A stretch of 64,000 nucleotides of DNA from Acinetobacter wuhouensis (GTDB taxonomy: Bacteria; Pseudomonadota; Gammaproteobacteria; Pseudomonadales; Moraxellaceae), in contig NZ_CP031716.1 in assembly GCF_001696605.3 (NCBI RefSeq), positions 124,001 through 188,000 of the forward strand, in the 5' to 3' direction. A program made the translations under genes and the position numbers. This document shows, in pieces, positions 1 to 64,000 of this stretch. The notes under the pieces are model-generated. The model was given only the letters and a program-made list of their open reading frames with translations, had not been told where the DNA came from and did not search any database. Numbering within the stretch: the stretch's first letter is position 1; each line of letters starts with the position of its first letter.

Positions 1-8
1 TTTTTCAT
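1..8 (-). CDS. 5' end of a truncated minus-strand gene (start codon only)
   Basis: Read on the minus strand, the first bases give AAGGAG, six bases, then ATG AAA, a textbook ribosome binding site and start. Only two codons lie in the window, so the product cannot be named. It is divergent from the reductase-like gene at 271. Confidence 0.5.
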
Positions 9-270
9 TTAACGCTCCTTTTTTCAGCAGATTCTGAAATTCATTTATATGCCCATTATATTGTTATAAATTGATGGATTAAGCATGAATTTCAAGCAGA
101 ATTTTGTTACTTGATCGGTAGAGATGATGAGTTTGCATAGCCATCTTTTATTCAAAATATGACTTCACTATTGATGAGCTAAATAGAAATAGCCAAGCGA
201 TTGTAGTGAATATCAATACTAAAAGGATTTGATATACTTGAGGCAAATGGGATGGTTTATAGGGAATTGA

Positions 271-798
271 ATGAGTATTGAAATAAAAGGTTATATTGCG
301 ACAAGTGCAGATGGCTATATTGCAACAAAAGATGGCTCAGTTGAATTTTTAACACCTTATCAAGCAATTGACTGTGGCTATAACGACTTTATTCAAGAGA
401 TTGATATTGTCGTTATGGGACGTAAAACCTATGAAGTGATCTGTTCTTTTGGTGGAGAATGGCCATATCCTGATCAAAAAGGATTTATCGTCACTTCTGA
501 TCTTTCATTGGATTTAATACATTCATCACTTTCTCTATGGAATCAAGGTGTTCATGAATTGGTTGAACATCTTAGACAAAACTTTGAGGGGAATGTCTGG
601 GTTGTCGGGGGAACACAGTTACAGAACTATTTTCTTGAGCACAATTTGCTGAATAGTCTGGAAATTTTTGTGATGCCTGTGCTGCTTGGTGAGGGCATTC
701 CGCTGTTTCCAAGTTTTAAATCCAATGTTCAACCGTTGAAATCTATACAGGCTGAAATGATTGAAAATACGATCATTAAAACAACTTATATTTTCTAA
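271..798 (+). CDS. Dihydrofolate reductase family protein (RibD C-terminal-like)
   Basis: The 175-residue protein has the RibD-C/DHFR-like fold pattern. There is an N-terminal strand with ADGYIA (about residues 13-18), VMGRKTYE (48-55), the nucleotide-binding VVGGTQL (111-117) and a C-terminal MPVLLGEGIPLF (134-145). Members of this family are small NAD(P)H-dependent reductases of mostly unknown substrate. The true folate and riboflavin enzymes are different, longer proteins, so neither folA nor ribD is implied. It is a single-gene unit, followed by a strong terminator at 838. The start at 271 follows a weak GGGAATTG-type ribosome binding site. The family call is solid and the substrate is unknown. 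Confidence 0.85.
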   Translation: MSIEIKGYIATSADGYIATKDGSVEFLTPYQAIDCGYNDFIQEIDIVVMGRKTYEVICSFGGEWPYPDQKGFIVTSDLSLDLIHSSLSLWNQGVHELVEHLRQNFEGNVWVVGGTQLQNYFLEHNLLNSLEIFVMPVLLGEGIPLFPSFKSNVQPLKSIQAEMIENTIIKTTYIF

Positions 799-837
799 TG
801 ATCACTTAAAAATAATGTTTTTCAATTGATGATGAAT

Positions 838-880
838 GCTGTTGCAAATCGCAAGGTATTTGCAACAGCTTATATTTTAT
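838..880 (+). terminator. Intrinsic terminator after the DHFR-family gene
   Basis: GCTGTTGCAAAT (838-849) and ATTTGCAACAGC (858-869) form a perfect 12-bp stem with an 8-base loop, followed by a T-rich run (TTATATTTTATT). Confidence 0.85.
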
Positions 881-958
881 TGGTTGTAAAGAATTGGGAA
901 TAAATTTTCAATCCATTAATATTATTGAAGATGAAAAATTTAAAAAGTAGGAATAAAA

Positions 959-1600
959 ATGAAAGACCTTATAAAAAGTATTATGATCGTAGTCAGTATT
1001 TTTCAAATGCAAAACTGTTTTGCAGAGGGCGTAGAAGCATCTGTTCGTCAAGATATTGTATCTATGCTTGGAGGGGGCTCTGAAAATAGTCCTGTTCAAG
1101 TTGAAACAGATGGAGTTTATGTTGATTCTAAGGTCTGTAAAAATTCGCCAAGTCCTCTAACCGTACAACTTAAAGATCGACTGAAGATTCAACAAGATCA
1201 AGCTTTGATCGGATTATTTCAGCAAATCTTATGCGCCCCAAGAAACGATCAATTAGACATCGATTTAACCCCTTTCTCTGCCAACTTATATGAATCTATA
1301 CCTGTTGAGATGGTGTTGTATTCTCGTCAACAAGAATTAGGTCGATGGTTGCTAGATAATAATGAATTTTCAGTTGCTTTTGCCCCTATTCATAAAAATC
1401 AAATGAAGATCAACCTAACAGGTTTGAATCCTAACAGTAGTATTCCTGCTGTTACATTTTGGCAAACCCTCTCGCCAGAACATATTCGTGTATGGTATGG
1501 ACAATTTAAAATGGCACCTTCAGACGCAATAATTTTTGATTTTAAATTTGAAAATAAAAAATGGCTTTTAACCTATATTTGGATTGGTTCACGAATCTAA
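959..1600 (+). CDS. Putative secreted protein of unknown function
   Basis: I do not recognise a family for this 213-residue protein. Residues 1-22 look like a Sec signal peptide: a lysine near the N-terminus, the hydrophobic run IMIVVSIF, and CFA before Glu as a plausible signal peptidase I site. The mature part has two further cysteines (in KVCKN and ILCAP) that could form a disulfide, and it ends with a hydrophobic, aromatic segment (KKWLLTYIWIG). The start is supported by a TAGGAA-type site shortly upstream. It is a single-gene unit, probably periplasmic. The function is not inferable from context. Confidence 0.65.
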   Translation: MKDLIKSIMIVVSIFQMQNCFAEGVEASVRQDIVSMLGGGSENSPVQVETDGVYVDSKVCKNSPSPLTVQLKDRLKIQQDQALIGLFQQILCAPRNDQLDIDLTPFSANLYESIPVEMVLYSRQQELGRWLLDNNEFSVAFAPIHKNQMKINLTGLNPNSSIPAVTFWQTLSPEHIRVWYGQFKMAPSDAIIFDFKFENKKWLLTYIWIGSRI

Positions 1601-1618
1601 AGTCTGAGTGATTCAGTG

Positions 1619-1641
1619 CTCATGTAGGGGGGATACATGAG
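1619..1641. terminator. Hairpin between convergent genes, possible terminator
   Basis: CTCATGTA (1619-1626) and TACATGAG (1634-1641) form a perfect 8-bp stem with a G-rich loop. It lies between the secreted protein gene (+) and the DUF924 gene (-). There is no strong T-run on either side, so terminator function is uncertain. Confidence 0.45.
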
Positions 1642-1649
1642 TATTATGC

Positions 1650-2189
1650 TCAAAAACTACTATTCGGCTGTGTTAAAAACTCAATTTCTTCCACAGTCGA
1701 TTCACGTCCTAAGATTTCATTACGATGTGGATAGCGTCCAAAACGATCAATAATAACTTTATGCTTTTTCTCAAAATCTAAATTGATTGGATTGCCTAAA
1801 CCTTCAAATAATTTTAATGCTTGTTCATGAATGATCTTGGATTCACTGTGCATAAAAGGCATATATAAAAATGAACGTTGCTCAGGTCTTAAATTTTGAT
1901 CCAATCCCAGTTGGATCGTTTCCTGTGCTAAAGCCAAAGCCATTGGGTCTTGCGCAAAAGAGGCAGGGCGATCACGATATAAATTTCGTGAAAATTGATC
2001 CAAAACAATAATTTCAGCCAAACGACCTTCGGCATTTTCTCGCCATGACCAAAGTTCAGCTTGGCGTGCTTGCTCTAGAGTGTCTAAAAATTGATTGCGA
2101 AGTTGTTGATCGAATGCATCACTCTTTGCAAACCAGTAGGGTTGAGTTTCAGCGCTAAACCAAAAATCGAGAACAGTTTGATAATTCAT
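1650..2189 (-). CDS. DUF924 family protein
   Basis: The 179-residue protein matches the DUF924 family, which is alpha-helical and TPR-like. Landmarks are LDFWFS near the N-terminus, LDQFSRNLYR at about 63-72, LYMPFMHSES at about 108-117, and DRFGRYPHRNEILGR near the C-terminus, the usual family signature. The length is typical and the reading frame is intact. Biochemical function is unknown for the family. The gene is a single minus-strand unit, divergent from gshA across a roughly 240-bp spacer. Confidence 0.88.
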   Translation of the reverse strand: MNYQTVLDFWFSAETQPYWFAKSDAFDQQLRNQFLDTLEQARQAELWSWRENAEGRLAEIIVLDQFSRNLYRDRPASFAQDPMALALAQETIQLGLDQNLRPEQRSFLYMPFMHSESKIIHEQALKLFEGLGNPINLDFEKKHKVIIDRFGRYPHRNEILGRESTVEEIEFLTQPNSSF

Positions 2190-2330
2190 AACTTTTATAA
2201 AACCTTAATTTTTACAGATTGTTAGTGGGTATTTAGTAATAAAAACATATATTTTAGATATCTTGTAGTCTTCATTTGTGATAAAAAATTGCCGAAAATA
2301 AAATGAATATTGAATGCAAAAATCGATGAA

Positions 2331-2362
2331 TATACGTGTATATCGATAAATCACGTTATACT
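2331..2362 (+). promoter_or_regulatory. Putative gshA promoter region
   Basis: A TATACT -10-like hexamer lies at 2357-2362, about 67 bases before the gshA start; no good -35 is visible. An imperfect palindrome (TATAC-GT-GTATA, 2331-2342) flanked by ATCGAT on both sides lies just upstream. The TATACTGC...TCCAAAA sequence recurs before gshB. Confidence 0.4.
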
Positions 2363-2428
2363 GCGAGCATCCAAAACATTTTATTTGAATAAATTCTTAA
2401 GAGAAGCCTTTAAGATAAGCGAGTCAGT

Positions 2429-4006
2429 ATGAGTCAACCCGAAGCGATTTCCCAATCTATTTTACCAAGTTGGGTGGATTCTGCCTTATTCAAAGGGATG
2501 TTACGTGGGATTGAGCGTGAAAGTTTGCGTATGCAAAGCAACGGCTTTTTATCACAAGCAGATCATCCAAAATCACTCGGTTCTGCGCTGACGCATCCGC
2601 ATATCACCACAGATTATTCTGAAGCCTTGATGGAGTTTATTACCCCACCGAAAGAAAGCATTCCTGAAGCATTGTCATTTTTGGCAGATGTGCATGCAGT
2701 GGTGAATCGTCATTTAGAAAATGATGAAAAATTGTGGACATTGTCTATGCCATGTATGTTGGACGATCAAGAAGAAAATATTCGTTTGGCACAATATGGC
2801 ACTTCAAATATTGGTAAATTCAAAACTTTATATCGTCATGGTTTAGGCATTCGCTATGGTCGCCGTATGCAGACCATTTCAGGTGTGCATTACAACGTTT
2901 CTTTCCCTGATGCGTTATTTGAACAATTACAACAGCATGAAACTGATGAAGCACTGAAAGCACTCAGTCTGCAAGATTACCGTAGTCATCGTTATTTGGG
3001 CTTAATTCGTAATTTTATTCGCCTTACACCATTAGTCATGTACCTTGTTGGCGCAAGTCCGTCAGTATGTAAATGTTTTATGACAGGACGTGAGCATCAT
3101 TTATTACCGTTGATCAAAGGAACGCTATTCTTACCTTATGCAACAGCATTGCGAATGGGGCGTTTTGGTTATCAAAATTCTGCGCAGAAACAATTGGGCA
3201 TTCATTACAACAATTTAGAATGCTATGTCGCTGAGTTACAAAAAGCGGTAAATACGCCGTATGCGCAATTCAGTCGTTTAGGATTGAGTGATGCCAATGG
3301 TGAGCCGAATCAAATCAATGATCACGTGCTACAAATTGAAAATGAATATTACAGTTTAGTTCGTCCGAAACAAGTGCCGAAAGCAGGTGAAACACCATCT
3401 CAAGCTTTGGCAAATCGTGGCATTGGCTATGTGGAATTACGTGCAGTTGACGTGAACCCGTATAGTGCAATCGGGATCGATGAAGATACCGCAGGTTTCT
3501 TAGAGGTTGTGGCGCTATATTGCTTACTCAAAGACAGTCCAGATTTGTTAGATGCTGAACAAGACATTATCGAGCAGAACCAAGCTGAAGTGGTCAATCG
3601 TGGTCGTGCGCCAAATGCCAAAATTATCGAAGCGGGTCAAGAAACTCCATTATTAGTATGGATTCAACAACATATCACTGCAATGCAACCACTTGCCGAT
3701 GTCCTAAATCAAAGCTATGCAACGGATTTGTATCGTCAAGCCCTAGCTGTAATGCAAACCCGTGTTGATGATGTGGATCAGACTCTATCTGCGCATGTGA
3801 TTGAAGATACCATGAAACAAGGCGGGACTTGGGGTTTTGGTAGCTATATGGCAAACCAACATATTGAAAGTTACGAACAACATGTATTAAGTCCAGAAAC
3901 TTTAGCGTATTTTGAGGAACTTACTCAAAGTTCTCTCGCAGAACAACAGCAACTTGAACAAGATACAAGTATAAGTTTTGAAGATTACTTGAGTAAATTT
4001 AGATAA
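2429..4006 (+). CDS. gshA: Glutamate-cysteine ligase
   Basis: Proteobacterial type-1 gamma-glutamylcysteine synthetase of 525 residues, the expected length. It makes gamma-Glu-Cys from Glu, Cys and ATP, the first and committed step of glutathione synthesis in the cytoplasm. Visible landmarks are GIERESLRM near residues 27-35, the TTDYSEALMEFITPP block, and YGRRMQTISGVHYN, the family's substrate/ATP-site region. VELRAVDVNPYSAIGID follows in the C-terminal half. It stands alone upstream of dsbB, while the partner gshB is near 22.7 kb, so the pathway is not one operon. Both genes share a similar sequence around the predicted -10. Confidence 0.96.
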   Translation: MSQPEAISQSILPSWVDSALFKGMLRGIERESLRMQSNGFLSQADHPKSLGSALTHPHITTDYSEALMEFITPPKESIPEALSFLADVHAVVNRHLENDEKLWTLSMPCMLDDQEENIRLAQYGTSNIGKFKTLYRHGLGIRYGRRMQTISGVHYNVSFPDALFEQLQQHETDEALKALSLQDYRSHRYLGLIRNFIRLTPLVMYLVGASPSVCKCFMTGREHHLLPLIKGTLFLPYATALRMGRFGYQNSAQKQLGIHYNNLECYVAELQKAVNTPYAQFSRLGLSDANGEPNQINDHVLQIENEYYSLVRPKQVPKAGETPSQALANRGIGYVELRAVDVNPYSAIGIDEDTAGFLEVVALYCLLKDSPDLLDAEQDIIEQNQAEVVNRGRAPNAKIIEAGQETPLLVWIQQHITAMQPLADVLNQSYATDLYRQALAVMQTRVDDVDQTLSAHVIEDTMKQGGTWGFGSYMANQHIESYEQHVLSPETLAYFEELTQSSLAEQQQLEQDTSISFEDYLSKFR

Positions 4007-4057
4007 ATTTTGAATAAAGTATTGATTCATATACTCATGCAATAATGGGGAAATTCC

Positions 4058-4552
4058 ATGCAATGGCGTAGTTATCGCTTCGTAAGTGGTTTTTTGTTTT
4101 TGGCAAGTGTCATTGGAATGTCATTTGCGTTGTTTTTAGAGCATGTGCAAGGACTTGATCCTTGCCCGCTTTGCGTATTTCAACGGATTGGTCTGATTGG
4201 TTTAGGATTCATTTCCCTCATTGCGTTTTTGCATAACCCTAAAACCAATGTGTTTAAGCGTCTTTATAGTTTCTTAGGTTTAGTCGCGATTTCATGGTCA
4301 GCCGGTGTTGCTGCACGTCATGTGTGGCTACAACATTTGCCAAAAGACCAAGTGCCGAGTTGTGGTCCGGGTTTGGATTATTGGGTAGATACATTACCGC
4401 TCAAATCTGTGTTTGAAAATGTCCTCAAAGGCTCTGGTGAGTGTGCCATGGTGGATTGGACATTCTTGGGGCAGTCTTTACCGACATGGTCATTGTTGTT
4501 CTTTAGTGTATTAGCTTTGATCAGTCTATGGCAACTATTCCGTAAATATTAA
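4058..4552 (+). CDS. dsbB: Disulfide bond formation protein B
   Basis: Inner-membrane quinone reductase that reoxidises DsbA. The 164-residue protein has four hydrophobic segments (about 8-28, 42-60, 68-86 and 142-162). The two expected redox pairs are present: CPLC (Cys36, Cys39) in the first periplasmic loop, and Cys102/Cys129 in the second loop. GVAARHVWLQ matches the conserved quinone-side region. It lies 51 bp after gshA and could be cotranscribed. A terminator follows at 4564. Confidence 0.95.
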   Translation: MQWRSYRFVSGFLFLASVIGMSFALFLEHVQGLDPCPLCVFQRIGLIGLGFISLIAFLHNPKTNVFKRLYSFLGLVAISWSAGVAARHVWLQHLPKDQVPSCGPGLDYWVDTLPLKSVFENVLKGSGECAMVDWTFLGQSLPTWSLLFFSVLALISLWQLFRKY

Positions 4553-4563
4553 AATGCATAATG

Positions 4564-4589
4564 GAGCTGGTGAAAACTGGCTCTTTTTA
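4564..4589 (+). terminator. Intrinsic terminator after dsbB
   Basis: GAGCTGGT (4564-4571) pairs with ACTGGCTC (4576-4583), using two G-U wobbles, around a GAAA loop. A T-run follows. Confidence 0.75.
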
Positions 4590-4621
4590 TATTTAAATTT
4601 AAAAATAATCAGTATCTTAAA

Positions 4622-5353
4622 ATGAAAAGAATCCTTTTAGTTGCTAGTCTTTTTATACCATCCTTTAGCTTTGCGCAGTCGAATAATTTCGGTTTGATTC
4701 AGGATAAAGATGGTTATGTCAATGTTCGAGATCAAGCATCTCTAAAAGCTAAAGTAATTGGGCGTTTAAATAATCAAACAGTTGTATCGCTTGATTCAGG
4801 AGGTAATTCAACGGTTTTTTATTTGATTAAAGCAGATGGTCTAAATGAAGAAGGTTTTATTCATAAAAGCCGTATCAATCCATTCGGTGGCTATCAACGT
4901 TGGAAGCTTAAAGATCATTACTCAGATAAAGCAATTTATCAATTTGCAGATAATTTTGTTGAACTACAGGTAAAAATAGCACAATTCACTGAAAAAGATT
5001 TTAAAAAAACAATTCCTAAAGGCTTAAAAATGGCATTTTATACATATTATAAAAATAAAGAATTTTTTGGAACTGATGGAGATATTCCTGAAAAAGGAAT
5101 GGGGCAGTTTAAGCAAATTCTTATTAATTTTAATGGTGAAAATATTGTTATTCCTGCACAAAAATTGGAGCAGTATTTCTTTCCATTAGATCGCTACGGA
5201 AATCTGTACGATTTTGAACAAGCTGAGGTTTATAGCAAAGGTAATGATTTATATGTAATTAATACTTTAACTATAGGTGGTGCAGCTCAATATAATATGG
5301 TAATCCATATTCAAAATGGTCTAGTAAAACCCATTCAAGCATGGTCTGAATAA
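4622..5353 (+). CDS. Secreted SH3-like domain protein
   Basis: The 243-residue protein has a signal peptide (MKR, hydrophobic core, SFA before Gln at about residue 18) and then a bacterial SH3-like domain at roughly 28-85 (DGYVNVRDQASLKAKVIGRL, then EEGFIHKSRI). Such domains usually bind peptidoglycan or other periplasmic ligands. The remaining 150 residues match nothing I recognise and include a lysine-rich segment. Start choice: the ATG directly precedes a good signal sequence, though no strong ribosome binding site is visible. It is convergent with the hydrolase gene. Confidence 0.75.
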   Translation: MKRILLVASLFIPSFSFAQSNNFGLIQDKDGYVNVRDQASLKAKVIGRLNNQTVVSLDSGGNSTVFYLIKADGLNEEGFIHKSRINPFGGYQRWKLKDHYSDKAIYQFADNFVELQVKIAQFTEKDFKKTIPKGLKMAFYTYYKNKEFFGTDGDIPEKGMGQFKQILINFNGENIVIPAQKLEQYFFPLDRYGNLYDFEQAEVYSKGNDLYVINTLTIGGAAQYNMVIHIQNGLVKPIQAWSE

Positions 5354-5359
5354 TAAAAA

Positions 5360-5376
5360 GCCAACTCGAAGTTGGC
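5360..5376. terminator. Bidirectional terminator between convergent genes
   Basis: GCCAACT (5360-5366) and AGTTGGC (5370-5376) form a 7-bp stem around CGA. The A-run on the left gives a T-run for minus-strand transcripts, so it mainly serves the hydrolase gene. Confidence 0.75.
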
Positions 5377-5399
5377 ATTTGTGATCAGTAGATTCTCGA

Positions 5400-6731
5400 T
5401 TAGGTTTCTACAATACCTTGCATACTTTCTAATTTAATTAAATACTTACGGATTTGTTCTTCTGCAAGCTCATCATGATGCGGATAAAACCATTTGGCAA
5501 TCTGTTCTGCGACCAATGGATGATACTGAATATCAAAATGGTTTAAGCCATAGAAAACAGCCTTATGTGATTCAGGTAATTTCAATTGAAAACGTGGATT
5601 TGGGTGTTCACCCAAAGCACTTTTTACACTGACGAGATAGTCACCAATGACTTTTAAAGTACGGTTCTTACGATTTTCAAACTCTAAAGTTCCTGCGATT
5701 AAAAAGGTATTGATGTGTGATGGGAGTGGTGCTGGTTTACGGTTATCGTCCATTAAGCCGATACGTGCATTATTATGTTCCCAGTCATCATCACGGACAC
5801 TACCAAAACGCAGGTCTAAAATACCGTTACTGCGAATGTTGACCACATGGCTGATGATTTTAACAATTGGGAAGTTGCCAATTTTATCTTGGATTGCGAA
5901 ACCGAAACGTTCCAATACTGCACCGTGATGTGGTGAGCCAATACATACAAGATTTTCAACCATATGCAACCATTGATGCATATTCTGTTTACCATAAAAC
6001 AAAGCACTGCGAGAAACTAAACCGCCCATACTATGACCAATCAGGTCAATACTGGTGATACGTGGATTACGTTTGACTAAATCTTCTAAGATATTGGCAA
6101 GTGAACGTCCATTGGCTGAAATACGACGTCCTGTGTTGTAGTGCAAATACAACATGGTATTGTTATCACGCTGAGCCAGTAATTTTTCACCGATTCCACC
6201 ATTACCACGATTACTCCAATCTTGATAATTCATGCATAAACCGTGTGAAAAAATCACCACACGCCCCGCTAAATCACCTTGTTGTAATGCGCCATAGCGA
6301 TCATAGAGTACTGGAGAAAGTGCAAGTGGATTATGGGTTGCCAATAAGTAATCGCCAAGTACACCATTCAAAGCACTGACCAAAAAGGTCATATATGATG
6401 TGAGTGACTTTTCATGCAAATTTGGAAAGCGTTCAATGGTTTTTCGTAAAACAGGAGCAAGTAAGTGGCTACCGTAATTTTGTAGTGCGTTATAGCCGAA
6501 TTGATAGAATTTATCGACAATTGGACGTGACTGAAAGCGTTTGGCTTTGGTTTTACTTAAACCAAAAATACTCAGTAACATTTCACGTTGAATCGACTGG
6601 ATAAAGTCCTGAACAACACCGCTCAATGGTGTACTCACCAATTGTGCTAAACCTTCAAGTACGTCCGCCTGACTTGGAGGCGAACGATCCCACTTACAAT
6701 ATGTTTCGTGTAAAGGGGTTAAACTTGGCAT
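5400..6731 (-). CDS. Alpha/beta hydrolase, lipase-like
   Basis: The 443-residue protein has a conserved helical N-terminal part (about 1-150) and an alpha/beta-hydrolase core. The core shows VVIFSHGLCMN (158-168) as the oxyanion-hole strand and IGHSMGG (231-237) with Ser234 as nucleophile. SPHHGAVLERFG follows, typical of PGAP1/DUF676-like lipases and esterases. A late His in NHFDIQYHPLV may complete the triad. No signal peptide is evident, so it is probably cytoplasmic. The substrate is unknown. It is divergent from yqiA across a spacer rich in palindromes, and its transcript probably ends at 5360. Confidence 0.82.
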   Translation of the reverse strand: MPSLTPLHETYCKWDRSPPSQADVLEGLAQLVSTPLSGVVQDFIQSIQREMLLSIFGLSKTKAKRFQSRPIVDKFYQFGYNALQNYGSHLLAPVLRKTIERFPNLHEKSLTSYMTFLVSALNGVLGDYLLATHNPLALSPVLYDRYGALQQGDLAGRVVIFSHGLCMNYQDWSNRGNGGIGEKLLAQRDNNTMLYLHYNTGRRISANGRSLANILEDLVKRNPRITSIDLIGHSMGGLVSRSALFYGKQNMHQWLHMVENLVCIGSPHHGAVLERFGFAIQDKIGNFPIVKIISHVVNIRSNGILDLRFGSVRDDDWEHNNARIGLMDDNRKPAPLPSHINTFLIAGTLEFENRKNRTLKVIGDYLVSVKSALGEHPNPRFQLKLPESHKAVFYGLNHFDIQYHPLVAEQIAKWFYPHHDELAEEQIRKYLIKLESMQGIVET

Positions 6732-6819
6732 TGTTATTTCCTCATCCTAATTGATCCATAACAAAGACTTTATTTTTGTCGAAGATCAATGTATAAATTC
6801 CTAAGCAATCATCTTATCT

Positions 6820-6931
6820 TGTTCATCCTGAACATTTAATTAAAATACAGATGTTTGCAATTTTGTTTTAATTTTTTGTCGGACAAAACACGACCATATA
6901 CAAATTAAAACATATTGTGACGAATATCACA
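6820..6931. promoter_or_regulatory. Cluster of three palindromes including a perfect CRP/Vfr-type dyad
   Basis: In the divergent spacer lie TGTTCA-TCC-TGAACA (6820-6834), TTTTGTC-G-GACAAAA (6874-6888) and TGTGA-CGAATA-TCACA (6916-6931). The last matches the CRP/Vfr consensus TGTGA-N6-TCACA in both half-sites. It lies about 44 bases before the yqiA start and 185 bases before the hydrolase start. Confidence 0.6.
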
Positions 6932-6974
6932 TTAAAAACTAAAACATGAGCGATGAAAAAGCAATTTATTTCCA

Positions 6975-7559
6975 ATGAATATTATCTATTTACATGGTTT
7001 TAAAAGTAGCCCTTTATCGATCAAAGGGCAACAATTAGATGAATATTGTCGAAACCATTCATCGAATAATGTTTATTTACCCGATTTAAATCAACATCCT
7101 CAAATGGTTTTAGATCAAATCTCTCAATTGATTGAAGAACTACCAGATGTTGGTCTAGTGGGGAGTAGTCTTGGTGGTTTTTATGCGACACAATTGGTCG
7201 CCAAATACGGTGTGCCTGCTGTTTTAATTAATCCCGCTATGCGACCATGGGCTTTGTTTCGCGAACTATTTGGAATGGAGCATATTCCGCTCAAAGTGAC
7301 TGAACAATGGACATTAGACCATGCACAACTTGATCACTTAGAAGCGATTGCTGTGCCATTTGTGCAAGATGCAGACAAAATCATGGTTTTACTGCAACAA
7401 GGCGATGAAATTTTGGATTATCGTGAAGCTGAACGCTATTATAGTGCAGCGCCACATTCATCATTGATCATGACTGAAATGCATGGTAATCATGCGATGG
7501 AAAATTTTGCAGATAAAATCCCGATGATTTTGGAATTTTTATCCAACTCCGTAAAATAA
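6975..7559 (+). CDS. yqiA: YqiA-family esterase
   Basis: UPF0227/YqiA alpha/beta hydrolase of 194 residues, the usual length. It begins MNIIYLHGFKSSP, has the nucleophile elbow GSSLGG (63-68, Ser65), and a C-terminal MHGNHAMENF with the likely catalytic His. The E. coli homologue hydrolyses short acyl-CoA and ester substrates in vitro; its physiological role is unclear. It lies 16 bp upstream of parE, as in enterobacteria, and was probably cotranscribed with it. The start codon follows only a weak ribosome binding site. Confidence 0.9.
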   Translation: MNIIYLHGFKSSPLSIKGQQLDEYCRNHSSNNVYLPDLNQHPQMVLDQISQLIEELPDVGLVGSSLGGFYATQLVAKYGVPAVLINPAMRPWALFRELFGMEHIPLKVTEQWTLDHAQLDHLEAIAVPFVQDADKIMVLLQQGDEILDYREAERYYSAAPHSSLIMTEMHGNHAMENFADKIPMILEFLSNSVK

Positions 7560-7575
7560 AAGGAAAAACATTAAC

Positions 7576-9453
7576 GTGTCATATACAGCCCAATCTCTTG
7601 AGGTTTTATCTGGTTTAGATCCTGTACGTCGTCGTCCAGGCATGTACACCGATACCACTCGTCCAAACCATTTGGCGCAAGAAGTTATTGATAATGCTGT
7701 CGATGAGGCACTTGCAGGGCATGCCAATAAAATTACGGTCACGGTGTATAAAGACGGCTCATTATCCGTTGAAGACAATGGTCGTGGTATGCCTGTTGAT
7801 ATTCACCCTGAATATGGACAAAGTGGGATTGAAATTATCCTCACCAAACTACATGCAGGTGGTAAATTTAGCACAGACAATTACCAATTTTCAGGTGGTT
7901 TGCATGGTGTGGGTATTTCTGTCGTCAATGCTTTATCTGACCGTGTAGAGGTTGAAGTTCAACGTCAGGGTAATCTGTATAAAATGGCGTTCGAACGTGG
8001 TGAGCCTGTTGCACCATTAGAAGTATTAGAAGGCAAAGCACCAAAAAGAGCTTCAGGAACAAGCGTCCATTTTTGGCCAGAAGCCAAGTATTTTGATTCG
8101 CCTAAATTTGCTTTAAAAGCGTTAAAGCATAATTTAAAAGCCAAAGCTGTGCTTGCTGCGGGTTTACAAATTATTTATATCGACCAAATTAATGATGAAA
8201 AAATAGAGTGGCAATTTGAAAATGGTCTGGTCGACTATTTGATGGATGAATTGCAAGACCGTGAAATTGTTCCCGAACCAGCTTTTGTTGCGACAGGTGA
8301 GGCGGAACGTGCCAGTGCTGAATTTGCGATTTGCTGGAATGTTGAAGGTGGCGAGCAAATTCAAGAAAGCTATGTCAACCTGATCCCGACTGCACAAGGC
8401 GGTACGCATGTAAACGGCTTGCGCTCAGGTGTGACGGATGCGATGCGTGAGTTTTGTGAGTTACGTAACTTATTGCCACGTAACATGAAATTGTCAGCGG
8501 AAGATGTCTGGGATGGGGTGAATTACATTCTGTCTTTAAAATTCCAAGAACCTCAGTTTTCAGGACAGACCAAAGAGCGTCTTTCGAGTCGTGAAGCATC
8601 GAATATTGTGTTGAATATTGCCAAAGATGCATTTGCTTTATGGCTCAATCAAAATTCTGAAGTGGCGATGCAACTTGCAGAAATGGTGATTGCTAAAGCG
8701 GGTCGTCGTTTAAAAGCTGCGAAAAAAGTTGAACGTAAGAAAATCGTTGCTGGTCCAACTTTACCCGGTAAATTGTCAGACTGTGTAGGACATACATTAG
8801 AAGAATCTGAATTATTTATCGTGGAAGGTGACTCCGCAGGTGGTTCTGCGAAACAAGCTCGTGATAAAAACTTCCAAGCAATCATGCCGATTCGTGGGAA
8901 AATTTTAAATACTTGGGAAGTGTCTTCGGATGAAGTTTTGGCTTCTCAGGAAGTTCATAATATTGCGATTGCGATCGGTGTTGATCCAGGCAGTGATGAT
9001 TTGTCTGAGTTGCGTTATGGCAAAATTTGTATCCTTGCCGATGCGGACTCAGATGGTTTACATATTGCGACTTTATTGTGTGCTTTATTCGTCAAGCATT
9101 TCCCTGCGATGGTGGATGCAGGACATCTTTATGTCGCTATGCCACCGTTGTTCCGTATTGATGATGCCAAAGATGTTCATTATGCGTTGGATGAGCAAGA
9201 GTTAGAAGCTATCTTAAAGAAAGTAAAAACCAAAAATCCTCAAATTACTCGATTTAAAGGTTTAGGCGAGATGAATGCAAGTCAGTTGCGTGAAACGACT
9301 TTAGACCCTAACACACGTCGTTTGGTACAGTTGGATTTGGACGATACGCAATTGACTGCGAATTTGTTGGATAAATTATTGGCTAAGAAACGTTCTGGTG
9401 ACCGTAAAGAGTGGTTAGAGCAGAAGGGTAATTTAGCAGATTTGGGTGTTTGA
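7576..9453 (+). CDS. parE: DNA topoisomerase IV subunit B
   Basis: ATPase subunit of topoisomerase IV, which decatenates daughter chromosomes with ParC (not in this window). Its 625 residues show the GHKL ATPase motifs EVIDNAVDEA (about 35-44) and DNGRGMP (about 68-74), then GGLHGVG. The TOPRIM metal-binding motifs are EGDSAGG (about 417-423) and DADSDG (about 489-494). The C-terminal RFKGLGEMNASQL is typical of ParE/GyrB, and the length and lack of a GyrB insertion fit ParE. It starts with GTG after an AAAAGGAA ribosome binding site. Confidence 0.97.
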   Translation: MSYTAQSLEVLSGLDPVRRRPGMYTDTTRPNHLAQEVIDNAVDEALAGHANKITVTVYKDGSLSVEDNGRGMPVDIHPEYGQSGIEIILTKLHAGGKFSTDNYQFSGGLHGVGISVVNALSDRVEVEVQRQGNLYKMAFERGEPVAPLEVLEGKAPKRASGTSVHFWPEAKYFDSPKFALKALKHNLKAKAVLAAGLQIIYIDQINDEKIEWQFENGLVDYLMDELQDREIVPEPAFVATGEAERASAEFAICWNVEGGEQIQESYVNLIPTAQGGTHVNGLRSGVTDAMREFCELRNLLPRNMKLSAEDVWDGVNYILSLKFQEPQFSGQTKERLSSREASNIVLNIAKDAFALWLNQNSEVAMQLAEMVIAKAGRRLKAAKKVERKKIVAGPTLPGKLSDCVGHTLEESELFIVEGDSAGGSAKQARDKNFQAIMPIRGKILNTWEVSSDEVLASQEVHNIAIAIGVDPGSDDLSELRYGKICILADADSDGLHIATLLCALFVKHFPAMVDAGHLYVAMPPLFRIDDAKDVHYALDEQELEAILKKVKTKNPQITRFKGLGEMNASQLRETTLDPNTRRLVQLDLDDTQLTANLLDKLLAKKRSGDRKEWLEQKGNLADLGV

Positions 9454-9466
9454 TAAATTTTCAAAT

Positions 9467-9496
9467 GATCAAAACAATCTAAGCATTGTTTTGATC
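9467..9496. terminator. Perfect inverted repeat spanning the stop codon of the 9479 gene
   Basis: GATCAAAACAAT (9467-9478) and ATTGTTTTGATC (9485-9496) form a 12-bp stem with a 6-base loop that contains the stop codon (9479-9481, minus strand). It sits between convergent parE and the unknown gene. There is no T-run, so it may act by 3'-end protection rather than termination. Confidence 0.5.
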
Positions 9497-10099
9497 TATC
9501 TGAGTAAATTTTAAAAATTGATTAACTACCGATAAATCAAGCTGATATTTATTTGCAACTATTAAAATATATTCTCGGATTTTTGGAAGTTCTTGTTTTA
9601 ACTGTAATACTGCTTTTTGGAACTCAGAAAAAGAAACATAAATATCCTCAAGTTCTTCTTCCTCTTCTTCAATAAATTGAATTTGATCATTTTCAATTTT
9701 GCAACACAGCATAGGATGACCAATCCAAAATCCCTTTAATTTTTGTTCAGCAAGATTAATCCAGCTATCTACATCATTAAAATCAGAACAACAACGCTGG
9801 GTCAGGATCGGATTTATTCCATTTGACATGTCGCATAAGGCAAATCCACCCTCTAAGCTATTTTTATTCTTTTGAATTGCATCCTTTAAAATCTTAAGTA
9901 AATTTCTTTCAGTCGTTTGTAAGACAGAATAAAGGTTAAAACCTTGTGCAATAGGCTGAAATTTATCTACAAAACCATTTAATTTATAGACCTGGTCAAA
10001 ATAATTTTCATATTCTTCATCTGTAAAAGGGAATTCAGGAAATTTAATTTTTGGATGTGAATATTCTAATTCGAATACTGGAATCAGTTGTAGCTTCAT
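9479..10099 (-). CDS. Hypothetical protein with an acidic segment
   Basis: I do not recognise this protein. The ATG at 10099 is preferred because TAGGGTAACT directly precedes it; the open frame extends further upstream but would overlap the next gene. The resulting 206-residue product has no signal peptide or membrane segment. It has a CC pair (QRCCSD) and a second CC (MLCCK), then a run of acidic residues (IEEEEEELED, about 148-157) and a mostly helical C-terminus. Such soluble acidic proteins beside small accessory genes can be immunity-type proteins, but nothing here proves it. It lies just downstream of the GNAT gene on the same strand. Confidence 0.6.
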   Translation of the reverse strand: MKLQLIPVFELEYSHPKIKFPEFPFTDEEYENYFDQVYKLNGFVDKFQPIAQGFNLYSVLQTTERNLLKILKDAIQKNKNSLEGGFALCDMSNGINPILTQRCCSDFNDVDSWINLAEQKLKGFWIGHPMLCCKIENDQIQFIEEEEEELEDIYVSFSEFQKAVLQLKQELPKIREYILIVANKYQLDLSVVNQFLKFTQIDQNNA

Positions 10100-10151
10100 A
10101 GTTACCCTATTGTTTTTATATATTTTAGGATTTACCCAAAATTTAACTGCA

Positions 10152-10634
10152 TCAATACCAAATCTCGCCACATACCAAACTTTTGACCCACTTGAGGCTA
10201 TAACCTGTTTGTTTAAAACCTAGTTGCTCATGCAAACGAATCGAGCCAGTATTCTCATGATCAATCGCAGCGACCATAACATGAATATCATGCTGTTTCG
10301 CATGCTCAATCAGTTTCACCATTAATGCCTTGCCTAAACCTTGACGTGCAAACTGTGGGTCAATATAAACTGCATGCTCAACAGTATGGTTATAACCATT
10401 AAAATTACGAAAACTTGAATATTCTGAATAACCTGCAATGCTTTTACTTTCAATATCTTCAGCGACAAAAAGTGGAAAATTATTCTCTTCTAAATCGGTA
10501 AACCATTGTTGATATTCTTCTAAACTTTTTGGGATGTTATTCCATGTCGCCAAACCATTTTCAATTTCACGATTATAAATCCGCATGATATGAGGAATGT
10601 CAGAACTTTGAGCAGGGCGAATTTGAAAATTCAT
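10152..10634 (-). CDS. GNAT family N-acetyltransferase
   Basis: The 160-residue GNAT protein is of the phosphinothricin/methionine-derivative acetyltransferase type. It begins IRPAQSSDIPHIMRIYN, has ENGLATW (32-38), and shows the acetyl-CoA-binding motif A, VYIDPQFARQGLGKALM, followed by VAAIDHENTGSIRLHEQLGFKQTG, the usual motif B. Family members acetylate amino-acid analogues such as phosphinothricin or methionine sulfoximine; the substrate here is not determinable. It is probably cotranscribed with the unknown gene downstream. Confidence 0.85.
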   Translation of the reverse strand: MNFQIRPAQSSDIPHIMRIYNREIENGLATWNNIPKSLEEYQQWFTDLEENNFPLFVAEDIESKSIAGYSEYSSFRNFNGYNHTVEHAVYIDPQFARQGLGKALMVKLIEHAKQHDIHVMVAAIDHENTGSIRLHEQLGFKQTGYSLKWVKSLVCGEIWY

Positions 10635-10710
10635 GGACGAGGTCGATTTAAAGTAATTGAGTTTTTATTGTAGAAATTATCATTTGGCGATGCAATCTAT
10701 CACACCAATA

Positions 10711-10734
10711 AAAAAAGCAAGACCGAAGTCTTGC
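10711..10734 (-). terminator. Intrinsic terminator of the Tsx-like porin gene
   Basis: GCAAGAC (10717-10723) and GTCTTGC (10728-10734) with a 4-base loop. The A-run at 10711-10716 becomes a U-run on the minus strand, so transcripts from 11501 leftward end here. Confidence 0.9.
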
Positions 10735-10760
10735 CTTTCAAATTATGTCTTAGCGATCAC

Positions 10761-11501
10761 TTAGAAATGATATTTCACTAAAGCACTGACATTGTTTTCA
10801 TCTTTACCTTTGATCCCGTATTTGTTATTCCATACAGAATGTTCAATACCAAGATATAAACGTGTATTTGGAGAAATATGTTTACCCGCATTCCATTTAT
10901 ATTGAGTGGTCCAGTTTAATTCGCTTGCATGCGCAGCGCCTGAATCTTTTTCAGCAGTTGACCAATCTAAGAAACCATCAACCAAAAAGTCTTCTGAACC
11001 TAATTTTACAGGAACGCCGTAAGTAAGCGTCATTTGATAGTCATCACTTTGCTTTTCGTTGTTCGCACGATAAAAATTGATGCTAGCAAAACTTGTATAA
11101 GGAATGGCTAAATCAAAACCAACACCATACAAGAAATTGTCAAAACTATTGTTGAAGTCATCACTACTACTTTCCCACGTTGTCGAAATCAAAACGTCTT
11201 TGATTGGGCCAACAGCAAGCTTTTTCCCAGTAACTTCACCAAGGCTTAGGCGAGGAGCTAATTCGAAATATGTGCTTTTGTGATCATCACTACCACGCAT
11301 ACGATCCATAAAGAAGAATACATCTGCGTATTTTACTTTGGCAGCATACTCAACTGTCAGTGTAGTTTGCTTTTCATCAACAACTTCATAATTTTCACCA
11401 TAAAGTCCTGTTAAACTGAAATCCTGCCAAACAGGAGCAGCTTGAGCCAAAGTTGCAGTTGAAGCGATTGCGCAAAGAGCAGCAATTTGTGTAAATTTCA
11501 T
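10761..11501 (-). CDS. Tsx/OmpK-like nucleoside-specific outer-membrane channel
   Basis: The 246-residue outer-membrane beta-barrel has a clear signal peptide (MKFTQIAALCAIASTATLAQA, cleaved after AQA at about 21). The mature part begins PVWQDFSLTGLYG and shows the Tsx/OmpK-like strands DVFFFMDRMRG and TYFELAPRLSLGE. It ends in SALVKYHF with the C-terminal Phe used by the BAM complex. Family members pass nucleosides or act as phage and colicin receptors. It is a single-gene unit with a GGGGGAGAG ribosome binding site and a terminator at 10711. Confidence 0.85.
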   Translation of the reverse strand: MKFTQIAALCAIASTATLAQAAPVWQDFSLTGLYGENYEVVDEKQTTLTVEYAAKVKYADVFFFMDRMRGSDDHKSTYFELAPRLSLGEVTGKKLAVGPIKDVLISTTWESSSDDFNNSFDNFLYGVGFDLAIPYTSFASINFYRANNEKQSDDYQMTLTYGVPVKLGSEDFLVDGFLDWSTAEKDSGAAHASELNWTTQYKWNAGKHISPNTRLYLGIEHSVWNNKYGIKGKDENNVSALVKYHF

Positions 11502-12002
11502 GAAAAAATCTCTCCCCCAAGAAAGCGCTACAAGGATACAGATTCTTTAGCAAAAATAAAGCCAAAACCAGATAAAATGTAAATAAATATGTAAACATCA
11601 AGTCGTAAAATGTTTTAAAACGTGAAAATGGATGACGGACGAGAAAAGAAATTTTGAATCGCAAAAAAATATTTGGAATTGAATAATGTCGAGTCATTCA
11701 CATGGAATTGTCGAATAAAAATTTAAATAAATCATTAAATTATAAAAATACGTAACAAGTTGTCATTTTTCATATTGTTTTCATAAAAAAGTTAAAAATC
11801 TACTTGCATATTTTTCAATATAGCCTGATATTGAATGTATAAGAACACCAATCTGCAGATCATCAAAAGTGTTCATCTTGGTAATAGAGGAGTTACGGTT
11901 CCAGTTTATTGAAGGTGAAAAAGCGACTTATACAATGAGCTTTAAGTGTGCCAAAAATATTATTTTGCACTCAGTTTTAGATTAGAAAGAGGAAGTTTTT
12001 TT
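11502..12002. other. 501-bp divergent intergenic region without a convincing gene
   Basis: AT-rich spacer between the Tsx-like gene (-) and the HPF-like gene (+). It holds the predicted promoter and dyad at 11804-11835 and an apparent leader of about 160 bases with a GAACAC/GTGTTC inverted repeat and an internal ATCTGCAGAT palindrome. A 16-codon open frame starts at 11935; I do not call it a gene. Confidence 0.5.
11804..11835 (+). promoter_or_regulatory. Putative promoter with overlapping operator for the HPF-like gene
   Basis: TTGCAT (11804-11809), 17 bases, then GATATT (11827-11832) resembles a sigma-70 promoter. A perfect inverted repeat TTCAATAT-N6-ATATTGAA (11814-11821 / 11828-11835) overlaps the -10, as expected for a repressor or regulator site. 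The predicted 5' leader is about 160 bases. Confidence 0.45.
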
Positions 12003-12356
12003 ATGAATATTGAAATCCGTACAGACAAAAATATTAAAAATAGTGATCGCTTAATTACCTACGTGCGAGATGAGCTAAATCAAGAATTTCAACGCCATAG
12101 TGAGCGAATTACTCAATTTTCAGTGCATATCAGCGATGAAAATGGAGATAAAGGTGGGGATGATGATATTCAATGCATGATCGAATTAAAAGCAGCAGGC
12201 TTAAAGCCAGTCGTTGTTAAGCATAGAGCAAAAAATATTGATCTATCACTACATGGCGCGATTGAGCGAGTGAAACGTAGTCTAGAACATACCCTAGAGA
12301 AAACAGAAAACCCACGTGGTGGGAAATTAGAACTCGCAGATGCTGATGAAGCATAA
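12003..12356 (+). CDS. HPF/RaiA family ribosome-associated protein
   Basis: Short S30EA/sigma-54-modulation-type protein of 117 residues. It begins MNIEIRTDKNIKNSDRL and is followed by FSVHISDENGDKGG and a terminal helical region (AIERVKRSLEHTLEK). Family members bind 30S subunits and promote hibernation in stationary phase or stress. The ATG at 12003 has an AGAGGAAG ribosome binding site and starts at the conserved domain; the frame is open further upstream. It is not next to rpoN, where the canonical hpf usually lies, so it may be a second, stress-induced paralogue (inference). Confidence 0.8.
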   Translation: MNIEIRTDKNIKNSDRLITYVRDELNQEFQRHSERITQFSVHISDENGDKGGDDDIQCMIELKAAGLKPVVVKHRAKNIDLSLHGAIERVKRSLEHTLEKTENPRGGKLELADADEA

Positions 12357-12361
12357 ATGCT

Positions 12362-12385
12362 AAAAAGCCCTTCGGGGCTTTTTTT
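12362..12385 (+). terminator. Intrinsic terminator after the HPF-like gene
   Basis: AAAAAGCCC-TTCG-GGGCTTTTT with a further T-run: a compact GC stem closed by a UUCG tetraloop. Confidence 0.95.
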
Positions 12386-12531
12386 GTGGCTGTAAAATAA
12401 ATGTTATGTACTTTGTCAGAAACTAACAATAAATGCTGTACGGATTTAAAAATGAGAAGTATTTAAAATTTTATGAGCTATTTAAAAAAAAATAGTCATA
12501 ATGAATATAAGAATATAATTGTGAGATCAAT

Positions 12532-13068
12532 ATGTTATCAGCACAACAACAAGTCTTTGTACAGGCTTTAGAAGATTTAGACCTTGCCCAAATTCAGCGT
12601 TTGCTTGCAGATGGATTTGATCCCAACTTTATGGAACCTGAAAAAGGTCCTGCTGTTTCGATCTGGTCAGATGGATTATTTAAATGGTGGGAAAAAATCT
12701 GTGATGCTTATGAAGCTGGGAAGCCTCTGAGTGCTGAGCAAAAAGCTCAGGATTTACAACCACATTTAGATATTTTAGATGCATTGATTCAAGCCAAAGC
12801 AAACTTTTATCTATGGGATGCAGAAGAGTGCTATGGTCCTCTTTGGGATGCAGCAAGTGCAGCATGTGTACCTGCGGTACAAAAATTGTTAGATCATAAA
12901 GTTGACTCAAATACCCGTGATGAAGAAGGAAAAACCATCTTGTCTTCAATTAGTGATCTATTTTTTGATTGTGAATTTGATCAAATAGATTGGTCACAGG
13001 CTTTACCTGAAGAGAAAGAAACTTTAGAGTTACTACGTAGTCGCGGTGCGAAAATGTCCAACGAATAA
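12532..13068 (+). CDS. Ankyrin-repeat-like protein
   Basis: The 178-residue soluble protein shows ankyrin-like helix pairs: VQALEDLDLAQIQRLLADGFDPN (split here by family periodicity, about 9-31), LDILDALIQAKANFYLWD (about 82-99), and CVPAVQKLLDHKVDSNTRDEEGKTIL (about 113-138). It has no signal peptide. Ankyrin proteins mediate protein contacts; the partner is unknown. It lies directly upstream of the outer-membrane barrel gene (20 bp to that start), so the two may be cotranscribed. Confidence 0.75.
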   Translation: MLSAQQQVFVQALEDLDLAQIQRLLADGFDPNFMEPEKGPAVSIWSDGLFKWWEKICDAYEAGKPLSAEQKAQDLQPHLDILDALIQAKANFYLWDAEECYGPLWDAASAACVPAVQKLLDHKVDSNTRDEEGKTILSSISDLFFDCEFDQIDWSQALPEEKETLELLRSRGAKMSNE

Positions 13069-13088
13069 ACGTAAGTTTGAGTCCTGAT

Positions 13089-13856
13089 ATGGCAATATTA
13101 AATAAAATCACTTTGGTTCTGGCTTCTAGTCTAAGTATAAACGCAATGGCAGCAGAATTTTCCTTCGATCGTCCTGGAGCAGGTTTTGGGACGGGCATCA
13201 CTCCTGTAGGTCAATTGGCTTGGGAACAAGGCTTACCAAGTGCAAGCTATACTGAAACCACCGTCGATGGTGCGAAAGAAAAAACAGTTACGCTCAATGG
13301 TGACATGCTTTTCCGTACAGGTTTAACTTCTAGTATGGAATTGCAATTGGGTTGGGCGGGTCCTGCTTGGACACAGACCAAATACAAGGGTGAGAAACAT
13401 GACGACTCAGGTCTTGGTGATGTATCTATCGGGATCAAAAAAGCCATTGATTTAAAGGATGATAAATTATCTATGGCAGTCCTTGCACAAGCTGTTATTG
13501 CAACAGGCAATGAAGGCTTCACTGAGGAAGATGATATTTATAGTATTGGGACTTCACTTGATTATAAATATAATGATTTAGTGAATACTGGCATTACCAT
13601 GAACTATGCGGTACAAGATGGTCACTGGTCAGTCACGGCCATACCGACTGTAGGTTATAAAATCGCAGGTAATCTTTCTGGTTTTTCTGAATTTATTTAC
13701 TCCAAAACAGAAAGCCAAGATTATGAATACGGTTTAGGTTCAGGTTTGATTTATGCACTGAATGATCGCACACAGATCGATGGAAGCATTGGTGTGGATT
13801 TAAGCGGTCAGGATCGTAGTTATACTGCTGGTTTAGGCATTTCATTCCTATTCTAA
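13089..13856 (+). CDS. Outer-membrane beta-barrel, phenol-degradation MetA-like transporter family
   Basis: The 255-residue protein has a signal peptide (MAILNK, hydrophobic core, AMAAE with cleavage near residue 20). Alternating beta-strands follow, such as GDMLFRTGLTSSMELQLGW, and the protein ends in LGISFLF with a terminal Phe. The pattern fits the MetA-pathway-of-phenol-degradation family (PF13557), which is annotated as putative transporters. Actual cargo is unknown. ATG 13089 is chosen because it begins the signal peptide; an upstream TTG in frame is less likely. A strong terminator follows. Confidence 0.75.
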   Translation: MAILNKITLVLASSLSINAMAAEFSFDRPGAGFGTGITPVGQLAWEQGLPSASYTETTVDGAKEKTVTLNGDMLFRTGLTSSMELQLGWAGPAWTQTKYKGEKHDDSGLGDVSIGIKKAIDLKDDKLSMAVLAQAVIATGNEGFTEEDDIYSIGTSLDYKYNDLVNTGITMNYAVQDGHWSVTAIPTVGYKIAGNLSGFSEFIYSKTESQDYEYGLGSGLIYALNDRTQIDGSIGVDLSGQDRSYTAGLGISFLF

Positions 13857-13873
13857 GTTGCATGGAAGAACTA

Positions 13874-13902
13874 AAAAAGAGTAGTTGATCTACTCTTTTT
13901 TT
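13874..13902 (+). terminator. Intrinsic terminator after the barrel gene
   Basis: AGAGTAG (13878-13884) and CTACTCT (13890-13896) with loop TTGAT, flanked by an A-run and a T-run. Confidence 0.93.
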
Positions 13903-13967
13903 GTCTATAAATTGAAGAAAATACACGTCAAAGATCAATGATAAGAAAAAATTAGGAGGATGGTCGC

Positions 13968-14645
13968 ATGTTAGAATTATTTATTGGTGATAAAAATTAT
14001 TCCACATGGTCAATGCGTCCATGGTTGGTATTGCAGCACTTTGCTATACCATTCAAAGAACATCTGATTCCTTTTGATCACTTTGAATTAGACAGTCAAT
14101 TCAAACACAGTATCCTCAAAATTAACCCGACAGGAAAAGTCCCTGCGTTAGTCGATGATGGATTTTTAATCTGGGATACTTTGGCGATTTGTGAATATTT
14201 GGCTGAAAGGTTTCCTGAAAAATATCTATGGCCAAATGACTTCCGACAAAGAGCACGCGCTCGTTCAATGTGTGCAGAGATGCATAGTAGCTTTATGGCT
14301 TTACGTAGTTTATGTGGAATGAATATCGATGCAGATTTAACAAACATTGGCGCAAAACTTTGGCAAGATAATCTAAAACTACAGCAAGATGTGCAACGTA
14401 TTGAGCAATTATGGTCAGAACGACCAAGTGCAGACAGTTTTTTGTGTAGCGATCAATTTAGTATTGTCGATGCATTCTATGCGCCAGTTGTGATGCGATT
14501 CGTATGCTATGGCATTCCAATATCATCATTCAGTCAGCAATATGTACAGAAAATCTTGGCAGTTCCAGCAGTGCAGCAATGGATTCAGGAAGCAAAAGCT
14601 GAATTTAGATTTGTAGAATGTGAAGAGCCTTATCGAACTGAATAA
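13968..14645 (+). CDS. Glutathione S-transferase family protein
   Basis: The 225-residue protein has an N-terminal thioredoxin-like GST domain: LFIGDKNYSTWSMRPWLVL at 4-22 (split by the family start motif, with Ser as likely catalytic residue) and NPTGKVPALVDDG at about 53-65, containing the cis-Pro that binds glutathione. A helical C-terminal domain follows (FSIVDAFYAPVVMRF near 163-177). Typical GSTs conjugate glutathione to electrophiles; the substrate is unknown. The start has an excellent AGGAGG site. Glutathione synthesis genes gshA and gshB are both in this window. Confidence 0.88.
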   Translation: MLELFIGDKNYSTWSMRPWLVLQHFAIPFKEHLIPFDHFELDSQFKHSILKINPTGKVPALVDDGFLIWDTLAICEYLAERFPEKYLWPNDFRQRARARSMCAEMHSSFMALRSLCGMNIDADLTNIGAKLWQDNLKLQQDVQRIEQLWSERPSADSFLCSDQFSIVDAFYAPVVMRFVCYGIPISSFSQQYVQKILAVPAVQQWIQEAKAEFRFVECEEPYRTE

Positions 14646-14670
14646 ATGCAGTGTGATAGTGATTATTTTC

Positions 14671-14690
14671 CAGTTAAATTGATTTAACTG
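14671..14690. terminator. Hairpin between convergent GST and GGDEF genes
   Basis: CAGTTAAA (14671-14678) and TTTAACTG (14683-14690) with loop TTGA; a T-rich stretch follows on the plus strand. It overlaps the stop codon of the minus-strand GGDEF gene. Confidence 0.55.
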
Positions 14691-15847
14691 TGGTTTGTTT
14701 CACCATGAAAATGAACTTGGTTTCGTCCATAGGCTTTGGCACGATATAGAGCTTGATCAGCATGATGAATGATTTTATTGATTTGCGTTTCATCCTCTGA
14801 GGTTGCGACTCCAAAACTTGCTGTTAGATTGATTTTTTTCTGAGTGAGTGTCTCTAATGTCTGATTTTGGATGGCAAGGCGACAACGCTCTGCAACTTCA
14901 CGTGCGATTGTAAGTGATGTTTCAGGCATGGCAATGATAAATTCTTCGCCGCCATAGCGGGCTACAATGTCTGAACTTCGTACGAGGGTTGACAGAAGTT
15001 GGGCAATAGCTTTAAGTGCTTCATCACCAATATGATGACCAAAATCATCGTTGATCATTTTAAAATGATCAATATCAATGAGAATAATTGCATATTGTGT
15101 GTGAGTATTCTGAATTAGGCTTAATTTTTCATTGAAAGATCGACGATTATATAGATTGGTTAAGGGGTCAGTTTGGCTCAAAATTTGAATTAATGATTCA
15201 CGATGGCGCCATTGAGAGAGCAATACTTCACACAAAACTAGGCATGCAATCAGGATAGGGATAATAAAGTACGCCATACTTAAAACCCAGAATAGATTTT
15301 TCTGGGGATCATGTTCTAATAATGTTTGACTAAATATGGGAGCGTAGGGCACTAAATTTTTGTAAGTGCAATACATGAGTATGATTGCAATGCTAAAAGC
15401 ATTAAATAAATGGATATAAATAAATTTTCGGTTAAATAAAATAATTCCGATACCTGAAATAGATACAAAGGCAAAGATGGTTGCAGGGCTATATATGCCG
15501 ACCAAAAAACCATCACTAATAAACATGAGCGTAAAAATGCTAATCACTAAGTGGGGGAAAAAAAGATGTGCCCAATGTTTTTTTTGGAATTTATAACAAA
15601 TACAAACTAAACCAATGAAAAAAAAGGCTGAAATGCTATTGATGTAAATTTGAGTATGAATAAGAGGTAGATTAACCCATGGCCAAATACTTGGTGTGTT
15701 GATGATCCATAATTTCCAAAAAATCCACAATAATTGGATTCCAAAAGCCAAGACTAATACTAGAATACTTTTATGAATATTATTCCAATTCATAATAATA
15801 TCTGAATTAAATTGGTTTTTTAATGACTTTATATAGTGACTAATCAT
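14684..15847 (-). CDS. Membrane-anchored diguanylate cyclase (GGDEF)
   Basis: The 387-residue protein has six or seven predicted membrane segments in residues 1-215 and a C-terminal GGDEF domain. The domain shows SQTDPLTNLYNRRSF, then RYGGEEF (the active G-G-E-E-F signature) and SFGVA. RSSD lies five residues before the signature, matching the RxxD inhibitory site for c-di-GMP. It should make c-di-GMP from GTP, sensing an unknown membrane or extracellular signal. It lies 118 bp downstream of a second, degenerate GGDEF gene on the same strand. Confidence 0.9.
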   Translation of the reverse strand: MISHYIKSLKNQFNSDIIMNWNNIHKSILVLVLAFGIQLLWIFWKLWIINTPSIWPWVNLPLIHTQIYINSISAFFFIGLVCICYKFQKKHWAHLFFPHLVISIFTLMFISDGFLVGIYSPATIFAFVSISGIGIILFNRKFIYIHLFNAFSIAIILMYCTYKNLVPYAPIFSQTLLEHDPQKNLFWVLSMAYFIIPILIACLVLCEVLLSQWRHRESLIQILSQTDPLTNLYNRRSFNEKLSLIQNTHTQYAIILIDIDHFKMINDDFGHHIGDEALKAIAQLLSTLVRSSDIVARYGGEEFIIAMPETSLTIAREVAERCRLAIQNQTLETLTQKKINLTASFGVATSEDETQINKIIHHADQALYRAKAYGRNQVHFHGETNHS

Positions 15848-15965
15848 CTATGAAAGATGCCTTCATTTTTACCCCACGTTTAACTATTGAAAATTAAATC
15901 TATGAAAATATTAAAAATATTTAACTTTCAGGGCTAATGATTGCACTTTTTATAAAGTTAAATAT

Positions 15966-16586
15966 TTATGAATTTAGCCCAGTACTGGTATAAAACTGTT
16001 CGTGGTTAATTTTTGTGTTATGCAATGCAAGATCTGCTTGTGCCAATACAGTATTGCTTAAACTGTTATATTGAGAAATTGAAACTCCATGACTTGCCTG
16101 AATCGGAATTATTTTTCCGATGATTTTTAACGGGCTTTGATTGATTAAGTTAGTCAGACGTTCAGCAATATGATTGGCTTGTTCTAGATTGACATCACTG
16201 AGAATTAAAATGAATTCTGATTCGCTGTAGCGGCCAACAAGATCTGTATCGCGAAGATTTTTTAATAGAGCTTGGGCAATGGATGCTAAAACTTTACGGG
16301 CTATCTGGGAGCTGAAATTTTCTTTTATTTTGTTTAAATTATCGATGCTTAATAAAATAATTCCAAAGTTTGATTCAACTTGAGGGTGTAATTCTTTCAA
16401 ATATGAGTTAATTGCAAATTGGTTATAAATACCCGTATCTGGGTCGATTTTAATGTTATTGCTGATCTGGTTTTTCTGCATGATTTTGGCAATAAAAGTA
16501 CGCTTCAATATTTGATTGAAGAGTGAATGTATTTTACGTCGTCTTTCAGAATAAATTTTATTACGCATTTCTTTGCCCATCCGCAT
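15966..16586 (-). CDS. Degenerate GGDEF domain protein, soluble
   Basis: The 206-residue protein is a lone GGDEF fold without membrane segments. DPDTGIYNQFAINSYL marks the start of the domain at about 48. The catalytic signature is replaced by SESEF (RYSESEF), so cyclase activity is unlikely. RDTD lies five residues upstream, so the RxxD c-di-GMP binding site is retained. The N-terminal 45 residues are basic. It may be a c-di-GMP receptor or a modulator of the active cyclase next door (inference). Its exact start among three close ATGs is uncertain. Confidence 0.8.
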   Translation of the reverse strand: MRMGKEMRNKIYSERRRKIHSLFNQILKRTFIAKIMQKNQISNNIKIDPDTGIYNQFAINSYLKELHPQVESNFGIILLSIDNLNKIKENFSSQIARKVLASIAQALLKNLRDTDLVGRYSESEFILILSDVNLEQANHIAERLTNLINQSPLKIIGKIIPIQASHGVSISQYNSLSNTVLAQADLALHNTKINHEQFYTSTGLNS

Positions 16587-16923
16587 TTGATTTTTTTATT
16601 GTTTCATTCGACAAATGTAGCAGTTTATTTGATTGAATTCAAATAAAAAAATAAAATTAAAGATGATGGGAGTCTATTTATATTTATAATAATGTGATTT
16701 ATTTTGCAGTTAAACTTAATAATGAAACTAAATTTAATAGTATTATTTGAGTAGTTTTAATGATTGAAACGTATTTATAGATTCAAAATGAATTTATGAG
16801 TATTAAAAGAGAATTCATTGACTTTTTATTTATAGAATGAACAACAATGCTTGTCTTTTAAATTGTTGCTCATTGTTTTGGGCTATTTTCCACTCAATTA
16901 TTATATTTTGCGACGATTAATCT
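16587..16923. other. 337-bp AT-rich spacer without a gene
   Basis: Apart from the predicted promoter at 16614-16642 and an imperfect inverted repeat (16837-16848 / 16862-16873) downstream of the esterase gene on the minus strand, I see nothing in it. Confidence 0.5.
16614..16642 (-). promoter_or_regulatory. Putative promoter of the degenerate GGDEF gene
   Basis: On the minus strand TTGAAT (16642-16637), 17 bases, then TACATT (16619-16614), four of six matches in each hexamer, ending 28 bases before the start codon. Confidence 0.5.
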
Positions 16924-17838
16924 TTAGCTGCGATCAATACGATGTGCAAACTCAGCAATATCTGCTAATGACCTTTTCGCTTCATCAAACCAAGGGCTAA
17001 ACATTTGGAAGTTATGCCACATACCTGTATAAAGCTTATAAGTGACTTTAACCCCTGCCTCTGTTGCTTTTTGTTCAAAGCGTTGTGCATCTGACAGTAA
17101 AATTTCCTTTGATCCAATTTGTACCAGTGTTGGTGGAAGCCCTTCCAAATCTCCAAAAATAGGTGATAGCGGTGGAAGTGATGGATCTAAATGTTTAGGT
17201 ACATAAAAGTCAATTCCTGCTTCGAGTGCTTCAATAGAGAGCAAGGCATCCAAATTTTGGTTATAACGCAAAGATTCTCCAGTCAGGGTTAAATCCAAGA
17301 ATGGACACATGAGGATTAATGCACTTGGAAGCTGTTTAGGGTCTTCTTCTTTTAGGCGCAGCGCTAAAGCCAATGCTAAGTTCGCACCACACGAGTCCCC
17401 TGAAATAATAATATCTTTAGGTAATATGCCTTGATCTAAAAGTTGTTGATAAACATCATAAATTGCATCGCCAGCTTCTGGAAACTTATTCTCTGGTGCT
17501 AAAGGGTAGTCTAAATGAAACACTTGCATTTGGGTTCGTGCAGCAACTTCAGATAAAAAAGCACGATGAGTTTTTAATGAACCAACAAAAAAAGCACCAC
17601 CATGAATATGGAAAATTAACTGGGTCGAATGTGCTTGAGGTTTGATTTCTTCTGCGCGGATACCTGCTACGCGTAATGAACGAATGTGAACATCTTTTCG
17701 TTGTGGAATAAAACGAGAGAGTTGTTCGATACCAAAACGTGCGGTTGCTGGGGGGAGGTTAAAACGACTCGGGAATTTGAAGCTTGATTTAAGAATTGAT
17801 TCTGTAAAATATTGTTTCAACGCAGGATTGATCTTCAT
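16924..17838 (-). CDS. HSL-family alpha/beta hydrolase (esterase)
   Basis: The 304-residue protein belongs to the hormone-sensitive-lipase family. It has the HGGAFFVGS oxyanion motif (about 79-87), GDSCGAN as the nucleophile elbow (about 147-153), and a C-terminal MWHNFQMF with the catalytic His. These enzymes hydrolyse short to medium acyl esters; the substrate is unknown. There is no signal peptide. It is divergent from the DUF2147 gene across a region carrying two ACTATATAGT palindromes, which may control both genes. Confidence 0.9.
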   Translation of the reverse strand: MKINPALKQYFTESILKSSFKFPSRFNLPPATARFGIEQLSRFIPQRKDVHIRSLRVAGIRAEEIKPQAHSTQLIFHIHGGAFFVGSLKTHRAFLSEVAARTQMQVFHLDYPLAPENKFPEAGDAIYDVYQQLLDQGILPKDIIISGDSCGANLALALALRLKEEDPKQLPSALILMCPFLDLTLTGESLRYNQNLDALLSIEALEAGIDFYVPKHLDPSLPPLSPIFGDLEGLPPTLVQIGSKEILLSDAQRFEQKATEAGVKVTYKLYTGMWHNFQMFSPWFDEAKRSLADIAEFAHRIDRS

Positions 17839-17904
17839 GTTTGTTCCATATTATTCATCTTTAGACATTATTTTTGTGGGTTTACCAACAATTGTTACAA
17901 GGCT

Positions 17905-17966
17905 ACACTATATAGTCACAGAGAAAAATTGCTAATTCGATGTGAGTTTTCGATACTATATAGTGT
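17905..17966. promoter_or_regulatory. Paired ACTATATAGT palindromes in a divergent promoter region
   Basis: ACACTATATAGT (17905-17916) and its exact reverse complement ACTATATAGTGT (17955-17966), each containing the 10-bp palindrome ACTATATAGT, lie with centres 48 bp apart between divergent genes. They overlap likely -10 positions (TATAGT). Confidence 0.55.
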
Positions 17967-17991
17967 CAATTAGACTAGGGAAAACAAAACA

Positions 17992-18423
17992 ATGAAAAAA
18001 ATTGTACTTGCATTAGGTTTATTATCAACAGCCATCTTTGCACATGCCGCAGATCCACTGAACGGGACAACGTGGACGACGATTGATGATGCGACGAAGA
18101 AACCTAAAGCTGTCGTAAAATTCACTGAACAAAAAAATGGAACTTTGAGTGCAACGATTCAAAGCATTTTGACACCTGGTGAAGAAAATGCCTGTACTAA
18201 ATGTGATGGGGCATACCATAATAAATCGTTAAAGGGCGTAACGATTGTACATGGGTTAAAAAATGTAGGTGGCAAAAACTATGACAATGGTTCTATTTTA
18301 GATCCTAAAAATGGTAAGACCTATAAGCTAAAAGCTGAGTTAGCTGGTAATCAGTTGAAATTACGTGGTTACGTTGGTATTTCAGCACTTGGTCGTAACC
18401 AAGTTTGGGTTCGTGCGAACTAA
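17992..18423 (+). CDS. DUF2147 family secreted protein
   Basis: The 143-residue protein has a signal peptide (MKKIVLALGLLSTAIFAHA, cleaved near residue 19). The DUF2147 pattern follows: LNGTTWTTIDDATKKPKAVVK, CTKCDG, LKGVTIVHGLK, GSILDPKNGKTYK and LKLRGYVG. Each named run is a separate landmark. The family is a small periplasmic or secreted lipocalin-like barrel of unknown ligand, and the length is typical. It is a single-gene unit with a strong terminator at 18437. Confidence 0.9.
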   Translation: MKKIVLALGLLSTAIFAHAADPLNGTTWTTIDDATKKPKAVVKFTEQKNGTLSATIQSILTPGEENACTKCDGAYHNKSLKGVTIVHGLKNVGGKNYDNGSILDPKNGKTYKLKAELAGNQLKLRGYVGISALGRNQVWVRAN

Positions 18424-18436
18424 GAGCATCAACTAC

Positions 18437-18466
18437 AAAAAAACCGATCAATTGATCGGTTTTTTA
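18437..18466. terminator. Perfectly symmetric bidirectional terminator
   Basis: ACCGATCAATTGATCGGT (18443-18460) flanked by an A-run (18437-18442) and a T-run. It serves DUF2147 (+) and the ArsC-like gene (-). Confidence 0.93.
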
Positions 18467-18483
18467 TTGTTTGAAGAGAATGT

Positions 18484-18831
18484 TTATTTCAATGCTCGAA
18501 TTTCATCTTCATTAAAACCGACAATATATTTTTCATCTAGATTAATGATAGGGCGTTTGATTAAACTGGTATGCGTAGTTAACGCTTTGATCAATTCAGC
18601 TTCACTCGATAAAGCAAGTTGCTGTTCTTGCTCAGTCAATTTTTTCCAAGTTGTCCCTTTTTTATTTAAAACAATATCTTGTCCAATGTTGTCGAGCCAT
18701 ACTTTTACAGTATCAGCATCAATCCCTTGTTTTTTATAGTCATGAAATTCATAGTTCAGCCCAAGGTCGGTGAGTAAATCAAAAGCCTTTTTCATTGAAT
18801 TACAGTTTTTGATTCCGTAAACTTTTAGCAT
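18484..18831 (-). CDS. ArsC/Spx family protein (YffB-like)
   Basis: The 115-residue thioredoxin-fold protein begins MLKVYGIKNCNSMKKA, has a single N-terminal Cys (Cys10), and continues with FHDYKKQGID and LIKRPIINLDEKYIVGF. This matches the YffB/Spx/MgsR branch rather than true ArsC, which carries further catalytic residues. Biochemical function of YffB is unclear; a glutathione-dependent thiol reductase role has been suggested. It is a single minus-strand unit that ends at the shared terminator. Confidence 0.85.
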   Translation of the reverse strand: MLKVYGIKNCNSMKKAFDLLTDLGLNYEFHDYKKQGIDADTVKVWLDNIGQDIVLNKKGTTWKKLTEQEQQLALSSEAELIKALTTHTSLIKRPIINLDEKYIVGFNEDEIRALK

Positions 18832-19125
18832 GTGTTGTCCTAATAAGTAACTTAAAAATTGTCTGATTTGCCCATAAAGATTAGCAAAATTGTCAATGTA
18901 AACCGTATCAGAAACGGTAGAATAATTTTAAATATGTGATGTATGTCATAAAAATTTAACATTTGAGCGCTAAATTTAAATCAGCAATATGAATGATGGG
19001 CTGGGTTGAAATTTAGAATCTGCTTATTGTAATGGAAGATAAAAAGGTTTGCGAATATGAAAAATAAGGCGATCAATTTTTATTTTAATTCTAAAAGTTT
19101 AGATTCTAAAATGGCGCCCTAGAAT

Positions 19126-19275
19126 AAGAGAAAACCCGCATCTAATCATCCTGATTATGCGGGTCTCAATACAACGTCCATTGTCACATCCCTGAAAAAT
19201 AAATATAAAATATTTATTTTCTTTTCATCCTACGGCGTCCAATCCTTTTGCTGTCATCCTGACATGTCCCTGTGC
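19126..19275 (-). ncRNA. Candidate CsrA/RsmA-sequestering small RNA 1
   Basis: About 150 bases on the minus strand with eight GGA motifs. Three GGAs sit in hairpin loops: UGUC-AGGAU-GACA (19264-19252), ACAA-UGGACG-UUGU (19184-19171) and AAUC-AGGAU-GAUU (19156-19144), the last forming the top of the terminator. Others are unpaired (ACAGGGAC, AAAAGGAUUGGACG, GUAGGAUG and CAGGGAUGU, the last close to the CsrA SELEX consensus). An AT-rich 11-bp hairpin separates the two halves. The 3' end is an ACCCGCAU/AUGCGGGU stem followed by UUUUCUCUU. This is the layout of CsrB/RsmX/Y/Z RNAs, which titrate CsrA. The 5' end is predicted from the -10 only. Confidence 0.72.
19134..19164 (-). terminator. Intrinsic terminator of small RNA 1
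   Basis: ACCCGCAT (19164-19157) pairs with ATGCGGGT (19141-19134) on the minus strand, with an upper AATC/GATT stem and an AGGAT loop. It is followed by TTTCTCTT. Confidence 0.85.
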
Positions 19276-19281
19276 CGTGGA

Positions 19282-19310
19282 AATATAATGCGCCTTTTCG
19301 GGTGAGGAAA
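19282..19310 (-). promoter_or_regulatory. Putative promoter of small RNA 1
   Basis: On the minus strand TATATT (19287-19282) is a good -10. The -35 seventeen bases upstream is poor (TTTCCT), as is common for activator-dependent promoters. Confidence 0.45.
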
Positions 19311-19333
19311 ACATACGATAACGCGACAAAATT

Positions 19334-19352
19334 TGTAGGTTTTTAACTTATA
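19334..19352 (-). promoter_or_regulatory. Weak GacA-type dyad upstream of small RNA 1
   Basis: TGTAGG (19334-19339), seven bases, CTTATA (19347-19352) resembles TGTAAG-N6-CTTACA with one mismatch per half and one extra spacer base. Its centre lies about 68 bases upstream of the predicted RNA start. Confidence 0.3.
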
Positions 19353-19380
19353 TTCAGCGAACAATTGTTCACTGAATATA
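19349..19380. repeat. 32-bp near-perfect palindrome
   Basis: The sequence centred at 19364/19365 (TATATTCAG...CTGAATATA with core GAACAATTGTTC) is self-complementary over 32 bases except for one pair (19358/19371). It lies downstream of xthA and about 75 bases upstream of small RNA 1. A T-rich run (TTGTTTTT) follows on the plus strand. It could be an operator, or an RNA hairpin at the 3' end of xthA. Confidence 0.7.
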
Positions 19381-19416
19381 TTGTTTTTAAAACTGAAAAC
19401 TCCGCTAAGAATTTGA

Positions 19417-20235
19417 TTAAATTTGATAATCAATAATGACAGGGGCGTGGTCGCTATACCATTCATCTTTATAGACCCAAGCATTGAGTGTGCGTTGTTT
19501 CCAGTCTGGTGAACAAGCTTGGTAATCAATCCGCCAACCGACGTTTTTAGCACGTGCTTGTCCACGATTCGACCACCAAGAATATACTTCGGCTTCTTTA
19601 CGTACTTCGCGGAAAGTATCGACATAACCTAAGTCATCATAAATGTGATCAAGCCATGCGCGTTCATGCGGTAAACAGCCAGAAGATTTTTGGTTACCTG
19701 ACCAGTTTTTAATATCAATGCGCTTATGTACGATGTTGTAATCACCGCAAACGATGATGGATCTATCTTCATCACGCCATTGTTTGAGGATTTTTGTATA
19801 TTCATCTAAAAAGTGATCTTTACGTGCTTGTGCTTCATCACCTGATGAACCTGAAGGTAAATATAAAGAGCAAATATGAACAGGTTTGTCTAAACCCAAG
19901 TCAAACTCAGCTGTGATAAAGCGTCCCTGACTATCGGCGAGTTCAAAACCTAAACCATTCTGTACAGATTTGAACGGTAAGCGACTGTAGATCGCCGTGC
20001 CTGCATAGCCTGATTTTTCAGCAGGAAATAAATGGGTATGCCAACCTTCGGGTTTAAATTTATCCGTCCATTGTTCATGGGTAATACGACTTTCTTGCAT
20101 ACAGATGACATCTGCATCTGATTTTTCCATCCATTCAAGTATACCTTTTGTGACGGAAGAACGTAAGCCATTTACGTTAATTGAAACAACTCTTAAAATT
20201 TTTTGATCACTTGGATAGCTACTCTTTGGTATCAT
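19417..20235 (-). CDS. xthA: Exodeoxyribonuclease III
   Basis: AP endonuclease/3'-5' exonuclease of the ExoIII family, 272 residues. Motifs: SINVNGLRS (about 17-25), MQESR with the metal-binding Glu, GDYNIVH, WRIDYQACS, and the C-terminal SDHAPVIIDY with the catalytic His. It acts in base excision repair, cutting at abasic sites. A 13-residue N-terminal extension precedes the conserved start, and no ribosome binding site is visible at this ATG, so the true start is uncertain. It is divergent from pyrE with only 40 bp between starts. Confidence 0.94.
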   Translation of the reverse strand: MIPKSSYPSDQKILRVVSINVNGLRSSVTKGILEWMEKSDADVICMQESRITHEQWTDKFKPEGWHTHLFPAEKSGYAGTAIYSRLPFKSVQNGLGFELADSQGRFITAEFDLGLDKPVHICSLYLPSGSSGDEAQARKDHFLDEYTKILKQWRDEDRSIIVCGDYNIVHKRIDIKNWSGNQKSSGCLPHERAWLDHIYDDLGYVDTFREVRKEAEVYSWWSNRGQARAKNVGWRIDYQACSPDWKQRTLNAWVYKDEWYSDHAPVIIDYQI

Positions 20236-20275
20236 GCGCAGTCATAACCTCAATGTATGAATTTTGGAGCACCTC

Positions 20276-20926
20276 ATGTCAACGCCAGCTCAGTTTAACC
20301 CTCAAGCTTTTATCGAACTTGCATTATCACGCGGTGTGCTTAAATTTGGTGAGTTTACTTTAAAATCAGGTCGTGTGAGCCCTTATTTTTTTAATGCAGG
20401 TTTACTCAACGATGGTGAAGCATTATCACTTTTAGCTCAAGGCTATGCTGATAAATTAACACAATGTAACAATGTGGAAGTGATTTTTGGCCCTGCGTAT
20501 AAAGGGATTCCTTTTGTTGCTGCTACAGCTGTGGCTTTGTCTCAAGTACACAGTGTAAGTGTGCCATGGGGATTTAACCGTAAAGAAGCCAAAGATCATG
20601 GTGAAGGTGGTGTGTTGGTCGGTGCTTCTGTTGAGGGTAAAAAAGTTTGGATTATTGATGATGTAATTACTGCGGGCACAGCGATTCGTGAAGTGGTGAC
20701 TATTCTGAAAAATGCAGGTGCAACTATTGCAGGTGTATTGGTTGCCCTAGATCGTCAAGAAAAAGGTCAAGGTCAATTGTCTGCAATTCAAGAAGTTCAA
20801 AAAGAGTTAGAAATTCCAGTACATGCTTTGATTACCATGAAAGATTTGATGGACTATCTAGATGCTAAAGGTGAAAAAGACGCTTTAGCAAAAATGGAAG
20901 CTTATCGCGTTAAATATGGTGTATAA
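20276..20926 (+). CDS. pyrE: Orotate phosphoribosyltransferase
   Basis: Converts orotate and PRPP to OMP in pyrimidine synthesis. The 216-residue protein begins [17 protein letters not shown], has [13 protein letters not shown], and the PRPP-binding motif [13 protein letters not shown] at about 124-136. The length matches the family. ATG 20276 is chosen because GGAG at 20266-20269 is ideally spaced. A terminator follows at 20950. Confidence 0.96.
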
Positions 20927-20949
20927 GTTAAAAAAATCGATAAGATAAG

Positions 20950-20975
20950 TAAGGAGCGGAAGCTCCTTATTTTTA
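20950..20975 (+). terminator. Intrinsic terminator after pyrE
   Basis: AAGGAGC (20951-20957) and GCTCCTT (20962-20968) with loop GGAA, followed by ATTTTTA. Confidence 0.9.
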
Positions 20976-21007
20976 TAATCTATGAATAGGGTCGGATAGC
21001 GTCTTCA

Positions 21008-21538
21008 ATGTTGATTTTACTAATCATTGTCGTTGTACTGGTACTTGGTATTATCTTTGCAAAAAAAGTAGACCAGCGACGTTGGCAGCGTTACCAGTTT
21101 GAACGGGATATGTTTTTTAGACAGAACCCATTTCAATGGAAAGGTTTAGAACAGTTTGATCTGGTTCTAAATATCAATGCCAATGCGCAAAAAAAGCTAA
21201 TCAATGAACTGATGCTTCGACCGTCAGAAATGAGCTATATTCGTAAATCACGGATTCAGCGTGAGCCAGAGTGTGCCCATCAAAAATACGCAATCAAGGT
21301 AATGATCAATGATTTAAGCATTGCTCATCTTGAAAAGAAATATGCAGAATTATTTGGTGAAACTTTACAACAGACGGATTTTGAAACGGGTCGTCCGATT
21401 GAGTTAAATGCAGAAATTATTGTGTTTGAAAAGGATGATGTGGAGTTTGGTTGTCGTGTGAAATTAAATTTACCGCGTGATCCACGGTCGGCAGATAAGT
21501 ATTTGGTGGAGAGTGTAAAGCCTGAGCATCAGAATTAA
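21008..21538 (+). CDS. Conserved membrane-anchored hypothetical protein
   Basis: The 176-residue protein has one N-terminal membrane helix (LILLIIVVVLVLGIIFA, residues 2-18) followed directly by KK, which suggests an N-out/C-in anchor with a cytoplasmic domain. The soluble part begins VDQRRWQRYQFERDMFF and has no motif I recognise. The arrangement recalls ZipA-like single-pass proteins, but there is no sequence support for that. The gene is flanked by two almost identical terminators (20950 and 21626), so it is transcribed on its own. Confidence 0.7.
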   Translation: MLILLIIVVVLVLGIIFAKKVDQRRWQRYQFERDMFFRQNPFQWKGLEQFDLVLNINANAQKKLINELMLRPSEMSYIRKSRIQREPECAHQKYAIKVMINDLSIAHLEKKYAELFGETLQQTDFETGRPIELNAEIIVFEKDDVEFGCRVKLNLPRDPRSADKYLVESVKPEHQN

Positions 21539-21625
21539 GGATAGATAAATAATAAATGAATAAGTAATAATAAAATTGATAATAAATAATGATTAGGTGT
21601 ATTTTTTGAAAATATTAGAATGATC

Positions 21626-21653
21626 AATAAGGAGCAAGAGCTCCTTATTTTGA
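21626..21653. terminator. Bidirectional terminator before the SMI1/KNR4 gene
   Basis: AATAAGGAGC (21626-21635) and GCTCCTTATT (21640-21649) with loop AAGA, followed by T residues on both strands; almost the same stem as the pyrE terminator. Confidence 0.88.
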
Positions 21654-21660
21654 TGGTTTT

Positions 21661-22176
21661 TTATTTTAATTGATCAATAAAATTTGTAAACCATTCTGTA
21701 AAATTATTGGCTTCTTTAGTGGTTTCACAATCTTCATACCAATATTGAAATACTTGCCCAAATTCTCCATCTTCAGCAGGGTCAAGGTCTAAACACCAAA
21801 TGTCACCATTGCCATAACTAATAAAAGGAATCCATTTTAAATTCCACATAGAACTTTTAATTCCATTATTTGAAGCGTCTTCATCTATACCAAGTTCATC
21901 AAATATACCACTATCAAGTACACTTTTTAGAGTAGACCATTCTTGTAGAATGCGTGAAATGGATAAAAACTCTGAGCCATCAAATAATCCGTCTGCTTTA
22001 CCATGTTGTCCGTTGTGTATTTTTAAGCAAGCGATAAAATCATCAGGAAGTTTAGCTCCAATTTGGTTTTCTAAATCTGCAATTTCGCTATCTGTAGCAG
22101 GTGGAGCTAGGTCTGCTAATAGAGATGGATGAGAATCTTTTAAAATTGTCTCTAAGCGTTGCCATAATTGTTGCAT
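21661..22176 (-). CDS. SMI1/KNR4 family protein
   Basis: The 171-residue protein shows the SMI1/KNR4 (SUKH) pattern: LAPPATDSEIADLENQIGAKLPDDFIACLKIHNG in the N-terminal third (shown here by its fragments TDSEIADLE, LPDDF and HNGQ), then FLSISRI, WIPFISYGNGDIWCLDLDP and a C-terminal WFTNFIDQL. In bacteria many SUKH proteins are immunity proteins to contact-dependent or secreted toxins, but lone copies such as this can serve other roles. No toxin gene is next to it. Single-gene unit. Confidence 0.85.
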   Translation of the reverse strand: MQQLWQRLETILKDSHPSLLADLAPPATDSEIADLENQIGAKLPDDFIACLKIHNGQHGKADGLFDGSEFLSISRILQEWSTLKSVLDSGIFDELGIDEDASNNGIKSSMWNLKWIPFISYGNGDIWCLDLDPAEDGEFGQVFQYWYEDCETTKEANNFTEWFTNFIDQLK

Positions 22177-22369
22177 TTTTTATCCTTTGTTAAAAAGTAT
22201 TATTAAAATTGAGCAACAGGATAGTTAACGTTTTCTTTATAATTTTCTGTTTTGGAATTGTTGAGTTTATTTATGGTTATTGTATTCGTTAAAGGCATTT
22301 AAATTTCGATCAAGAAATATGTGAGTAACACCGAACTGTGACTTGTAACTTTAATCCAAGAGGTGTTAT

Positions 22370-22573
22370 TTAAAAGCTAGGCTGATTATTTTCCTCACAT
22401 TTTTTACACTCCAACGCCATCCCTAACTTTTCCTGACGCCCTTGTTCAGTCATGACCCATGGGCGGTTTTGCCAAGGTGGTGTATGACGCACATGTTGAG
22501 TATGACCACACTCAAGATCAGCCACCCAATGCTGTTCTTCATCCAAATGAAAACCAATAATCTTTTGCAACAT
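22370..22573 (-). CDS. DUF3565 family protein
   Basis: Small 67-residue protein, IIGFHLDEEQHWVADLECGH followed by TQHVRHTPPW and a C-terminal CKKC. The cysteines and histidines (CGH, RHTPPW, CxxC) suggest a zinc-binding fold. The sequence matches the DUF3565 family, of unknown function. The start has TTTAGGAT immediately upstream. Divergent from gshB by 111 bp. Confidence 0.85.
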   Translation of the reverse strand: MLQKIIGFHLDEEQHWVADLECGHTQHVRHTPPWQNRPWVMTEQGRQEKLGMALECKKCEENNQPSF

Positions 22574-22645
22574 ATCCTAAAAGTCTATTCACAATAATTG
22601 CATAGAGTTTAGCGAAATTTAGAAAAAGAACATATCTTTCTCCGC

Positions 22646-22667
22646 TATACTGCATGCAATCCAAAAT
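22646..22667 (+). promoter_or_regulatory. Putative gshB -10 region
   Basis: TATACT at 22646-22651, 34 bases before the gshB start, followed by GCATGCAATCCAAAA; a close variant of this stretch lies before gshA. Confidence 0.4.
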
Positions 22668-22684
22668 TTGATAAGAGTGAAACT

Positions 22685-23632
22685 ATGCGCGTACTTGTTG
22701 TGATGGATCCCATCGAAAATGTAAACCTGAAAAAAGATTCAACTATGGCAATGCTATGGGCTGCATCACGTCGTGGACACGAACTTGGCTATGCATTACA
22801 GCAAGATTTATATATCGATCAAGGTAAAGCATTTGGTCTGATTTCACCATTAAAAGTATTTGAAGATTACAACCACTATTACGAACTCGGTGAAAAGAAA
22901 AAAGAATCACTTGCAGATTATGATGTGGTGTTGATGCGTAAAGATCCACCATTTGACATGAACTTTGTTTATACGACGTATATTTTAGAGCAAGCAGAAC
23001 GTGAAGGCGCGTGGATTATTAACAAACCACAAAGCTTACGTGATTGTAATGAAAAGCTATTTGCAACACAGTTTCCAGAGTTGCAAGTGCCGACTTTAGT
23101 GACCTCACAGCAGAGCCTGATTCGTGAGTTCTTGAAAGAACATGGTGATGTGATTGTGAAACCGCTCGATGGTATGGGGGGTATGGGGATTTTCCGTTTA
23201 TATCAAGATGGTGTAAATATTGGTTCAACCATTGAAATTCTCACTGAAAATGGCACACAACCGATCATGGCACAACGTTACATCCCTGAAATTGTTGATG
23301 GGGATAAACGTATTCTCATGATCAATGGTGAGCCTGTACCCTATTGCTTGGCACGTATTCCACAAAATGGTGAAGTGCGTGGAAACTTGGCAGCAGGTGG
23401 TTTAGGTGAAGCGCGCCCATTGACTGAAAATGATAAAGCGATTGCAGCAAAAGTAGGTCCATTCTTAAAAGAAAAAGGCTTGGTTTTTGTTGGTTTGGAT
23501 GTGATTGGAAATTATGTCACTGAAATTAATGTGACCAGTCCAACCTGTATTCGTGAAATTGATACTCAATTTGGAACGTCAATTGCTGATGATTTATTTG
23601 CGGTATTGGAAGCAGGTATAACTTTAAGCTGA
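22685..23632 (+). CDS. gshB: Glutathione synthetase
   Basis: Joins gamma-Glu-Cys and glycine using ATP, the second step of glutathione synthesis. The 315-residue ATP-grasp enzyme begins MRVLVVMDPIENVNLKKDST and shows VLMRKDPPFD, VIVKPLDGMGGMGIFR, RILMINGEPVPYCLARIP (landmark only) and a C-terminal INVTSPTCIREID. Monocistronic; its terminator is at 23669. It shares promoter-proximal sequence with gshA. Confidence 0.96.
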   Translation: MRVLVVMDPIENVNLKKDSTMAMLWAASRRGHELGYALQQDLYIDQGKAFGLISPLKVFEDYNHYYELGEKKKESLADYDVVLMRKDPPFDMNFVYTTYILEQAEREGAWIINKPQSLRDCNEKLFATQFPELQVPTLVTSQQSLIREFLKEHGDVIVKPLDGMGGMGIFRLYQDGVNIGSTIEILTENGTQPIMAQRYIPEIVDGDKRILMINGEPVPYCLARIPQNGEVRGNLAAGGLGEARPLTENDKAIAAKVGPFLKEKGLVFVGLDVIGNYVTEINVTSPTCIREIDTQFGTSIADDLFAVLEAGITLS

Positions 23633-23668
23633 GTTTGAATGATTAACTTATTTTAAATTTTAACTAAA

Positions 23669-23696
23669 ATAGAGTCTAAAACGGCTCTATTTTTTG
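23669..23696 (+). terminator. Intrinsic terminator after gshB
   Basis: ATAGAGTC (23669-23676) pairs with GGCTCTAT (23683-23690) with one G-U wobble, loop TAAAAC, then TTTTT. Confidence 0.88.
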
Positions 23697-23925
23697 CGCT
23701 GAAAATAAAGATAAACACGATACATATTAAAAATAACGATTAATTCAACAAATTCTTGCTGATTAATGATAAAAGTAGTTTAAACTTTCAAATCAGTAGA
23801 AAAAAACAATGAAATGCTTGGTGAAAAAAAGTAAATAAACTTTTCCCCATAGCGGATTGTGATTACAATTGGTTGTTTAAAATATTCGTTAAACTTTTAT
23901 TTTTTTTGTATTGAAGAATTAGACC

Positions 23926-25023
23926 GTGACCAAACCTCAGCAAAGCACACCAAAACACGTCATGATGATGGCGGCGGGTACGGGTGGACATGTATTTCCT
24001 GCATTGGCAGTTGCAAAAGAGTTGCAACAACAAGGCAGTCAAGTATCTTGGCTCGCAACACCGACAGGTATGGAAAATCGATTATTAAAACAACATAATA
24101 TTCCTATTTATCAAATTGATATTCAGGGTGTACGTGGCAATGGGATTGTCCGAAAAGTTGTAGCACCTTTTAAAATTTTAAAAGCGACACTGAGCGCAAT
24201 GCGCTATATGAAACAGCTTAAAGTCGATGCTGTTGCAGGTTTTGGTGGTTATGTTGCAGGTCCTGGTGGGCTTGCTGCTCGCTTATTGGGTATTCCTGTG
24301 ATTATTCATGAGCAAAATGCGGTGGCAGGTTTTACCAATACGCAATTGTCACGTATTGCCAAAACAGTCTGCGAAGCATTTCCAAATACATTTCCTCAAC
24401 GTGAAAAAATTGTGACCACAGGAAATCCTGTGCGTGCAGAAATTACAGCGATTTATAATCCATCATTTCGCTATAAAGAACGTGAAACCCATGTTGAGCC
24501 TTTACATATTCTCATCGTCGGTGGTTCTTTGGGTGCGCAAGCGTTGAATGAATGTGTACCACAGGCTTTAAAACAGCTCAATGTGCCATTAAAAGTATTT
24601 CATCAATGTGGTCAAAATAAGCAAGAGACCACTCAAGCATTGTATGCAGATGCGCCTGAAAATATGCAGGTTGAAGTACAGCAGTTTATTGACGATATGG
24701 CGCAAGCTTATAGCAATGCTGATTTAATCATCTGCCGTGCAGGTGCGTTGACTGTAACAGAGGTGGCAACAGCGGGTGTAGCAGCTGTTTTTGTACCATT
24801 GCCAAGTGCAGTTGATGATCATCAGACTGCCAATGCAAAATTTTTGGAGAAAACGGGTGCTGCGAAGATTTGTCCGCAAAGTACCATGACTCCAGATTCG
24901 TTAAAGGATTTACTGACTCCGTTGATGAACCGCCAATTGTTAATGGAAATGGCGGTGAAAGCTCGTCAACAAGCTCAACCAGATGCAACACTACGTGTGG
25001 TTGGTTTAATTCAAGATTTGTAA
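23926..25023 (+). CDS. murG: UDP-GlcNAc:MurNAc-pentapeptide transferase
   Basis: Peripheral membrane glycosyltransferase that converts lipid I to lipid II. The 365-residue GT-B enzyme has [15 protein letters not shown] (16-30) as the glycine-rich N-terminal loop, [24 protein letters not shown], the second glycine loop [10 protein letters not shown], and [12 protein letters not shown] near the UDP-GlcNAc site. It starts with GTG after a weak site. It opens the division cluster here: no ftsW lies upstream. Confidence 0.96.
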
Positions 25024-25036
25024 GTTAGAGTTGATT

Positions 25037-26485
25037 ATGTCTCCAACAAGCCCAGCTGATAAAGCAAAAAACCTGATTAAAGTTCCAGAGATGCGCCGTA
25101 TCAAACATATCCACTTTGTGGGGATCGGTGGCGCTGGAATGTGCGGTATTGCAGAAGTGTTGAAAAACCAAGGCTACAAGGTTTCTGGTTCTGACATTAA
25201 AGCATCAAAAACCACTGCTCAACTTGAAGAAAACGGAATCAAAGTTTATATCGGACATAGTGCTGAAAATATTAAAGGCGCCAATGTCATCGTTGTATCT
25301 ACAGCGATTGATCCTGAAAATTTAGAAGTGAAAGCTGCGATAGAAACACGTACGCCTGTAGTGCGTCGTGCTGAAATGCTCGGTGAGTTGATGCGTTACC
25401 GTCATGGGATTGCTGTTGCAGGTACACACGGTAAAACCACAACGACAAGTCTAGTGACGTGTATGTTGGCAGAAGAAAATATGGATCCAACTTATGTGAT
25501 CGGTGGTTTGCTGAATCGTACTGGTGTGAATGCTGCACTCGGTGCGAGCCGTTTTATTGTGGCAGAAGCGGATGAGTCTGATGCATCATTCTTACACTTA
25601 GAACCAATGGCTGCGATTGTGACCAATATCGATGCAGATCATATGGACACGTACGGTGGTAGTTTTGATGTATTGAAAGATACCTTTGTCAAATTCCTAC
25701 AAAAAATGCCGTTCTATGGTTTGGCGGTGGTGTGTGGTGATGACGCCAATATTCGTGAAATCATGCCGCGTATCGGTCGTCCAGTAGTGACTTATGGTTT
25801 TAACGAAGACAATGATATTCGTGCGATTGATATTGAACAAACAGGCATGCAATCGAGCTTCACGGTATTGCGCAAAGGTCGTGAACCGTTACGTTTAACC
25901 ATTAACCTACCTGGTTTGCACAATATCTTAAACGCACTCGCTGCAATTGGTATTGCAACGGATGAGGGTGTTTCTGATGCTGCGATTGCACGTGCTTTAG
26001 AGAGCTTCAGTGGTGTAGGTCGTCGCTTCCAAGTTCAAGGTGAATATGAGCTGGGTGAAGGAACTGTGAAGTTGGTGGATGACTATGGTCACCATCCGAA
26101 AGAAGTTGAAGCTACAATTAAAGCTGCACGTGCGAGTCACCCTGATCGTCGCTTGGTGATGATGTTCCAACCACACCGTTTTAGTCGTACGCGTGACTGT
26201 TTTGATGATTTTGTTGACGTGTTGTCACAAGTTGATCAATTGTTGCTATTAGAGGTATATCCTGCAGGTGAAAAGCCAATTGTGGGGGCGGATAGTCGTT
26301 CTTTGGCACGTAGTATTCGTTTACGTGGTGAAGTTGAGCCGATCTTAATTGACCCAGTGGAAGGCAATTTGCAGAACGCGATACAAAAAGTGTTACAAGC
26401 AAATGACTTGTTATTAACACAAGGTGCGGGTAACGTGGGAGCAATTTCGGTAGAATTGGCTCAAAACCAACTTTATTTAAAATAA
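25037..26485 (+). CDS. murC: UDP-N-acetylmuramate-L-alanine ligase
   Basis: Adds L-Ala to UDP-MurNAc with ATP. The 482-residue Mur ligase has [18 protein letters not shown] near residue 23, the P-loop [11 protein letters not shown] (about 127-137), [10 protein letters not shown], a central domain with [13 protein letters not shown], and [10 protein letters not shown] in the C-terminal domain. The ATG at 25037, 13 bases after the murG stop, follows TTAGAG and starts the usual protein. Next gene: ddl. Confidence 0.96.
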
Positions 26486-26566
26486 TTGAGTAAGCTTTAT
26501 TCAGAAAAGTTGAATAAAACTCTGAAATTTTAAAATTGACTAACTTATAAGTTTAAGGATTTAAAC

Positions 26567-27496
26567 GTGTCAAATGCTTCTAAATTCGGCAAAGTAGCGG
26601 TATTGCTTGGTGGTAAATCTGCTGAGCGTGAGGTGTCATTAGATAGTGGTAAAGCTGTTTTAGAAGCATTATTACGTTCAGGTGTGAATGCTGAAGGCTT
26701 CGATCCACAAGAACGTAGCGTGACGGAACTTGTAAACTATGATCGTGCATTCATCGTATTGCATGGTCGTGGTGGTGAAGATGGTCAAATCCAAGGCGCT
26801 TTAGAATGGATGAATGTACCTTATACAGGTACAGGCGTTCAGGGTTCTGCGATTGGCATGGATAAGGTTAAAACCAAGCAAATTTGGCAAGGTTCTGACT
26901 TACCAACTGCACCATATCGCATTATTTCAAAAGATTCTGATTTAAAAGAAGTCATTGAAAATCTTGGTCTACCACTCATTATCAAACCTGTACATGAAGG
27001 TTCAAGTGTTGGGATGAGTAAGGTTGAAAAAGCTGAAGATTTGATTGCTGCAATTGAAAAAGCAACAAAGCATGACGCGATTGTGATGGCTGAAAAATGG
27101 ATTACAGGTCGTGAGTATACGATTTCATTCCTTAATGGTCAGCCTTTGCCAGTAATTCGCTTACAACCACCTGCGGATGTTGCTTTCTATGACTATGAAG
27201 CAAAATACAACCGTAATGATGTGGAATATGGTATTCCATGTGGTTTGAGTGAAACTGAAGAGAAAAACCTACAAGCGCTTTGTCTACGTGCCTTTCAAGC
27301 TGTGGGTGCAAGTGGCTGGGGGCGTATTGATGCGATGTTGGATGAGCAAGGTAACTTCTGGTTATTGGAAGTGAATACTGTACCAGGGATGACGAGTCAT
27401 TCGCTTGTGCCTAAAGCAGCCAAAGCTGTAGGGTATAGTTTTGATGAATTATGTGTTGAAATTTTAGCGCAAACGCTAACGGAACAAGCACACTAA
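26567..27496 (+). CDS. ddl: D-alanine-D-alanine ligase
   Basis: ATP-grasp enzyme of 309 residues that makes D-Ala-D-Ala for the peptidoglycan stem peptide. It shows VAVLLGGKSAEREVSLDSG near the N-terminus, HGRGGEDGQIQG, KPVHEGSSVGMSKV and EVNTVPGMTSHSLVPKAA near the metal site. The product corresponds to DdlB by its place between murC and ftsQ. It starts with GTG after TTTAAGGATTT. Confidence 0.95.
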   Translation: MSNASKFGKVAVLLGGKSAEREVSLDSGKAVLEALLRSGVNAEGFDPQERSVTELVNYDRAFIVLHGRGGEDGQIQGALEWMNVPYTGTGVQGSAIGMDKVKTKQIWQGSDLPTAPYRIISKDSDLKEVIENLGLPLIIKPVHEGSSVGMSKVEKAEDLIAAIEKATKHDAIVMAEKWITGREYTISFLNGQPLPVIRLQPPADVAFYDYEAKYNRNDVEYGIPCGLSETEEKNLQALCLRAFQAVGASGWGRIDAMLDEQGNFWLLEVNTVPGMTSHSLVPKAAKAVGYSFDELCVEILAQTLTEQAH

Positions 27497-27499
27497 TTT

Positions 27500-28354
27500 A
27501 TGGCTCAACTTCCTGCTTCGATGCGCCGTAAAAAGGCAGCAATTACATCAATACATGATAAACCACCGACACGTCAGGATAAGCTCTTAGACCTCGGTAG
27601 TTGGGTTTTGATGTTTGTTGCAATTGTTGTATTACTTGCAGGAATATATGGTTTATATAAGGTGGTGACTGATGCGCGTGTTGCCACTTTAGAAGTTGTG
27701 GGTACAACTTCATCTGTAGAATCTGCTGCGATGACTCAGCATTTGGCACCTGTGGTTAAAAATAATTATTTCACTTCGGATTTGGAGCAAATTCGAGATA
27801 AAGCGCTTGAAGTGTCTTGGGTAGATCGCGTTGTGGTCTCTCGTGCATGGCCAAATGGTATTCGAGTGCGTGTTATGCCACGTCATGCAATCGCACGTTG
27901 GGGAACGGGGCGGTTGTTGAGCGATGCTGGAGATGTTTATACAGAGGCTGTGGCGAAAAACCATTCAAATTTGCCATTGCTTCATGGGCCACTCAGCCAA
28001 TCCAAAGTGATGATGCGTCGTTATAATGAAATTAATCAATTATTTCATCCAGTGAATTTACGTTTAAAAGAGCTTTATCTGACTGAACGTATGACTTGGT
28101 TTATGCAGTTTGATTCAGGTCTGCGCATTATTGTTGATCAAGATCAAACCATGAGTAAACTGCAACGTTTGAGTCATTTAGCACAAACAGACCTTAAGCA
28201 AGTTTGGCCAAATATTGCTGCTATTGATTTGCGTTATCGGAATGGATTGTCGATCCAATGGCGTAATTCAGTTGCACCCAAAATTATGAATGGTCAGTTT
28301 GTTGTAACCAGTAATGACACAGCCGTTGCAGGTGGGGTCGTTGCACAGCCATAA
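27500..28354 (+). CDS. ftsQ: Cell division protein FtsQ
   Basis: Bitopic division protein that links FtsB/FtsL to the early divisome. The 284-residue protein has a basic cytoplasmic tail, one membrane helix (WVLMFVAIVVLLAGIYGLY, about 35-53), a POTRA-type region (ATLEVVGTTSSVESAAM onward) and the FtsQ beta domain (VRVMPRHAIARW). It lies 3 bp after ddl, in the standard order. Confidence 0.93.
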   Translation: MAQLPASMRRKKAAITSIHDKPPTRQDKLLDLGSWVLMFVAIVVLLAGIYGLYKVVTDARVATLEVVGTTSSVESAAMTQHLAPVVKNNYFTSDLEQIRDKALEVSWVDRVVVSRAWPNGIRVRVMPRHAIARWGTGRLLSDAGDVYTEAVAKNHSNLPLLHGPLSQSKVMMRRYNEINQLFHPVNLRLKELYLTERMTWFMQFDSGLRIIVDQDQTMSKLQRLSHLAQTDLKQVWPNIAAIDLRYRNGLSIQWRNSVAPKIMNGQFVVTSNDTAVAGGVVAQP

Positions 28355-28417
28355 TACGTGGCTTGAAAAAGAGGCGTAACGCCAAAGATAAACAATGAAG
28401 ATAATGGTAGCAAAGTG

Positions 28418-29680
28418 ATGAATGAAGCTGTTCCCTCAGTTGTTGCAATTGACATTGGGACACATAAAGTTTCAGTACTGATTGGAAAAGTACATGCCCC
28501 TGATAATATTCAGGTTATTGGTATGGCGAGCGCACGCAATAAGGGAATGAATAAAGGCAAAATCGTTAGCCTTGATAAAGTCACAAATGCAATTAAACAA
28601 GCCGTTCAAGAAGCTGAAGATATGGCTGAATGTCGCATACATTCAGCATGGGTCTCTATCCCAAGTACTGAATTACAAAGCCATTATGCAATTGGGCGTA
28701 CACCGATTTCGAATGCTGAACACACCATTACCACAACTGAAATGGTGCGTGCTTTGGAATTGGCAAAAGCGAGCCATATGACTGCGGATCATTACTTGGC
28801 AAGTGCTGTACCACTTGGTTTTGAACTTGATGATTCAAGTGAGTGGGTACAAAACCCGATCAACTTATCAGCAAATAGTATGACTGCACATTATCAACTG
28901 ATGATGATGCCAATTAGCACCATGCAGAATTTAGATCGTGCCATGAAAGGTGCCAATATTTCTGTAGAAAAAATGGTGGTCTCTTGCTTGGCAACAGCAG
29001 AAGGTAGTTTGTTGAAAGATGAAAAAGAATATGGTGTGTGTTTACTGGATATTGGTGCGGGAACGACCAATATTGCAGTTTATATAGAAGGACACTTGGT
29101 TCTTGCTCATACCATTCAGTGTGGTGGTGAAAATGTGACACGTGATATTGCAACCGTTTTACAAACCACCACTGAAGAAGCTGAACGTATCAAGCTATTA
29201 CATGGTTGTGTGGACATTCACCAAGTAAAGCCAGACCATATGATTCAGTTTGAAGCGATCGATGGACCACAAACCATTAGTCGTATTGAATTGGCTGAAA
29301 TCATTATCGCGCGTTATGAGGACATCCTCAGTAAAGTGCGTTATGAATTAGAGCAACGTGGTGCTTTACAAAGCTTATATCATGGCGTGGTTTTGACAGG
29401 TGATGTTTGTCAAATTGAAGGTATGGTGAATTTAGCGCGTCGCATGTTAGGTGTCTCAGCGCATTTAGGTAATCCACCATTACAAGTTGTAACGGATGAT
29501 CAGCACTTACCATCACTACGTCGTTCAATGTATGCTACAGCAGCTGGACTGCTCTTATTTAGCCAAAGTGATATGCAAGAAGCGATTGAAGAGCCAGAAG
29601 TTCAAGGCAGTCGTCCGTTTTTTGACAGAGTTGTGAATGGATGGAATGCTTTAAATAACAAATTAAAGGGTATTTTTTAG
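28418..29680 (+). CDS. ftsA: Cell division protein FtsA
   Basis: Actin-like membrane tether for FtsZ, 420 residues. Seen: VVAIDIGTHKVSVLIGK (phosphate 1), LLDIGAGTTNIAVYI (phosphate 2), VVLTGDVCQIEGM and an amphipathic C-terminal helix (FFDRVVNGWNALNNKLKGIF) that targets the membrane. The ATG at 28418 is used; a GTG directly upstream in frame would add one residue. The FtsA-FtsZ spacer is 162 bp, so ftsZ may also have its own promoter. Confidence 0.95.
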   Translation: MNEAVPSVVAIDIGTHKVSVLIGKVHAPDNIQVIGMASARNKGMNKGKIVSLDKVTNAIKQAVQEAEDMAECRIHSAWVSIPSTELQSHYAIGRTPISNAEHTITTTEMVRALELAKASHMTADHYLASAVPLGFELDDSSEWVQNPINLSANSMTAHYQLMMMPISTMQNLDRAMKGANISVEKMVVSCLATAEGSLLKDEKEYGVCLLDIGAGTTNIAVYIEGHLVLAHTIQCGGENVTRDIATVLQTTTEEAERIKLLHGCVDIHQVKPDHMIQFEAIDGPQTISRIELAEIIIARYEDILSKVRYELEQRGALQSLYHGVVLTGDVCQIEGMVNLARRMLGVSAHLGNPPLQVVTDDQHLPSLRRSMYATAAGLLLFSQSDMQEAIEEPEVQGSRPFFDRVVNGWNALNNKLKGIF

Positions 29681-29842
29681 GTGTAATTTTCTGGGGAATA
29701 TTGTTAGGAAGTTGTAAGTAAGCGAACCAATACTTGACAAGCTCTTTAATGAACAGCATCCTAAAAACAATTTTTATTATTGAAGATCAAGGCAGTATAC
29801 GGGCTTAAGTGACTGCCAAATATATTAGGAAATTTAAAGGTC

Positions 29843-31033
29843 ATGGCCTCATTTGAATTTTTAGACGATGAACAAACCGATAACAACGGTCAAGCCCGTT
29901 TTACTGTGTTTGGTGTTGGTGGTGGCGGTGGTAATGCTGTACAACACATGGTGCAATCTGACATCAAAGGTGTGAAATTTGTTTGTGCAAATACAGATAA
30001 ACAAGCATTAGATCGTATGAATGCGCCTTTCAAAATGCAGTTAGGTGAACAAAGCACACGTGGTTTGGGTGCTGGTGCAAACCCTGATGTAGGTCAAATT
30101 GCTGCTGAAGAAAGCCGTGAACAAATTCGTCAACACCTTGAAGGTGCAGACATGGTGTTTGTAACCGCAGGCATGGGTGGTGGTACGGGTACGGGCGCTG
30201 CCCCTGTTGTTGCTGAAATTGCACAAGAAATGGGTATTTTGACAGTTGGTGTGGTGACTACACCATTCAATTTTGAAGGTCGTCGCCGTCAACGTTCAGC
30301 GGAAAAAGGCATTGAAGCTTTAGAGCAACATGTAGATTCTTTAATTATTATCCCAAACCAACGCTTACTCAGTGTTTATGGTGACATCTCTATGCAAGAT
30401 GCTTACCGTAAAGCAGATGATGTATTGTTAAATGCGGTGCGTAGTATCTTTGATCTTGTAGTTCGTCCTGGTCATATCAACCTTGACTTTGCCGATTTAA
30501 AAACTGCGATGAGTACCCGTGGTTATGCCATGATGGGTGAAGGGAAGAGTAGTGGTCCAGATCGTGCGGAAGAAGCTGCACGTTTGGCGATCCGCAGTCC
30601 TTTACTTGATAATGTAAATATCATGAATGCCAAGGGTGTGTTAATTAACATCACTGGTGGTGCTGATGTGACATTACGTGAAACTGAAGTGATTACAGAT
30701 GTGGTTAACCAAATCGTCGACCTTGAAGAAGGTGAAGTATTCTTTGGTACGGTATTTGACCCAGATGCACGTGATGAAATCCGTGTGACTGTGATTGCAA
30801 CGGGTCTAACGCGTAATGCCAGTGATGCGACTGAAGCAAAACGTAGAACACATGTAAATGTTGCAAATACCTATGCGCAACAAACTCAACACAATGCGGT
30901 TGTTGATGAAGATGATGTTCCTGCGATCAGTAAGCGTCAAGAAGAAGGCGCGCCTGTTGTTGCCCCAAGCCCAAGTGGTCGTTCTACACCAATGAGTATT
31001 CAAGATTATTTGAAGAATCAACAGCGTAAATAA
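29843..31033 (+). CDS. ftsZ: Cell division protein FtsZ
   Basis: Tubulin-like GTPase that forms the Z ring; 396 residues. The N-terminal [15 protein letters not shown], the tubulin signature [15 protein letters not shown] (about 110-124) and the T7-loop [11 protein letters not shown] are present. The variable linker (about 320-380) is followed by [12 protein letters not shown], the C-terminal peptide that binds FtsA and ZipA; its sequence is a modest variant of the usual DIPxFLR core. The start has TTAGGAAATTTAAAGGTC upstream. Confidence 0.97.
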
Positions 31034-31158
31034 TTGATTATTCTTAAAAATCATTAAGATCATCGAAAAAGGTAGTGAGATTCATTACCTTTTTTGTTTT
31101 TTATCAATGGCTAAATGTGCTAACGTATAGCGGATTTGAGAATGAATATCGAGTAAGC

Positions 31159-32061
31159 ATGTTGAAACAACGTACCCTGAAGCGAGTCGTTAAAGCGAGT
31201 GGCATCGGTCTACATAGCGGACAAAAAGTCATGATTAACTTTTTGCCACATGTGGCGGATGGGGGTATTGTATTTCGTCGAATTGATCTCGATCCACCTG
31301 TGGATATTCCAGCAGATGCGATGCTGATTCAAGAAGCATTCATGTGCTCAAACTTGGTCAATCAAGATACTAAAGTGGGTACGATTGAACATGTCACCAG
31401 TGCGATTGCTGGTTTAGGTATTGATAATCTGATTATTGAGGTTTCTGCTTCAGAACTGCCAATTATGGATGGTAGTGCAGGCCCATTTATTTACTTGTTA
31501 ATGCAAGGCGACTTGGTTGAACAGGATGCACCTAAGAAATTCATTCGTATTTTAAAGCCAGTAGAAGCTTTGATCGATGATAAGCGTGCAGTGTTCACAC
31601 CACATGATGGATTCCAGATTAACTTCACCATTGATTTTGATCATCCTGCTTTTGCCAAAGAATACCAGTCTGCAACTATCGACTTTTCAACCGAAACCTT
31701 TGTCTATGAAGTGAGTGGTGCACGTACTTTCGGTTTTATGAAAGACTTGGACTATCTAAAAGCCAATAATTTGGCATTGGGTGCAAGTTTGGACAATGCG
31801 GTTGGCTTGGATGATACAGGTGTCGTCAATGAGGAAGGCTTACGCTTTGCTGATGAGTTTGTTCGTCATAAAATTTTAGATGCTGTTGGCGACTTATATT
31901 TGTTAGGGCATCAGATTATTGCCAAATTTGATGGTTATAAATCTGGACATGCACTGAATAATCAACTTTTACGCAATGTGAAAAGTGATCCAACTAGCTA
32001 CGAAATTGTAACATTTGATGACGAGAAGTTGTGTCCAATTCATTTTGTCAATGTGACATAA
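31159..32061 (+). CDS. lpxC: UDP-3-O-acyl-N-acetylglucosamine deacetylase
   Basis: Zinc deacetylase that commits UDP-GlcNAc to lipid A; 300 residues. It begins [21 protein letters not shown], has the zinc ligand in TIEHVTSA, the catalytic EDxPxMDGSA-type loop as [14 protein letters not shown], and [15 protein letters not shown] near the C-terminus with the other ligands. The 31159 ATG matches the usual protein start. It ends the cluster, as in E. coli. In many bacteria its level is set by proteolysis; no such signal can be read here. Confidence 0.96.
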
Positions 32062-32158
32062 GTCATTGTCTTTAGTGGTCTGTGTTATAGTATAACGAAA
32101 TTTAAAGCGATATAGATCACATTTTATCCATTCAAATTCGGTTTTTTATCTATTCTGT

Positions 32159-32608
32159 TTACTTTTTTTTGCTTGCCAAACGTAGTAAAGCTTGGCTAAG
32201 CTTAGGGTCGCTCACAAAACTAGCAGCATTTTCTAACATTTCTGATGTTTCAGGTGGAATGTTACGAACCATTTTTGTGAGTTGCGGGTTTGTTTCAGTA
32301 TTGTTATTTTGAATACGCAAGCGGACTTGTAATTTTTGTAAATCATGTAATTCATTGATTTGTGATAATTGAGAAATATACTGTTTTTGAAGGTAACCGA
32401 GTTGACTAATCATGGCTTGATTTTCACCGGTAATAGTCAAAATACCGTATTGATAACATACAACTTGCCAATCCTCAGGCTGAGGTAAGTGCGGTTGAAT
32501 TAATTTAGTAAGTTTTTGCCATTCGGCAACTTGCTTTGTAAGAAACGATAAGTTTCCTGTTTTTACGTGTTGTCTTGTTGGTTGAAAGACGTTTTTTGGT
32601 TCAGACAT
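32159..32608 (-). CDS. dciA: DciA family protein (DUF721)
   Basis: The 149-residue protein matches DUF721/DciA, the ancestral loader of the DnaB replicative helicase in bacteria lacking DnaC. Seen: LTKQVAEWQKLTKLIQPHLP, WQVVCYQYGILTITGENQA and a C-terminal QALLRLASKKK; the KH-like region lies in the N-terminal two thirds. It is convergent with lpxC and divergent from the M23 peptidase gene. A lpxC-dciA-M23 arrangement is common in this group. Confidence 0.85.
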   Translation of the reverse strand: MSEPKNVFQPTRQHVKTGNLSFLTKQVAEWQKLTKLIQPHLPQPEDWQVVCYQYGILTITGENQAMISQLGYLQKQYISQLSQINELHDLQKLQVRLRIQNNNTETNPQLTKMVRNIPPETSEMLENAASFVSDPKLSQALLRLASKKK

Positions 32609-32712
32609 ACATTATTCCTACATAGTGATGTCCTATCTTAAGCGCTCATTTCAGCGGATATCAAGGATGAGATCACACAAGAAATGGACGAAGAACAGTT
32701 CAAGAGGTTTTT

Positions 32713-33396
32713 ATGTACACGCGACGTATTCTTTTAGCATTCACTTTGGCAACTGCTGCCGTGACTTCTGCATCAGCAGATATGGTTCAATCTACAGATC
32801 GTTTAGAACATTTATCAAGAACTTTAGCTCAAGGTGCTTATAATCCAGATGATTTGGATTTACCTGCTTCAGCAAAAATGAATGTATCTTTACGCAATCA
32901 GGACAAACCAATTGAATTAAACAACGCCAGTATTGCTAAAAAATACGGTTCAAGTTCTACAGCAAGTTCTTCTTCTCGCTATTCTGCAAATTCTCCTTAT
33001 TCTTGGTTAGTCACGCATCCATTACCAGATTTGAAACGTGTCAGCTCTGACTTTGGTGGTCGTACGATGGGTGGACGTGCGGAAAACCATTCTGGTTTAG
33101 ATATGTCTGCGCCAAGCGGTACACCGATTTATGCAACAGGTCCTGGAATCGTAACCAAATCAGGTTGGGGTACAGGCTATGGTCAATATGTTGAAATTAA
33201 CCATGGCAATGGTTATATCACGCGTTATGCGCATGCTTCACGTCTCATTGCTCGTGTCGGCGATCAAGTGAAGGCTGGTGAACATATTGCAAATGTGGGT
33301 TGTACAGGCCGTTGTACGGGTCCGCATTTACATTATGAAGTAGTAAAAGATGGTCAACGTAAAAATCCATCTACTTACTTAGCGATGCTGCCATAA
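32713..33396 (+). CDS. M23 family peptidase (LytM-like)
   Basis: The 227-residue protein has a signal peptide (MYTRRILLAFTLATAAVTSASA, cleaved near 22) and a C-terminal M23 domain. Zn/catalytic residues are visible: HSGLDMSAPSGTPI (His and Asp ligands), then GYITRYAHASRL and GPHLHYEV with the HxH motif. This pattern fits peptidoglycan endopeptidases of the LytM class, although degenerate paralogues activate amidases instead; all ligand positions are present here. The middle region (70-95) is Ser-rich and flexible. A terminator lies at 33515. Confidence 0.88.
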   Translation: MYTRRILLAFTLATAAVTSASADMVQSTDRLEHLSRTLAQGAYNPDDLDLPASAKMNVSLRNQDKPIELNNASIAKKYGSSSTASSSSRYSANSPYSWLVTHPLPDLKRVSSDFGGRTMGGRAENHSGLDMSAPSGTPIYATGPGIVTKSGWGTGYGQYVEINHGNGYITRYAHASRLIARVGDQVKAGEHIANVGCTGRCTGPHLHYEVVKDGQRKNPSTYLAMLP

Positions 33397-33514
33397 TTCA
33401 TTCAGTCTATTTGCAAACATAAAGTGATATTTTGCTGAGTCCTTGATTAATAAAGTCGCGTTGAAGCGTCGAGTATTCAGACTATCACTGAATAAAATTT
33501 AGTTTGTATAAAAA

Positions 33515-33538
33515 AACCGCCTATATTGGCGGTTTTTT
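33515..33538 (+). terminator. Intrinsic terminator after the M23 peptidase gene
   Basis: AACCGCC (33515-33521) and GGCGGTT (33528-33534) with loop TATATT, flanked by A-run and T-run. Confidence 0.93.
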
Positions 33539-33680
33539 GTTATTTTAAGTGTTATTTGGTCAATGACTATTTAGTTCCTAAATAATAGCAACAATCTGCA
33601 TTCATCTGTAACGATAACTTAACAAGCCTAAAACATGATACATATAACATATAGAAAATTATTCAAGGAGTAGGCGAGAA

Positions 33681-36389
33681 ATGGCGTATTACGGTGATAC
33701 TGACGCGCAGGAAACTCAAGAATGGCAAGATGCCTTTGATTCTGTGTTACAACATATGGGTACAGAACGTGCTGCTTTCTTATTGGAAAAGTTATATCAA
33801 CAAGCAATTTCTAAGCATGTTCCTATTCAACGTTTAAATACTCCCTATTTAAATACCATTCCAGTTGCGGAATCTCCAGCTATGCCTGGCGATCCAGATA
33901 TGGAACGTCGTATTCGTGCATTGATTCGTTGGAATGCGTTGGCGATGGTACTACGTGCCAATAAAACAGGTGATGATCTTGGTGGTCACTTGGCAAGCTT
34001 TGCATCTTCTGCAACGCTTTATGATGTGGGTTTTAACCATTTCTTCCGTGCCAATAGTGACAGCTTTGGCGGTGACATGATTTATTACCAAGGTCATTGT
34101 GCGCCAGGGATTTATGCACGTTCTTTCTTGGAAGGTCGTTTAACTGAAGATCAATTAAATAATTTCCGTCGTGAAGTCAGTGGTCAAGGTCTTTCAAGCT
34201 ATCCGCATCCATATTTGATGCCTGATTATTGGCAGTTCCCAACGGTATCGATGGGTCTAGGTCCGATTATGTCGATCTATCAAGCGCACATTCAAAAGTA
34301 TTTGATGAACCGTGGTTTGATCAAAGAAGAAGATCGTAAAGTGTGGGCTTATCTCGGTGATGGTGAAATGGATGAGCCTGAAAGTCTAGGCGCAATTTCG
34401 CTGGCTGGTCGTGAGAAGCTAGATAACTTGATTTGGGTGGTGAACTGTAATTTACAGCGCCTAGATGGTCCAGTGCGTGGTAATGGTAAAATCATTCAAG
34501 AACTTGAGTCGGTTTTCCGTGGTGCTGGCTGGCGCGTGATAAAAGTTGTTTGGGGTCGTCATTGGGACTCCTTACTTGATAAAGATACTTCTGGTGCATT
34601 AAAAGCACGTATGGAAGAAGCTGTTGATGGTGATTATCAACGTTATCAAGTAAAAGGTGGTGCATATACACGTGAGAAATTCTTCGGTAAATATCCAGAA
34701 GCTGCTGAATTAGTTAAAAACCTCAGCGATGAAGATATTGATAATCTAAATCGTGGTGGACATGACCCATACAAAGTTTATGCAGCGTATGCAGCAGCGA
34801 TGACCAGTAATGGTCAACCTACCGTAATTCTTGCGAAAACGGTGAAAGGTTATGGCTTGTCGGATGAGATTGAAGCAGTCAATAAAACGCATCAAATCAA
34901 GAAAATGCAAATTGATTCTTTGAAGTATGTGCGTGATCGTTTCAACTTGCCATTTACCGATGATCAACTTCAAGACGTTCCACTATATCGTCCAAGTGAA
35001 AATTCACCTGAAATAAAATACATGAAAGCGCGCCGTGAAAGTTTAGGTGGTTATTTACCTGCACGTCGTAAAGAAAGTGAAGTATTACAAATTCCTGAAC
35101 TTTCAGCATTTGATGGTGTGTTGAAAGGCAGTGGTGATAAAGAACAATCGACTACGATGTTAATGGTGCGTTTGATTGCTGCATTGTTGAAAGACAAGGC
35201 GATTAAAGACCGTGTTGTGCCTATCGTACCTGATGAAGCACGTACTTTCGGTTTGGAAGGGATGTTCCGTCAGTTAGGGATCTACGCTGCTCATGGTCAA
35301 AAATATACGCCAGAAGACCAAGAACAGTTGATGAACTACCGTGAAGCTAAAGATGGTCACATGCTTCAAGAAGGGATCAATGAAGCCGGTGCGATGAGTG
35401 CTTGGTCTGCATTGGGTACTAGTTATTCAACCAATAACTTGCCAATGATTCCGATGTATATGTATTACTCGATGTTTGGTTTCCAACGTATTGGTGATAT
35501 TGCATGGGCAGCTGGTGATTCACAGGCTCAAGGTTTCTTACTCGGTGCGACAGCAGGTCGTACAACCTTGAACGGTGAAGGTTTACAGCACCAAGATGGT
35601 CATTCTCATATCTTGGCAAATACCATTCCAAATTGTGTGTCTTACGACCCTTGTTTTGGTTATGAGTTGGCTGTGATTGTGCATGATGGTTTAAAACGCA
35701 TGTATGTCAATCAAGAACGTGTGTTCTATTACTTAACAGTGATGAATGAAAACTACGAACACCCAGAAATGCCTGAAGGCGTGGAAGAGGGGATTAAACG
35801 TGGTATGTATCAGTTTGAAAAAGACGAAAAAGCCACTGTTCAATTACTCGGTTCTGGTGTGATTCTGCGTGAAGTGATCAAAGCCGCGAAAATCCTACGT
35901 GATGAATATCAAATCCATTCTAACGTGTGGAGCGTGACCAGCTTTAACGAATTGGCACGTGATGGTATGGCTGTTGAAGAATATAACCGCTTACATCCAC
36001 TTGAAGATGGTCAGGAATCTTGGGTGTCTAAGCAGTTGCGTGATACTGACGGTATTGTGGTTTCTGCAACAGATCATATGCGCGCATATAGCGAACAAAT
36101 CCGTGCTTATCTTCCAGATGGTCGTCCATTTGTCGCATTAGGTACTGATGGTTATGGTCGTTCTGATACGCGTGGTAATTTACGTAGCTATTTTGGTGTA
36201 GATGCTGCACATATCGTTGTTGCGACATTGAAAAAATTAGCGGATGAAGGTGAAGTGGATGCACGCTTAGTAAAAGATGCAATTTCTTCATTTGAGTTGG
36301 ATGTAGATCGTCCAGTCGCTTGGTTACCGCAAGCTCATCCATCTGTACAAGAAGTTGCAGCCTATGCTGAACCAACTGAGGAGAAATAA
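33681..36389 (+). CDS. aceE: Pyruvate dehydrogenase E1 component, homodimeric
   Basis: Thiamine-diphosphate E1 of the pyruvate dehydrogenase complex; 902 residues, close to the E. coli length. Decarboxylates pyruvate and transfers the acetyl group to lipoate on AceF. Seen: HLASFASSATLYDVGFNHFF region, LGDGEMDEPESLGAI (TPP-binding GDG motif at about 223), EARTFGLEGMFRQLGIY and GQHQDGHS-type EGLQHQDGHSHI. The GAGTAGGCGAGAA site precedes the ATG. aceF follows after 2 bp, so the two form an operon. No lpd gene lies here. Confidence 0.96.
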   Translation: MAYYGDTDAQETQEWQDAFDSVLQHMGTERAAFLLEKLYQQAISKHVPIQRLNTPYLNTIPVAESPAMPGDPDMERRIRALIRWNALAMVLRANKTGDDLGGHLASFASSATLYDVGFNHFFRANSDSFGGDMIYYQGHCAPGIYARSFLEGRLTEDQLNNFRREVSGQGLSSYPHPYLMPDYWQFPTVSMGLGPIMSIYQAHIQKYLMNRGLIKEEDRKVWAYLGDGEMDEPESLGAISLAGREKLDNLIWVVNCNLQRLDGPVRGNGKIIQELESVFRGAGWRVIKVVWGRHWDSLLDKDTSGALKARMEEAVDGDYQRYQVKGGAYTREKFFGKYPEAAELVKNLSDEDIDNLNRGGHDPYKVYAAYAAAMTSNGQPTVILAKTVKGYGLSDEIEAVNKTHQIKKMQIDSLKYVRDRFNLPFTDDQLQDVPLYRPSENSPEIKYMKARRESLGGYLPARRKESEVLQIPELSAFDGVLKGSGDKEQSTTMLMVRLIAALLKDKAIKDRVVPIVPDEARTFGLEGMFRQLGIYAAHGQKYTPEDQEQLMNYREAKDGHMLQEGINEAGAMSAWSALGTSYSTNNLPMIPMYMYYSMFGFQRIGDIAWAAGDSQAQGFLLGATAGRTTLNGEGLQHQDGHSHILANTIPNCVSYDPCFGYELAVIVHDGLKRMYVNQERVFYYLTVMNENYEHPEMPEGVEEGIKRGMYQFEKDEKATVQLLGSGVILREVIKAAKILRDEYQIHSNVWSVTSFNELARDGMAVEEYNRLHPLEDGQESWVSKQLRDTDGIVVSATDHMRAYSEQIRAYLPDGRPFVALGTDGYGRSDTRGNLRSYFGVDAAHIVVATLKKLADEGEVDARLVKDAISSFELDVDRPVAWLPQAHPSVQEVAAYAEPTEEK

Positions 36390-36391
36390 TA

Positions 36392-38362
36392 ATGCAAATT
36401 AAAACTCCTGATATTGGTGTAGATAAAGCCACTGTCGCTGAAATTTTAGTGAAAGTGGGTGACACAATTGCAGTCGACGATAGCATTGTGTTGCTTGAGT
36501 CAGATAAAGCCTCTGTTGAAGTGCCAAGCACTTCGGCAGGTGTGGTGAAAAGTATTGCTGTTGCTGAGGGCGATCAAGTTTCAGAAGGTGAAGTGCTGAT
36601 CGAAGTTGAAGCTGCTGAAGCGGAAACAACACAATCAGAGCCTGCACAAGTTGAAGAAAAAGCTGAAGCAGTCCCTGCACAAACTGAAACAGTGACAGAA
36701 CAGCCTAAAACTACGACTGCACCTACAGCAACAACATCACAGACAGTTGAAGTGAAAGTCCCTGATATTGGTGTGGAAAAAGCCCTTGTCGGTGAAATCC
36801 TTGTTAAAGTCGGCGATGAAATTGCAGTAGACGATAGCATCGTGGTGGTTGAGTCTGACAAAGCGACTGTAGAAGTTCCAAGTACAGTGGCAGGTACAGT
36901 TGAAAGCGTGATCGTCAAAGAAGGCGATAGCGTCAAAGAAGGTGTGGTTTTAATCACGGTTAAAACAACTTCTGCTCAAACTACAGCACCTGTTATCGAA
37001 ACAAAACAAGTTGCAGTTGTGGCATCGACACCTACTGAAGCACCGAAAGTGGAAGCGAAGCCTGCACAATCAGGACCTGTAGACATTGCTGTACCTGATC
37101 TAGGTGTGGACAAGGCTTCAGTGTCTGAAATTTTGGTCAGTGTTGGTGATCGTGTTGAAAAAGATCAAAGCCTTGTTGTGGTTGAGTCTGACAAAGCTTC
37201 AGTTGAAGTACCAAGTACTGTCTCTGGTACGATCAAAGCGATTCATGTCAGCGAAAATCAAAGCGTCAAACAAGGTATGCCTTTGGTCACGATTGAAGGT
37301 GTTGCTGATGTACAGCCATCGGAAGTTGCTCAAGAAAAAGTGGTAGCACCAGTTGCTGAAACGAAAACTGCACCTAAAGCTGAAAAAGCTGTTGAGTCAC
37401 ACGCGCCTGTAGCGGATGGTTCGGATAAACTCAGCAAAGCGCAACAAGCTGAAAATGCCAAAGTCTATGCAGGCCCTGCGGTACGTAAACTCGCTCGTGA
37501 ACTCGGCGTATTATTGGCACAAGTTGAGTCTTCAGGTCCGCATGATCGTGTGGTGAAAGAAGATGTTTTTGCTTATGTGAAACAACGCTTAACTGCACCG
37601 CAACCTGTACAAACAGCCGCTGCACCAGTGGCTTCAGGTTTACCGGCATTACCAGACTTTAGTGCATTTGGCGGTAGTGAAATTGCGCCAATGACACGCT
37701 TACAGCAAGTGTCTGTACCGCAATTGTCATTAAATAATTTCATCCCGCAAGTGACACAGTTTGATTTGGCAGACATTACCGAGCTTGAAGCTTGGCGTGG
37801 TGAACTCAAAGGTAAATTTAAACAAGATGGTATTAGCTTAACGATTCTTGCGTTCATTGCTAAAGCTGTGGCTTTCTTACTGAAAGAAGAGCCGTATTTT
37901 GCAGGGCACTTGGCGGATGATCAAAAGTCTGTCGTACTCCGCAATGAAATTCACATGGGTATTGCAGTTGCTACGCCTGATGGTTTGACCGTACCTGTAT
38001 TGCGTAATCCTGATCAAAAATCAATTAAGCAAATTGCGATTGAACTCGGTGAGCTGAGTAAAAAAGCCCGTGATAAAAAACTTTCTCCGAAAGACTTACA
38101 AGGTGCAAACTTTACCATTACCAGTCTAGGTTCGATTGGTGGAACCGCATTTACGCCTTTAGTGAATTGGCCACAAGTAGCGATTTTGGGTATTTCACCT
38201 GCAACCATGCAACCTGTGTGGAATGGTGAAGGCTTTGATCCGAAGCTGATGTTGCCATTGTCATTGTCATACGATCACCGTGTGATCAATGGTGCGGATG
38301 CTGCACGTTTTACCAATAAATTAACTAAGCTATTAGCAGATATTCGTAATATTTTGCTCTAA
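36392..38362 (+). CDS. aceF: Dihydrolipoyllysine-residue acetyltransferase, three lipoyl domains
   Basis: E2 core of the pyruvate dehydrogenase complex, 656 residues. Three lipoyl domains with the ESDKA motif have modified lysines at about 39, 157 and 268, separated by Ala/Pro/Glu-rich linkers. An E3-binding domain (GPAVRKLARELGVLLAQV, about 362) follows, and then a catalytic domain ending in YDHRVINGADAARF with His629 and the DHRxxNG signature. The three-domain form is as in E. coli. A terminator closes the operon at 38386. Confidence 0.95.
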   Translation: MQIKTPDIGVDKATVAEILVKVGDTIAVDDSIVLLESDKASVEVPSTSAGVVKSIAVAEGDQVSEGEVLIEVEAAEAETTQSEPAQVEEKAEAVPAQTETVTEQPKTTTAPTATTSQTVEVKVPDIGVEKALVGEILVKVGDEIAVDDSIVVVESDKATVEVPSTVAGTVESVIVKEGDSVKEGVVLITVKTTSAQTTAPVIETKQVAVVASTPTEAPKVEAKPAQSGPVDIAVPDLGVDKASVSEILVSVGDRVEKDQSLVVVESDKASVEVPSTVSGTIKAIHVSENQSVKQGMPLVTIEGVADVQPSEVAQEKVVAPVAETKTAPKAEKAVESHAPVADGSDKLSKAQQAENAKVYAGPAVRKLARELGVLLAQVESSGPHDRVVKEDVFAYVKQRLTAPQPVQTAAAPVASGLPALPDFSAFGGSEIAPMTRLQQVSVPQLSLNNFIPQVTQFDLADITELEAWRGELKGKFKQDGISLTILAFIAKAVAFLLKEEPYFAGHLADDQKSVVLRNEIHMGIAVATPDGLTVPVLRNPDQKSIKQIAIELGELSKKARDKKLSPKDLQGANFTITSLGSIGGTAFTPLVNWPQVAILGISPATMQPVWNGEGFDPKLMLPLSLSYDHRVINGADAARFTNKLTKLLADIRNILL

Positions 38363-38385
38363 GTTAAAATTGAGTTTGAAATGAA

Positions 38386-38410
38386 ACCTCGCTACGGCGG
38401 GGTTTTTTTT
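38386..38410 (+). terminator. Intrinsic terminator of aceEF
   Basis: ACCTCGC (38386-38392) pairs with GCGGGGT (38397-38403) with one G-U pair around a TACG tetraloop, followed by eight T residues. Confidence 0.92.
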
Positions 38411-38489
38411 GTAGTAAGGAATTTATTGATGTGCTTTGGATAAATGTCATTGAAAATAAGTCAAATGCTCTTTAAAATAAACTCACACT

Positions 38490-38635
38490 TCATTGGGGAG
38501 TAGCCGCTATTCATTTTTAAAATGAATAGGTGATGATCAACATAATTGTTCAACAGAACATGGTCATCATAGCAAAGAACCAATTTTGCTGAATTTTCAA
38601 ATATTTCGGCAAAGTTTTGTTGGCAAGACCTTTGA
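38490..38635 (+). promoter_or_regulatory. yybP-ykoY (Mn2+) riboswitch
   Basis: The two conserved loop sequences of the class are present: GGGGAGTAGCC (38495-38505) and GGCAAGACCTTTG (38622-38634). Between them are a perfect CTATTCATT/AATGAATAG hairpin (38507-38529), a 9-bp TGATGATCA/TGGTCATCA stem (38531-38539/38561-38569, one G-U), and an inner TGTTC/GAACA hairpin. The class senses Mn2+ and often controls Mn exporters, which fits the Gdt1/UPF0016 gene downstream. Confidence 0.88.
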
Positions 38636-38672
38636 TTTATCACTCCGCGTTGGATAGGTGACTATTCATATT

Positions 38673-38713
38673 GGCTAGCAGGAGGGATAAGTCATCGGTA
38701 AATATTGCTAGCC
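38673..38713 (+). promoter_or_regulatory. Expression-platform hairpin enclosing a Shine-Dalgarno-like AGGAGGG
   Basis: GGCTAGCA (38673-38680) pairs perfectly with TGCTAGCC (38706-38713); GGAGGG (38681-38686) lies at the edge of the 25-base loop. The loop is 40 bases before the ATG. CTATTCAT (38662-38669) repeats the 5' strand of the aptamer hairpin and could compete for its partner. Confidence 0.6.
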
Positions 38714-38725
38714 AGAGACTCCGAC

Positions 38726-39304
38726 ATGTTACATGCCTTCCTCATCTCTTTAGTGGTTGTTGCTTTATCCGAAATGGGCGATAAAACACAATTACTCGCA
38801 TTACTTCTTGCTGCACGTTTTCGTAAACCTGTTCCTATTCTCATTGCTATTTTTTTAGCAACAGTTGTCAATCATGGTGTTTCTGCTGTACTTGGACAGT
38901 GGATTACCACGGTGTTGAGCCCTACTATTTTGTTATGGATTGTATCGCTTGGTTTTATTGCTATGGCTGGATGGATGTTGATTCCAGATGAATTAGATGA
39001 TGAATCTGAAAGTATCAATAAATGGCAAAAATATGGAGTTTTTGGCGCAACTTTTGTACTATTTTTCCTTGCGGAAATTGGCGATAAAACCCAAATTGCC
39101 ACAGTCGCTTTAGCTGCACGCTTTGACAGTATCGGTTGGGTGACTTTAGGAACTACGCTTGGGATCATGTTGGTGAATGCTCCAGCAGTATTCATTGGCA
39201 ATAAATTGGCAGATAAGCTACCGATTTCCCTGATTCATAAAATTGGCGCTGCGATTTTCTTGATCATTGGTGTAGCTGCACTGGTACAACATTATTTTTT
39301 CTAA
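38726..39304 (+). CDS. Gdt1/UPF0016 family manganese exporter, MneA-like
   Basis: The 192-residue protein has six membrane helices and two copies of the family motif, SEMGDKTQLLALL near residue 14 and AEIGDKTQIATVALAARF near 120, characteristic of UPF0016/TMEM165 cation transporters. Bacterial members export Mn2+. The yybP-ykoY riboswitch directly upstream supports this role. The ATG at 38726 begins the standard N-terminus (MLHAFLISLVVVAL) and has AGAG eight bases before it; an in-frame TTG at 38705 is an alternative start. A terminator follows at 39333. Confidence 0.9.
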   Translation: MLHAFLISLVVVALSEMGDKTQLLALLLAARFRKPVPILIAIFLATVVNHGVSAVLGQWITTVLSPTILLWIVSLGFIAMAGWMLIPDELDDESESINKWQKYGVFGATFVLFFLAEIGDKTQIATVALAARFDSIGWVTLGTTLGIMLVNAPAVFIGNKLADKLPISLIHKIGAAIFLIIGVAALVQHYFF

Positions 39305-39332
39305 AAACTCATTCCATCCTTTCATTATCTTT

Positions 39333-39364
39333 AAAAAAACCTTACCTAATGTAAGGTTTTTTTA
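39333..39364 (+). terminator. Intrinsic terminator after the Gdt1-family gene
   Basis: ACCTTAC (39339-39345) and GTAAGGT (39351-39357), loop CTAAT, with A-run before and T-run after. Confidence 0.93.
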
Positions 39365-39494
39365 TTTTTTGAGAATAATCACACAAATTATTATTCAACT
39401 TCTGTTGTATATTTATTGTAACTTTAAAGAAAACCTTATATGTTGTAAGTGATAAGTAAAGATTTATTTTAAAAAAGGTTTTGGGGTTTTCACA

Positions 39495-40292
39495 ATGGCT
39501 TTAGATCGCACCACGTCGCAGGTTTTGTATGATGATGGCATACATAAATGCATCAGTTTTACCAGTTTGGTTAAAGGAGAAGGCGTACAAGCCAACCAGT
39601 TTTTGATCTTAAATAATGAGCGTGCTGCTGTTTTAGATCCAGGTGGTGATTTAACTTATGTTCCTTTAACTATGGAACTGAATAAATATACTCGTCTACA
39701 AAACCTAGATTATGTGATGGCATCTCACCAAGACCCTGACATTATCACGTCAATGCCACGTTGGTTGGTCTATACCGATGCTAAAGTGGTTGCATCTAAG
39801 TTGTGGGCACGTTTCTTACCGCATTTAAACTCAGCATTTATGAGTGATCGTATGAAAGGTGGTTGGTTGGAGCGTTTGATTGAGCTTCCAGACCAAGGCG
39901 GTTCTATTCCATTGGGGAAAACTGAAATTAAAGTAATTCCTGCACATTTCTTACATTCAGTGGGTAATTTCCAATTTTATGACCCAATTTCTAAAATTTT
40001 ATTCTCTGGGGATATGGGGGCATCAATTGTAGATGACGCTTCAACGCCTATTGATGATTTTAATGCCCATATTCCGACGATGCGTGGTTTCCACCAACGT
40101 TATATGTGTACTAACCGTGTAATTCGCCTTTGGGTGAAAATGGTTCGTCAAATGGATATTGAAATGATTGTGCCACAGCATGGTAAGCCATTTGTGGGCA
40201 AAGATATGATCAATCAATTCCTCGACTGGATTGAAAATTTACAATGTGGCGTAGATTTAATGGACGAATCCGTATTTACTTATCCGCGATAA
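39495..40292 (+). CDS. MBL-fold oxygen-binding di-iron domain protein
   Basis: The 265-residue metallo-beta-lactamase-fold protein resembles the diiron domain of flavodiiron (FprA) proteins but lacks the C-terminal flavodoxin. Seen: NQFLILNNERAAVLDPGG near 36, SHQDPDIITSMP (about 77-88) where the metal HxExD is replaced by a HQDPD variant, HFLHSVGNFQFYD, LFSGDMGAS and a late VPQHGKPF. Such proteins are often annotated as di-iron oxygen-binding domain proteins; activity is unknown. The next gene lies after two hairpins. Confidence 0.82.
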   Translation: MALDRTTSQVLYDDGIHKCISFTSLVKGEGVQANQFLILNNERAAVLDPGGDLTYVPLTMELNKYTRLQNLDYVMASHQDPDIITSMPRWLVYTDAKVVASKLWARFLPHLNSAFMSDRMKGGWLERLIELPDQGGSIPLGKTEIKVIPAHFLHSVGNFQFYDPISKILFSGDMGASIVDDASTPIDDFNAHIPTMRGFHQRYMCTNRVIRLWVKMVRQMDIEMIVPQHGKPFVGKDMINQFLDWIENLQCGVDLMDESVFTYPR

Positions 40293-40313
40293 AATATACA
40301 AAAAGTTCACTAA

Positions 40314-40345
40314 AAAATATTGTGTTTGGGAATATTTTTTTTTAG
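40314..40345 (+). terminator. A/T-rich terminator-like hairpin after the MBL gene
   Basis: AATATT (40317-40322 region) and AATATT (40331-40336 region) enclose GTGTTTGGG and are followed by an eight-base T-run. The stem is weak. Confidence 0.45.
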
Positions 40346-40370
40346 GATTTAAGTCGCCAAAATCTATTTT

Positions 40371-40409
40371 AAACCTCTTTTACTGAATTAAAGTGAAAGA
40401 GGTTTTTTT
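40371..40409 (+). terminator. Strong terminator just upstream of the YkgJ-type gene
   Basis: AAACCTCTTT (40371-40380) pairs with AAAGAGGTTT (40396-40405), then a T-run to 40409. It is 22 bases before the next start codon, so it isolates the small Cys-protein gene or acts as an attenuator. Confidence 0.85.
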
Positions 40410-40430
40410 GACCACGAGAATTTTAAAAAT

Positions 40431-40796
40431 ATGTTGTCTCAAATCCCTGCACAGGATGCGTGCTTAAGCTGTGGGGCGTGTTGCGCCTTTTTTCGAGTGT
40501 CTTTTTATTGGGCTGAGGGAGAGATCATGCCTGATGAAGTCGTCGAAGAATTAACCCCTGTTTATTCATGTATGAAAGGAACCAATCAAAAAAATCCACG
40601 TTGTGTCATGCTATCTGGTGAGATCGGGCAACAGGTCAGTTGCACTATGTATGAACAACGGAGTTCTTCATGTAAAGAAGTCCAAGCAGGCGATGCCCAG
40701 TGTAATAAAGCGCGTGCTGCACATAATTTAATTCCTTTGATCGAAATTGAACCTGTATTGCCGAGTAATGATGAAGATTTTGATCAAGTCTGTTGA
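40431..40796 (+). CDS. YkgJ family cysteine-cluster protein
   Basis: The 121-residue protein has nine cysteines at 11, 14, 17, 18, 47, 58, 71, 81 and 91, in the arrangement of the YkgJ/UPF0153 family (CLSCGACC, PRCVML, SCTMYEQR, SCKEVQAGDAQC). These proteins are thought to hold a metal or iron-sulfur centre; no function is proven. The first codon follows a terminator hairpin, so it probably has its own promoter in the short gap. Confidence 0.88.
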   Translation: MLSQIPAQDACLSCGACCAFFRVSFYWAEGEIMPDEVVEELTPVYSCMKGTNQKNPRCVMLSGEIGQQVSCTMYEQRSSSCKEVQAGDAQCNKARAAHNLIPLIEIEPVLPSNDEDFDQVC

Positions 40797-40990
40797 TTTG
40801 AATAGATGAGCCTCATCAACATGCTCTTTTTTGGGTTATTGTCAAGAAATGTTGACGTATTTAGGCTCTCAGATGAATTATAAATCTAGCTTGATACTAT
40901 CAAAACGTATTTATAATTCATTTATTATTTTGAATAAGCGCCTGAAAATTTAAGTAAAATAAAGAATCAAAGAATTCCTGATAATAAAAA

Positions 40991-41020
40991 ATGAAATTTA
41001 AACTGAAATTTGTATATAAT
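40991..41020 (+). promoter_or_regulatory. Putative guaB promoter
   Basis: TATAAT (41015-41020) is a perfect -10, with a TG two bases upstream. ATGAAA (40991-40996) at 18-base spacing is a fair -35. The start codon is 30 bases downstream. Confidence 0.55.
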
Positions 41021-41022
41021 AG

Positions 41023-42516
<1,494 letters not shown>

Positions 42517-42591
42517 TATTACACGCTTTTCGCTTCATTTAGTGTTTAGTTAAATGATCGAATGGCTTAGCCTTTTGTAGTGTTTTTATTG

Positions 42592-42622
42592 AAAAAAGCC
42601 GTCAGTTTATGACGGCTTTTTT
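42592..42622 (+). terminator. Intrinsic terminator after guaB
   Basis: GCCGTCA (42598-42604) and TGACGGC (42610-42616), loop GTTTA, with A-run and T-run. Confidence 0.94.
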
Positions 42623-42688
42623 ATTTTGGTGTAAAGTAATCGAATTGAAAAATTAATCGTTATGTAACACATAATAAGTGGGTAAAAG

Positions 42689-44020
42689 ATGAGTTATTTT
42701 GGAACAGACGGGATTCGTGGAAAATTTGGTGAACTCCCAATTACCCCAGAATTTGCACTTAAGTTAGGGTTTGCAGCAGGGAAAGTTTTAAAACAAATTA
42801 GTCCAAAATCAAAACCGATTGTGGTTTTAGGTAAAGATACACGTTTATCAGGGTATATTTTAGAAGCAGCATTACAAGCAGGTTTAAATGCCGCAGGTGT
42901 TTATGTACATTTGCTTGGTCCATTGCCAACGCCTGCGATTGCGCATCTAACCCGTGCATTACATGCCAACTTAGGTATCGTGATTTCAGCTTCACATAAT
43001 CCATATTTTGATAATGGGATTAAATTCTTCTCAGATGAAGGTAAAAAACTGCCAGATTCGATTCAAGAAGCCATTAACAAAGAGCTTGAAAATGACATTG
43101 TAATCGAAGACACCGCGAACTTGGGTAAAAGTGTTCGTGTTAAAGATGCCAATGGTCGTTATATTGAATTTTGTAAATCAACTTTCCCGTACCATTTCAA
43201 TTTACGCCATTTAAAAATTGTGGTGGATTGTGCCAATGGTGCGGCTTATAGCGTCGGTCCTGCGGTATTCCGTGAGTTGGGTGCAAAAGTGATTGCACTT
43301 TATAATGAGCCAGATGGTTTAAATATCAATAAAGATTGTGGTTCAACCCATCCTGAAAATTTACAAAAAGCAGTGATTGAACATCAGGCTGATCTTGGTG
43401 TGGCTTTTGATGGTGATGCAGATCGTGTTGTTTTAGTTGATCGTCATGGTAAGTTGGTCGATGGTGACCATATTCTGTATATTCTTGCGACTCAAGCTTC
43501 TCAAAAGCCTGCAGGGATTGTCGGTACAGTGATGAGTAATATGGCGCTCGAATTGGCACTTGAAAAAGCAGGGGTGCCTTTTGTCCGTGCCAAAGTGGGT
43601 GACCGCTATGTATTACAGAATCTTGAAGACAATAACTGGGTGACGGGTGGCGAACCATCAGGGCATATTTTGACTTTAGACAAGAGCACCACAGGTGACG
43701 CCATTATTGCAGCATTGCAAGTACTGACAGTGATGGTTGAGCAAAATAAAGCTTTAGACGAGTTGGTTGCAGACTTTAAAGTACTACCGAATGTCTTGGT
43801 GAATGTACGTTTGGAAGAAATGTTTGACCCTTATTCGATTCCTGCATTGGTCGCTGAATTTGATCAAGTCGAAGCAAAATTGAAAGGTCGTGGACGAATT
43901 TTGATTCGTAAATCAGGGACTGAACCGATTATCCGTGTTATGGTAGAAGGCGATGATTTGCAAGAAGTAACTGATTTAGCAAATCATTTAGCAGATGCTG
44001 TACGTAAAAATGCAGTTTGA
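42689..44020 (+). CDS. glmM: Phosphoglucosamine mutase
   Basis: Interconverts glucosamine-6-P and glucosamine-1-P on the way to UDP-GlcNAc for cell wall and LPS. 443 residues. [15 protein letters not shown] holds the phosphoserine (Ser102); DGDADRVV is the metal-binding loop, GEPSGH the sugar-binding loop, and [12 protein letters not shown] the phosphate-binding loop. Length is normal for the family. A terminator follows at 44057. Confidence 0.96.
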
Positions 44021-44056
44021 TGATTTTGACCTTTATTATTTTCAATAAAGAATAAA

Positions 44057-44088
44057 ATTAGGGTCTGATAACAGACCCTAATCTTTTT
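44057..44088 (+). terminator. Intrinsic terminator after glmM
   Basis: ATTAGGGTCTG (44057-44067) and CAGACCCTAAT (44072-44082) form a perfect 11-bp stem, loop ATAA, then CTTTTT. Confidence 0.93.
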
Positions 44089-44159
44089 AAATTGTAAGTT
44101 GTTTGATCAATTTCCCTTAGCCTCTTTGGATGAAAGAGCAGAATGCAAGGTTTAGGTTC

Positions 44160-44816
44160 ATGAGTGATGTGATTAAAGATTTAAGTGAGCTTCGTCTGAC
44201 TTATCAAAAAGGTGAACTACGTGAGGAACAGGTGGATACGCAACCACATGAGCAGTTCCTGAATTGGTTTAATTTGGCTTTAGAAGCAAAACTTCATGAA
44301 CCCTATGCGATGTCTTTGGCGACTGCCAATGCACAAGGACGTCCGCATGTTCGTACTGTATTACTGCGTGGTGCGACCGAAGCAGGTTATGACTTTTATA
44401 CCAATTATGACAGTCAAAAAGGTTTGGATTTAGCCGCTAATCCTTATGCAGAACTCTTATTTTATTGGCCGGAACTGGAACGACAAGTGCGTGTTAGTGG
44501 GCAAGTGACGAAAATTTCTTTAGAAGAATCGACAGACTATTATCACAAACGCCCACGTGATAGCCAAATCGCTGCGCATATCAGTACTCCGCAAAGTGGT
44601 GTGATTGAAAGTCGTGAGTTATTACAACAACGCTTCCAAGAATTACATGACCGAGTTGCTGATAAAACTGAATTGGCGAAACCTGAATTCTGGGGTGGTT
44701 ATCGTCTAGAGCCTGATTATTATGAATTTTGGCAAGGTCGTCCAAACCGTTTGCATGATCGTCTAACTTATGAAAAAACAGATGGTTTTTGGAAGTTACA
44801 GCGTTTAATGCCTTAA
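44160..44816 (+). CDS. pdxH: Pyridoxine/pyridoxamine 5'-phosphate oxidase
   Basis: FMN enzyme that makes pyridoxal phosphate; 218 residues, the same length as E. coli PdxH. Seen: AMSLATANAQGRPHVRTVLLRG near the FMN site (fragments given for recognition), FYTNYDSQKGLDLAANP, ERQVRVSGQV and the C-terminal YRLEPDYYEFWQGRPNRLHDR. The ATG at 44160 is used; an upstream ATG would add ten residues without support. recJ follows 25 bp later. Confidence 0.95.
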   Translation: MSDVIKDLSELRLTYQKGELREEQVDTQPHEQFLNWFNLALEAKLHEPYAMSLATANAQGRPHVRTVLLRGATEAGYDFYTNYDSQKGLDLAANPYAELLFYWPELERQVRVSGQVTKISLEESTDYYHKRPRDSQIAAHISTPQSGVIESRELLQQRFQELHDRVADKTELAKPEFWGGYRLEPDYYEFWQGRPNRLHDRLTYEKTDGFWKLQRLMP

Positions 44817-44841
44817 AAATATTCCTAAGCATTCATTTAAA

Positions 44842-46545
44842 ATGTCAAAACTTCAAATTAAACAGCGCCCATTATTATCACGCCCTGAAACCTTTCAGGG
44901 GGTGTCATCTTTTATTGCCGAAATATTGGCGCGACGCGGTGTACAGTCTGAACAAGAACTCGATTTAAAGCTAAAATATCTGCTTGCACCGAAAATGAAA
45001 GGCTTAGATCAAGCGATTCATAATATTGATCAAGCAATTGATCAGCAACAAAAAATCGTCATTGTCGGTGATTATGATGCTGATGGGGCAACCAGTACCG
45101 CTTTGATGATACTCGCATTGCGTGAAATGGGCGCAAATGTTCAATATCTCGTTCCTGATCGTTTTAAATATGGTTATGGTTTAACGCCTAAAATTGCAGA
45201 CTTAGCCTTTGAAACGTATCAGCCTGATTTATTGATCACGGTGGACAATGGTATTTCCAGTCATGCCGGTGTGGAACAGGCGCAGTCGCATGGCATGCAA
45301 GTCATTATTACAGATCACCATTTAACCACCAAAGAAACGCCTAAAGCAGAAGCTGTAGTCAATCCAAACCAATTGGGTTGTGAGTTTCCGAGTAAGGCTT
45401 TGGCAGGGGTGGGGGTTGCATTTTACCTTTTGGCGAATTTAAGTAGTTATCGTGCCAAATTGGGTAAATCTGCTGCCAAAATGCCTCAATATTTAGATTT
45501 GGTTGCATTGGGCACTTATGCCGATGTGGCAAGTCTGGACTATAACAATCGCATTTTGGTTGATGCAGGGGTGAAACGTATTCAGCAGAATCAATGCCGT
45601 GCAGGGATTAGCGCATTACTTGATATTGCGGGACGTGATCCAGCTGAGTTAAAAGCCTCTGATTTAGGTTTTGTTTTAGGTCCTCGAATCAATGCCGCAG
45701 GGCGTATGGATACGATGGACATCGGGATTGAATGTCTATTGGCTTCTGATATGCAAACTGCTTATGCTTTTGCACGGCAACTGAATGATTTGAATTTAGA
45801 ACGTCGTCAGGTTGAAACCCAAATTAAACAGGAAGCATTGACTGAGCTGGAAAATTTACAGCTTGATCAAGAAAATCTTCCCGCTGCGTTGGTCATGTTT
45901 GAACAGCATTGGCATCAAGGGGTGATTGGAATTGTTGCTGGGCGTTTAAAAGAACAGTTTCATCGTCCGAGTATCGTTTTTGCTGCCGATGAAGACGGGA
46001 TTCATATCAAAGGTTCGGCGCGTTCAATTGATGGGATTCACATCCGTGACAGCATTGAAAAAGTCGCTGAACAACATCCGCATTTGATCAGTCATTTTGG
46101 TGGTCATGCTGCTGCTGCAGGTTTAACCATTCAAAAACAACATTTTGAAGAATTTAAAACCTTGTTCACTGAATTAATCGCGCAGTCGGATGATGAATTG
46201 TTTCAAGCGACTTTATGGACAGATGGTGAATTGCCTACTGAAGCTTTTCAGATTGAAACAGTAGATACACTTGAAGCATTGGGCCCTTGGGGGCAAAAAT
46301 TCCCTGCACCTGTGTTTGAAGGGCGATTTAAGGTGGCTGAACATCGTTGGCTGAAAGATGTGCATTTGAAGTTACGGTTGGCTTTGGGCAATGGTCAAAT
46401 GGTCGATGCAATTGCCTTTAATGCTTTGAATAAATTTAATTTTGATCCAACTCAAAGTACTGTGCATATTGTGTATGAATTGGATAAGAATCAATTTAAT
46501 GGCAGAGTGAGTTTACAACTTAAAATGTTGTATTTAGATTCATAA
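44842..46545 (+). CDS. recJ: Single-stranded-DNA-specific exonuclease RecJ
   Basis: 5'-3' single-strand exonuclease of recombination and mismatch repair; 567 residues. DHH family motifs: VGDYDADGATSTALM (about 74-88), TVDNGISSHAG, ITDHHLTTKETP (DHH), and the C-terminal DHHA1 region with GRINAAGRMDT-type sequence GPRINAAGRMDTMDIG plus SHFGGHAAAAGLTI. It is probably cotranscribed with pdxH. A terminator follows at 46572. Confidence 0.95.
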   Translation: MSKLQIKQRPLLSRPETFQGVSSFIAEILARRGVQSEQELDLKLKYLLAPKMKGLDQAIHNIDQAIDQQQKIVIVGDYDADGATSTALMILALREMGANVQYLVPDRFKYGYGLTPKIADLAFETYQPDLLITVDNGISSHAGVEQAQSHGMQVIITDHHLTTKETPKAEAVVNPNQLGCEFPSKALAGVGVAFYLLANLSSYRAKLGKSAAKMPQYLDLVALGTYADVASLDYNNRILVDAGVKRIQQNQCRAGISALLDIAGRDPAELKASDLGFVLGPRINAAGRMDTMDIGIECLLASDMQTAYAFARQLNDLNLERRQVETQIKQEALTELENLQLDQENLPAALVMFEQHWHQGVIGIVAGRLKEQFHRPSIVFAADEDGIHIKGSARSIDGIHIRDSIEKVAEQHPHLISHFGGHAAAAGLTIQKQHFEEFKTLFTELIAQSDDELFQATLWTDGELPTEAFQIETVDTLEALGPWGQKFPAPVFEGRFKVAEHRWLKDVHLKLRLALGNGQMVDAIAFNALNKFNFDPTQSTVHIVYELDKNQFNGRVSLQLKMLYLDS

Positions 46546-46571
46546 TTCAAACAAGTTGATGTTGAATAATG

Positions 46572-46595
46572 AGGACGTTAAGCGTCCTTTTTTTA
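46572..46595 (+). terminator. Intrinsic terminator after recJ
   Basis: AGGACG (46572-46577) and CGTCCT (46583-46588), loop TTAAG, followed by a seven-base T-run. Confidence 0.92.
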
Positions 46596-46609
46596 TATCT
46601 TTATGAATT

Positions 46610-46710
46610 AAGATATATCGTAAGATTTAATTAAAAATTCATTATTTATCATTATATTAAAGTCGCATTGTAAAAAATTTATTGCTTAAAGATATATTAA
46701 GATATATCTT
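46610..46710. promoter_or_regulatory. AAGATATAT repeats upstream of the PadR-family gene
   Basis: AAGATATATC (46610-46619), AAGATATATT (46689-46698) and the perfect palindrome AAGATATATCTT (46699-46710) lie within the 200 bp before the PadR gene. Two copies are adjacent in tandem. They are good candidates for the binding sites of the regulator itself. Confidence 0.5.
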
Positions 46711-46747
46711 GATTATTATTAATTAATCAAATTGCTGTGGAGTTCTT

Positions 46748-47281
46748 ATGAAATCAGACCAGTTTTCATCGCATGACTTTGAACGTCATGAACATGCAGA
46801 ACGAGAACATGGTGGACGTCGTGGTCGATTATTTGAGTCTGGAAAAATGAAGCTTTTGGTGCTTCATTTGATTGCACAGCAGCCGAAACATGGCTATGAA
46901 ATTATTAAGGAGATTAGTGATTTAGTCGGTGGTGGTTATAGCCCAAGTGCGGGCACAATTTATCCAACATTAAGTTGGTTAGAAGATATGGGCTTTGTTC
47001 AAGCACACATGACGGAGGGTGATCGTAAGCAATATCACATTACTGAAGCAGGAAATACACATCTTCAATCACAAAATGATCAAGTTAAACATTTATTAGA
47101 GCGCTTAGAAACACGTCGAGAAATTCATGAAAATGATCAACTTCTTGATATTCACCGAGCAATGGAAAATTTAAAAACAGCATTACGATTAAAGCTGAAA
47201 AATAATGATTTTGACTCTGAACAGGTACGACAAATCGCTGAAAAAATAGATCAAGCTGCGGTGGAAATCGGGCGTTTATAA
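46748..47281 (+). CDS. PadR family regulator, YqjI/NfeR-like
   Basis: The 177-residue protein has a His/Arg-rich N-terminal tail (HDFERHEHAEREHGGRRGR, residues 9-27) and a PadR winged helix (MKLLVLHLIAQQPKHGYEIIKEI, then SAGTIYPTLSWLEDMG). This layout matches E. coli YqjI (NfeR), whose N-terminal tail binds metal and which represses a ferric reductase gene. No yqjH homologue lies here. A helical C-terminal dimerisation region follows. Repeats upstream suggest autoregulation. GGAG is six bases from the ATG. A Fur-family gene follows 40 bp downstream. Confidence 0.82.
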   Translation: MKSDQFSSHDFERHEHAEREHGGRRGRLFESGKMKLLVLHLIAQQPKHGYEIIKEISDLVGGGYSPSAGTIYPTLSWLEDMGFVQAHMTEGDRKQYHITEAGNTHLQSQNDQVKHLLERLETRREIHENDQLLDIHRAMENLKTALRLKLKNNDFDSEQVRQIAEKIDQAAVEIGRL

Positions 47282-47321
47282 CATAGTGTTGAGCACGATG
47301 TTTTAACGAACCGAGGTGAAT

Positions 47322-47717
47322 ATGAGCATTCAGATCCAACAGAAATTGCATCAGGTACATTTAAAAGTCACTCAAGCGCGGGTTGCAGTTTTAAAAGTAC
47401 TTTTAGACAGAAATGAACAGCTAACAGCAAAGCAAATCTATCAGCAACTTTATTTAACACAGCAAAAAGTGAGTCTTTCAACGATTTACCGTGTGGTGTG
47501 TGACTTAGAAAAATCAGGATTAATCATTCAAAAACAGCAGGGTCGAAGTGATACCAAATATGCAGTTCCAGAATTGTCTGATATGGGTGCTTTGAATATT
47601 CAATGTTCTGCCTTAGCGCAAGTGAATAAAGAATCGTTGATTGAATCTCTCGTACATGTATTTCAGTCATTCAATGTCGATGTGGTTGATATTGAATTTG
47701 GTCATACATCCCATTGA
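47322..47717 (+). CDS. Fur-family regulator lacking the usual metal-site residues
   Basis: 131 residues. The N-terminal winged helix is intact (KVTQARVAVLKVLLDRN, LTAKQIYQQLY, SLSTIYRVVCDLEKSGLI). After the DNA-binding domain the usual HHDH stretch and CxxC zinc pair are missing: SDTKYAVPELSDMGALNIQCSALAQ stands where they belong (shown as separate landmarks SDTKYAV and NIQCSA). Only a few His/Cys remain, near the C-terminus. It may sense nothing, or a different signal. The 47322 ATG follows GAGGTGAAT. It may share an operon with the PadR gene and the next two genes. Confidence 0.8.
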   Translation: MSIQIQQKLHQVHLKVTQARVAVLKVLLDRNEQLTAKQIYQQLYLTQQKVSLSTIYRVVCDLEKSGLIIQKQQGRSDTKYAVPELSDMGALNIQCSALAQVNKESLIESLVHVFQSFNVDVVDIEFGHTSH

Positions 47718-47735
47718 AATGAAAAGAGTATAAAT

Positions 47736-48053
47736 ATGAAGCAACATCAATACCATGTGACCGTTCAGCATCTTGCCGACGCTAAAGGCAATCCATCAAC
47801 TTATGATGAAAACATTGAATTCGATGTTGGCAATCATGATGATATTTTTAAAATTGTAGAACGTTTAACTGCAGCTGAGTTTTTTGATGAGGAAACCACC
47901 AAAGCTTTTGCGATTGGTTTGAAATTGTTTTTAGAAGTAATGCTTATGCATAGAGATCATATTCTATTCAAAGACCTAGAGCCTGCCATTTTACAGTTTA
48001 TGAAAAATATGAAGCAACAGGTAAAGCAAAGAGCTGAGTTGAATGCGAGATAA
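47736..48053 (+). CDS. DUF3861 family protein
   Basis: The 105-residue soluble protein (MKQHQYHVTVQHLADAKGN..., FDVGNHDDIFKIVERL, FAIGLKLFLEVMLMHRDHILF, FMKNMKQQV) matches DUF3861, of unknown function. It follows the Fur-like gene after 18 bp and overlaps the DUF2798 gene by 11 bp. It likely belongs to the PadR-Fur operon. Confidence 0.82.
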   Translation: MKQHQYHVTVQHLADAKGNPSTYDENIEFDVGNHDDIFKIVERLTAAEFFDEETTKAFAIGLKLFLEVMLMHRDHILFKDLEPAILQFMKNMKQQVKQRAELNAR

Positions 48054-48321
48054 ATCTGCAATGATGATCGGGCGAATCCCAAAACTTCCTGCCAAGTATG
48101 CAGGTGTCATTATGCCATTGCTCCTTTCTGGGCTGATGAGTGGCACAATTTCCATGCTTAATTTATGGAAAAATATCGGATGGTTTGATGGCTTTTTTAG
48201 TCAATGGTTGGGAATATGGCTATTTTCATGGTTGGTTGCATTTCCTACCGTGATGATTTTCTTACCTTCGGTACGTCGTTTTACTGCTTTGGTGGTTGAT
48301 TTATCACCTCCATCGAAATAA
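48043..48321 (+). CDS. DUF2798 family membrane protein
   Basis: The 92-residue protein has two membrane helices (about 22-42 and 57-78), with AGVIMPLLLSGLMSGTISMLN (landmark VIMPLLLSGLMSG) and WLFSWLVAFPTVMIFLP, matching DUF2798. Function unknown. It overlaps the preceding gene by 11 bp, so the two are translationally coupled. The intergenic region downstream carries the second regulatory RNA candidate. Confidence 0.82.
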   Translation: MRDKSAMMIGRIPKLPAKYAGVIMPLLLSGLMSGTISMLNLWKNIGWFDGFFSQWLGIWLFSWLVAFPTVMIFLPSVRRFTALVVDLSPPSK

Positions 48322-48347
48322 TTTTATGATGCAAGGAGTCATGTCGG

Positions 48348-48365
48348 TGTAAGTTTAAGCGTACA
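48348..48365 (+). promoter_or_regulatory. GacA-type upstream activating dyad before small RNA 2
   Basis: TGTAAG (48348-48353), six bases, CGTACA (48360-48365). This is the TGTAAG-N6-CTTACA element bound by GacA/UvrY-type regulators with a single mismatch. Its centre is about 65 bases upstream of the predicted RNA start. Confidence 0.55.
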
Positions 48366-48386
48366 AAGATTTAGGGATTTGTCGCA

Positions 48387-48415
48387 TATACAGATCAACA
48401 TCAATTTCTTATTAT
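48387..48415 (+). promoter_or_regulatory. Putative promoter of small RNA 2
   Basis: TATACA (48387-48392), 17 bases, TATTAT (48410-48415): four of six and five of six matches to sigma-70 hexamers. Confidence 0.55.
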
Positions 48416-48421
48416 GGGGAC

Positions 48422-48541
48422 ATAGAGAGCAGGATGCTCCAGAAAAAATAATAAAAGACAGCAAAGGAAGTGCAGGTTCGACAGGAGTCAGACCAAAGCA
48501 TCAAATACGTAAAAAAGCCTGACAGGATGTCAGGCTTTTTT
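48422..48541 (+). ncRNA. Candidate CsrA/RsmA-sequestering small RNA 2
   Basis: About 120 bases with four GGA motifs, each in a hairpin loop: GAGC-AGGAU-GCUC (48427-48439), GCA-AAGGAAG-UGC (48461-48473), GAC-AGGA-GUC extended outward by GGU/ACC (48475-48494), and the terminator hairpin GCCUGAC-AGGAU-GUCAGGC (48517-48535) followed by six U. The linkers are A-rich, as in CsrB/RsmX-type RNAs. A promoter and GacA-type dyad lie upstream. No start codon with a ribosome binding site occurs in it. The 5' end is predicted, not mapped. A further GGGGA lies just before the predicted start and would be included if the start were earlier. Confidence 0.75.
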
Positions 48542-48542
48542 A
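48511..48542. terminator. Symmetric bidirectional terminator of small RNA 2 and the GFA gene
   Basis: GCCTGACA (48517-48524) and TGTCAGGC (48528-48535) with a GGA loop, A-run on the left and T-run on the right; works in both directions. Confidence 0.95.
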
Positions 48543-48549
48543 TTGATCA

Positions 48550-49032
48550 TTATGATGAAAATTTCTGTAATACCATGCTCATACAAATCTTCTGCGATAG
48601 AAACAATTGACTCGCCACATAGCCACTGATTTTTGGCATACCATCATACATTTCTTCAACATGGCGATGATAAAACACATGTCCTACAGGCTCAGGCAGT
48701 TGTGTTGAATCCGCTAAATTCATCGCAGGAACAAATGCAAATCGTGTAAATGGCGCAACCCACATCACACCAAACACAGGTTTTGCACAGGACTTACAAA
48801 TGCCACGATTGACCGCAGGTGGTGCACGAAACTTCTTAAATTCAACTGATTCTGTGGTTTGCAATTTGACTGCTTTTTCAGGGAAAATCACAACATCGGC
48901 AAAAGGCTTTTGATAAAGGTCTTGGCAAATACGACAGTGGCAAATAAATCGAATCAGTGGCGTACCATCGACATTAAAAGAGGATTGCCCACATGTACAA
49001 CGCCCCTGTTGAATGATTGGTGTATTTTCCAT
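48550..49032 (-). CDS. GFA family protein
   Basis: The 160-residue CENP-V/GFA-like zinc protein has Cys12/Cys14, Cys31/Cys33/Cys36 (CHCRIC) and Cys79/Cys82 (CKSC), the seven-cysteine pattern of the glutathione-dependent formaldehyde-activating fold. Most members are not Gfa enzymes, so the substrate is unknown. It lies 13 bp downstream of the carotenoid-oxygenase gene on the same strand and is probably cotranscribed. Confidence 0.85.
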   Translation of the reverse strand: MENTPIIQQGRCTCGQSSFNVDGTPLIRFICHCRICQDLYQKPFADVVIFPEKAVKLQTTESVEFKKFRAPPAVNRGICKSCAKPVFGVMWVAPFTRFAFVPAMNLADSTQLPEPVGHVFYHRHVEEMYDGMPKISGYVASQLFLSQKICMSMVLQKFSS

Positions 49033-49045
49033 ATTTTTTATTCTC

Positions 49046-50512
49046 CTAATTTACATCTAAGTCCGCTTGATTCACCCAATTGGAATGAAAACCTAAAGGA
49101 ATATGTGTCGGCAGTTCAATGATCGCCACAGGTTCTTGGGTAATATCTTTGGCATCCAAAATCACCACTTTACTGTTTTTGCAGTCGATTGAATGTACAT
49201 AAGAGATTAACCAACCTTCATCTTCACCATGAGTATCAGGATTTGGAATAAAAATCACTTCACCTGTCACATAACCCTCACCATAAAAATGTTGTGTGGT
49301 TTCATTCGATTCTAAATCATGTTTCAACAAATAATTCGCTTGAATATCGGTTGGATTGCCCGGTATACCTTCTTCGCCTAAAGTAATCGTATAAGCATAA
49401 CGATAAGATTTACCTGCCAAACGCTCATCAAAACGAGGGAATTCCTGAGGTGTTGCAGAAATGACTGTACGCTTAATTTCACCTGTTGCATATTGCAGAT
49501 GCCAACGTTCAAAACGTACCACTTGACCATCCGATGGACCCTGAATGGTGTTTTTAAAGGTTTCATCATGCACGGCAGCATCTAAAATCACATCGCCATT
49601 TTCCAGATCATAAGCATTACAACTATGGAAAATAAAACATGGATCGACTTTGAACCAACGAATGTCTTCGGCGTTGCCATTTTTAGGTAATAAACCAATT
49701 CTTGCTTGATGTTTTTCATTCCATTGATAAGGGAAATCGGCACCACGCATGATATTGGAAATTGAGAATGTAATCGGCAAATCGAATATCACCATTTTAC
49801 TTGCAGTCATATTACAGTCATGCATCATTGGACCATGCTGTACAGGAATACTGACACGGTTTTTCAGTTTTCCATCTTGATCAATCACGTGATAATGAAT
49901 TTGATTCATCACCAAAGCATCGTAGCAAATCGCATGTAATTCACCTGTTTCATGGTCTTTGTGTGGATGTGCTGAAAATGCAAATTTTTCATCATCATTA
50001 AATAAACGATAACGGACACTATTCAGCTCGGCATCCATTTCAACAGGAAGCGGCCCTGCTTCTACAATCGTCCAGATTTTTCCTGCATGACCAATAATAT
50101 TGGTATTGGTAATGTCTGCCACACCACGAGGATTGCCTTCAATGCGAGGACGTTTTAATTTGTCATGAACCTGATGTGTGCCGACATAGCGACTTTTACA
50201 CCATAAGGCTTGTCCATCTTTGAGGCGTAGTCCATGCACCATACCATCGCCAATAAACCAATTATAAAGTGTAGGATTTTTCACTTCTAATGGGTTCGGT
50301 CCCATGCGTAAAAAGAGACCATCAAGCTGTTTTGGAATCGTGCCAATGACGTTGAAATCGTGATGAACGGATTCAGCGACAGGTGCAAAAGGACCTTTGA
50401 GAAAAGGGTTATCATCCACATAGGGGATGCGCTTTTTCGCAAGTTCGGCAAAGAAATTCAGTGTTCCCATAGCCAAGCGATTATTGGCTAAGTTATTCAT
50501 GAAACTTGACAT
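49046..50512 (-). CDS. Carotenoid oxygenase family protein
   Basis: Non-haem iron dioxygenase of the carotenoid/stilbene cleavage family, 488 residues. Candidate iron ligands are His182 (SAHPHKD), His231 (MMHDCNM), His296 (FIFHSCNAYD) and His476 (LGFHSNW). GLFLRMGPNP at about 65-74 is the usual N-terminal signature. In bacteria such enzymes cleave apocarotenoids, lignostilbenes or similar alkenes. No carotenoid synthesis genes lie nearby. It is divergent from a TetR gene, which likely controls it. A TAAGGATG-type site precedes the start. Confidence 0.9.
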   Translation of the reverse strand: MSSFMNNLANNRLAMGTLNFFAELAKKRIPYVDDNPFLKGPFAPVAESVHHDFNVIGTIPKQLDGLFLRMGPNPLEVKNPTLYNWFIGDGMVHGLRLKDGQALWCKSRYVGTHQVHDKLKRPRIEGNPRGVADITNTNIIGHAGKIWTIVEAGPLPVEMDAELNSVRYRLFNDDEKFAFSAHPHKDHETGELHAICYDALVMNQIHYHVIDQDGKLKNRVSIPVQHGPMMHDCNMTASKMVIFDLPITFSISNIMRGADFPYQWNEKHQARIGLLPKNGNAEDIRWFKVDPCFIFHSCNAYDLENGDVILDAAVHDETFKNTIQGPSDGQVVRFERWHLQYATGEIKRTVISATPQEFPRFDERLAGKSYRYAYTITLGEEGIPGNPTDIQANYLLKHDLESNETTQHFYGEGYVTGEVIFIPNPDTHGEDEGWLISYVHSIDCKNSKVVILDAKDITQEPVAIIELPTHIPLGFHSNWVNQADLDVN

Positions 50513-50527
50513 AATTCTGCATCCTTT

Positions 50528-50582
50528 TTGAGTTTTTATTGCTTGTTTCGTATAATTTGTGCAATGTGTACAGTAGTCACAT
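50528..50582. promoter_or_regulatory. TetR-gene promoter with a 24-bp dyad
   Basis: TTGAGT (50528-50533), 17 bases, TATAAT (50551-50556) is a strong plus-strand promoter. Just downstream TGTG-N5-TGTACA-N5-CACA (50558-50581) is symmetric about 50569/50570, a likely TetR operator shared with the divergent oxygenase gene. Confidence 0.6.
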
Positions 50583-50598
50583 TTAATTTATAATATTA

Positions 50599-51219
50599 AT
50601 GTTTACGGTGTCAACATTGAATAAAAAAATCCACGATTCGGTCACGACGTATCATCATGGCAATCTGCGTGAAACTTTATTGACGCAGGGCTTGATTTTA
50701 TTGGAGTCTTCGCAGGGCACGGAGTTCAGTATGCGTGAATTGACCCGAATTATTGGCGTGTCGGCAAATTCCGTTTATCGGCATTTTGCCAATAAAGAGG
50801 AATTATTAATTGCCATGGCGATTCATGGCTTTGAGCAATTATTAACACTGCAAGGTCAGGCGATTCAAAACTCGGAGGACAGCAGGCAAGGTTTTATTTT
50901 GTCAGGTAAACAATATATTGCTTTTGCCATGCAGTATCCTGCACTGTTTCGTTTAATGTATGGACGCTTCACTGTGAGCCAAGCCGATGAAAACTTAAAA
51001 GCCATGGCAAATTTGGCTTATACAGGGATGTTGTATGCGATTGCCAATACTTTAAATGTGTCTGTAGATGATGCTAAAGCCAAAGTGCTTGCGGTTAAAT
51101 CATGGAGTGTGGTGCATGGTTTAAGTCATTTATTGGTGGATGGTCAGTTTGATGATCTGTCTGAGATTGATCGTGAAAATATGATTGATCAGGTTTTGGA
51201 GACGTTAAAAACTGAGTGA
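50599..51219 (+). CDS. TetR family transcriptional regulator
   Basis: The 206-residue protein has an N-terminal TetR helix-turn-helix (LIL LESSQGTEFSMRELTRIIGVSANSVYRHFANKEELL region, about 33-67; landmarks SMRELTR and SVYRHFANKEELL) and a ligand-binding C-terminal domain of the WHG type. It is divergent from the carotenoid-oxygenase/GFA pair and probably represses it and itself. The start is uncertain: ATG 50599 lacks a ribosome binding site, and GTG 50608 or TTG 50617 in frame are possible. Confidence 0.88.
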   Translation: MFTVSTLNKKIHDSVTTYHHGNLRETLLTQGLILLESSQGTEFSMRELTRIIGVSANSVYRHFANKEELLIAMAIHGFEQLLTLQGQAIQNSEDSRQGFILSGKQYIAFAMQYPALFRLMYGRFTVSQADENLKAMANLAYTGMLYAIANTLNVSVDDAKAKVLAVKSWSVVHGLSHLLVDGQFDDLSEIDRENMIDQVLETLKTE

Positions 51220-51448
51220 TGCTCTTGACTTGATGGTTTTAGAAATGGCTTTATTCTGGCACTGACAGAATGTTATCTGATGATTTACAACAAAAAGCAA
51301 AATTATCATTGTCCTATAGATGGTATTCAGCGTATTAAGATAGTGATGGTTCGACACAAATTGATTCTTTATGATCAATTCAAGTAATTAAAGTACAAAA
51401 GATGTTGAATAGACATCCTAGACTGATGAACAACTTTAGGATAATAAA

Positions 51449-52396
51449 ATGACCAATACCAATTTTACCGAACTTTCCCATTCAGATGATTGCGAAAAAT
51501 ATGTGAATCAATTTATTCAAGATTTTCCTATTCGCGCTGCGGAAATAGGCAAAGGCACCGTCATTAAACGTGCTTTACCGAGTCGCCAAAAGCGTATGAT
51601 CGGCGCATGGTGTTTTCTTGATCACGCAGGTCCAGTGGACTTTTCACAAGGTGATGGCTTAGATGTAGGACCGCATCCGCATATCGGTTTGCAAACATTT
51701 ACGTGGATGATAGAAGGCACATTGATGCATACCGATAGCATCGGTTCTAAGCAACTCATTCGCCCGAAACAGGTCAATTTAATGACTGCAGGTTATGGTA
51801 TTTCACATACTGAGGTTGCGCCAGACACTGAAACTAAGATGCATGCTGCGCAATTATGGATTGCTTTACCTGACGACAAAATCAATATGGCACCGCAGTT
51901 TGATCATTACCCAGAATTGCCGATTGTCGAAAAAGACAATATTGAATTTACCGTATTAGTCGGTGATTTTTTGGGTAAACATTCACCTGTAAAAGTCCAT
52001 ACTGAATTACTTGGGATCGATTTTTTTGCCAAAGAATCGACCAAATCTGTGATTCCGCTGAACCCTAAATATGAATATGGATTCCTTGCATTGGAAGGTG
52101 ATGCGGTAGTCAATGGTCATACTTTGAATAGCGATAACATGGTGGTGTTAGAGCCAGGTGTTTCTCAAATTGAGGTGGAGTTACCGCAAGGCTCACGTTT
52201 ATTGTTGATTGGTGGTGAGCCGTTTGAGTCCCCAATTTTGCTATGGTGGAATTTGGTGGGACGTACTCAGGAAGAATTGAAAATTGCGACTGAGCAATGG
52301 ATCAATCACGATGCACGTTTTGGCACGATTCCTGATTATGAGGGTGCACGTTTAGAAGCTCCAGCATTCCCTGAAAAAATGCGTCCATCGAAGTAA
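51449..52396 (+). CDS. Pirin family protein
   Basis: 315-residue bicupin. The metal-binding set of pirins is visible: PHPHIGLQT (His76/His78), and SHTEV (His120 and Glu122). The C-terminal pirin-C domain follows (LLLIGGEPFESPILLWWNLV, near 255). Bacterial pirins act as quercetinases or as regulators by protein contact; this one is not assigned. A TTTAGGAT site before the ATG lies inside an ATCCTA/TAGGAT inverted repeat. The OsmC gene follows after about 50 bp. Confidence 0.9.
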   Translation: MTNTNFTELSHSDDCEKYVNQFIQDFPIRAAEIGKGTVIKRALPSRQKRMIGAWCFLDHAGPVDFSQGDGLDVGPHPHIGLQTFTWMIEGTLMHTDSIGSKQLIRPKQVNLMTAGYGISHTEVAPDTETKMHAAQLWIALPDDKINMAPQFDHYPELPIVEKDNIEFTVLVGDFLGKHSPVKVHTELLGIDFFAKESTKSVIPLNPKYEYGFLALEGDAVVNGHTLNSDNMVVLEPGVSQIEVELPQGSRLLLIGGEPFESPILLWWNLVGRTQEELKIATEQWINHDARFGTIPDYEGARLEAPAFPEKMRPSK

Positions 52397-52445
52397 GTCA
52401 TTTACATCGCTCATTTAAATAATGAATTCAGATAAGGAAAATAAT

Positions 52446-52844
52446 ATGGCTGTTATTGCACAAGCTCAAGTAAAAAGCTTGCCTGAACCGTGGTCTGGAG
52501 AGGTAAGCAGTGGTAAGCATCATTTGATTACCGATAAACCTGAATCTTTTGGTGGGCAGGACAAAGGTTTAGCGCCGTATGATTTTATTTGTTCAGGCTT
52601 GATTTCTTGTACCATGATTACCTTGCGTATGTATGCGCAACACAAAGGTTTTGATTTGGGTGAGTTTCAAGTTAAAGCAGATTTTAATGCCAATAAAGAA
52701 GGGCAGGAATGGATCGAACGTCGTTTGTCATTTGCTCAACCTTTAACTGAAGAATTACATCAGAAGGTTTTGGATATTTGTCAGAAAACACCTGTGACCA
52801 AAACTTTGTTGCGTAGTGTGGAAATTAATACGTCAATTATTTGA
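52446..52844 (+). CDS. OsmC family protein
   Basis: The 132-residue OsmC/Ohr-type protein has a peroxidatic-type Cys in LISCTMITLRMYAQHKG and a second Cys in LDICQKTPVTKTLL, the two-Cys arrangement of organic-hydroperoxide reductases. The specific branch (OsmC, Ohr or YhfA-like) is not certain. ATG 52446 is chosen over an upstream ATG because TAAGGAAAA lies seven bases before it. Its neighbours (pirin, GST) suit an oxidative or electrophile stress context, which is inference. Confidence 0.85.
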   Translation: MAVIAQAQVKSLPEPWSGEVSSGKHHLITDKPESFGGQDKGLAPYDFICSGLISCTMITLRMYAQHKGFDLGEFQVKADFNANKEGQEWIERRLSFAQPLTEELHQKVLDICQKTPVTKTLLRSVEINTSII

Positions 52845-52860
52845 TTTTCTATTTCAATGA

Positions 52861-52893
52861 AAAGGCATTTTGTAAAACAAGATGCCTTTTTTT
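52861..52893 (+). terminator. Intrinsic terminator after the OsmC gene
   Basis: AAAGGCATTTTGT (52861-52873) pairs with ACAAGATGCCTTT (52877-52889) with one G-U, loop AAA, then T-run. Confidence 0.9.
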
Positions 52894-52938
52894 ATCATAA
52901 TCGCTTATAGTCAATGCAAAATAATAGAGGCAATAACA

Positions 52939-53580
52939 ATGATTACGTTACATCATTTGGAACAGTCACGTTCTCTGAGAATTTTGTGGGCGTTGGAAGA
53001 GTTAGGTGTCGAATATCAAGTCAAATATTATAAACGCTTACCGACTTTTTCTGCGCCACCTGAACTCAAACAGATTCATCCTTTAGGTAAAGCGCCCGTA
53101 TTAACGGATGGTGATTTGGTTATTGCTGAATCTGCGGTGATTTTGGATTATTTACAAAACACTTATGACACTGAAAATAAATTCAAACCTCACGAACCCA
53201 AAGATCTGATGCAATACAATTATTGGATGCACTATGCAGAAGGTTCTTTGATGCCTTTATTAGTATTTAACTTGGTATTGAGCAATGTACCCAAGCATGT
53301 GCCTTTTATTATCAAACCTGTTGCAAAGAAGATTACTGAAGGCGTAAAAGCAGGATTTATTAATCCTCGGTTGGCAGATCACATTCCATTCTTAGAAAGT
53401 CATTTAACCAAACATGATTATTTTGCAGGAGATTTTTCTTTTGCAGATATTCAAATGAGTTTTCCAATTGTCGCTTTGCAAGAGCGTGTGGCGGGGAAAT
53501 ATCCCTTATTAAAAGAATATGCTGACCGTATTCAACAGCGCCCCGCATTTCAAAATGCTAAAGCAAAAAGTGGTTTTTAG
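52939..53580 (+). CDS. Glutathione S-transferase family protein
   Basis: The 213-residue GST begins MITLHHLEQSRSLRILWALEE, typical of bacterial GSTs, with QIHPLGKAPVLTDGDLVIAESAVILDYL (glutathione-binding cis-Pro and ES motif; landmarks LGKAPVLTDG and AESAVILDYL) and FSFADIQMSFP in the C-terminal domain. ATG 52939 follows AGAGG at 52926-52930 with good spacing; longer upstream frames lack a site. It lies 6 bp before the hydrolase gene. Confidence 0.88.
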   Translation: MITLHHLEQSRSLRILWALEELGVEYQVKYYKRLPTFSAPPELKQIHPLGKAPVLTDGDLVIAESAVILDYLQNTYDTENKFKPHEPKDLMQYNYWMHYAEGSLMPLLVFNLVLSNVPKHVPFIIKPVAKKITEGVKAGFINPRLADHIPFLESHLTKHDYFAGDFSFADIQMSFPIVALQERVAGKYPLLKEYADRIQQRPAFQNAKAKSGF

Positions 53581-53586
53581 TACCCA

Positions 53587-54195
53587 ATGAATTTGATCTT
53601 TTTACCTGGTGCATCTGGAAATACTGAATTTTGGCGCCCTGTTGCAGAAAAACTCGTTGTGACTGGAGAAAAGACAGTAATCGCTTACCCCAGTTTTGGT
53701 GGTTATCCCGATCATGTCGATGTACACAATTTCAAAGATTTGCAGAGTTATGTTCTAGATCAAATTCAACAATCCTCAGTCATCATTGCGCAATCAATGG
53801 GTGGAATTTTTGCGGTGCAAGCGGCATTGCAAAAGCCAGAATTGATTGAAGCTGTAGTCTTGGTCGCGACATCAGGTGGTATCGACTTAAGCCCATTTGA
53901 TGTGGCGGATTGGAGAGAGGATTATCAACTAAACTTCTCTGTGCCTGATTGGTTCGTTCGTCCGCACATCTTTTTAGATGAACAGCTTTATAAAATTGAC
54001 TGTCCTGTGTTATTGATTTGGGGTGATGCTGATCCGATTAGCCCCGTGGCAGTGGGGCAATATTTACATGGCAAGATTGTGATTTCAGAACTGCATGTGA
54101 TTGAAAATGGGCAACATGATTTAGCTTTTACTCATGCTAATCAATTAACTCAAATCATTCAGAAATTTTTAGAAAAAATAGAAGAGGCAAAATAA
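53587..54195 (+). CDS. Alpha/beta hydrolase
   Basis: The 202-residue protein begins MNLIFLPGASGNTEFWRPVAE, with the nucleophile elbow AQSMGG (Ser near 69), the acid in LIWGDADPISP and the base in GQHDLAFTH: a complete Ser-Asp-His set of the small hydrolase (YdeN/RBBP9-like or lipase-like) families. The substrate is unknown. The gene is 6 bp after the GST gene, so they are probably one transcript. Confidence 0.85.
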   Translation: MNLIFLPGASGNTEFWRPVAEKLVVTGEKTVIAYPSFGGYPDHVDVHNFKDLQSYVLDQIQQSSVIIAQSMGGIFAVQAALQKPELIEAVVLVATSGGIDLSPFDVADWREDYQLNFSVPDWFVRPHIFLDEQLYKIDCPVLLIWGDADPISPVAVGQYLHGKIVISELHVIENGQHDLAFTHANQLTQIIQKFLEKIEEAK

Positions 54196-54214
54196 AAGGT
54201 ATGTCGCATTAAAT

Positions 54215-55072
54215 TTATTTACGTAATTGAGACGGTATATAGCCAAAATGATGTTTAAATCGTGTGCTGAAGTGACTTGCTGAACTAAATCCACAACTTA
54301 AAGCAATTTCGATTAGTTCTAAATGACTATTTAAAATCAATTCATGGGCTTTTTTTAGGCGTGTGTGTAATACATATTGATGTGGTGATTGTCCTGTAGA
54401 TTGCTTAAACATATGAGCAAAATGGTATTCACTCAGATTTGCTTGATGAGCAAGATCTGCAATACTGATTGATAGATGTAAATGTTGTTCGATCCATTCC
54501 AAAACAGTCCTTAAAATGTGCGGTGCTAAACCACCCGAAACATAGGGAAGTCTCCATTGAACACTACTGTAATTTTGAATTAAATGGTTCAATAATAGAT
54601 TGGCTGCTGAACTAAACTGTAATTGATTTTCTTGATCTTGCCACTGTCCATTTAATAAAAAATGACGATAAGTCGCACTGACCAATGGGTCCTGAATAAA
54701 GTCTTTTTCGTTTAGTTGAATCTGAGAGGGTTCTTTATCCCATATTTTCACAGCAATATTTTTTAAGTGCTGATCTGTATAATATAAATGCACAAAACTT
54801 AAGTGATCTCGGACATCCCAAGTCGATTCTAAGCCTTGTGGCATTAGACAAAATCGATCTGGTGCACCACCATTTCTCCAACCTGTAGAAGTCTTTCGAT
54901 AACTTTCATAGCCACCTCGAATATAAAGGCTTAAGGTGTGATGATTACTACAAACGCTGACATTATCTTTTTGATTTGACCATGCAGCCATTTGTATCCC
55001 TGAACCGATATGAACTGTGTCAATCAGTTGGGCATTGTGCAGTTGTAGTATTTCAAGCGTTTTGTATTTCAT
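54215..55072 (-). CDS. AraC family transcriptional regulator
   Basis: The 285-residue protein has a C-terminal AraC DNA-binding domain with two helix-turn-helices: ISIADLAHQANLSEYHFAHMF (landmarks IADLAHQ and YHFAHMFKQSTGQSPHQYV) and LIEIALSCGFSSASHFSTRFKHHFGYIPSQLR. The N-terminal part holds a cupin-like sensing region. Divergent from the EamA transporter gene, which it likely regulates. It is convergent with the hydrolase gene. Confidence 0.9.
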   Translation of the reverse strand: MKYKTLEILQLHNAQLIDTVHIGSGIQMAAWSNQKDNVSVCSNHHTLSLYIRGGYESYRKTSTGWRNGGAPDRFCLMPQGLESTWDVRDHLSFVHLYYTDQHLKNIAVKIWDKEPSQIQLNEKDFIQDPLVSATYRHFLLNGQWQDQENQLQFSSAANLLLNHLIQNYSSVQWRLPYVSGGLAPHILRTVLEWIEQHLHLSISIADLAHQANLSEYHFAHMFKQSTGQSPHQYVLHTRLKKAHELILNSHLELIEIALSCGFSSASHFSTRFKHHFGYIPSQLRK

Positions 55073-55258
55073 ATCATCACATGGTCTTAAAATGATTATG
55101 ACAACAATCTGTTTGGTTAGATTTTAGCGACTGTTTTCACAATAAACAAAAATAAGCAAAGAAAATAGCAAGATTGTGAAAGTGACCACAAGAATATGAC
55201 GGAGAGTTTTTGCTCAAGCAAGCAAACTAAAACTCTTAGCGCATCTTCGAGAAAGTTT

Positions 55259-56173
55259 ATGAATGTTTTGTTGTATTTTTCAGTGGTCATCATTTGGGGA
55301 ACCACATGGATTGCGATTAAATTACAACATGGTCAGTTTAGCCCAGTCATTGGTGTGTTCTGGCGCTTCTTGATCGCTGCAATGATTATTTTTATCGGCT
55401 TATTGCTCACTAAAAAACTTAAGGCTTTGAATCTCTGGGATCATTTATTTTGTGCATTGCAAGGTCTTTGCATTTTTGGATTCAATTTTATTTGTTTTTA
55501 TAGCGCAGTCGCATATATCAATAGTGGGCTAGAATCCGTCATTTTTTCTATGGCTATTTTATTTAACGCATTTAACAATAAATTATTTTTCCAACAGAAA
55601 ATATCTTTCTATTTTATACCTGCCTCCATTTTGGGACTTGCAGGAATTGTTGCATTATTTTGGCATGATCTTTTTACGGCTCATTTAAATTCAAAAATTC
55701 TGCTTGGAATTGGTTTATGCATGTTGGGAACCTATGGATTTTCATTAGGGAATATGATCAGTATTCGACACCAAAAAAGAGGGCTTGATGTTTTGAGTAC
55801 CAATGCTTATGGCATGTTGTATGGAAGTGTGACGATGCTTTTGATTGGCTTGATAACCCAGCAAGATTTTTTCCCGACTATCACGCTACAAGGCTTATTT
55901 GCTTTAGGTTATTTGAGTATCTTTGGAACCATCATTGGCTTTACTCTGTATTTTATTTTGATTGGACGCATTGGGGCAGGCAAGGCAGCATATAGCACAT
56001 TATTATTTCCATTGGTTGCACTCAGTATTTCAACAATTTGGGAAAATTATCATTGGTATACATTGTCATGTATCGGCGTATTTTTAATTTTATTTGGAAA
56101 TTACATTTTATTTGCACAACCTAAATGGCTAAGTAAGTTGAATTCTCATCAAGGCGAATCAAGAAAGGTATGA
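55259..56173 (+). CDS. EamA/DMT family transporter
   Basis: The 304-residue protein with about ten membrane helices arranged as two EamA halves, starting MNVLLYFSVVIIWGTTWIAIKLQ (landmark VIIWGTTWIAIK). Drug/metabolite transporters of this type often export amino acids or metabolites; the substrate is unknown. The 55259 ATG is preferred since it starts at the first helix and follows GAGAAAG; an upstream ATG at 55196 adds 21 hydrophilic residues and is an alternative. AraC regulation is suggested by the divergent pair. Confidence 0.85.
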   Translation: MNVLLYFSVVIIWGTTWIAIKLQHGQFSPVIGVFWRFLIAAMIIFIGLLLTKKLKALNLWDHLFCALQGLCIFGFNFICFYSAVAYINSGLESVIFSMAILFNAFNNKLFFQQKISFYFIPASILGLAGIVALFWHDLFTAHLNSKILLGIGLCMLGTYGFSLGNMISIRHQKRGLDVLSTNAYGMLYGSVTMLLIGLITQQDFFPTITLQGLFALGYLSIFGTIIGFTLYFILIGRIGAGKAAYSTLLFPLVALSISTIWENYHWYTLSCIGVFLILFGNYILFAQPKWLSKLNSHQGESRKV

Positions 56174-56208
56174 TTTATAATGAAAATAAAATTTAGATAA
56201 ATGTAGGA

Positions 56209-57264
56209 TCACCACAAAGACAGTTGTGACTCATCTTGCTGTTCTGCGAGTTGGTATAAACCGACACCGATTAAACGGAATTGAAAATGACTGGGAATTT
56301 GCATTTCATTTAACAAAATCTGAATGACTTGCACCATTTCTTGTTGAGATTTCAAAGCTGTTTTAAAGCTTTTACTGTGTTGTAACACTTGAAAGTTCTT
56401 CAATTTCAGTTTGACCGTGACACCACGTGCAGACATTTGTTTTTTATCTAAACTGAGCCAGACTCGTTCAATTAGCGTGTCCCAATAGCCTGAGCATTGT
56501 TCGAGGGTCAGATCATCATCAAAAGTGGTTTCCTTAGAAATTTGTTGACGTTGTCGTTCAGCTTGAACAGGTCGTTCATCAACTCCTTGCGCATATAGAA
56601 ACAATTGTTTGCCGTATTTTCCAAAATGGTGAATCAGTACATTTTCATCAATCTGCTGTAAATCCCCCAATGTTTGTAGATTTAAACTGGTTAATTTTTC
56701 TTGGGTGACTTTGCCCACGCCAGGGATTTTTTTTAATGGTAAATCATGAATAAAATGCTGAACCTGACTGGGTTTAATGATGCAGATACCATTCGGTTTA
56801 TTCCAATCTGAGGCAACTTTGGCGAGAAACTTATTTGGGGCAACCCCTGCGGATGCAGTTAAGCCTGTCACTTTGAAAATATCTGCACGAATACATTCAG
56901 CCACTTCTGTCGCACTGGGAATATTTTTTAAATTTTCAGTGACGTCTAAGTAAGCTTCATCTAAAGAAAGTGGTTCAATCAGCGGTGTGTATTGTTGAAA
57001 AATCTCATGAATCTGCTGTGATACCTCACGGTATTTATCAAAATTAGGTTCAATCACCACCACTTGCGGGCAAAGTTTCTTGGCTTGTCCCATCGACATA
57101 GCAGAACGGAGTCCAAACTGCCGTGCAGGATAGGATGCAGCAGCAATCACTGCCCGAGGGTGATGTGAGGAAATCACCACAGGTAAATGTTGCAACTCAG
57201 GACGTTCACGCAGTTCTACTGAGGCATAGAACGCGTCCATATCAATATGAATGATTTTTCTCAT
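56209..57264 (-). CDS. dinB: DNA polymerase IV
   Basis: Y-family translesion polymerase, 351 residues, the usual length. Catalytic residues in [15 protein letters not shown] (N-terminal) and [12 protein letters not shown], plus the helix-hairpin-helix-type [14 protein letters not shown] and a C-terminal little-finger domain. It copies damaged templates and is typically SOS-induced. An imperfect dyad (GAATCA...TGATTC, with ACAG...CTGT inside) lies in the 35 bp upstream of the start, but I do not call it a known SOS box. Confidence 0.94.
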
Positions 57265-57332
57265 GAATCACACAGTGTTATAACGCTGTAAGATGATTCT
57301 AACAGACCTCACTCATTTTCCCTGTAGAAATT

Positions 57333-58370
57333 CTAGTTTTGCAAAGGGTAAGCGACAGGTTGTGTCAAGATGACCACTTTGGCATGTTGTTGTTCCACGT
57401 AGTGGAACAAAGTTTGCATACTTTTTTGAGTATTATCTGCAAGATAAGGTAAAAATTCCAAAGGCTGAGTCAGCGGTAGCGGTTCCCAGAAATTATCCCA
57501 ATGTATTGGAATGACGGTTTTGGGTTTTATTGTTCCAATGGTTTTTTCTAAATATTGTTGTTGGTATTCAGGTGTTTGACGTGATAGTTGGGCAATGCCT
57601 AAAAATAATGTATCAACATGCATGTTCTTTAACTGATTCGCGATAACACCAGTACTGGCTTTGACCAAGACTTTATAGCCTTGATGTTCAATCAAATAAT
57701 CAAAACTGTGTCCTTCTTTAAATTCAGAAAAACGTGCAGGTTGTTTTAATGGATGTGTAATGACTTCGCCGAGATCATTATTTACGGCAGTAGGTGGGGT
57801 ATGTTGAGATGGAATAGCTGTGACCTTAAATTCACCAAATAGCATTGTTTGCAAAGGGGAAATGAGTTGAAGCTGTTGTTCTGCAACATTCCCACCTCGT
57901 GCAATATTCATTGTGCTTTCTGAACCGATGATTTTAATGGGTAATTGCTTGCCGAGTTCAGCGATATCGAGCGCATGATCATAGTGAGAGTGTGAGGTGA
58001 ATACGGCTTGTACGCGTTTTAAATCGTAGTCTTTAATGATTTGTGCAAGCAGTTTTGGATTACTTTGCACGGGTTTCAATAAGGTTTGTGTGAGTGAGGG
58101 ACGAGTAAAGAATCCATCAATCAAAATCTGGGTTTGTCCATCATCAAATAACAGGGTGGAAACTCCAAAGAATCTGACCGTGAGTTGTTTTTTATCTAGA
58201 TGATTTTGACTATTGTTTTGATTATTTTCAGATGAGCTTAGCTCAGGTTGATAGATCCATTTCTGAAATTTTTGGACATGTCCTGAGGGTTGTAATAAAA
58301 ACGTCAGTGTTGCAATCACTAGAAATATAATCAGTGAAATCGAAAAGGTAACGATCTTTTTAAGCTTCAT
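57333..58370 (-). CDS. MBL-fold metal-dependent hydrolase, UlaG-like
   Basis: The protein from ATG 58370 has 345 residues. It has an N-terminal membrane anchor (KKIVTFSISLIIFLVIATLTFLL, landmark TFSISLIIFLVIATLTF) and a beta-lactamase-fold domain with FTSHSHYDHALD (HxHxDH), then a later His (IPSQHTPP) and PIHWDNFW. The pattern resembles UlaG/YtnP-like Zn hydrolases of unknown substrate; the domain faces the periplasm. The start is chosen because an upstream GTG at 58406 has no site; the ATG too has a weak one. Confidence 0.8.
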   Translation of the reverse strand: MKLKKIVTFSISLIIFLVIATLTFLLQPSGHVQKFQKWIYQPELSSSENNQNNSQNHLDKKQLTVRFFGVSTLLFDDGQTQILIDGFFTRPSLTQTLLKPVQSNPKLLAQIIKDYDLKRVQAVFTSHSHYDHALDIAELGKQLPIKIIGSESTMNIARGGNVAEQQLQLISPLQTMLFGEFKVTAIPSQHTPPTAVNNDLGEVITHPLKQPARFSEFKEGHSFDYLIEHQGYKVLVKASTGVIANQLKNMHVDTLFLGIAQLSRQTPEYQQQYLEKTIGTIKPKTVIPIHWDNFWEPLPLTQPLEFLPYLADNTQKSMQTLFHYVEQQHAKVVILTQPVAYPLQN

Positions 58371-58429
58371 CCGTGATTCGCATATTTTTATTTTATTGGC
58401 TATCACGGTAGCATATTTATTCGACGATT

Positions 58430-59194
58430 TTATGGCTTTGCAGATTTTTCTGTTTGAATCACATGATTATTTTCTAAAAATTGTTTCCATTGTTTTTCAT
58501 CACCATGAAACACATTCAAATCGACATTTTTATTGATACCTGAAATTTTGCCTTGATTGGTTTTTTGCCAAAATGTCCACGGACGTCCATCTTTTAAATC
58601 AGGTTGTTCTTTATATTCACGAATCCAAATCGGGGTATCCTTAAATTCACCGATTAACACCATGTTATAAAACACTTTTGAAGTATAGAAAATTGGTTGT
58701 TTGGCATAATGCGTTTGCAATTGGTCATGCATAGATTTGATCTGTTTGAGCAATTGTTCTTTGGTGAATGTATTGATGCAATTGCTGTCATATTCCAAGT
58801 CGATGACAGGGGGTAGTGCATTGGTTTTGATTGGAACAGTTTTGATAAAATTCTGTGCTTGAATATCGCCATCACGGCATAAACGGAAGAAGTGATACGC
58901 ACCAACGCGCATGCCACGCTCACGTGCTTCTAACCAATAGTCTTGAAACTTATCATCTTGATAGTCACCACCTTCTGTGGCTTTGAGATAAACAAATTGA
59001 TATTGCTGCGGAGAGATTTTTTTCCAATCAATATCGCCCTGATGGTGTGACACATCGAAGCCATTGATTGGATAAGGTTCAGCAGAAGCAATATTAACAT
59101 ACAACATTGCCAAACCAATTACACTGCATAGCCCTGTCATGATTAACGTGAAACGAGTACGGGTGAATTTGGCGGTTTTGGCTGAATGTTTCAC
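58430..59194 (-). CDS. GH25 family lysozyme
   Basis: The 254-residue protein has a membrane anchor or signal near the N-terminus (LIMTGLCSVIGLAMLYVNIASA, about 17-38) and a GH25 muramidase domain: YPINGFDVSHHQGDIDW (landmark FDVSHHQGDIDW), AYHFFR, VIDLEYDSN (catalytic acidic residues) and IFYTSKVFY, IWIREY. GH25 enzymes cleave the N-acetylmuramic acid-GlcNAc bond. It begins with GTG after an AGGATT site. Role unknown: cell-wall turnover or a secreted effector. The neighbours do not decide. Confidence 0.88.
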   Translation of the reverse strand: MKHSAKTAKFTRTRFTLIMTGLCSVIGLAMLYVNIASAEPYPINGFDVSHHQGDIDWKKISPQQYQFVYLKATEGGDYQDDKFQDYWLEARERGMRVGAYHFFRLCRDGDIQAQNFIKTVPIKTNALPPVIDLEYDSNCINTFTKEQLLKQIKSMHDQLQTHYAKQPIFYTSKVFYNMVLIGEFKDTPIWIREYKEQPDLKDGRPWTFWQKTNQGKISGINKNVDLNVFHGDEKQWKQFLENNHVIQTEKSAKP

Positions 59195-59214
59195 AAGATA
59201 ATCCTGTACATAGA

Positions 59215-60183
59215 TTATGCGATTTCTAAGTTAATATTCGCATTGCAGTATTGATCATGTATCGATTGTACGCGTTTTGCCTTGGGATGCGTCAATTGAC
59301 TACCCAATTGTTCTATAAACTTACATGAAGCATATTTCTGAGCAAGTGACTGATATTTTGTGATCCAAATTTCTCGGTCGAGCAAACGATCTTCTTGAAC
59401 AGGCCAAACACCTGAACGTAATGCTTCGACACCGATTCTCCAAGGTTTAGGGCTAATCCTTGCGCGGAAACAATTTTGGTTCTTACACATGCGTACATAA
59501 TTCGGATCGGCTTGTAATGCGTTGAAAAGCAGTTGGGCTTCCTCACCTCTTGGATCAAATATCTGATGCATCACTAAAACACGAAAGCCTTTTGGTGTCC
59601 GATAGACACGTAAATGCCATGTTGGATGGCTTTGAGAGAAACTACGAATGAGTGCTAAGCCCTGTTGCTCAGGGTTGGATATAAATCGATGTTGAATTTC
59701 CAATAACTTTTCAGCGGTTTGTCGACTGATCATGATCGAAAACAGTATACCTATACCAAGTACAATCCATGATTTGAATAATAATGCGCTCACAGCGCAG
59801 AGCAAAAAGAGTGCAAATAAGCCTGCAAAATACAATTGTCGACTTGGTGCATCATTAAAATCAATATCTGCAAAGAGTACATCAGGTGTATTTAGACAAA
59901 GCGCACCATAAGAATTACGCGTGATAATCACATCATTTTGTTGGTCTATGATTTCTTCACGTATGGGAAGTCCTTCACTGCTATTGTAAGGAATTTTATG
60001 ATCAAATTTTCGGACATCTTGGCGAGACTTAAGCTTCTCAACGGCTTCAGTTTTGCGAGCTTCAGCATGTATTTGAGCATCCTCCATACTCAGATCTGAC
60101 CATCCAAAGCGTTTAATGGTTATTTGTTTTCCTTCATGCTGAATTGTTATTTTTGCTTCAGCCCAATATTGGGGAATGATCAT
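59215..60183 (-). CDS. Hypothetical membrane protein
   Basis: I do not recognise this 322-residue protein. It has two adjacent membrane helices (YFAGLFALFLLCAVSALLF and IVLGIGILFSIMIS, about 117-155) between a polar N-terminal part that starts MIIPQYWAEAKITIQHEGK and a large C-terminal soluble part with CKNQNCFRARISPKPWRIG (two close Cys). The start has AAGGAAACTC upstream. It sits between GH25 and MFS genes on the same strand. No function inferred. Confidence 0.7.
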   Translation of the reverse strand: MIIPQYWAEAKITIQHEGKQITIKRFGWSDLSMEDAQIHAEARKTEAVEKLKSRQDVRKFDHKIPYNSSEGLPIREEIIDQQNDVIITRNSYGALCLNTPDVLFADIDFNDAPSRQLYFAGLFALFLLCAVSALLFKSWIVLGIGILFSIMISRQTAEKLLEIQHRFISNPEQQGLALIRSFSQSHPTWHLRVYRTPKGFRVLVMHQIFDPRGEEAQLLFNALQADPNYVRMCKNQNCFRARISPKPWRIGVEALRSGVWPVQEDRLLDREIWITKYQSLAQKYASCKFIEQLGSQLTHPKAKRVQSIHDQYCNANINLEIA

Positions 60184-60251
60184 GTTGAGTTTCCTTATTC
60201 TTTATTTAGTTACTTTCTTTAGTTTATTTTATCTAAGTTATTTTGAAGCCT

Positions 60252-61643
60252 TTAATCCTTAAAATACTTGGGAATTTGTAGAAAAATAATCATGGTCACG
60301 ATATTCATTAAACCTAAACAAATCAGCGTGTAATGGAATGCTTGGGTAATATGTGCTTGATTGAAGTAGTTTGTGAAAGCATTCAGTAAAGTCCCTGCAA
60401 CTGCAATCCCGATACTCATCGACAACATCATAATCATCGACAAGAAACTATTGCCACTACTGGCATCTTGTTGTGGCAAATCTTTGAGTGTAAATGTATT
60501 CATGGCGACGAATTGAAGTGAGTTAATTACCCCAAAGACAAAGAAATGCAATGTTCTGAGCCATGTCGGTGTGTCCGCCGTGTGTAAAGCAAAACTGGCA
60601 ATACACAACCCGATCAATAAGGTATTTACAATTAAAATTGAACGATAGCCTGTGCGTTGCAAAATTGGTCGAATAATCGGTTTAGAGACCAATGAACCGA
60701 TCACGATAGGTGTCAACATCACACCTGTCATAAAGGGCTCCATATTAAACGCAACTTGCAGCATCAGCGGTAAAAGAAAAGGTACAGCATTACTACCAAA
60801 GCGCGCGAAAAAGTTGCCTAAAACACCAATTGAATAGATTTTATTTTTAAATAAGCGACTACGAAATAAGGCATTTTGATGCGTATGCGCATGATAAGCA
60901 TAGATTAAAGCGGCAATGAACCCTGAGATCAGTAAACCTATACTCAGCGATTTTGAAACTTCAGTACTGGCAATATTTTCAATCCCTAAAGCCATCCCAA
61001 TCATCGCAATGGCTAAAAGCACAAAACCACTTAAATCAAATGATTTTACTGAAGATTCAGTGACATTTGGCATGGCTTTAAATGTGACCAACATCCCAAG
61101 TAGCCCGATCGGAACATTAATTAAAAAAATCCAATGCCATGAGGCATATTCAACTAACCATCCACCAAGAATAGGACCCGCCAATGGACCAAGTAAGCCC
61201 GCAAGGCTCATAGTACTCATTGCCGATAAAAACTGTTCACGGGGAATAATTCTCAGCATGGCCAAACGCCCGACAGGCAAGAGAAATGCACCACCAATCC
61301 CTTGTAGGACACGGAATATGATTAAAGTATTAAAACTGTTAGATAATGCACAACCGATAGATGCTGTAGTGAAAATGACGATGGCAGCAAAAAAAGTATT
61401 ACGGACACCAAAACGATCTGAAAACCATCCACTTAAAGGAATACAGGCAGCCACAGCCAAAACATAGCTAATCACCACACCATGCATCTTGAGCGGGTCT
61501 TCTTGCAAGCTCGTTGCCATTGCAGGTAATGCTGTATTGATAATAGTGGTGTCTAAACCTTGCATAAAAAAGCCGATCGACACCAAAAAAACCAATAAAT
61601 AAAATTCAGGCTGTAACTTTAAATGCGTGGGTGCGACAGTCAT
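60252..61643 (-). CDS. MFS transporter, DHA2-type
   Basis: The 463-residue protein has about 14 membrane segments. Motif A-like SDRFGVRNTF is present after helix 2, TIINTALPAMA near 33 is the DHA2 signature, LGPLAGPILGGWLVEYASWHWIFLINVPIGL (landmarks GPLAGPILGG and WHWIFLINVP) is motif C and D2. Members of this type (EmrB-like) expel drugs and other compounds using the proton gradient. No adjacent membrane-fusion gene is present. The start has no clear ribosome binding site. Confidence 0.9.
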   Translation of the reverse strand: MTVAPTHLKLQPEFYLLVFLVSIGFFMQGLDTTIINTALPAMATSLQEDPLKMHGVVISYVLAVAACIPLSGWFSDRFGVRNTFFAAIVIFTTASIGCALSNSFNTLIIFRVLQGIGGAFLLPVGRLAMLRIIPREQFLSAMSTMSLAGLLGPLAGPILGGWLVEYASWHWIFLINVPIGLLGMLVTFKAMPNVTESSVKSFDLSGFVLLAIAMIGMALGIENIASTEVSKSLSIGLLISGFIAALIYAYHAHTHQNALFRSRLFKNKIYSIGVLGNFFARFGSNAVPFLLPLMLQVAFNMEPFMTGVMLTPIVIGSLVSKPIIRPILQRTGYRSILIVNTLLIGLCIASFALHTADTPTWLRTLHFFVFGVINSLQFVAMNTFTLKDLPQQDASSGNSFLSMIMMLSMSIGIAVAGTLLNAFTNYFNQAHITQAFHYTLICLGLMNIVTMIIFLQIPKYFKD

Positions 61644-61743
61644 ATGAGCAAGAGTTTGGGGTGAGTGGTGATATTTTAAAACAAAAGCCTGATGCTTTGT
61701 GTTGTGCTTTGATCACTGTAATGGTCAATTTTTTGCAATAAAA

Positions 61744-61761
61744 CTGACATATGAGTGTCAT
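61744..61761 (+). promoter_or_regulatory. Pho-box-like direct repeat
   Basis: CTGACAT-ATGA-GTGTCAT (61744-61761) resembles the CTGTCAT-N4-CTGTCAT PhoB box with one mismatch per 7-mer. It lies 58 bases before the lipoprotein start. Confidence 0.4.
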
Positions 61762-61819
61762 GAAGTTTACACCTAAGCTTAATAAATTAGTCAAAATTTA
61801 AGCAAATATTAGGTAAAAC

Positions 61820-63661
61820 ATGAAATTCAAAATTTCTGCATTGTGTGTTGCAATGCTTACACTGGGGTTGGTTGGATGTAATGATGATAACAATGACACA
61901 GCGGTAATCACACCACCAGTGGTTGAAGAGGCTACACCTGAAAGTATCAGTCTAAGTCGCATTGGTCGTTATGAAACAGGCATATTTGCGGAAAGTGCAG
62001 CAGAAATTCCAGCTTTTGATGCATCGACAAAACGCATTTTTGTAGTCAATGCCAAAAAAGGTTTGGTCGATGTCTTGGATGCTACGAAACCTGAAGCGCC
62101 CGTACATATCGGTGAACTCTCAGCACGGGATCAACTTGCTGATTCTGAAGTAAATTCTGTTGCAGTGAAAAACGGTATTGTTGCTTTAGCGGTTCAAGCA
62201 AAAACCAAAACAGATAAAGGTATCGTGGCATTTTTTAGTGCCAAAGATTTGAAATTTATCAGCAAAGTAGAAGTTGGTGCATTGCCTGACATGCTCACGT
62301 TCAGCCCAGATGCAAAGACGGTTTTGGTTGCGAATGAGGCTGAACCCAATAATGACTATAGTGTCGATCCAGAAGGTTCAATCAGCATTATTAATGTATC
62401 AGACATCACCAAACCGACCGCAGTTGTTGCAGACTTTAAAGCGTGGAATGATAAAAAGGCAGCTTTGATTCAATCAGGTGTGCGAATTTTTGGACCAAAT
62501 GCGACAGTTGCTCAAGATTTAGAGCCTGAATACATTACTATTAGTGATGATGGTAAGACTGCATGGGTAAGCTTACAAGAAAATAATGCGATTGCTAAAA
62601 TTGATATTGGTGCAAAAAAAGTGACCGATATTTTTGCATTAGGCTATAAAGATCATGGCCTTGCAAATAATGCCTTGGATGTGAGTGATAAAGATAAGAA
62701 AATCAATATCCAAGCATGGCAAGGTGTGCAGGGCATGTATCAGCCTGATGCAATTTCACATTATCAAGCCAATGGTTCAACGTATTTAGTCACAGCCAAT
62801 GAAGGTGATTCACGTGAATGGTTGGCAGATGAAACTGCTTATTTTGCAGGAAATAGCAGTAAAGGCTATGTCGAAGCCATTCGCATGAAGCACTTATTTA
62901 ACGTCAAAGGTTTTAATAGCAAGGGTGATTATCCTGCACATTTACAACAAATTGCCATCGGTGCAAAAGGTGCGAAACTGGATCCAACTGTATTTGCATA
63001 TTGTGGTGCGACAGCAACCGATCCAGCATTATGCCGTGATGATGCGCAACTTGGACGTTTAAATATTGCATGGAATATGGGGTATGAAACCAATGCAGAT
63101 GGTTCTCCTAAATTGGATGCCAATGGTTTACTGACGTATAACAAGCTTTATGCCTATGGTGCACGATCATTTAGCATTTGGGATGCGCAAGGAAAATTGG
63201 TCTGGGACTCTGGCAGTGAACTAGAACGTAAAGTTGCTGAATTATTCCCAAATTATTTTAACAGCGACCATGAAGCACCAGCTTTGGATGATCGTAGTGA
63301 TAATAAAGGACCTGAGCCTGAGGGAATCACCATTGGTAAAATTGGCAAAAAAACCTTTGTATTTATTGGTTTAGAGCGTCAAAGTGGCATCATGGTTTAT
63401 GATATTAGCAACCCTCAAAAACCGACGTTTATTCAATATTTTAATGACCGTACTTTTAAGCAAGATCAGGTCTATACCGATGCCAAAGGGCAACCAATTT
63501 TGGATAAAGATGGGAAGCAGCGCTTAATCGAAAAGAGTGATTTGGGTCCAGAAGGCTTAACTTTTGTTGCTGCCAAAGATTCGCCAAATGCGAAGCCCTT
63601 GCTGATTGTCGGAAATGAAGTTAGTGGTACAACAGCAGTCTATCAAGTGAATATTAGATAA
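61820..63661 (+). CDS. Choice-of-anchor-I family lipoprotein
   Basis: The 613-residue protein has a lipoprotein signal (MKFKISALCVAMLTLGLVGC, lipobox LVGC, Cys20). The mature part is a beta-propeller-like protein with GPEPEGITIG, ANEGDSREWLAD, LEPEYITISDDGK, and the C-terminal IVGNEVSGTTAVYQV. This pattern is the choice-of-anchor-I family, found next to or fused with alkaline-phosphatase-type activity in other bacteria; biochemical role is not proven. The Pho-box-like repeat upstream suggests phosphate control (inference). A terminator follows at 63720. Confidence 0.85.
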   Translation: MKFKISALCVAMLTLGLVGCNDDNNDTAVITPPVVEEATPESISLSRIGRYETGIFAESAAEIPAFDASTKRIFVVNAKKGLVDVLDATKPEAPVHIGELSARDQLADSEVNSVAVKNGIVALAVQAKTKTDKGIVAFFSAKDLKFISKVEVGALPDMLTFSPDAKTVLVANEAEPNNDYSVDPEGSISIINVSDITKPTAVVADFKAWNDKKAALIQSGVRIFGPNATVAQDLEPEYITISDDGKTAWVSLQENNAIAKIDIGAKKVTDIFALGYKDHGLANNALDVSDKDKKINIQAWQGVQGMYQPDAISHYQANGSTYLVTANEGDSREWLADETAYFAGNSSKGYVEAIRMKHLFNVKGFNSKGDYPAHLQQIAIGAKGAKLDPTVFAYCGATATDPALCRDDAQLGRLNIAWNMGYETNADGSPKLDANGLLTYNKLYAYGARSFSIWDAQGKLVWDSGSELERKVAELFPNYFNSDHEAPALDDRSDNKGPEPEGITIGKIGKKTFVFIGLERQSGIMVYDISNPQKPTFIQYFNDRTFKQDQVYTDAKGQPILDKDGKQRLIEKSDLGPEGLTFVAAKDSPNAKPLLIVGNEVSGTTAVYQVNIR

Positions 63662-63719
63662 GTGGTTGAAGCAAAAAGATCTGTTTAAAGAATAATTTTT
63701 ATTCATTTATCAAATATTT

Positions 63720-63748
63720 AACAGGAGTCCAATGTGACTCCTGTTTTT
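63720..63748 (+). terminator. Intrinsic terminator after the choice-of-anchor-I gene
   Basis: AACAGGAGTC (63720-63729) and GACTCCTGTT (63736-63745), loop CAATGT, then a T-run. Confidence 0.93.
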
Positions 63749-63864
63749 AATTTTACAGGATATGAATAATTAAACATGTTTAAAATATGAAAAGTGGAAT
63801 AATATCGCACACTTTATCTAATGAAAGACGGCTTTTTTATGTGTCTAAATAGAGGTTTGGCATC

Positions 63865-64000
63865 ATGAGCATTGATGTTTTAATGATCATTGGCTTCTGT
63901 CTAGCTGCTTATTCTATTGTGGGTAATGATGTTCCACAGACTTTAGGAACTTTTATTTCTTCCAATGCACATCGCCCTTGGTGGATGCTTTGGCTGTACA
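63865..64000 (+). CDS. N-terminal part of a membrane protein, truncated by the window end
   Basis: ATG 63865 follows AGAGG and opens a frame of 45 codons to the window end. It begins MSIDVLMIIGFCLAAYSIVG (one hydrophobic helix), then NDVPQTLGTFISSN and a second aromatic segment (PWWMLWLY). The GND...LGT pattern resembles the first helix of PiT-type phosphate permeases, but this is a weak similarity judged by eye. Confidence 0.6.
   Translation, partial: MSIDVLMIIGFCLAAYSIVGNDVPQTLGTFISSNAHRPWWMLWLY

Follow-up and report, generated by a model that had tools for sequence, protein, structure and literature searches.

A predicted Csr/Rsm-type small RNA downstream of xthA in Acinetobacter, and a second, multi-copy family of GGA-loop RNAs

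The window analyzed here, a 64,000-nt stretch of the Acinetobacter wuhouensis genome, carries on its minus strand an xthA-like gene (19417..20235; an ORF of 272 aa with its stop at 19417) and, downstream of it, an ArsC-like gene (18484..18831; an ORF of 115 aa with its start at 18831). An earlier note on this DNA placed a Csr/Rsm-type RNA between the two genes at 19126..19275. The region holds, but the predicted 5' end lies about 4 nt further upstream, near 19279, giving a predicted small RNA of ~153 nt, which we call RNA1, at 19127..19279 (-), with its 3' end in the T run of a terminator. Within it we mapped, all on the minus strand, an enclosing stem, ACGGC/GCCGU, that holds GGA sites 1 to 4 (19232..19278), a hairpin UGUC-AGGAU-GACA (19252..19264), an AU-rich hairpin in a fast-diverging linker (19195..19220), and a terminator hairpin with an AGGAU loop (AAUC-AGGAU-GAUU) followed by a T-rich tail (19134..19164). 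A -10-like element, GCATTATA (19284..19291, -), is conserved in the orthologue alignment, and both it and the terminator were recognized from sequence alone. Farther upstream on the same strand lie a strongly conserved TTGTCG element (19324..19329), CCTACA, which corresponds to the right half of a GacA-type box (19334..19339), and a palindrome, GTGAACAATTGTTCGC (19357..19372), that agrees with GTGAACA-N2-TGTTCAC at 13 of 14 letters. The enclosing stem, the AU-rich hairpin, the -10-like element and the upstream elements are absent from the earlier note.

The eight GGA triplets reported for about 150 bases of the minus strand were all counted in 19126-19275, and this is the densest 150-nt stretch on either strand of the window when scanned in 10-nt steps. 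Density alone is weak, non-significant evidence, which we count against a Csr-type RNA: when the 64-kb minus strand was dinucleotide-shuffled 40 times, eight GGA per 150 nt turned up somewhere in 3 of the shuffles, and the same density was reached in 4.6% of 5000 shuffles of the RNA1 region itself. The placement of GGA in loops, unlike their density, is compelling and rarely arises by chance: 0.02% of 5000 region shuffles place three GGA in loops that four or more Watson-Crick pairs close. The CsrA SELEX consensus is RUACARGGAUGU, and the unpaired site said to be close to it, CAGGGAUGU, does agree with it at 10 of 12 positions when three further bases on its 5' side are included.

A DNA similarity search matched RNA1 in 140 of 149 Acinetobacter genomes, with no E value above 3.5e-30 and with nearly all matches running from about the -10-like element to the terminator (141 matches were listed, and the one in G131, 24 bases elsewhere, was left out). 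From this search 90 loci were taken for study, of which 89 were true and one (L074) spurious. A pattern search in named genomes returned at least 119 stretches, 117 of them from Acinetobacter or a Moraxellaceae bin, including records named A. baumannii, A. nosocomialis, A. pittii, A. baylyi, and A. lwoffii; pattern matches in a Verrucomicrobia bin and in Kaistia (L131, L185) showed no match to R1, a model built from the orthologues, and were dropped. For the alignment, 202 sequences passed the search expression, all 89 true loci among them, and yielded 117 distinct aligned orthologues; left out were the spurious L074, three rows cut at the locus end (L161, L167, L193), and one missed by the search expression (L222). 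RNA1 of the genome itself scores 180.8 bits against R1, which was itself built from these orthologue sequences. Four plasmid records also matched, but we rejected a plasmid-borne RNA1, as three of them are chromosome-sized and the other is 539 kb long.

Nine Acinetobacter genomes are without a normal RNA1. Three of them have divergent copies, all with many GGA (three copies in G032 at 34-42 bits, one in G077 at 40 bits, and one in G030 at 22 bits); the G030 copy (L272:1501-1634 (-)) has six GGA, shows AGGAU in the loop of its terminator, and is preceded at -73 by a GacA-type box that matches at 11 of 12 letters. In the other six (G014, G031, G097, G131, G143, G144), xthA is present with no RNA1 behind it and no credible copy elsewhere, and the weak R1 matches in G014, G031, G143, and G144 (16-18 bits), which have no more than four GGA and lack a correctly placed box, were dropped. 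Since these six genomes retain xthA and have no masked bases there, RNA1 seems to have been lost from them, an absence that we count against a Csr-type function.

Across the 117 orthologues, each of the eight GGA sites is kept in 115-117 (932 of 936 cells in total), and the rows that came from plain DNA similarity search alone, 83 distinct ones, keep GGA in 661 of 664 cells. Individual orthologues carry 8 to 10 GGA (n=117), with an unpaired probability of 0.74 for GGA versus 0.39 for other triplets. As the earlier note had stated, protein genes do not explain the region: no reading frame is conserved in the 117 orthologues, each frame having a stop in at least 114, and their lengths fall into all three classes modulo 3. 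Judged from this alignment, RNA1 is not a protein gene.

The RNA1 region folds better than its shuffled versions, none of 200 folding as well (z -3.5). The enclosing stem is paired in 98.5% of cells, and in 5 of 117 orthologues both partners of one of its pairs have changed, turning GC into AU; the terminator helices are paired in 99.7% and 98.5% (n=117). The first hairpin, UGUC-AGGAU-GACA, is paired in 98.9% (n=117), and its outer pair varies widely: UA in 57, GC in 22, AU in 4, CG in 1, unpaired in 5, and a gap in 28. Three GGA hairpin loops had been proposed, and all are present in the genome itself; this one and AAUC-AGGAU-GAUU are conserved, but ACAA-UGGACG-UUGU is not, being paired in 68.4% of cells with none compensated (117 orthologues). 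The AT-rich linker between GGA sites 5 and 6 shows the most sequence change in RNA1; it folds at -2 kcal/mol or better in all 117 orthologues (mean z -3.2 against 40 shuffles each), with z below -1 against its own shuffles in 116, and all 15 structures printed were hairpins. Of five whole-structure measures, four are higher than in any of 500 shuffles and the fifth was reached by 95 of them, but because related sequences can beat shuffles without any structure, we regard the varied outer pair and the linker as the better evidence. The RNAalifold covariation term is small (-0.35). Several conserved GGA, part of them in hairpin loops, are present, and two of the GGA-loop hairpins show compensatory changes. 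That the cluster is a chance accumulation of GGA without function would fit the density reached in 3 of 40 shuffled windows, but it is contradicted by genus-wide conservation and by these compensatory changes, and we find it scarcely credible.

RNA1 is very probably a stand-alone Csr/Rsm-type small RNA that sequesters CsrA through its GGA sites. According to this model, minus-strand positions 19279-19127 would encode a stand-alone RNA of ~153 nt acting as a protein sponge, in which the eight GGA, some in hairpin loops and the rest unpaired, would bind CsrA dimers and keep them off target mRNAs, and transcription would stop at a terminator that carries one of these GGA in its loop. We infer the transcription of RNA1, its binding and sequestration of CsrA, and the identity of its activator. 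The genome has a csrA gene (G000:C8:1612661-1612816) encoding an 83-aa CsrA in which L4 and R44 are both present. We had considered csrA loss in relatives as a test of the link between RNA1 and CsrA, but this failed, as csrA is present in 101 of 102 good family genomes. Against NF007018, a GacA-like protein reaches 268.8 bits, just under the cut-off of 280, with the next best protein at 80; we count this score below the family cut-off against a Csr-type RNA. We likewise count against it that the Rfam Csr/Rsm families do not match RNA1, either at the gathering score over the window or at E 10 over the region; they do not match its relatives either. Comparison nonetheless gives good support to the earlier proposal that this intergenic stretch encodes a Csr/Rsm-type RNA: the GGA are fixed across the genus, the GGA-loop hairpins are conserved and show compensation, divergent relatives have a GacA-type box, and CsrA is present. 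Conservation, structure, the box in relatives, and the CsrA and GacA-like genes are all established at the sequence level.

Alternatively, RNA1 could be a base-pairing (Hfq-type) small RNA, its GGA-rich loops serving as seeds and not as CsrA sites. Invariant loops such as UCAGGAUGA could also be seeds, and A. baumannii has Hfq-associated small RNAs, as sections of PMC12802169 and PMC11472050 describe; the words CsrA, CsrB, RsmA, and xth are absent from the main text of the latter, which speaks neither for nor against base pairing. However, eight separate GGA are kept while many neighboring bases vary, and divergent relatives keep many GGA together with a GacA-type box, so that we consider base pairing improbable and CsrA sequestration the better account.

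We also ran model R1 on 119 Moraxellaceae genomes. Outside Acinetobacter it matched at 77-107 bits in three genera, labeled g8, g10, and g12, with at least two copies in two genomes. One g8 genome has three near-identical RNA1-like copies and a fourth, divergent one, and four genomes each of g10 and g12 have strong matches, one of the g12 genomes having two copies ~580 nt apart. Weak matches in two genomes of genus g5 lie past csrA on the other strand, at 244 nt in G167 and at 162 and 352 nt in G177; with E values of 0.04 and 2.5, seven GGA each in the stretches shown, and an inverted-repeat box (L287/L301, L288), these are leads only. A weak match in G211, covering one GGA and the terminator alone, was dropped.

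These relatives bear on whether RNA1 could be the 3' UTR or an attenuator of xthA and not an independent RNA. In all 89 Acinetobacter loci, xthA lies upstream on the same strand, ending 103-1020 nt from RNA1 (median, 115), with the ArsC-like gene downstream, and xthA likewise precedes the relatives in g10 and one of the g8 copies, by 105-121 nt. Against this, conserved -10-like and upstream elements lie between xthA and RNA1, and neither the g12 relatives nor three of the four g8 copies have an xthA match in the flanking stretch examined. Because RNA1 has its own conserved -10-like element and has relatives without an adjoining xthA, a role only as the 3' UTR of xthA is very improbable, which leaves the stand-alone RNA as our preferred reading.

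The promoter of RNA1 appears to have a history of its own. A passage of PMC4682653 gives TGTAAG-N6-CTTACA as the UvrY consensus. Of 19 divergent loci, several of them nearly identical to one another, 17 have their best match to it at -73/-72 with 10 or more of 12 letters, against 1.4% of shuffles; these are 14 of the 16 loci from other genera and all three tested from divergent Acinetobacter copies. Counted by copy, the box stands at -73 in 4 of the 5 divergent Acinetobacter copies (G032, G077, G030), those in which it could be sought. At typical Acinetobacter loci, 1% of 89 reach 10 of 12 letters, as in shuffles, and we count this absence of the full box, in the window's copy as in the other typical ones, against a Csr-type RNA. 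A plain GacA-box search in these promoters failed, which became understandable only after the divergent relatives were examined. At -61/-60, where the right half of the box would stand, every one of the 89 loci has its best match to CTTACA, with all six letters matched in 38 loci, five in 44, and four in 7; shortly after it, the column frequencies show the TTGTCG element to be nearly invariant in the 89 loci. In 84 of the 89 loci, the palindrome GTGAACA-N2-TGTTCAC is present at -94/-93 with at least 11 of 14 letters, a score that 16 of 1780 shuffles attain, and its exact form occurs in 4 of 12 genomes searched (nine Acinetobacter and three of other families), each time once and at the RNA1 gene.

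These patterns suggest that the ancestral RNA1 gene had an activator box of the GacA type, beginning ~73 nt upstream of the RNA, and that the typical Acinetobacter promoter changed, the right half of the box staying in place and the palindrome, centered ~86 nt upstream, being added. Since the right half was kept and a palindrome gained, control is probably exerted by GacA together with another regulator, or by a regulator that replaced it. In the stronger form of this idea, RNA1 would be a Csr-type RNA driven in Acinetobacter by a non-GacA regulator via the palindrome, feeding a second signal into the Csr system. The loss of the full box, the retained half-site, the palindrome at a fixed place, and the restriction of its exact form to the RNA1 gene in the genomes searched all fit. 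The palindrome may, however, be a variant or second GacA site, and no protein is tied to it. We therefore hold this possibility tentatively, somewhat doubting it; it is compatible with CsrA sequestration by RNA1.

RNA1 shares with CsrB/CsrC of Escherichia coli the logic of a GGA-loop sponge and an activator site in the form of an 18-bp inverted repeat, but it is shorter and has fewer GGA. The UvrY inverted repeat of E. coli csrB is centered at -183/-182 (in a passage of PMC4682653), about 180 nt upstream, whereas the RNA1-type box is centered ~64 nt upstream. RsmX/RsmY/RsmZ of Pseudomonas, like RNA1, are short RNAs with multiple GGA in loops or unpaired stretches and a GacA-type upstream sequence (for RNA1, in its relatives); in P. 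brassicacearum, RsmZ has 10 GGA and RsmY 7, according to part of PMC7911923. RNA1 differs from these RNAs in having no Rfam match, in a terminator loop that is itself AGGAU, and in its typical Acinetobacter box, half kept and with a palindrome added.

Rsm RNAs of the same proposed class have been predicted in the same genus, in Acinetobacter ADP1 and A. baumannii. Kulkarni 2006 is reportedly the earlier source of the ADP1 predictions and may contain the RNA1 locus itself. Passages of PMC5568370 describe RsmA-regulating small RNAs of ADP1 predicted by earlier work, add two, list the coordinates 25035-24917 and 2690560-2690698, and give GGA in single-stranded stretches as a mark of such RNAs. 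These two predictions (119 and 139 nt) could not be tied to RNA1 or to the second family described below, although their lengths would fit the latter. For A. baumannii, part of PMC7366521 lists [RsmX, RsmY, RsmZ] by genome inspection only, citing Kulkarni 2006. Since Csr RNAs were predicted in ADP1 before, RNA1 belongs to a known class and has perhaps already been predicted there. The titles, abstract beginnings, and passages searched do not name the RNA1 locus, which is no proof of absence, and the AbsR probes in the portion of PMC3976366 compared by eye do not resemble it. What the present analysis adds to the ADP1 predictions is genus-wide evidence, a predicted structure, and a proposed promoter history. 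CsrA is described in part of PMC12802169 as essential for A. baumannii on rich media, and in A. baylyi the phenotype of GacA/GacS loss needs CsrA, with the intermediate RNAs left unnamed in the passages of PMC12455638 consulted. RNA1 is a candidate for this missing Gac-CsrA RNA, with coordinates, structure, and promoter elements now given genus-wide.

A second candidate RNA in the window (48348..48541, +) is a predicted member of a second, multi-copy GGA-loop family, here called family 2. Along the plus strand it comprises a GacA-type box, TGTAAGTTTAAGCGTACA (48348-48365), a -10-like TATTAT (48410-48415), an AGGAU hairpin (48427-48439), an AGGA-loop hairpin (around 48480-48489), and a terminator (48511-48541) in which the AGGAU loop of RNA1 recurs, as the earlier note had observed. 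In 29 aligned copies, four GGA are kept (in 27-29 of 29 each), whereas a fifth, present in relatives of the window copy, lacks such conservation; changes on both sides were found in 13 of 21 pairs. The family-2 box has at least 9 of 12 letters at -62/-61 from the model start in 29 of 29 copies (shuffles, 7.2%) and at least 10 of 12 in 26 of these 29 (shuffles, 0.6%), the tested copies being nine from the genome itself and 20 from the best-scoring part of the list. One copy (L310:1513-1630) aligned end to end with Rfam RsmY, at 20.4 bits and E 0.31, far below the cut-off of 57.

Model R2 of this family finds nine credible copies in the genome itself, seven on the large contig, an eighth on a contig of 30.8 kb, and the ninth on one of 12.3 kb; one of the nine scores 60.8 bits and has 3 GGA only. 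Two of the 11 matches were not counted as credible, one for overlapping a copy on the opposite strand and the other for its score of 37 bits. RNA1 and the window copy had been read as a redundant or differently regulated pair. A pair is too small a description, since the partner is one of about nine family-2 copies, but the upstream elements do differ, with a full GacA-type box in family 2 and a half-site plus palindrome at RNA1. Among 60 Acinetobacter genomes, 58 have an R2 match, with a raw median of 6 and a maximum of 14, counts that include some overlapping opposite-strand matches. Tandem arrangements of two to four copies within ~3 kb also occur (L296, L297, L299, L300, G121:C7:1035652-1037256). 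Multi-copy Csr RNAs as such are already known: up to five tandem rsmX are reported for P. syringae (in part of PMC7911923) and RsmZ1-7 for Azotobacter vinelandii (in part of PMC7366521). Family 2 resembles these in being multi-copy and partly tandem, but it also occurs in plasmid records and reaches up to 14 raw matches in one genome.

Family 2 matched 240 plasmid records, 239 from Acinetobacter and one from Klebsiella, at least two of them chromosome-sized; 53 match over at least 80% of the query, and among the 30 matches listed of the 240, none had an annotated feature beneath it in a gene table without RNA genes. RNA1, taken together with this many-copy, partly plasmid-borne family, suggests that Csr control in Acinetobacter is larger than thought. 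Whether the Csr sponges of the genus make up a system of unusual size that is in part mobile is to us nearly an even question, leaning slightly to the negative. Such a system would consist of RNA1, with its GacA box half replaced by a new operator, and the covarying family 2, with its GacA-type box, in tandem and on plasmids, and plasmids might then tune host CsrA via RNA and not via a CsrA homologue. Should the copies on plasmids prove active, small RNAs would be the means by which mobile elements adjust a global regulator. A record labeled "Acinetobacter phage" (CAKLQF020000013.1, L305) has four family-2 matches, but acnA and prpC lie nearby in the one region read, and it is therefore probably host DNA. 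Elsewhere in the window, a Mn2+ riboswitch (yybP-ykoY, RF00080) lies at 38483-38637 (+), with a score of 63.7 bits.
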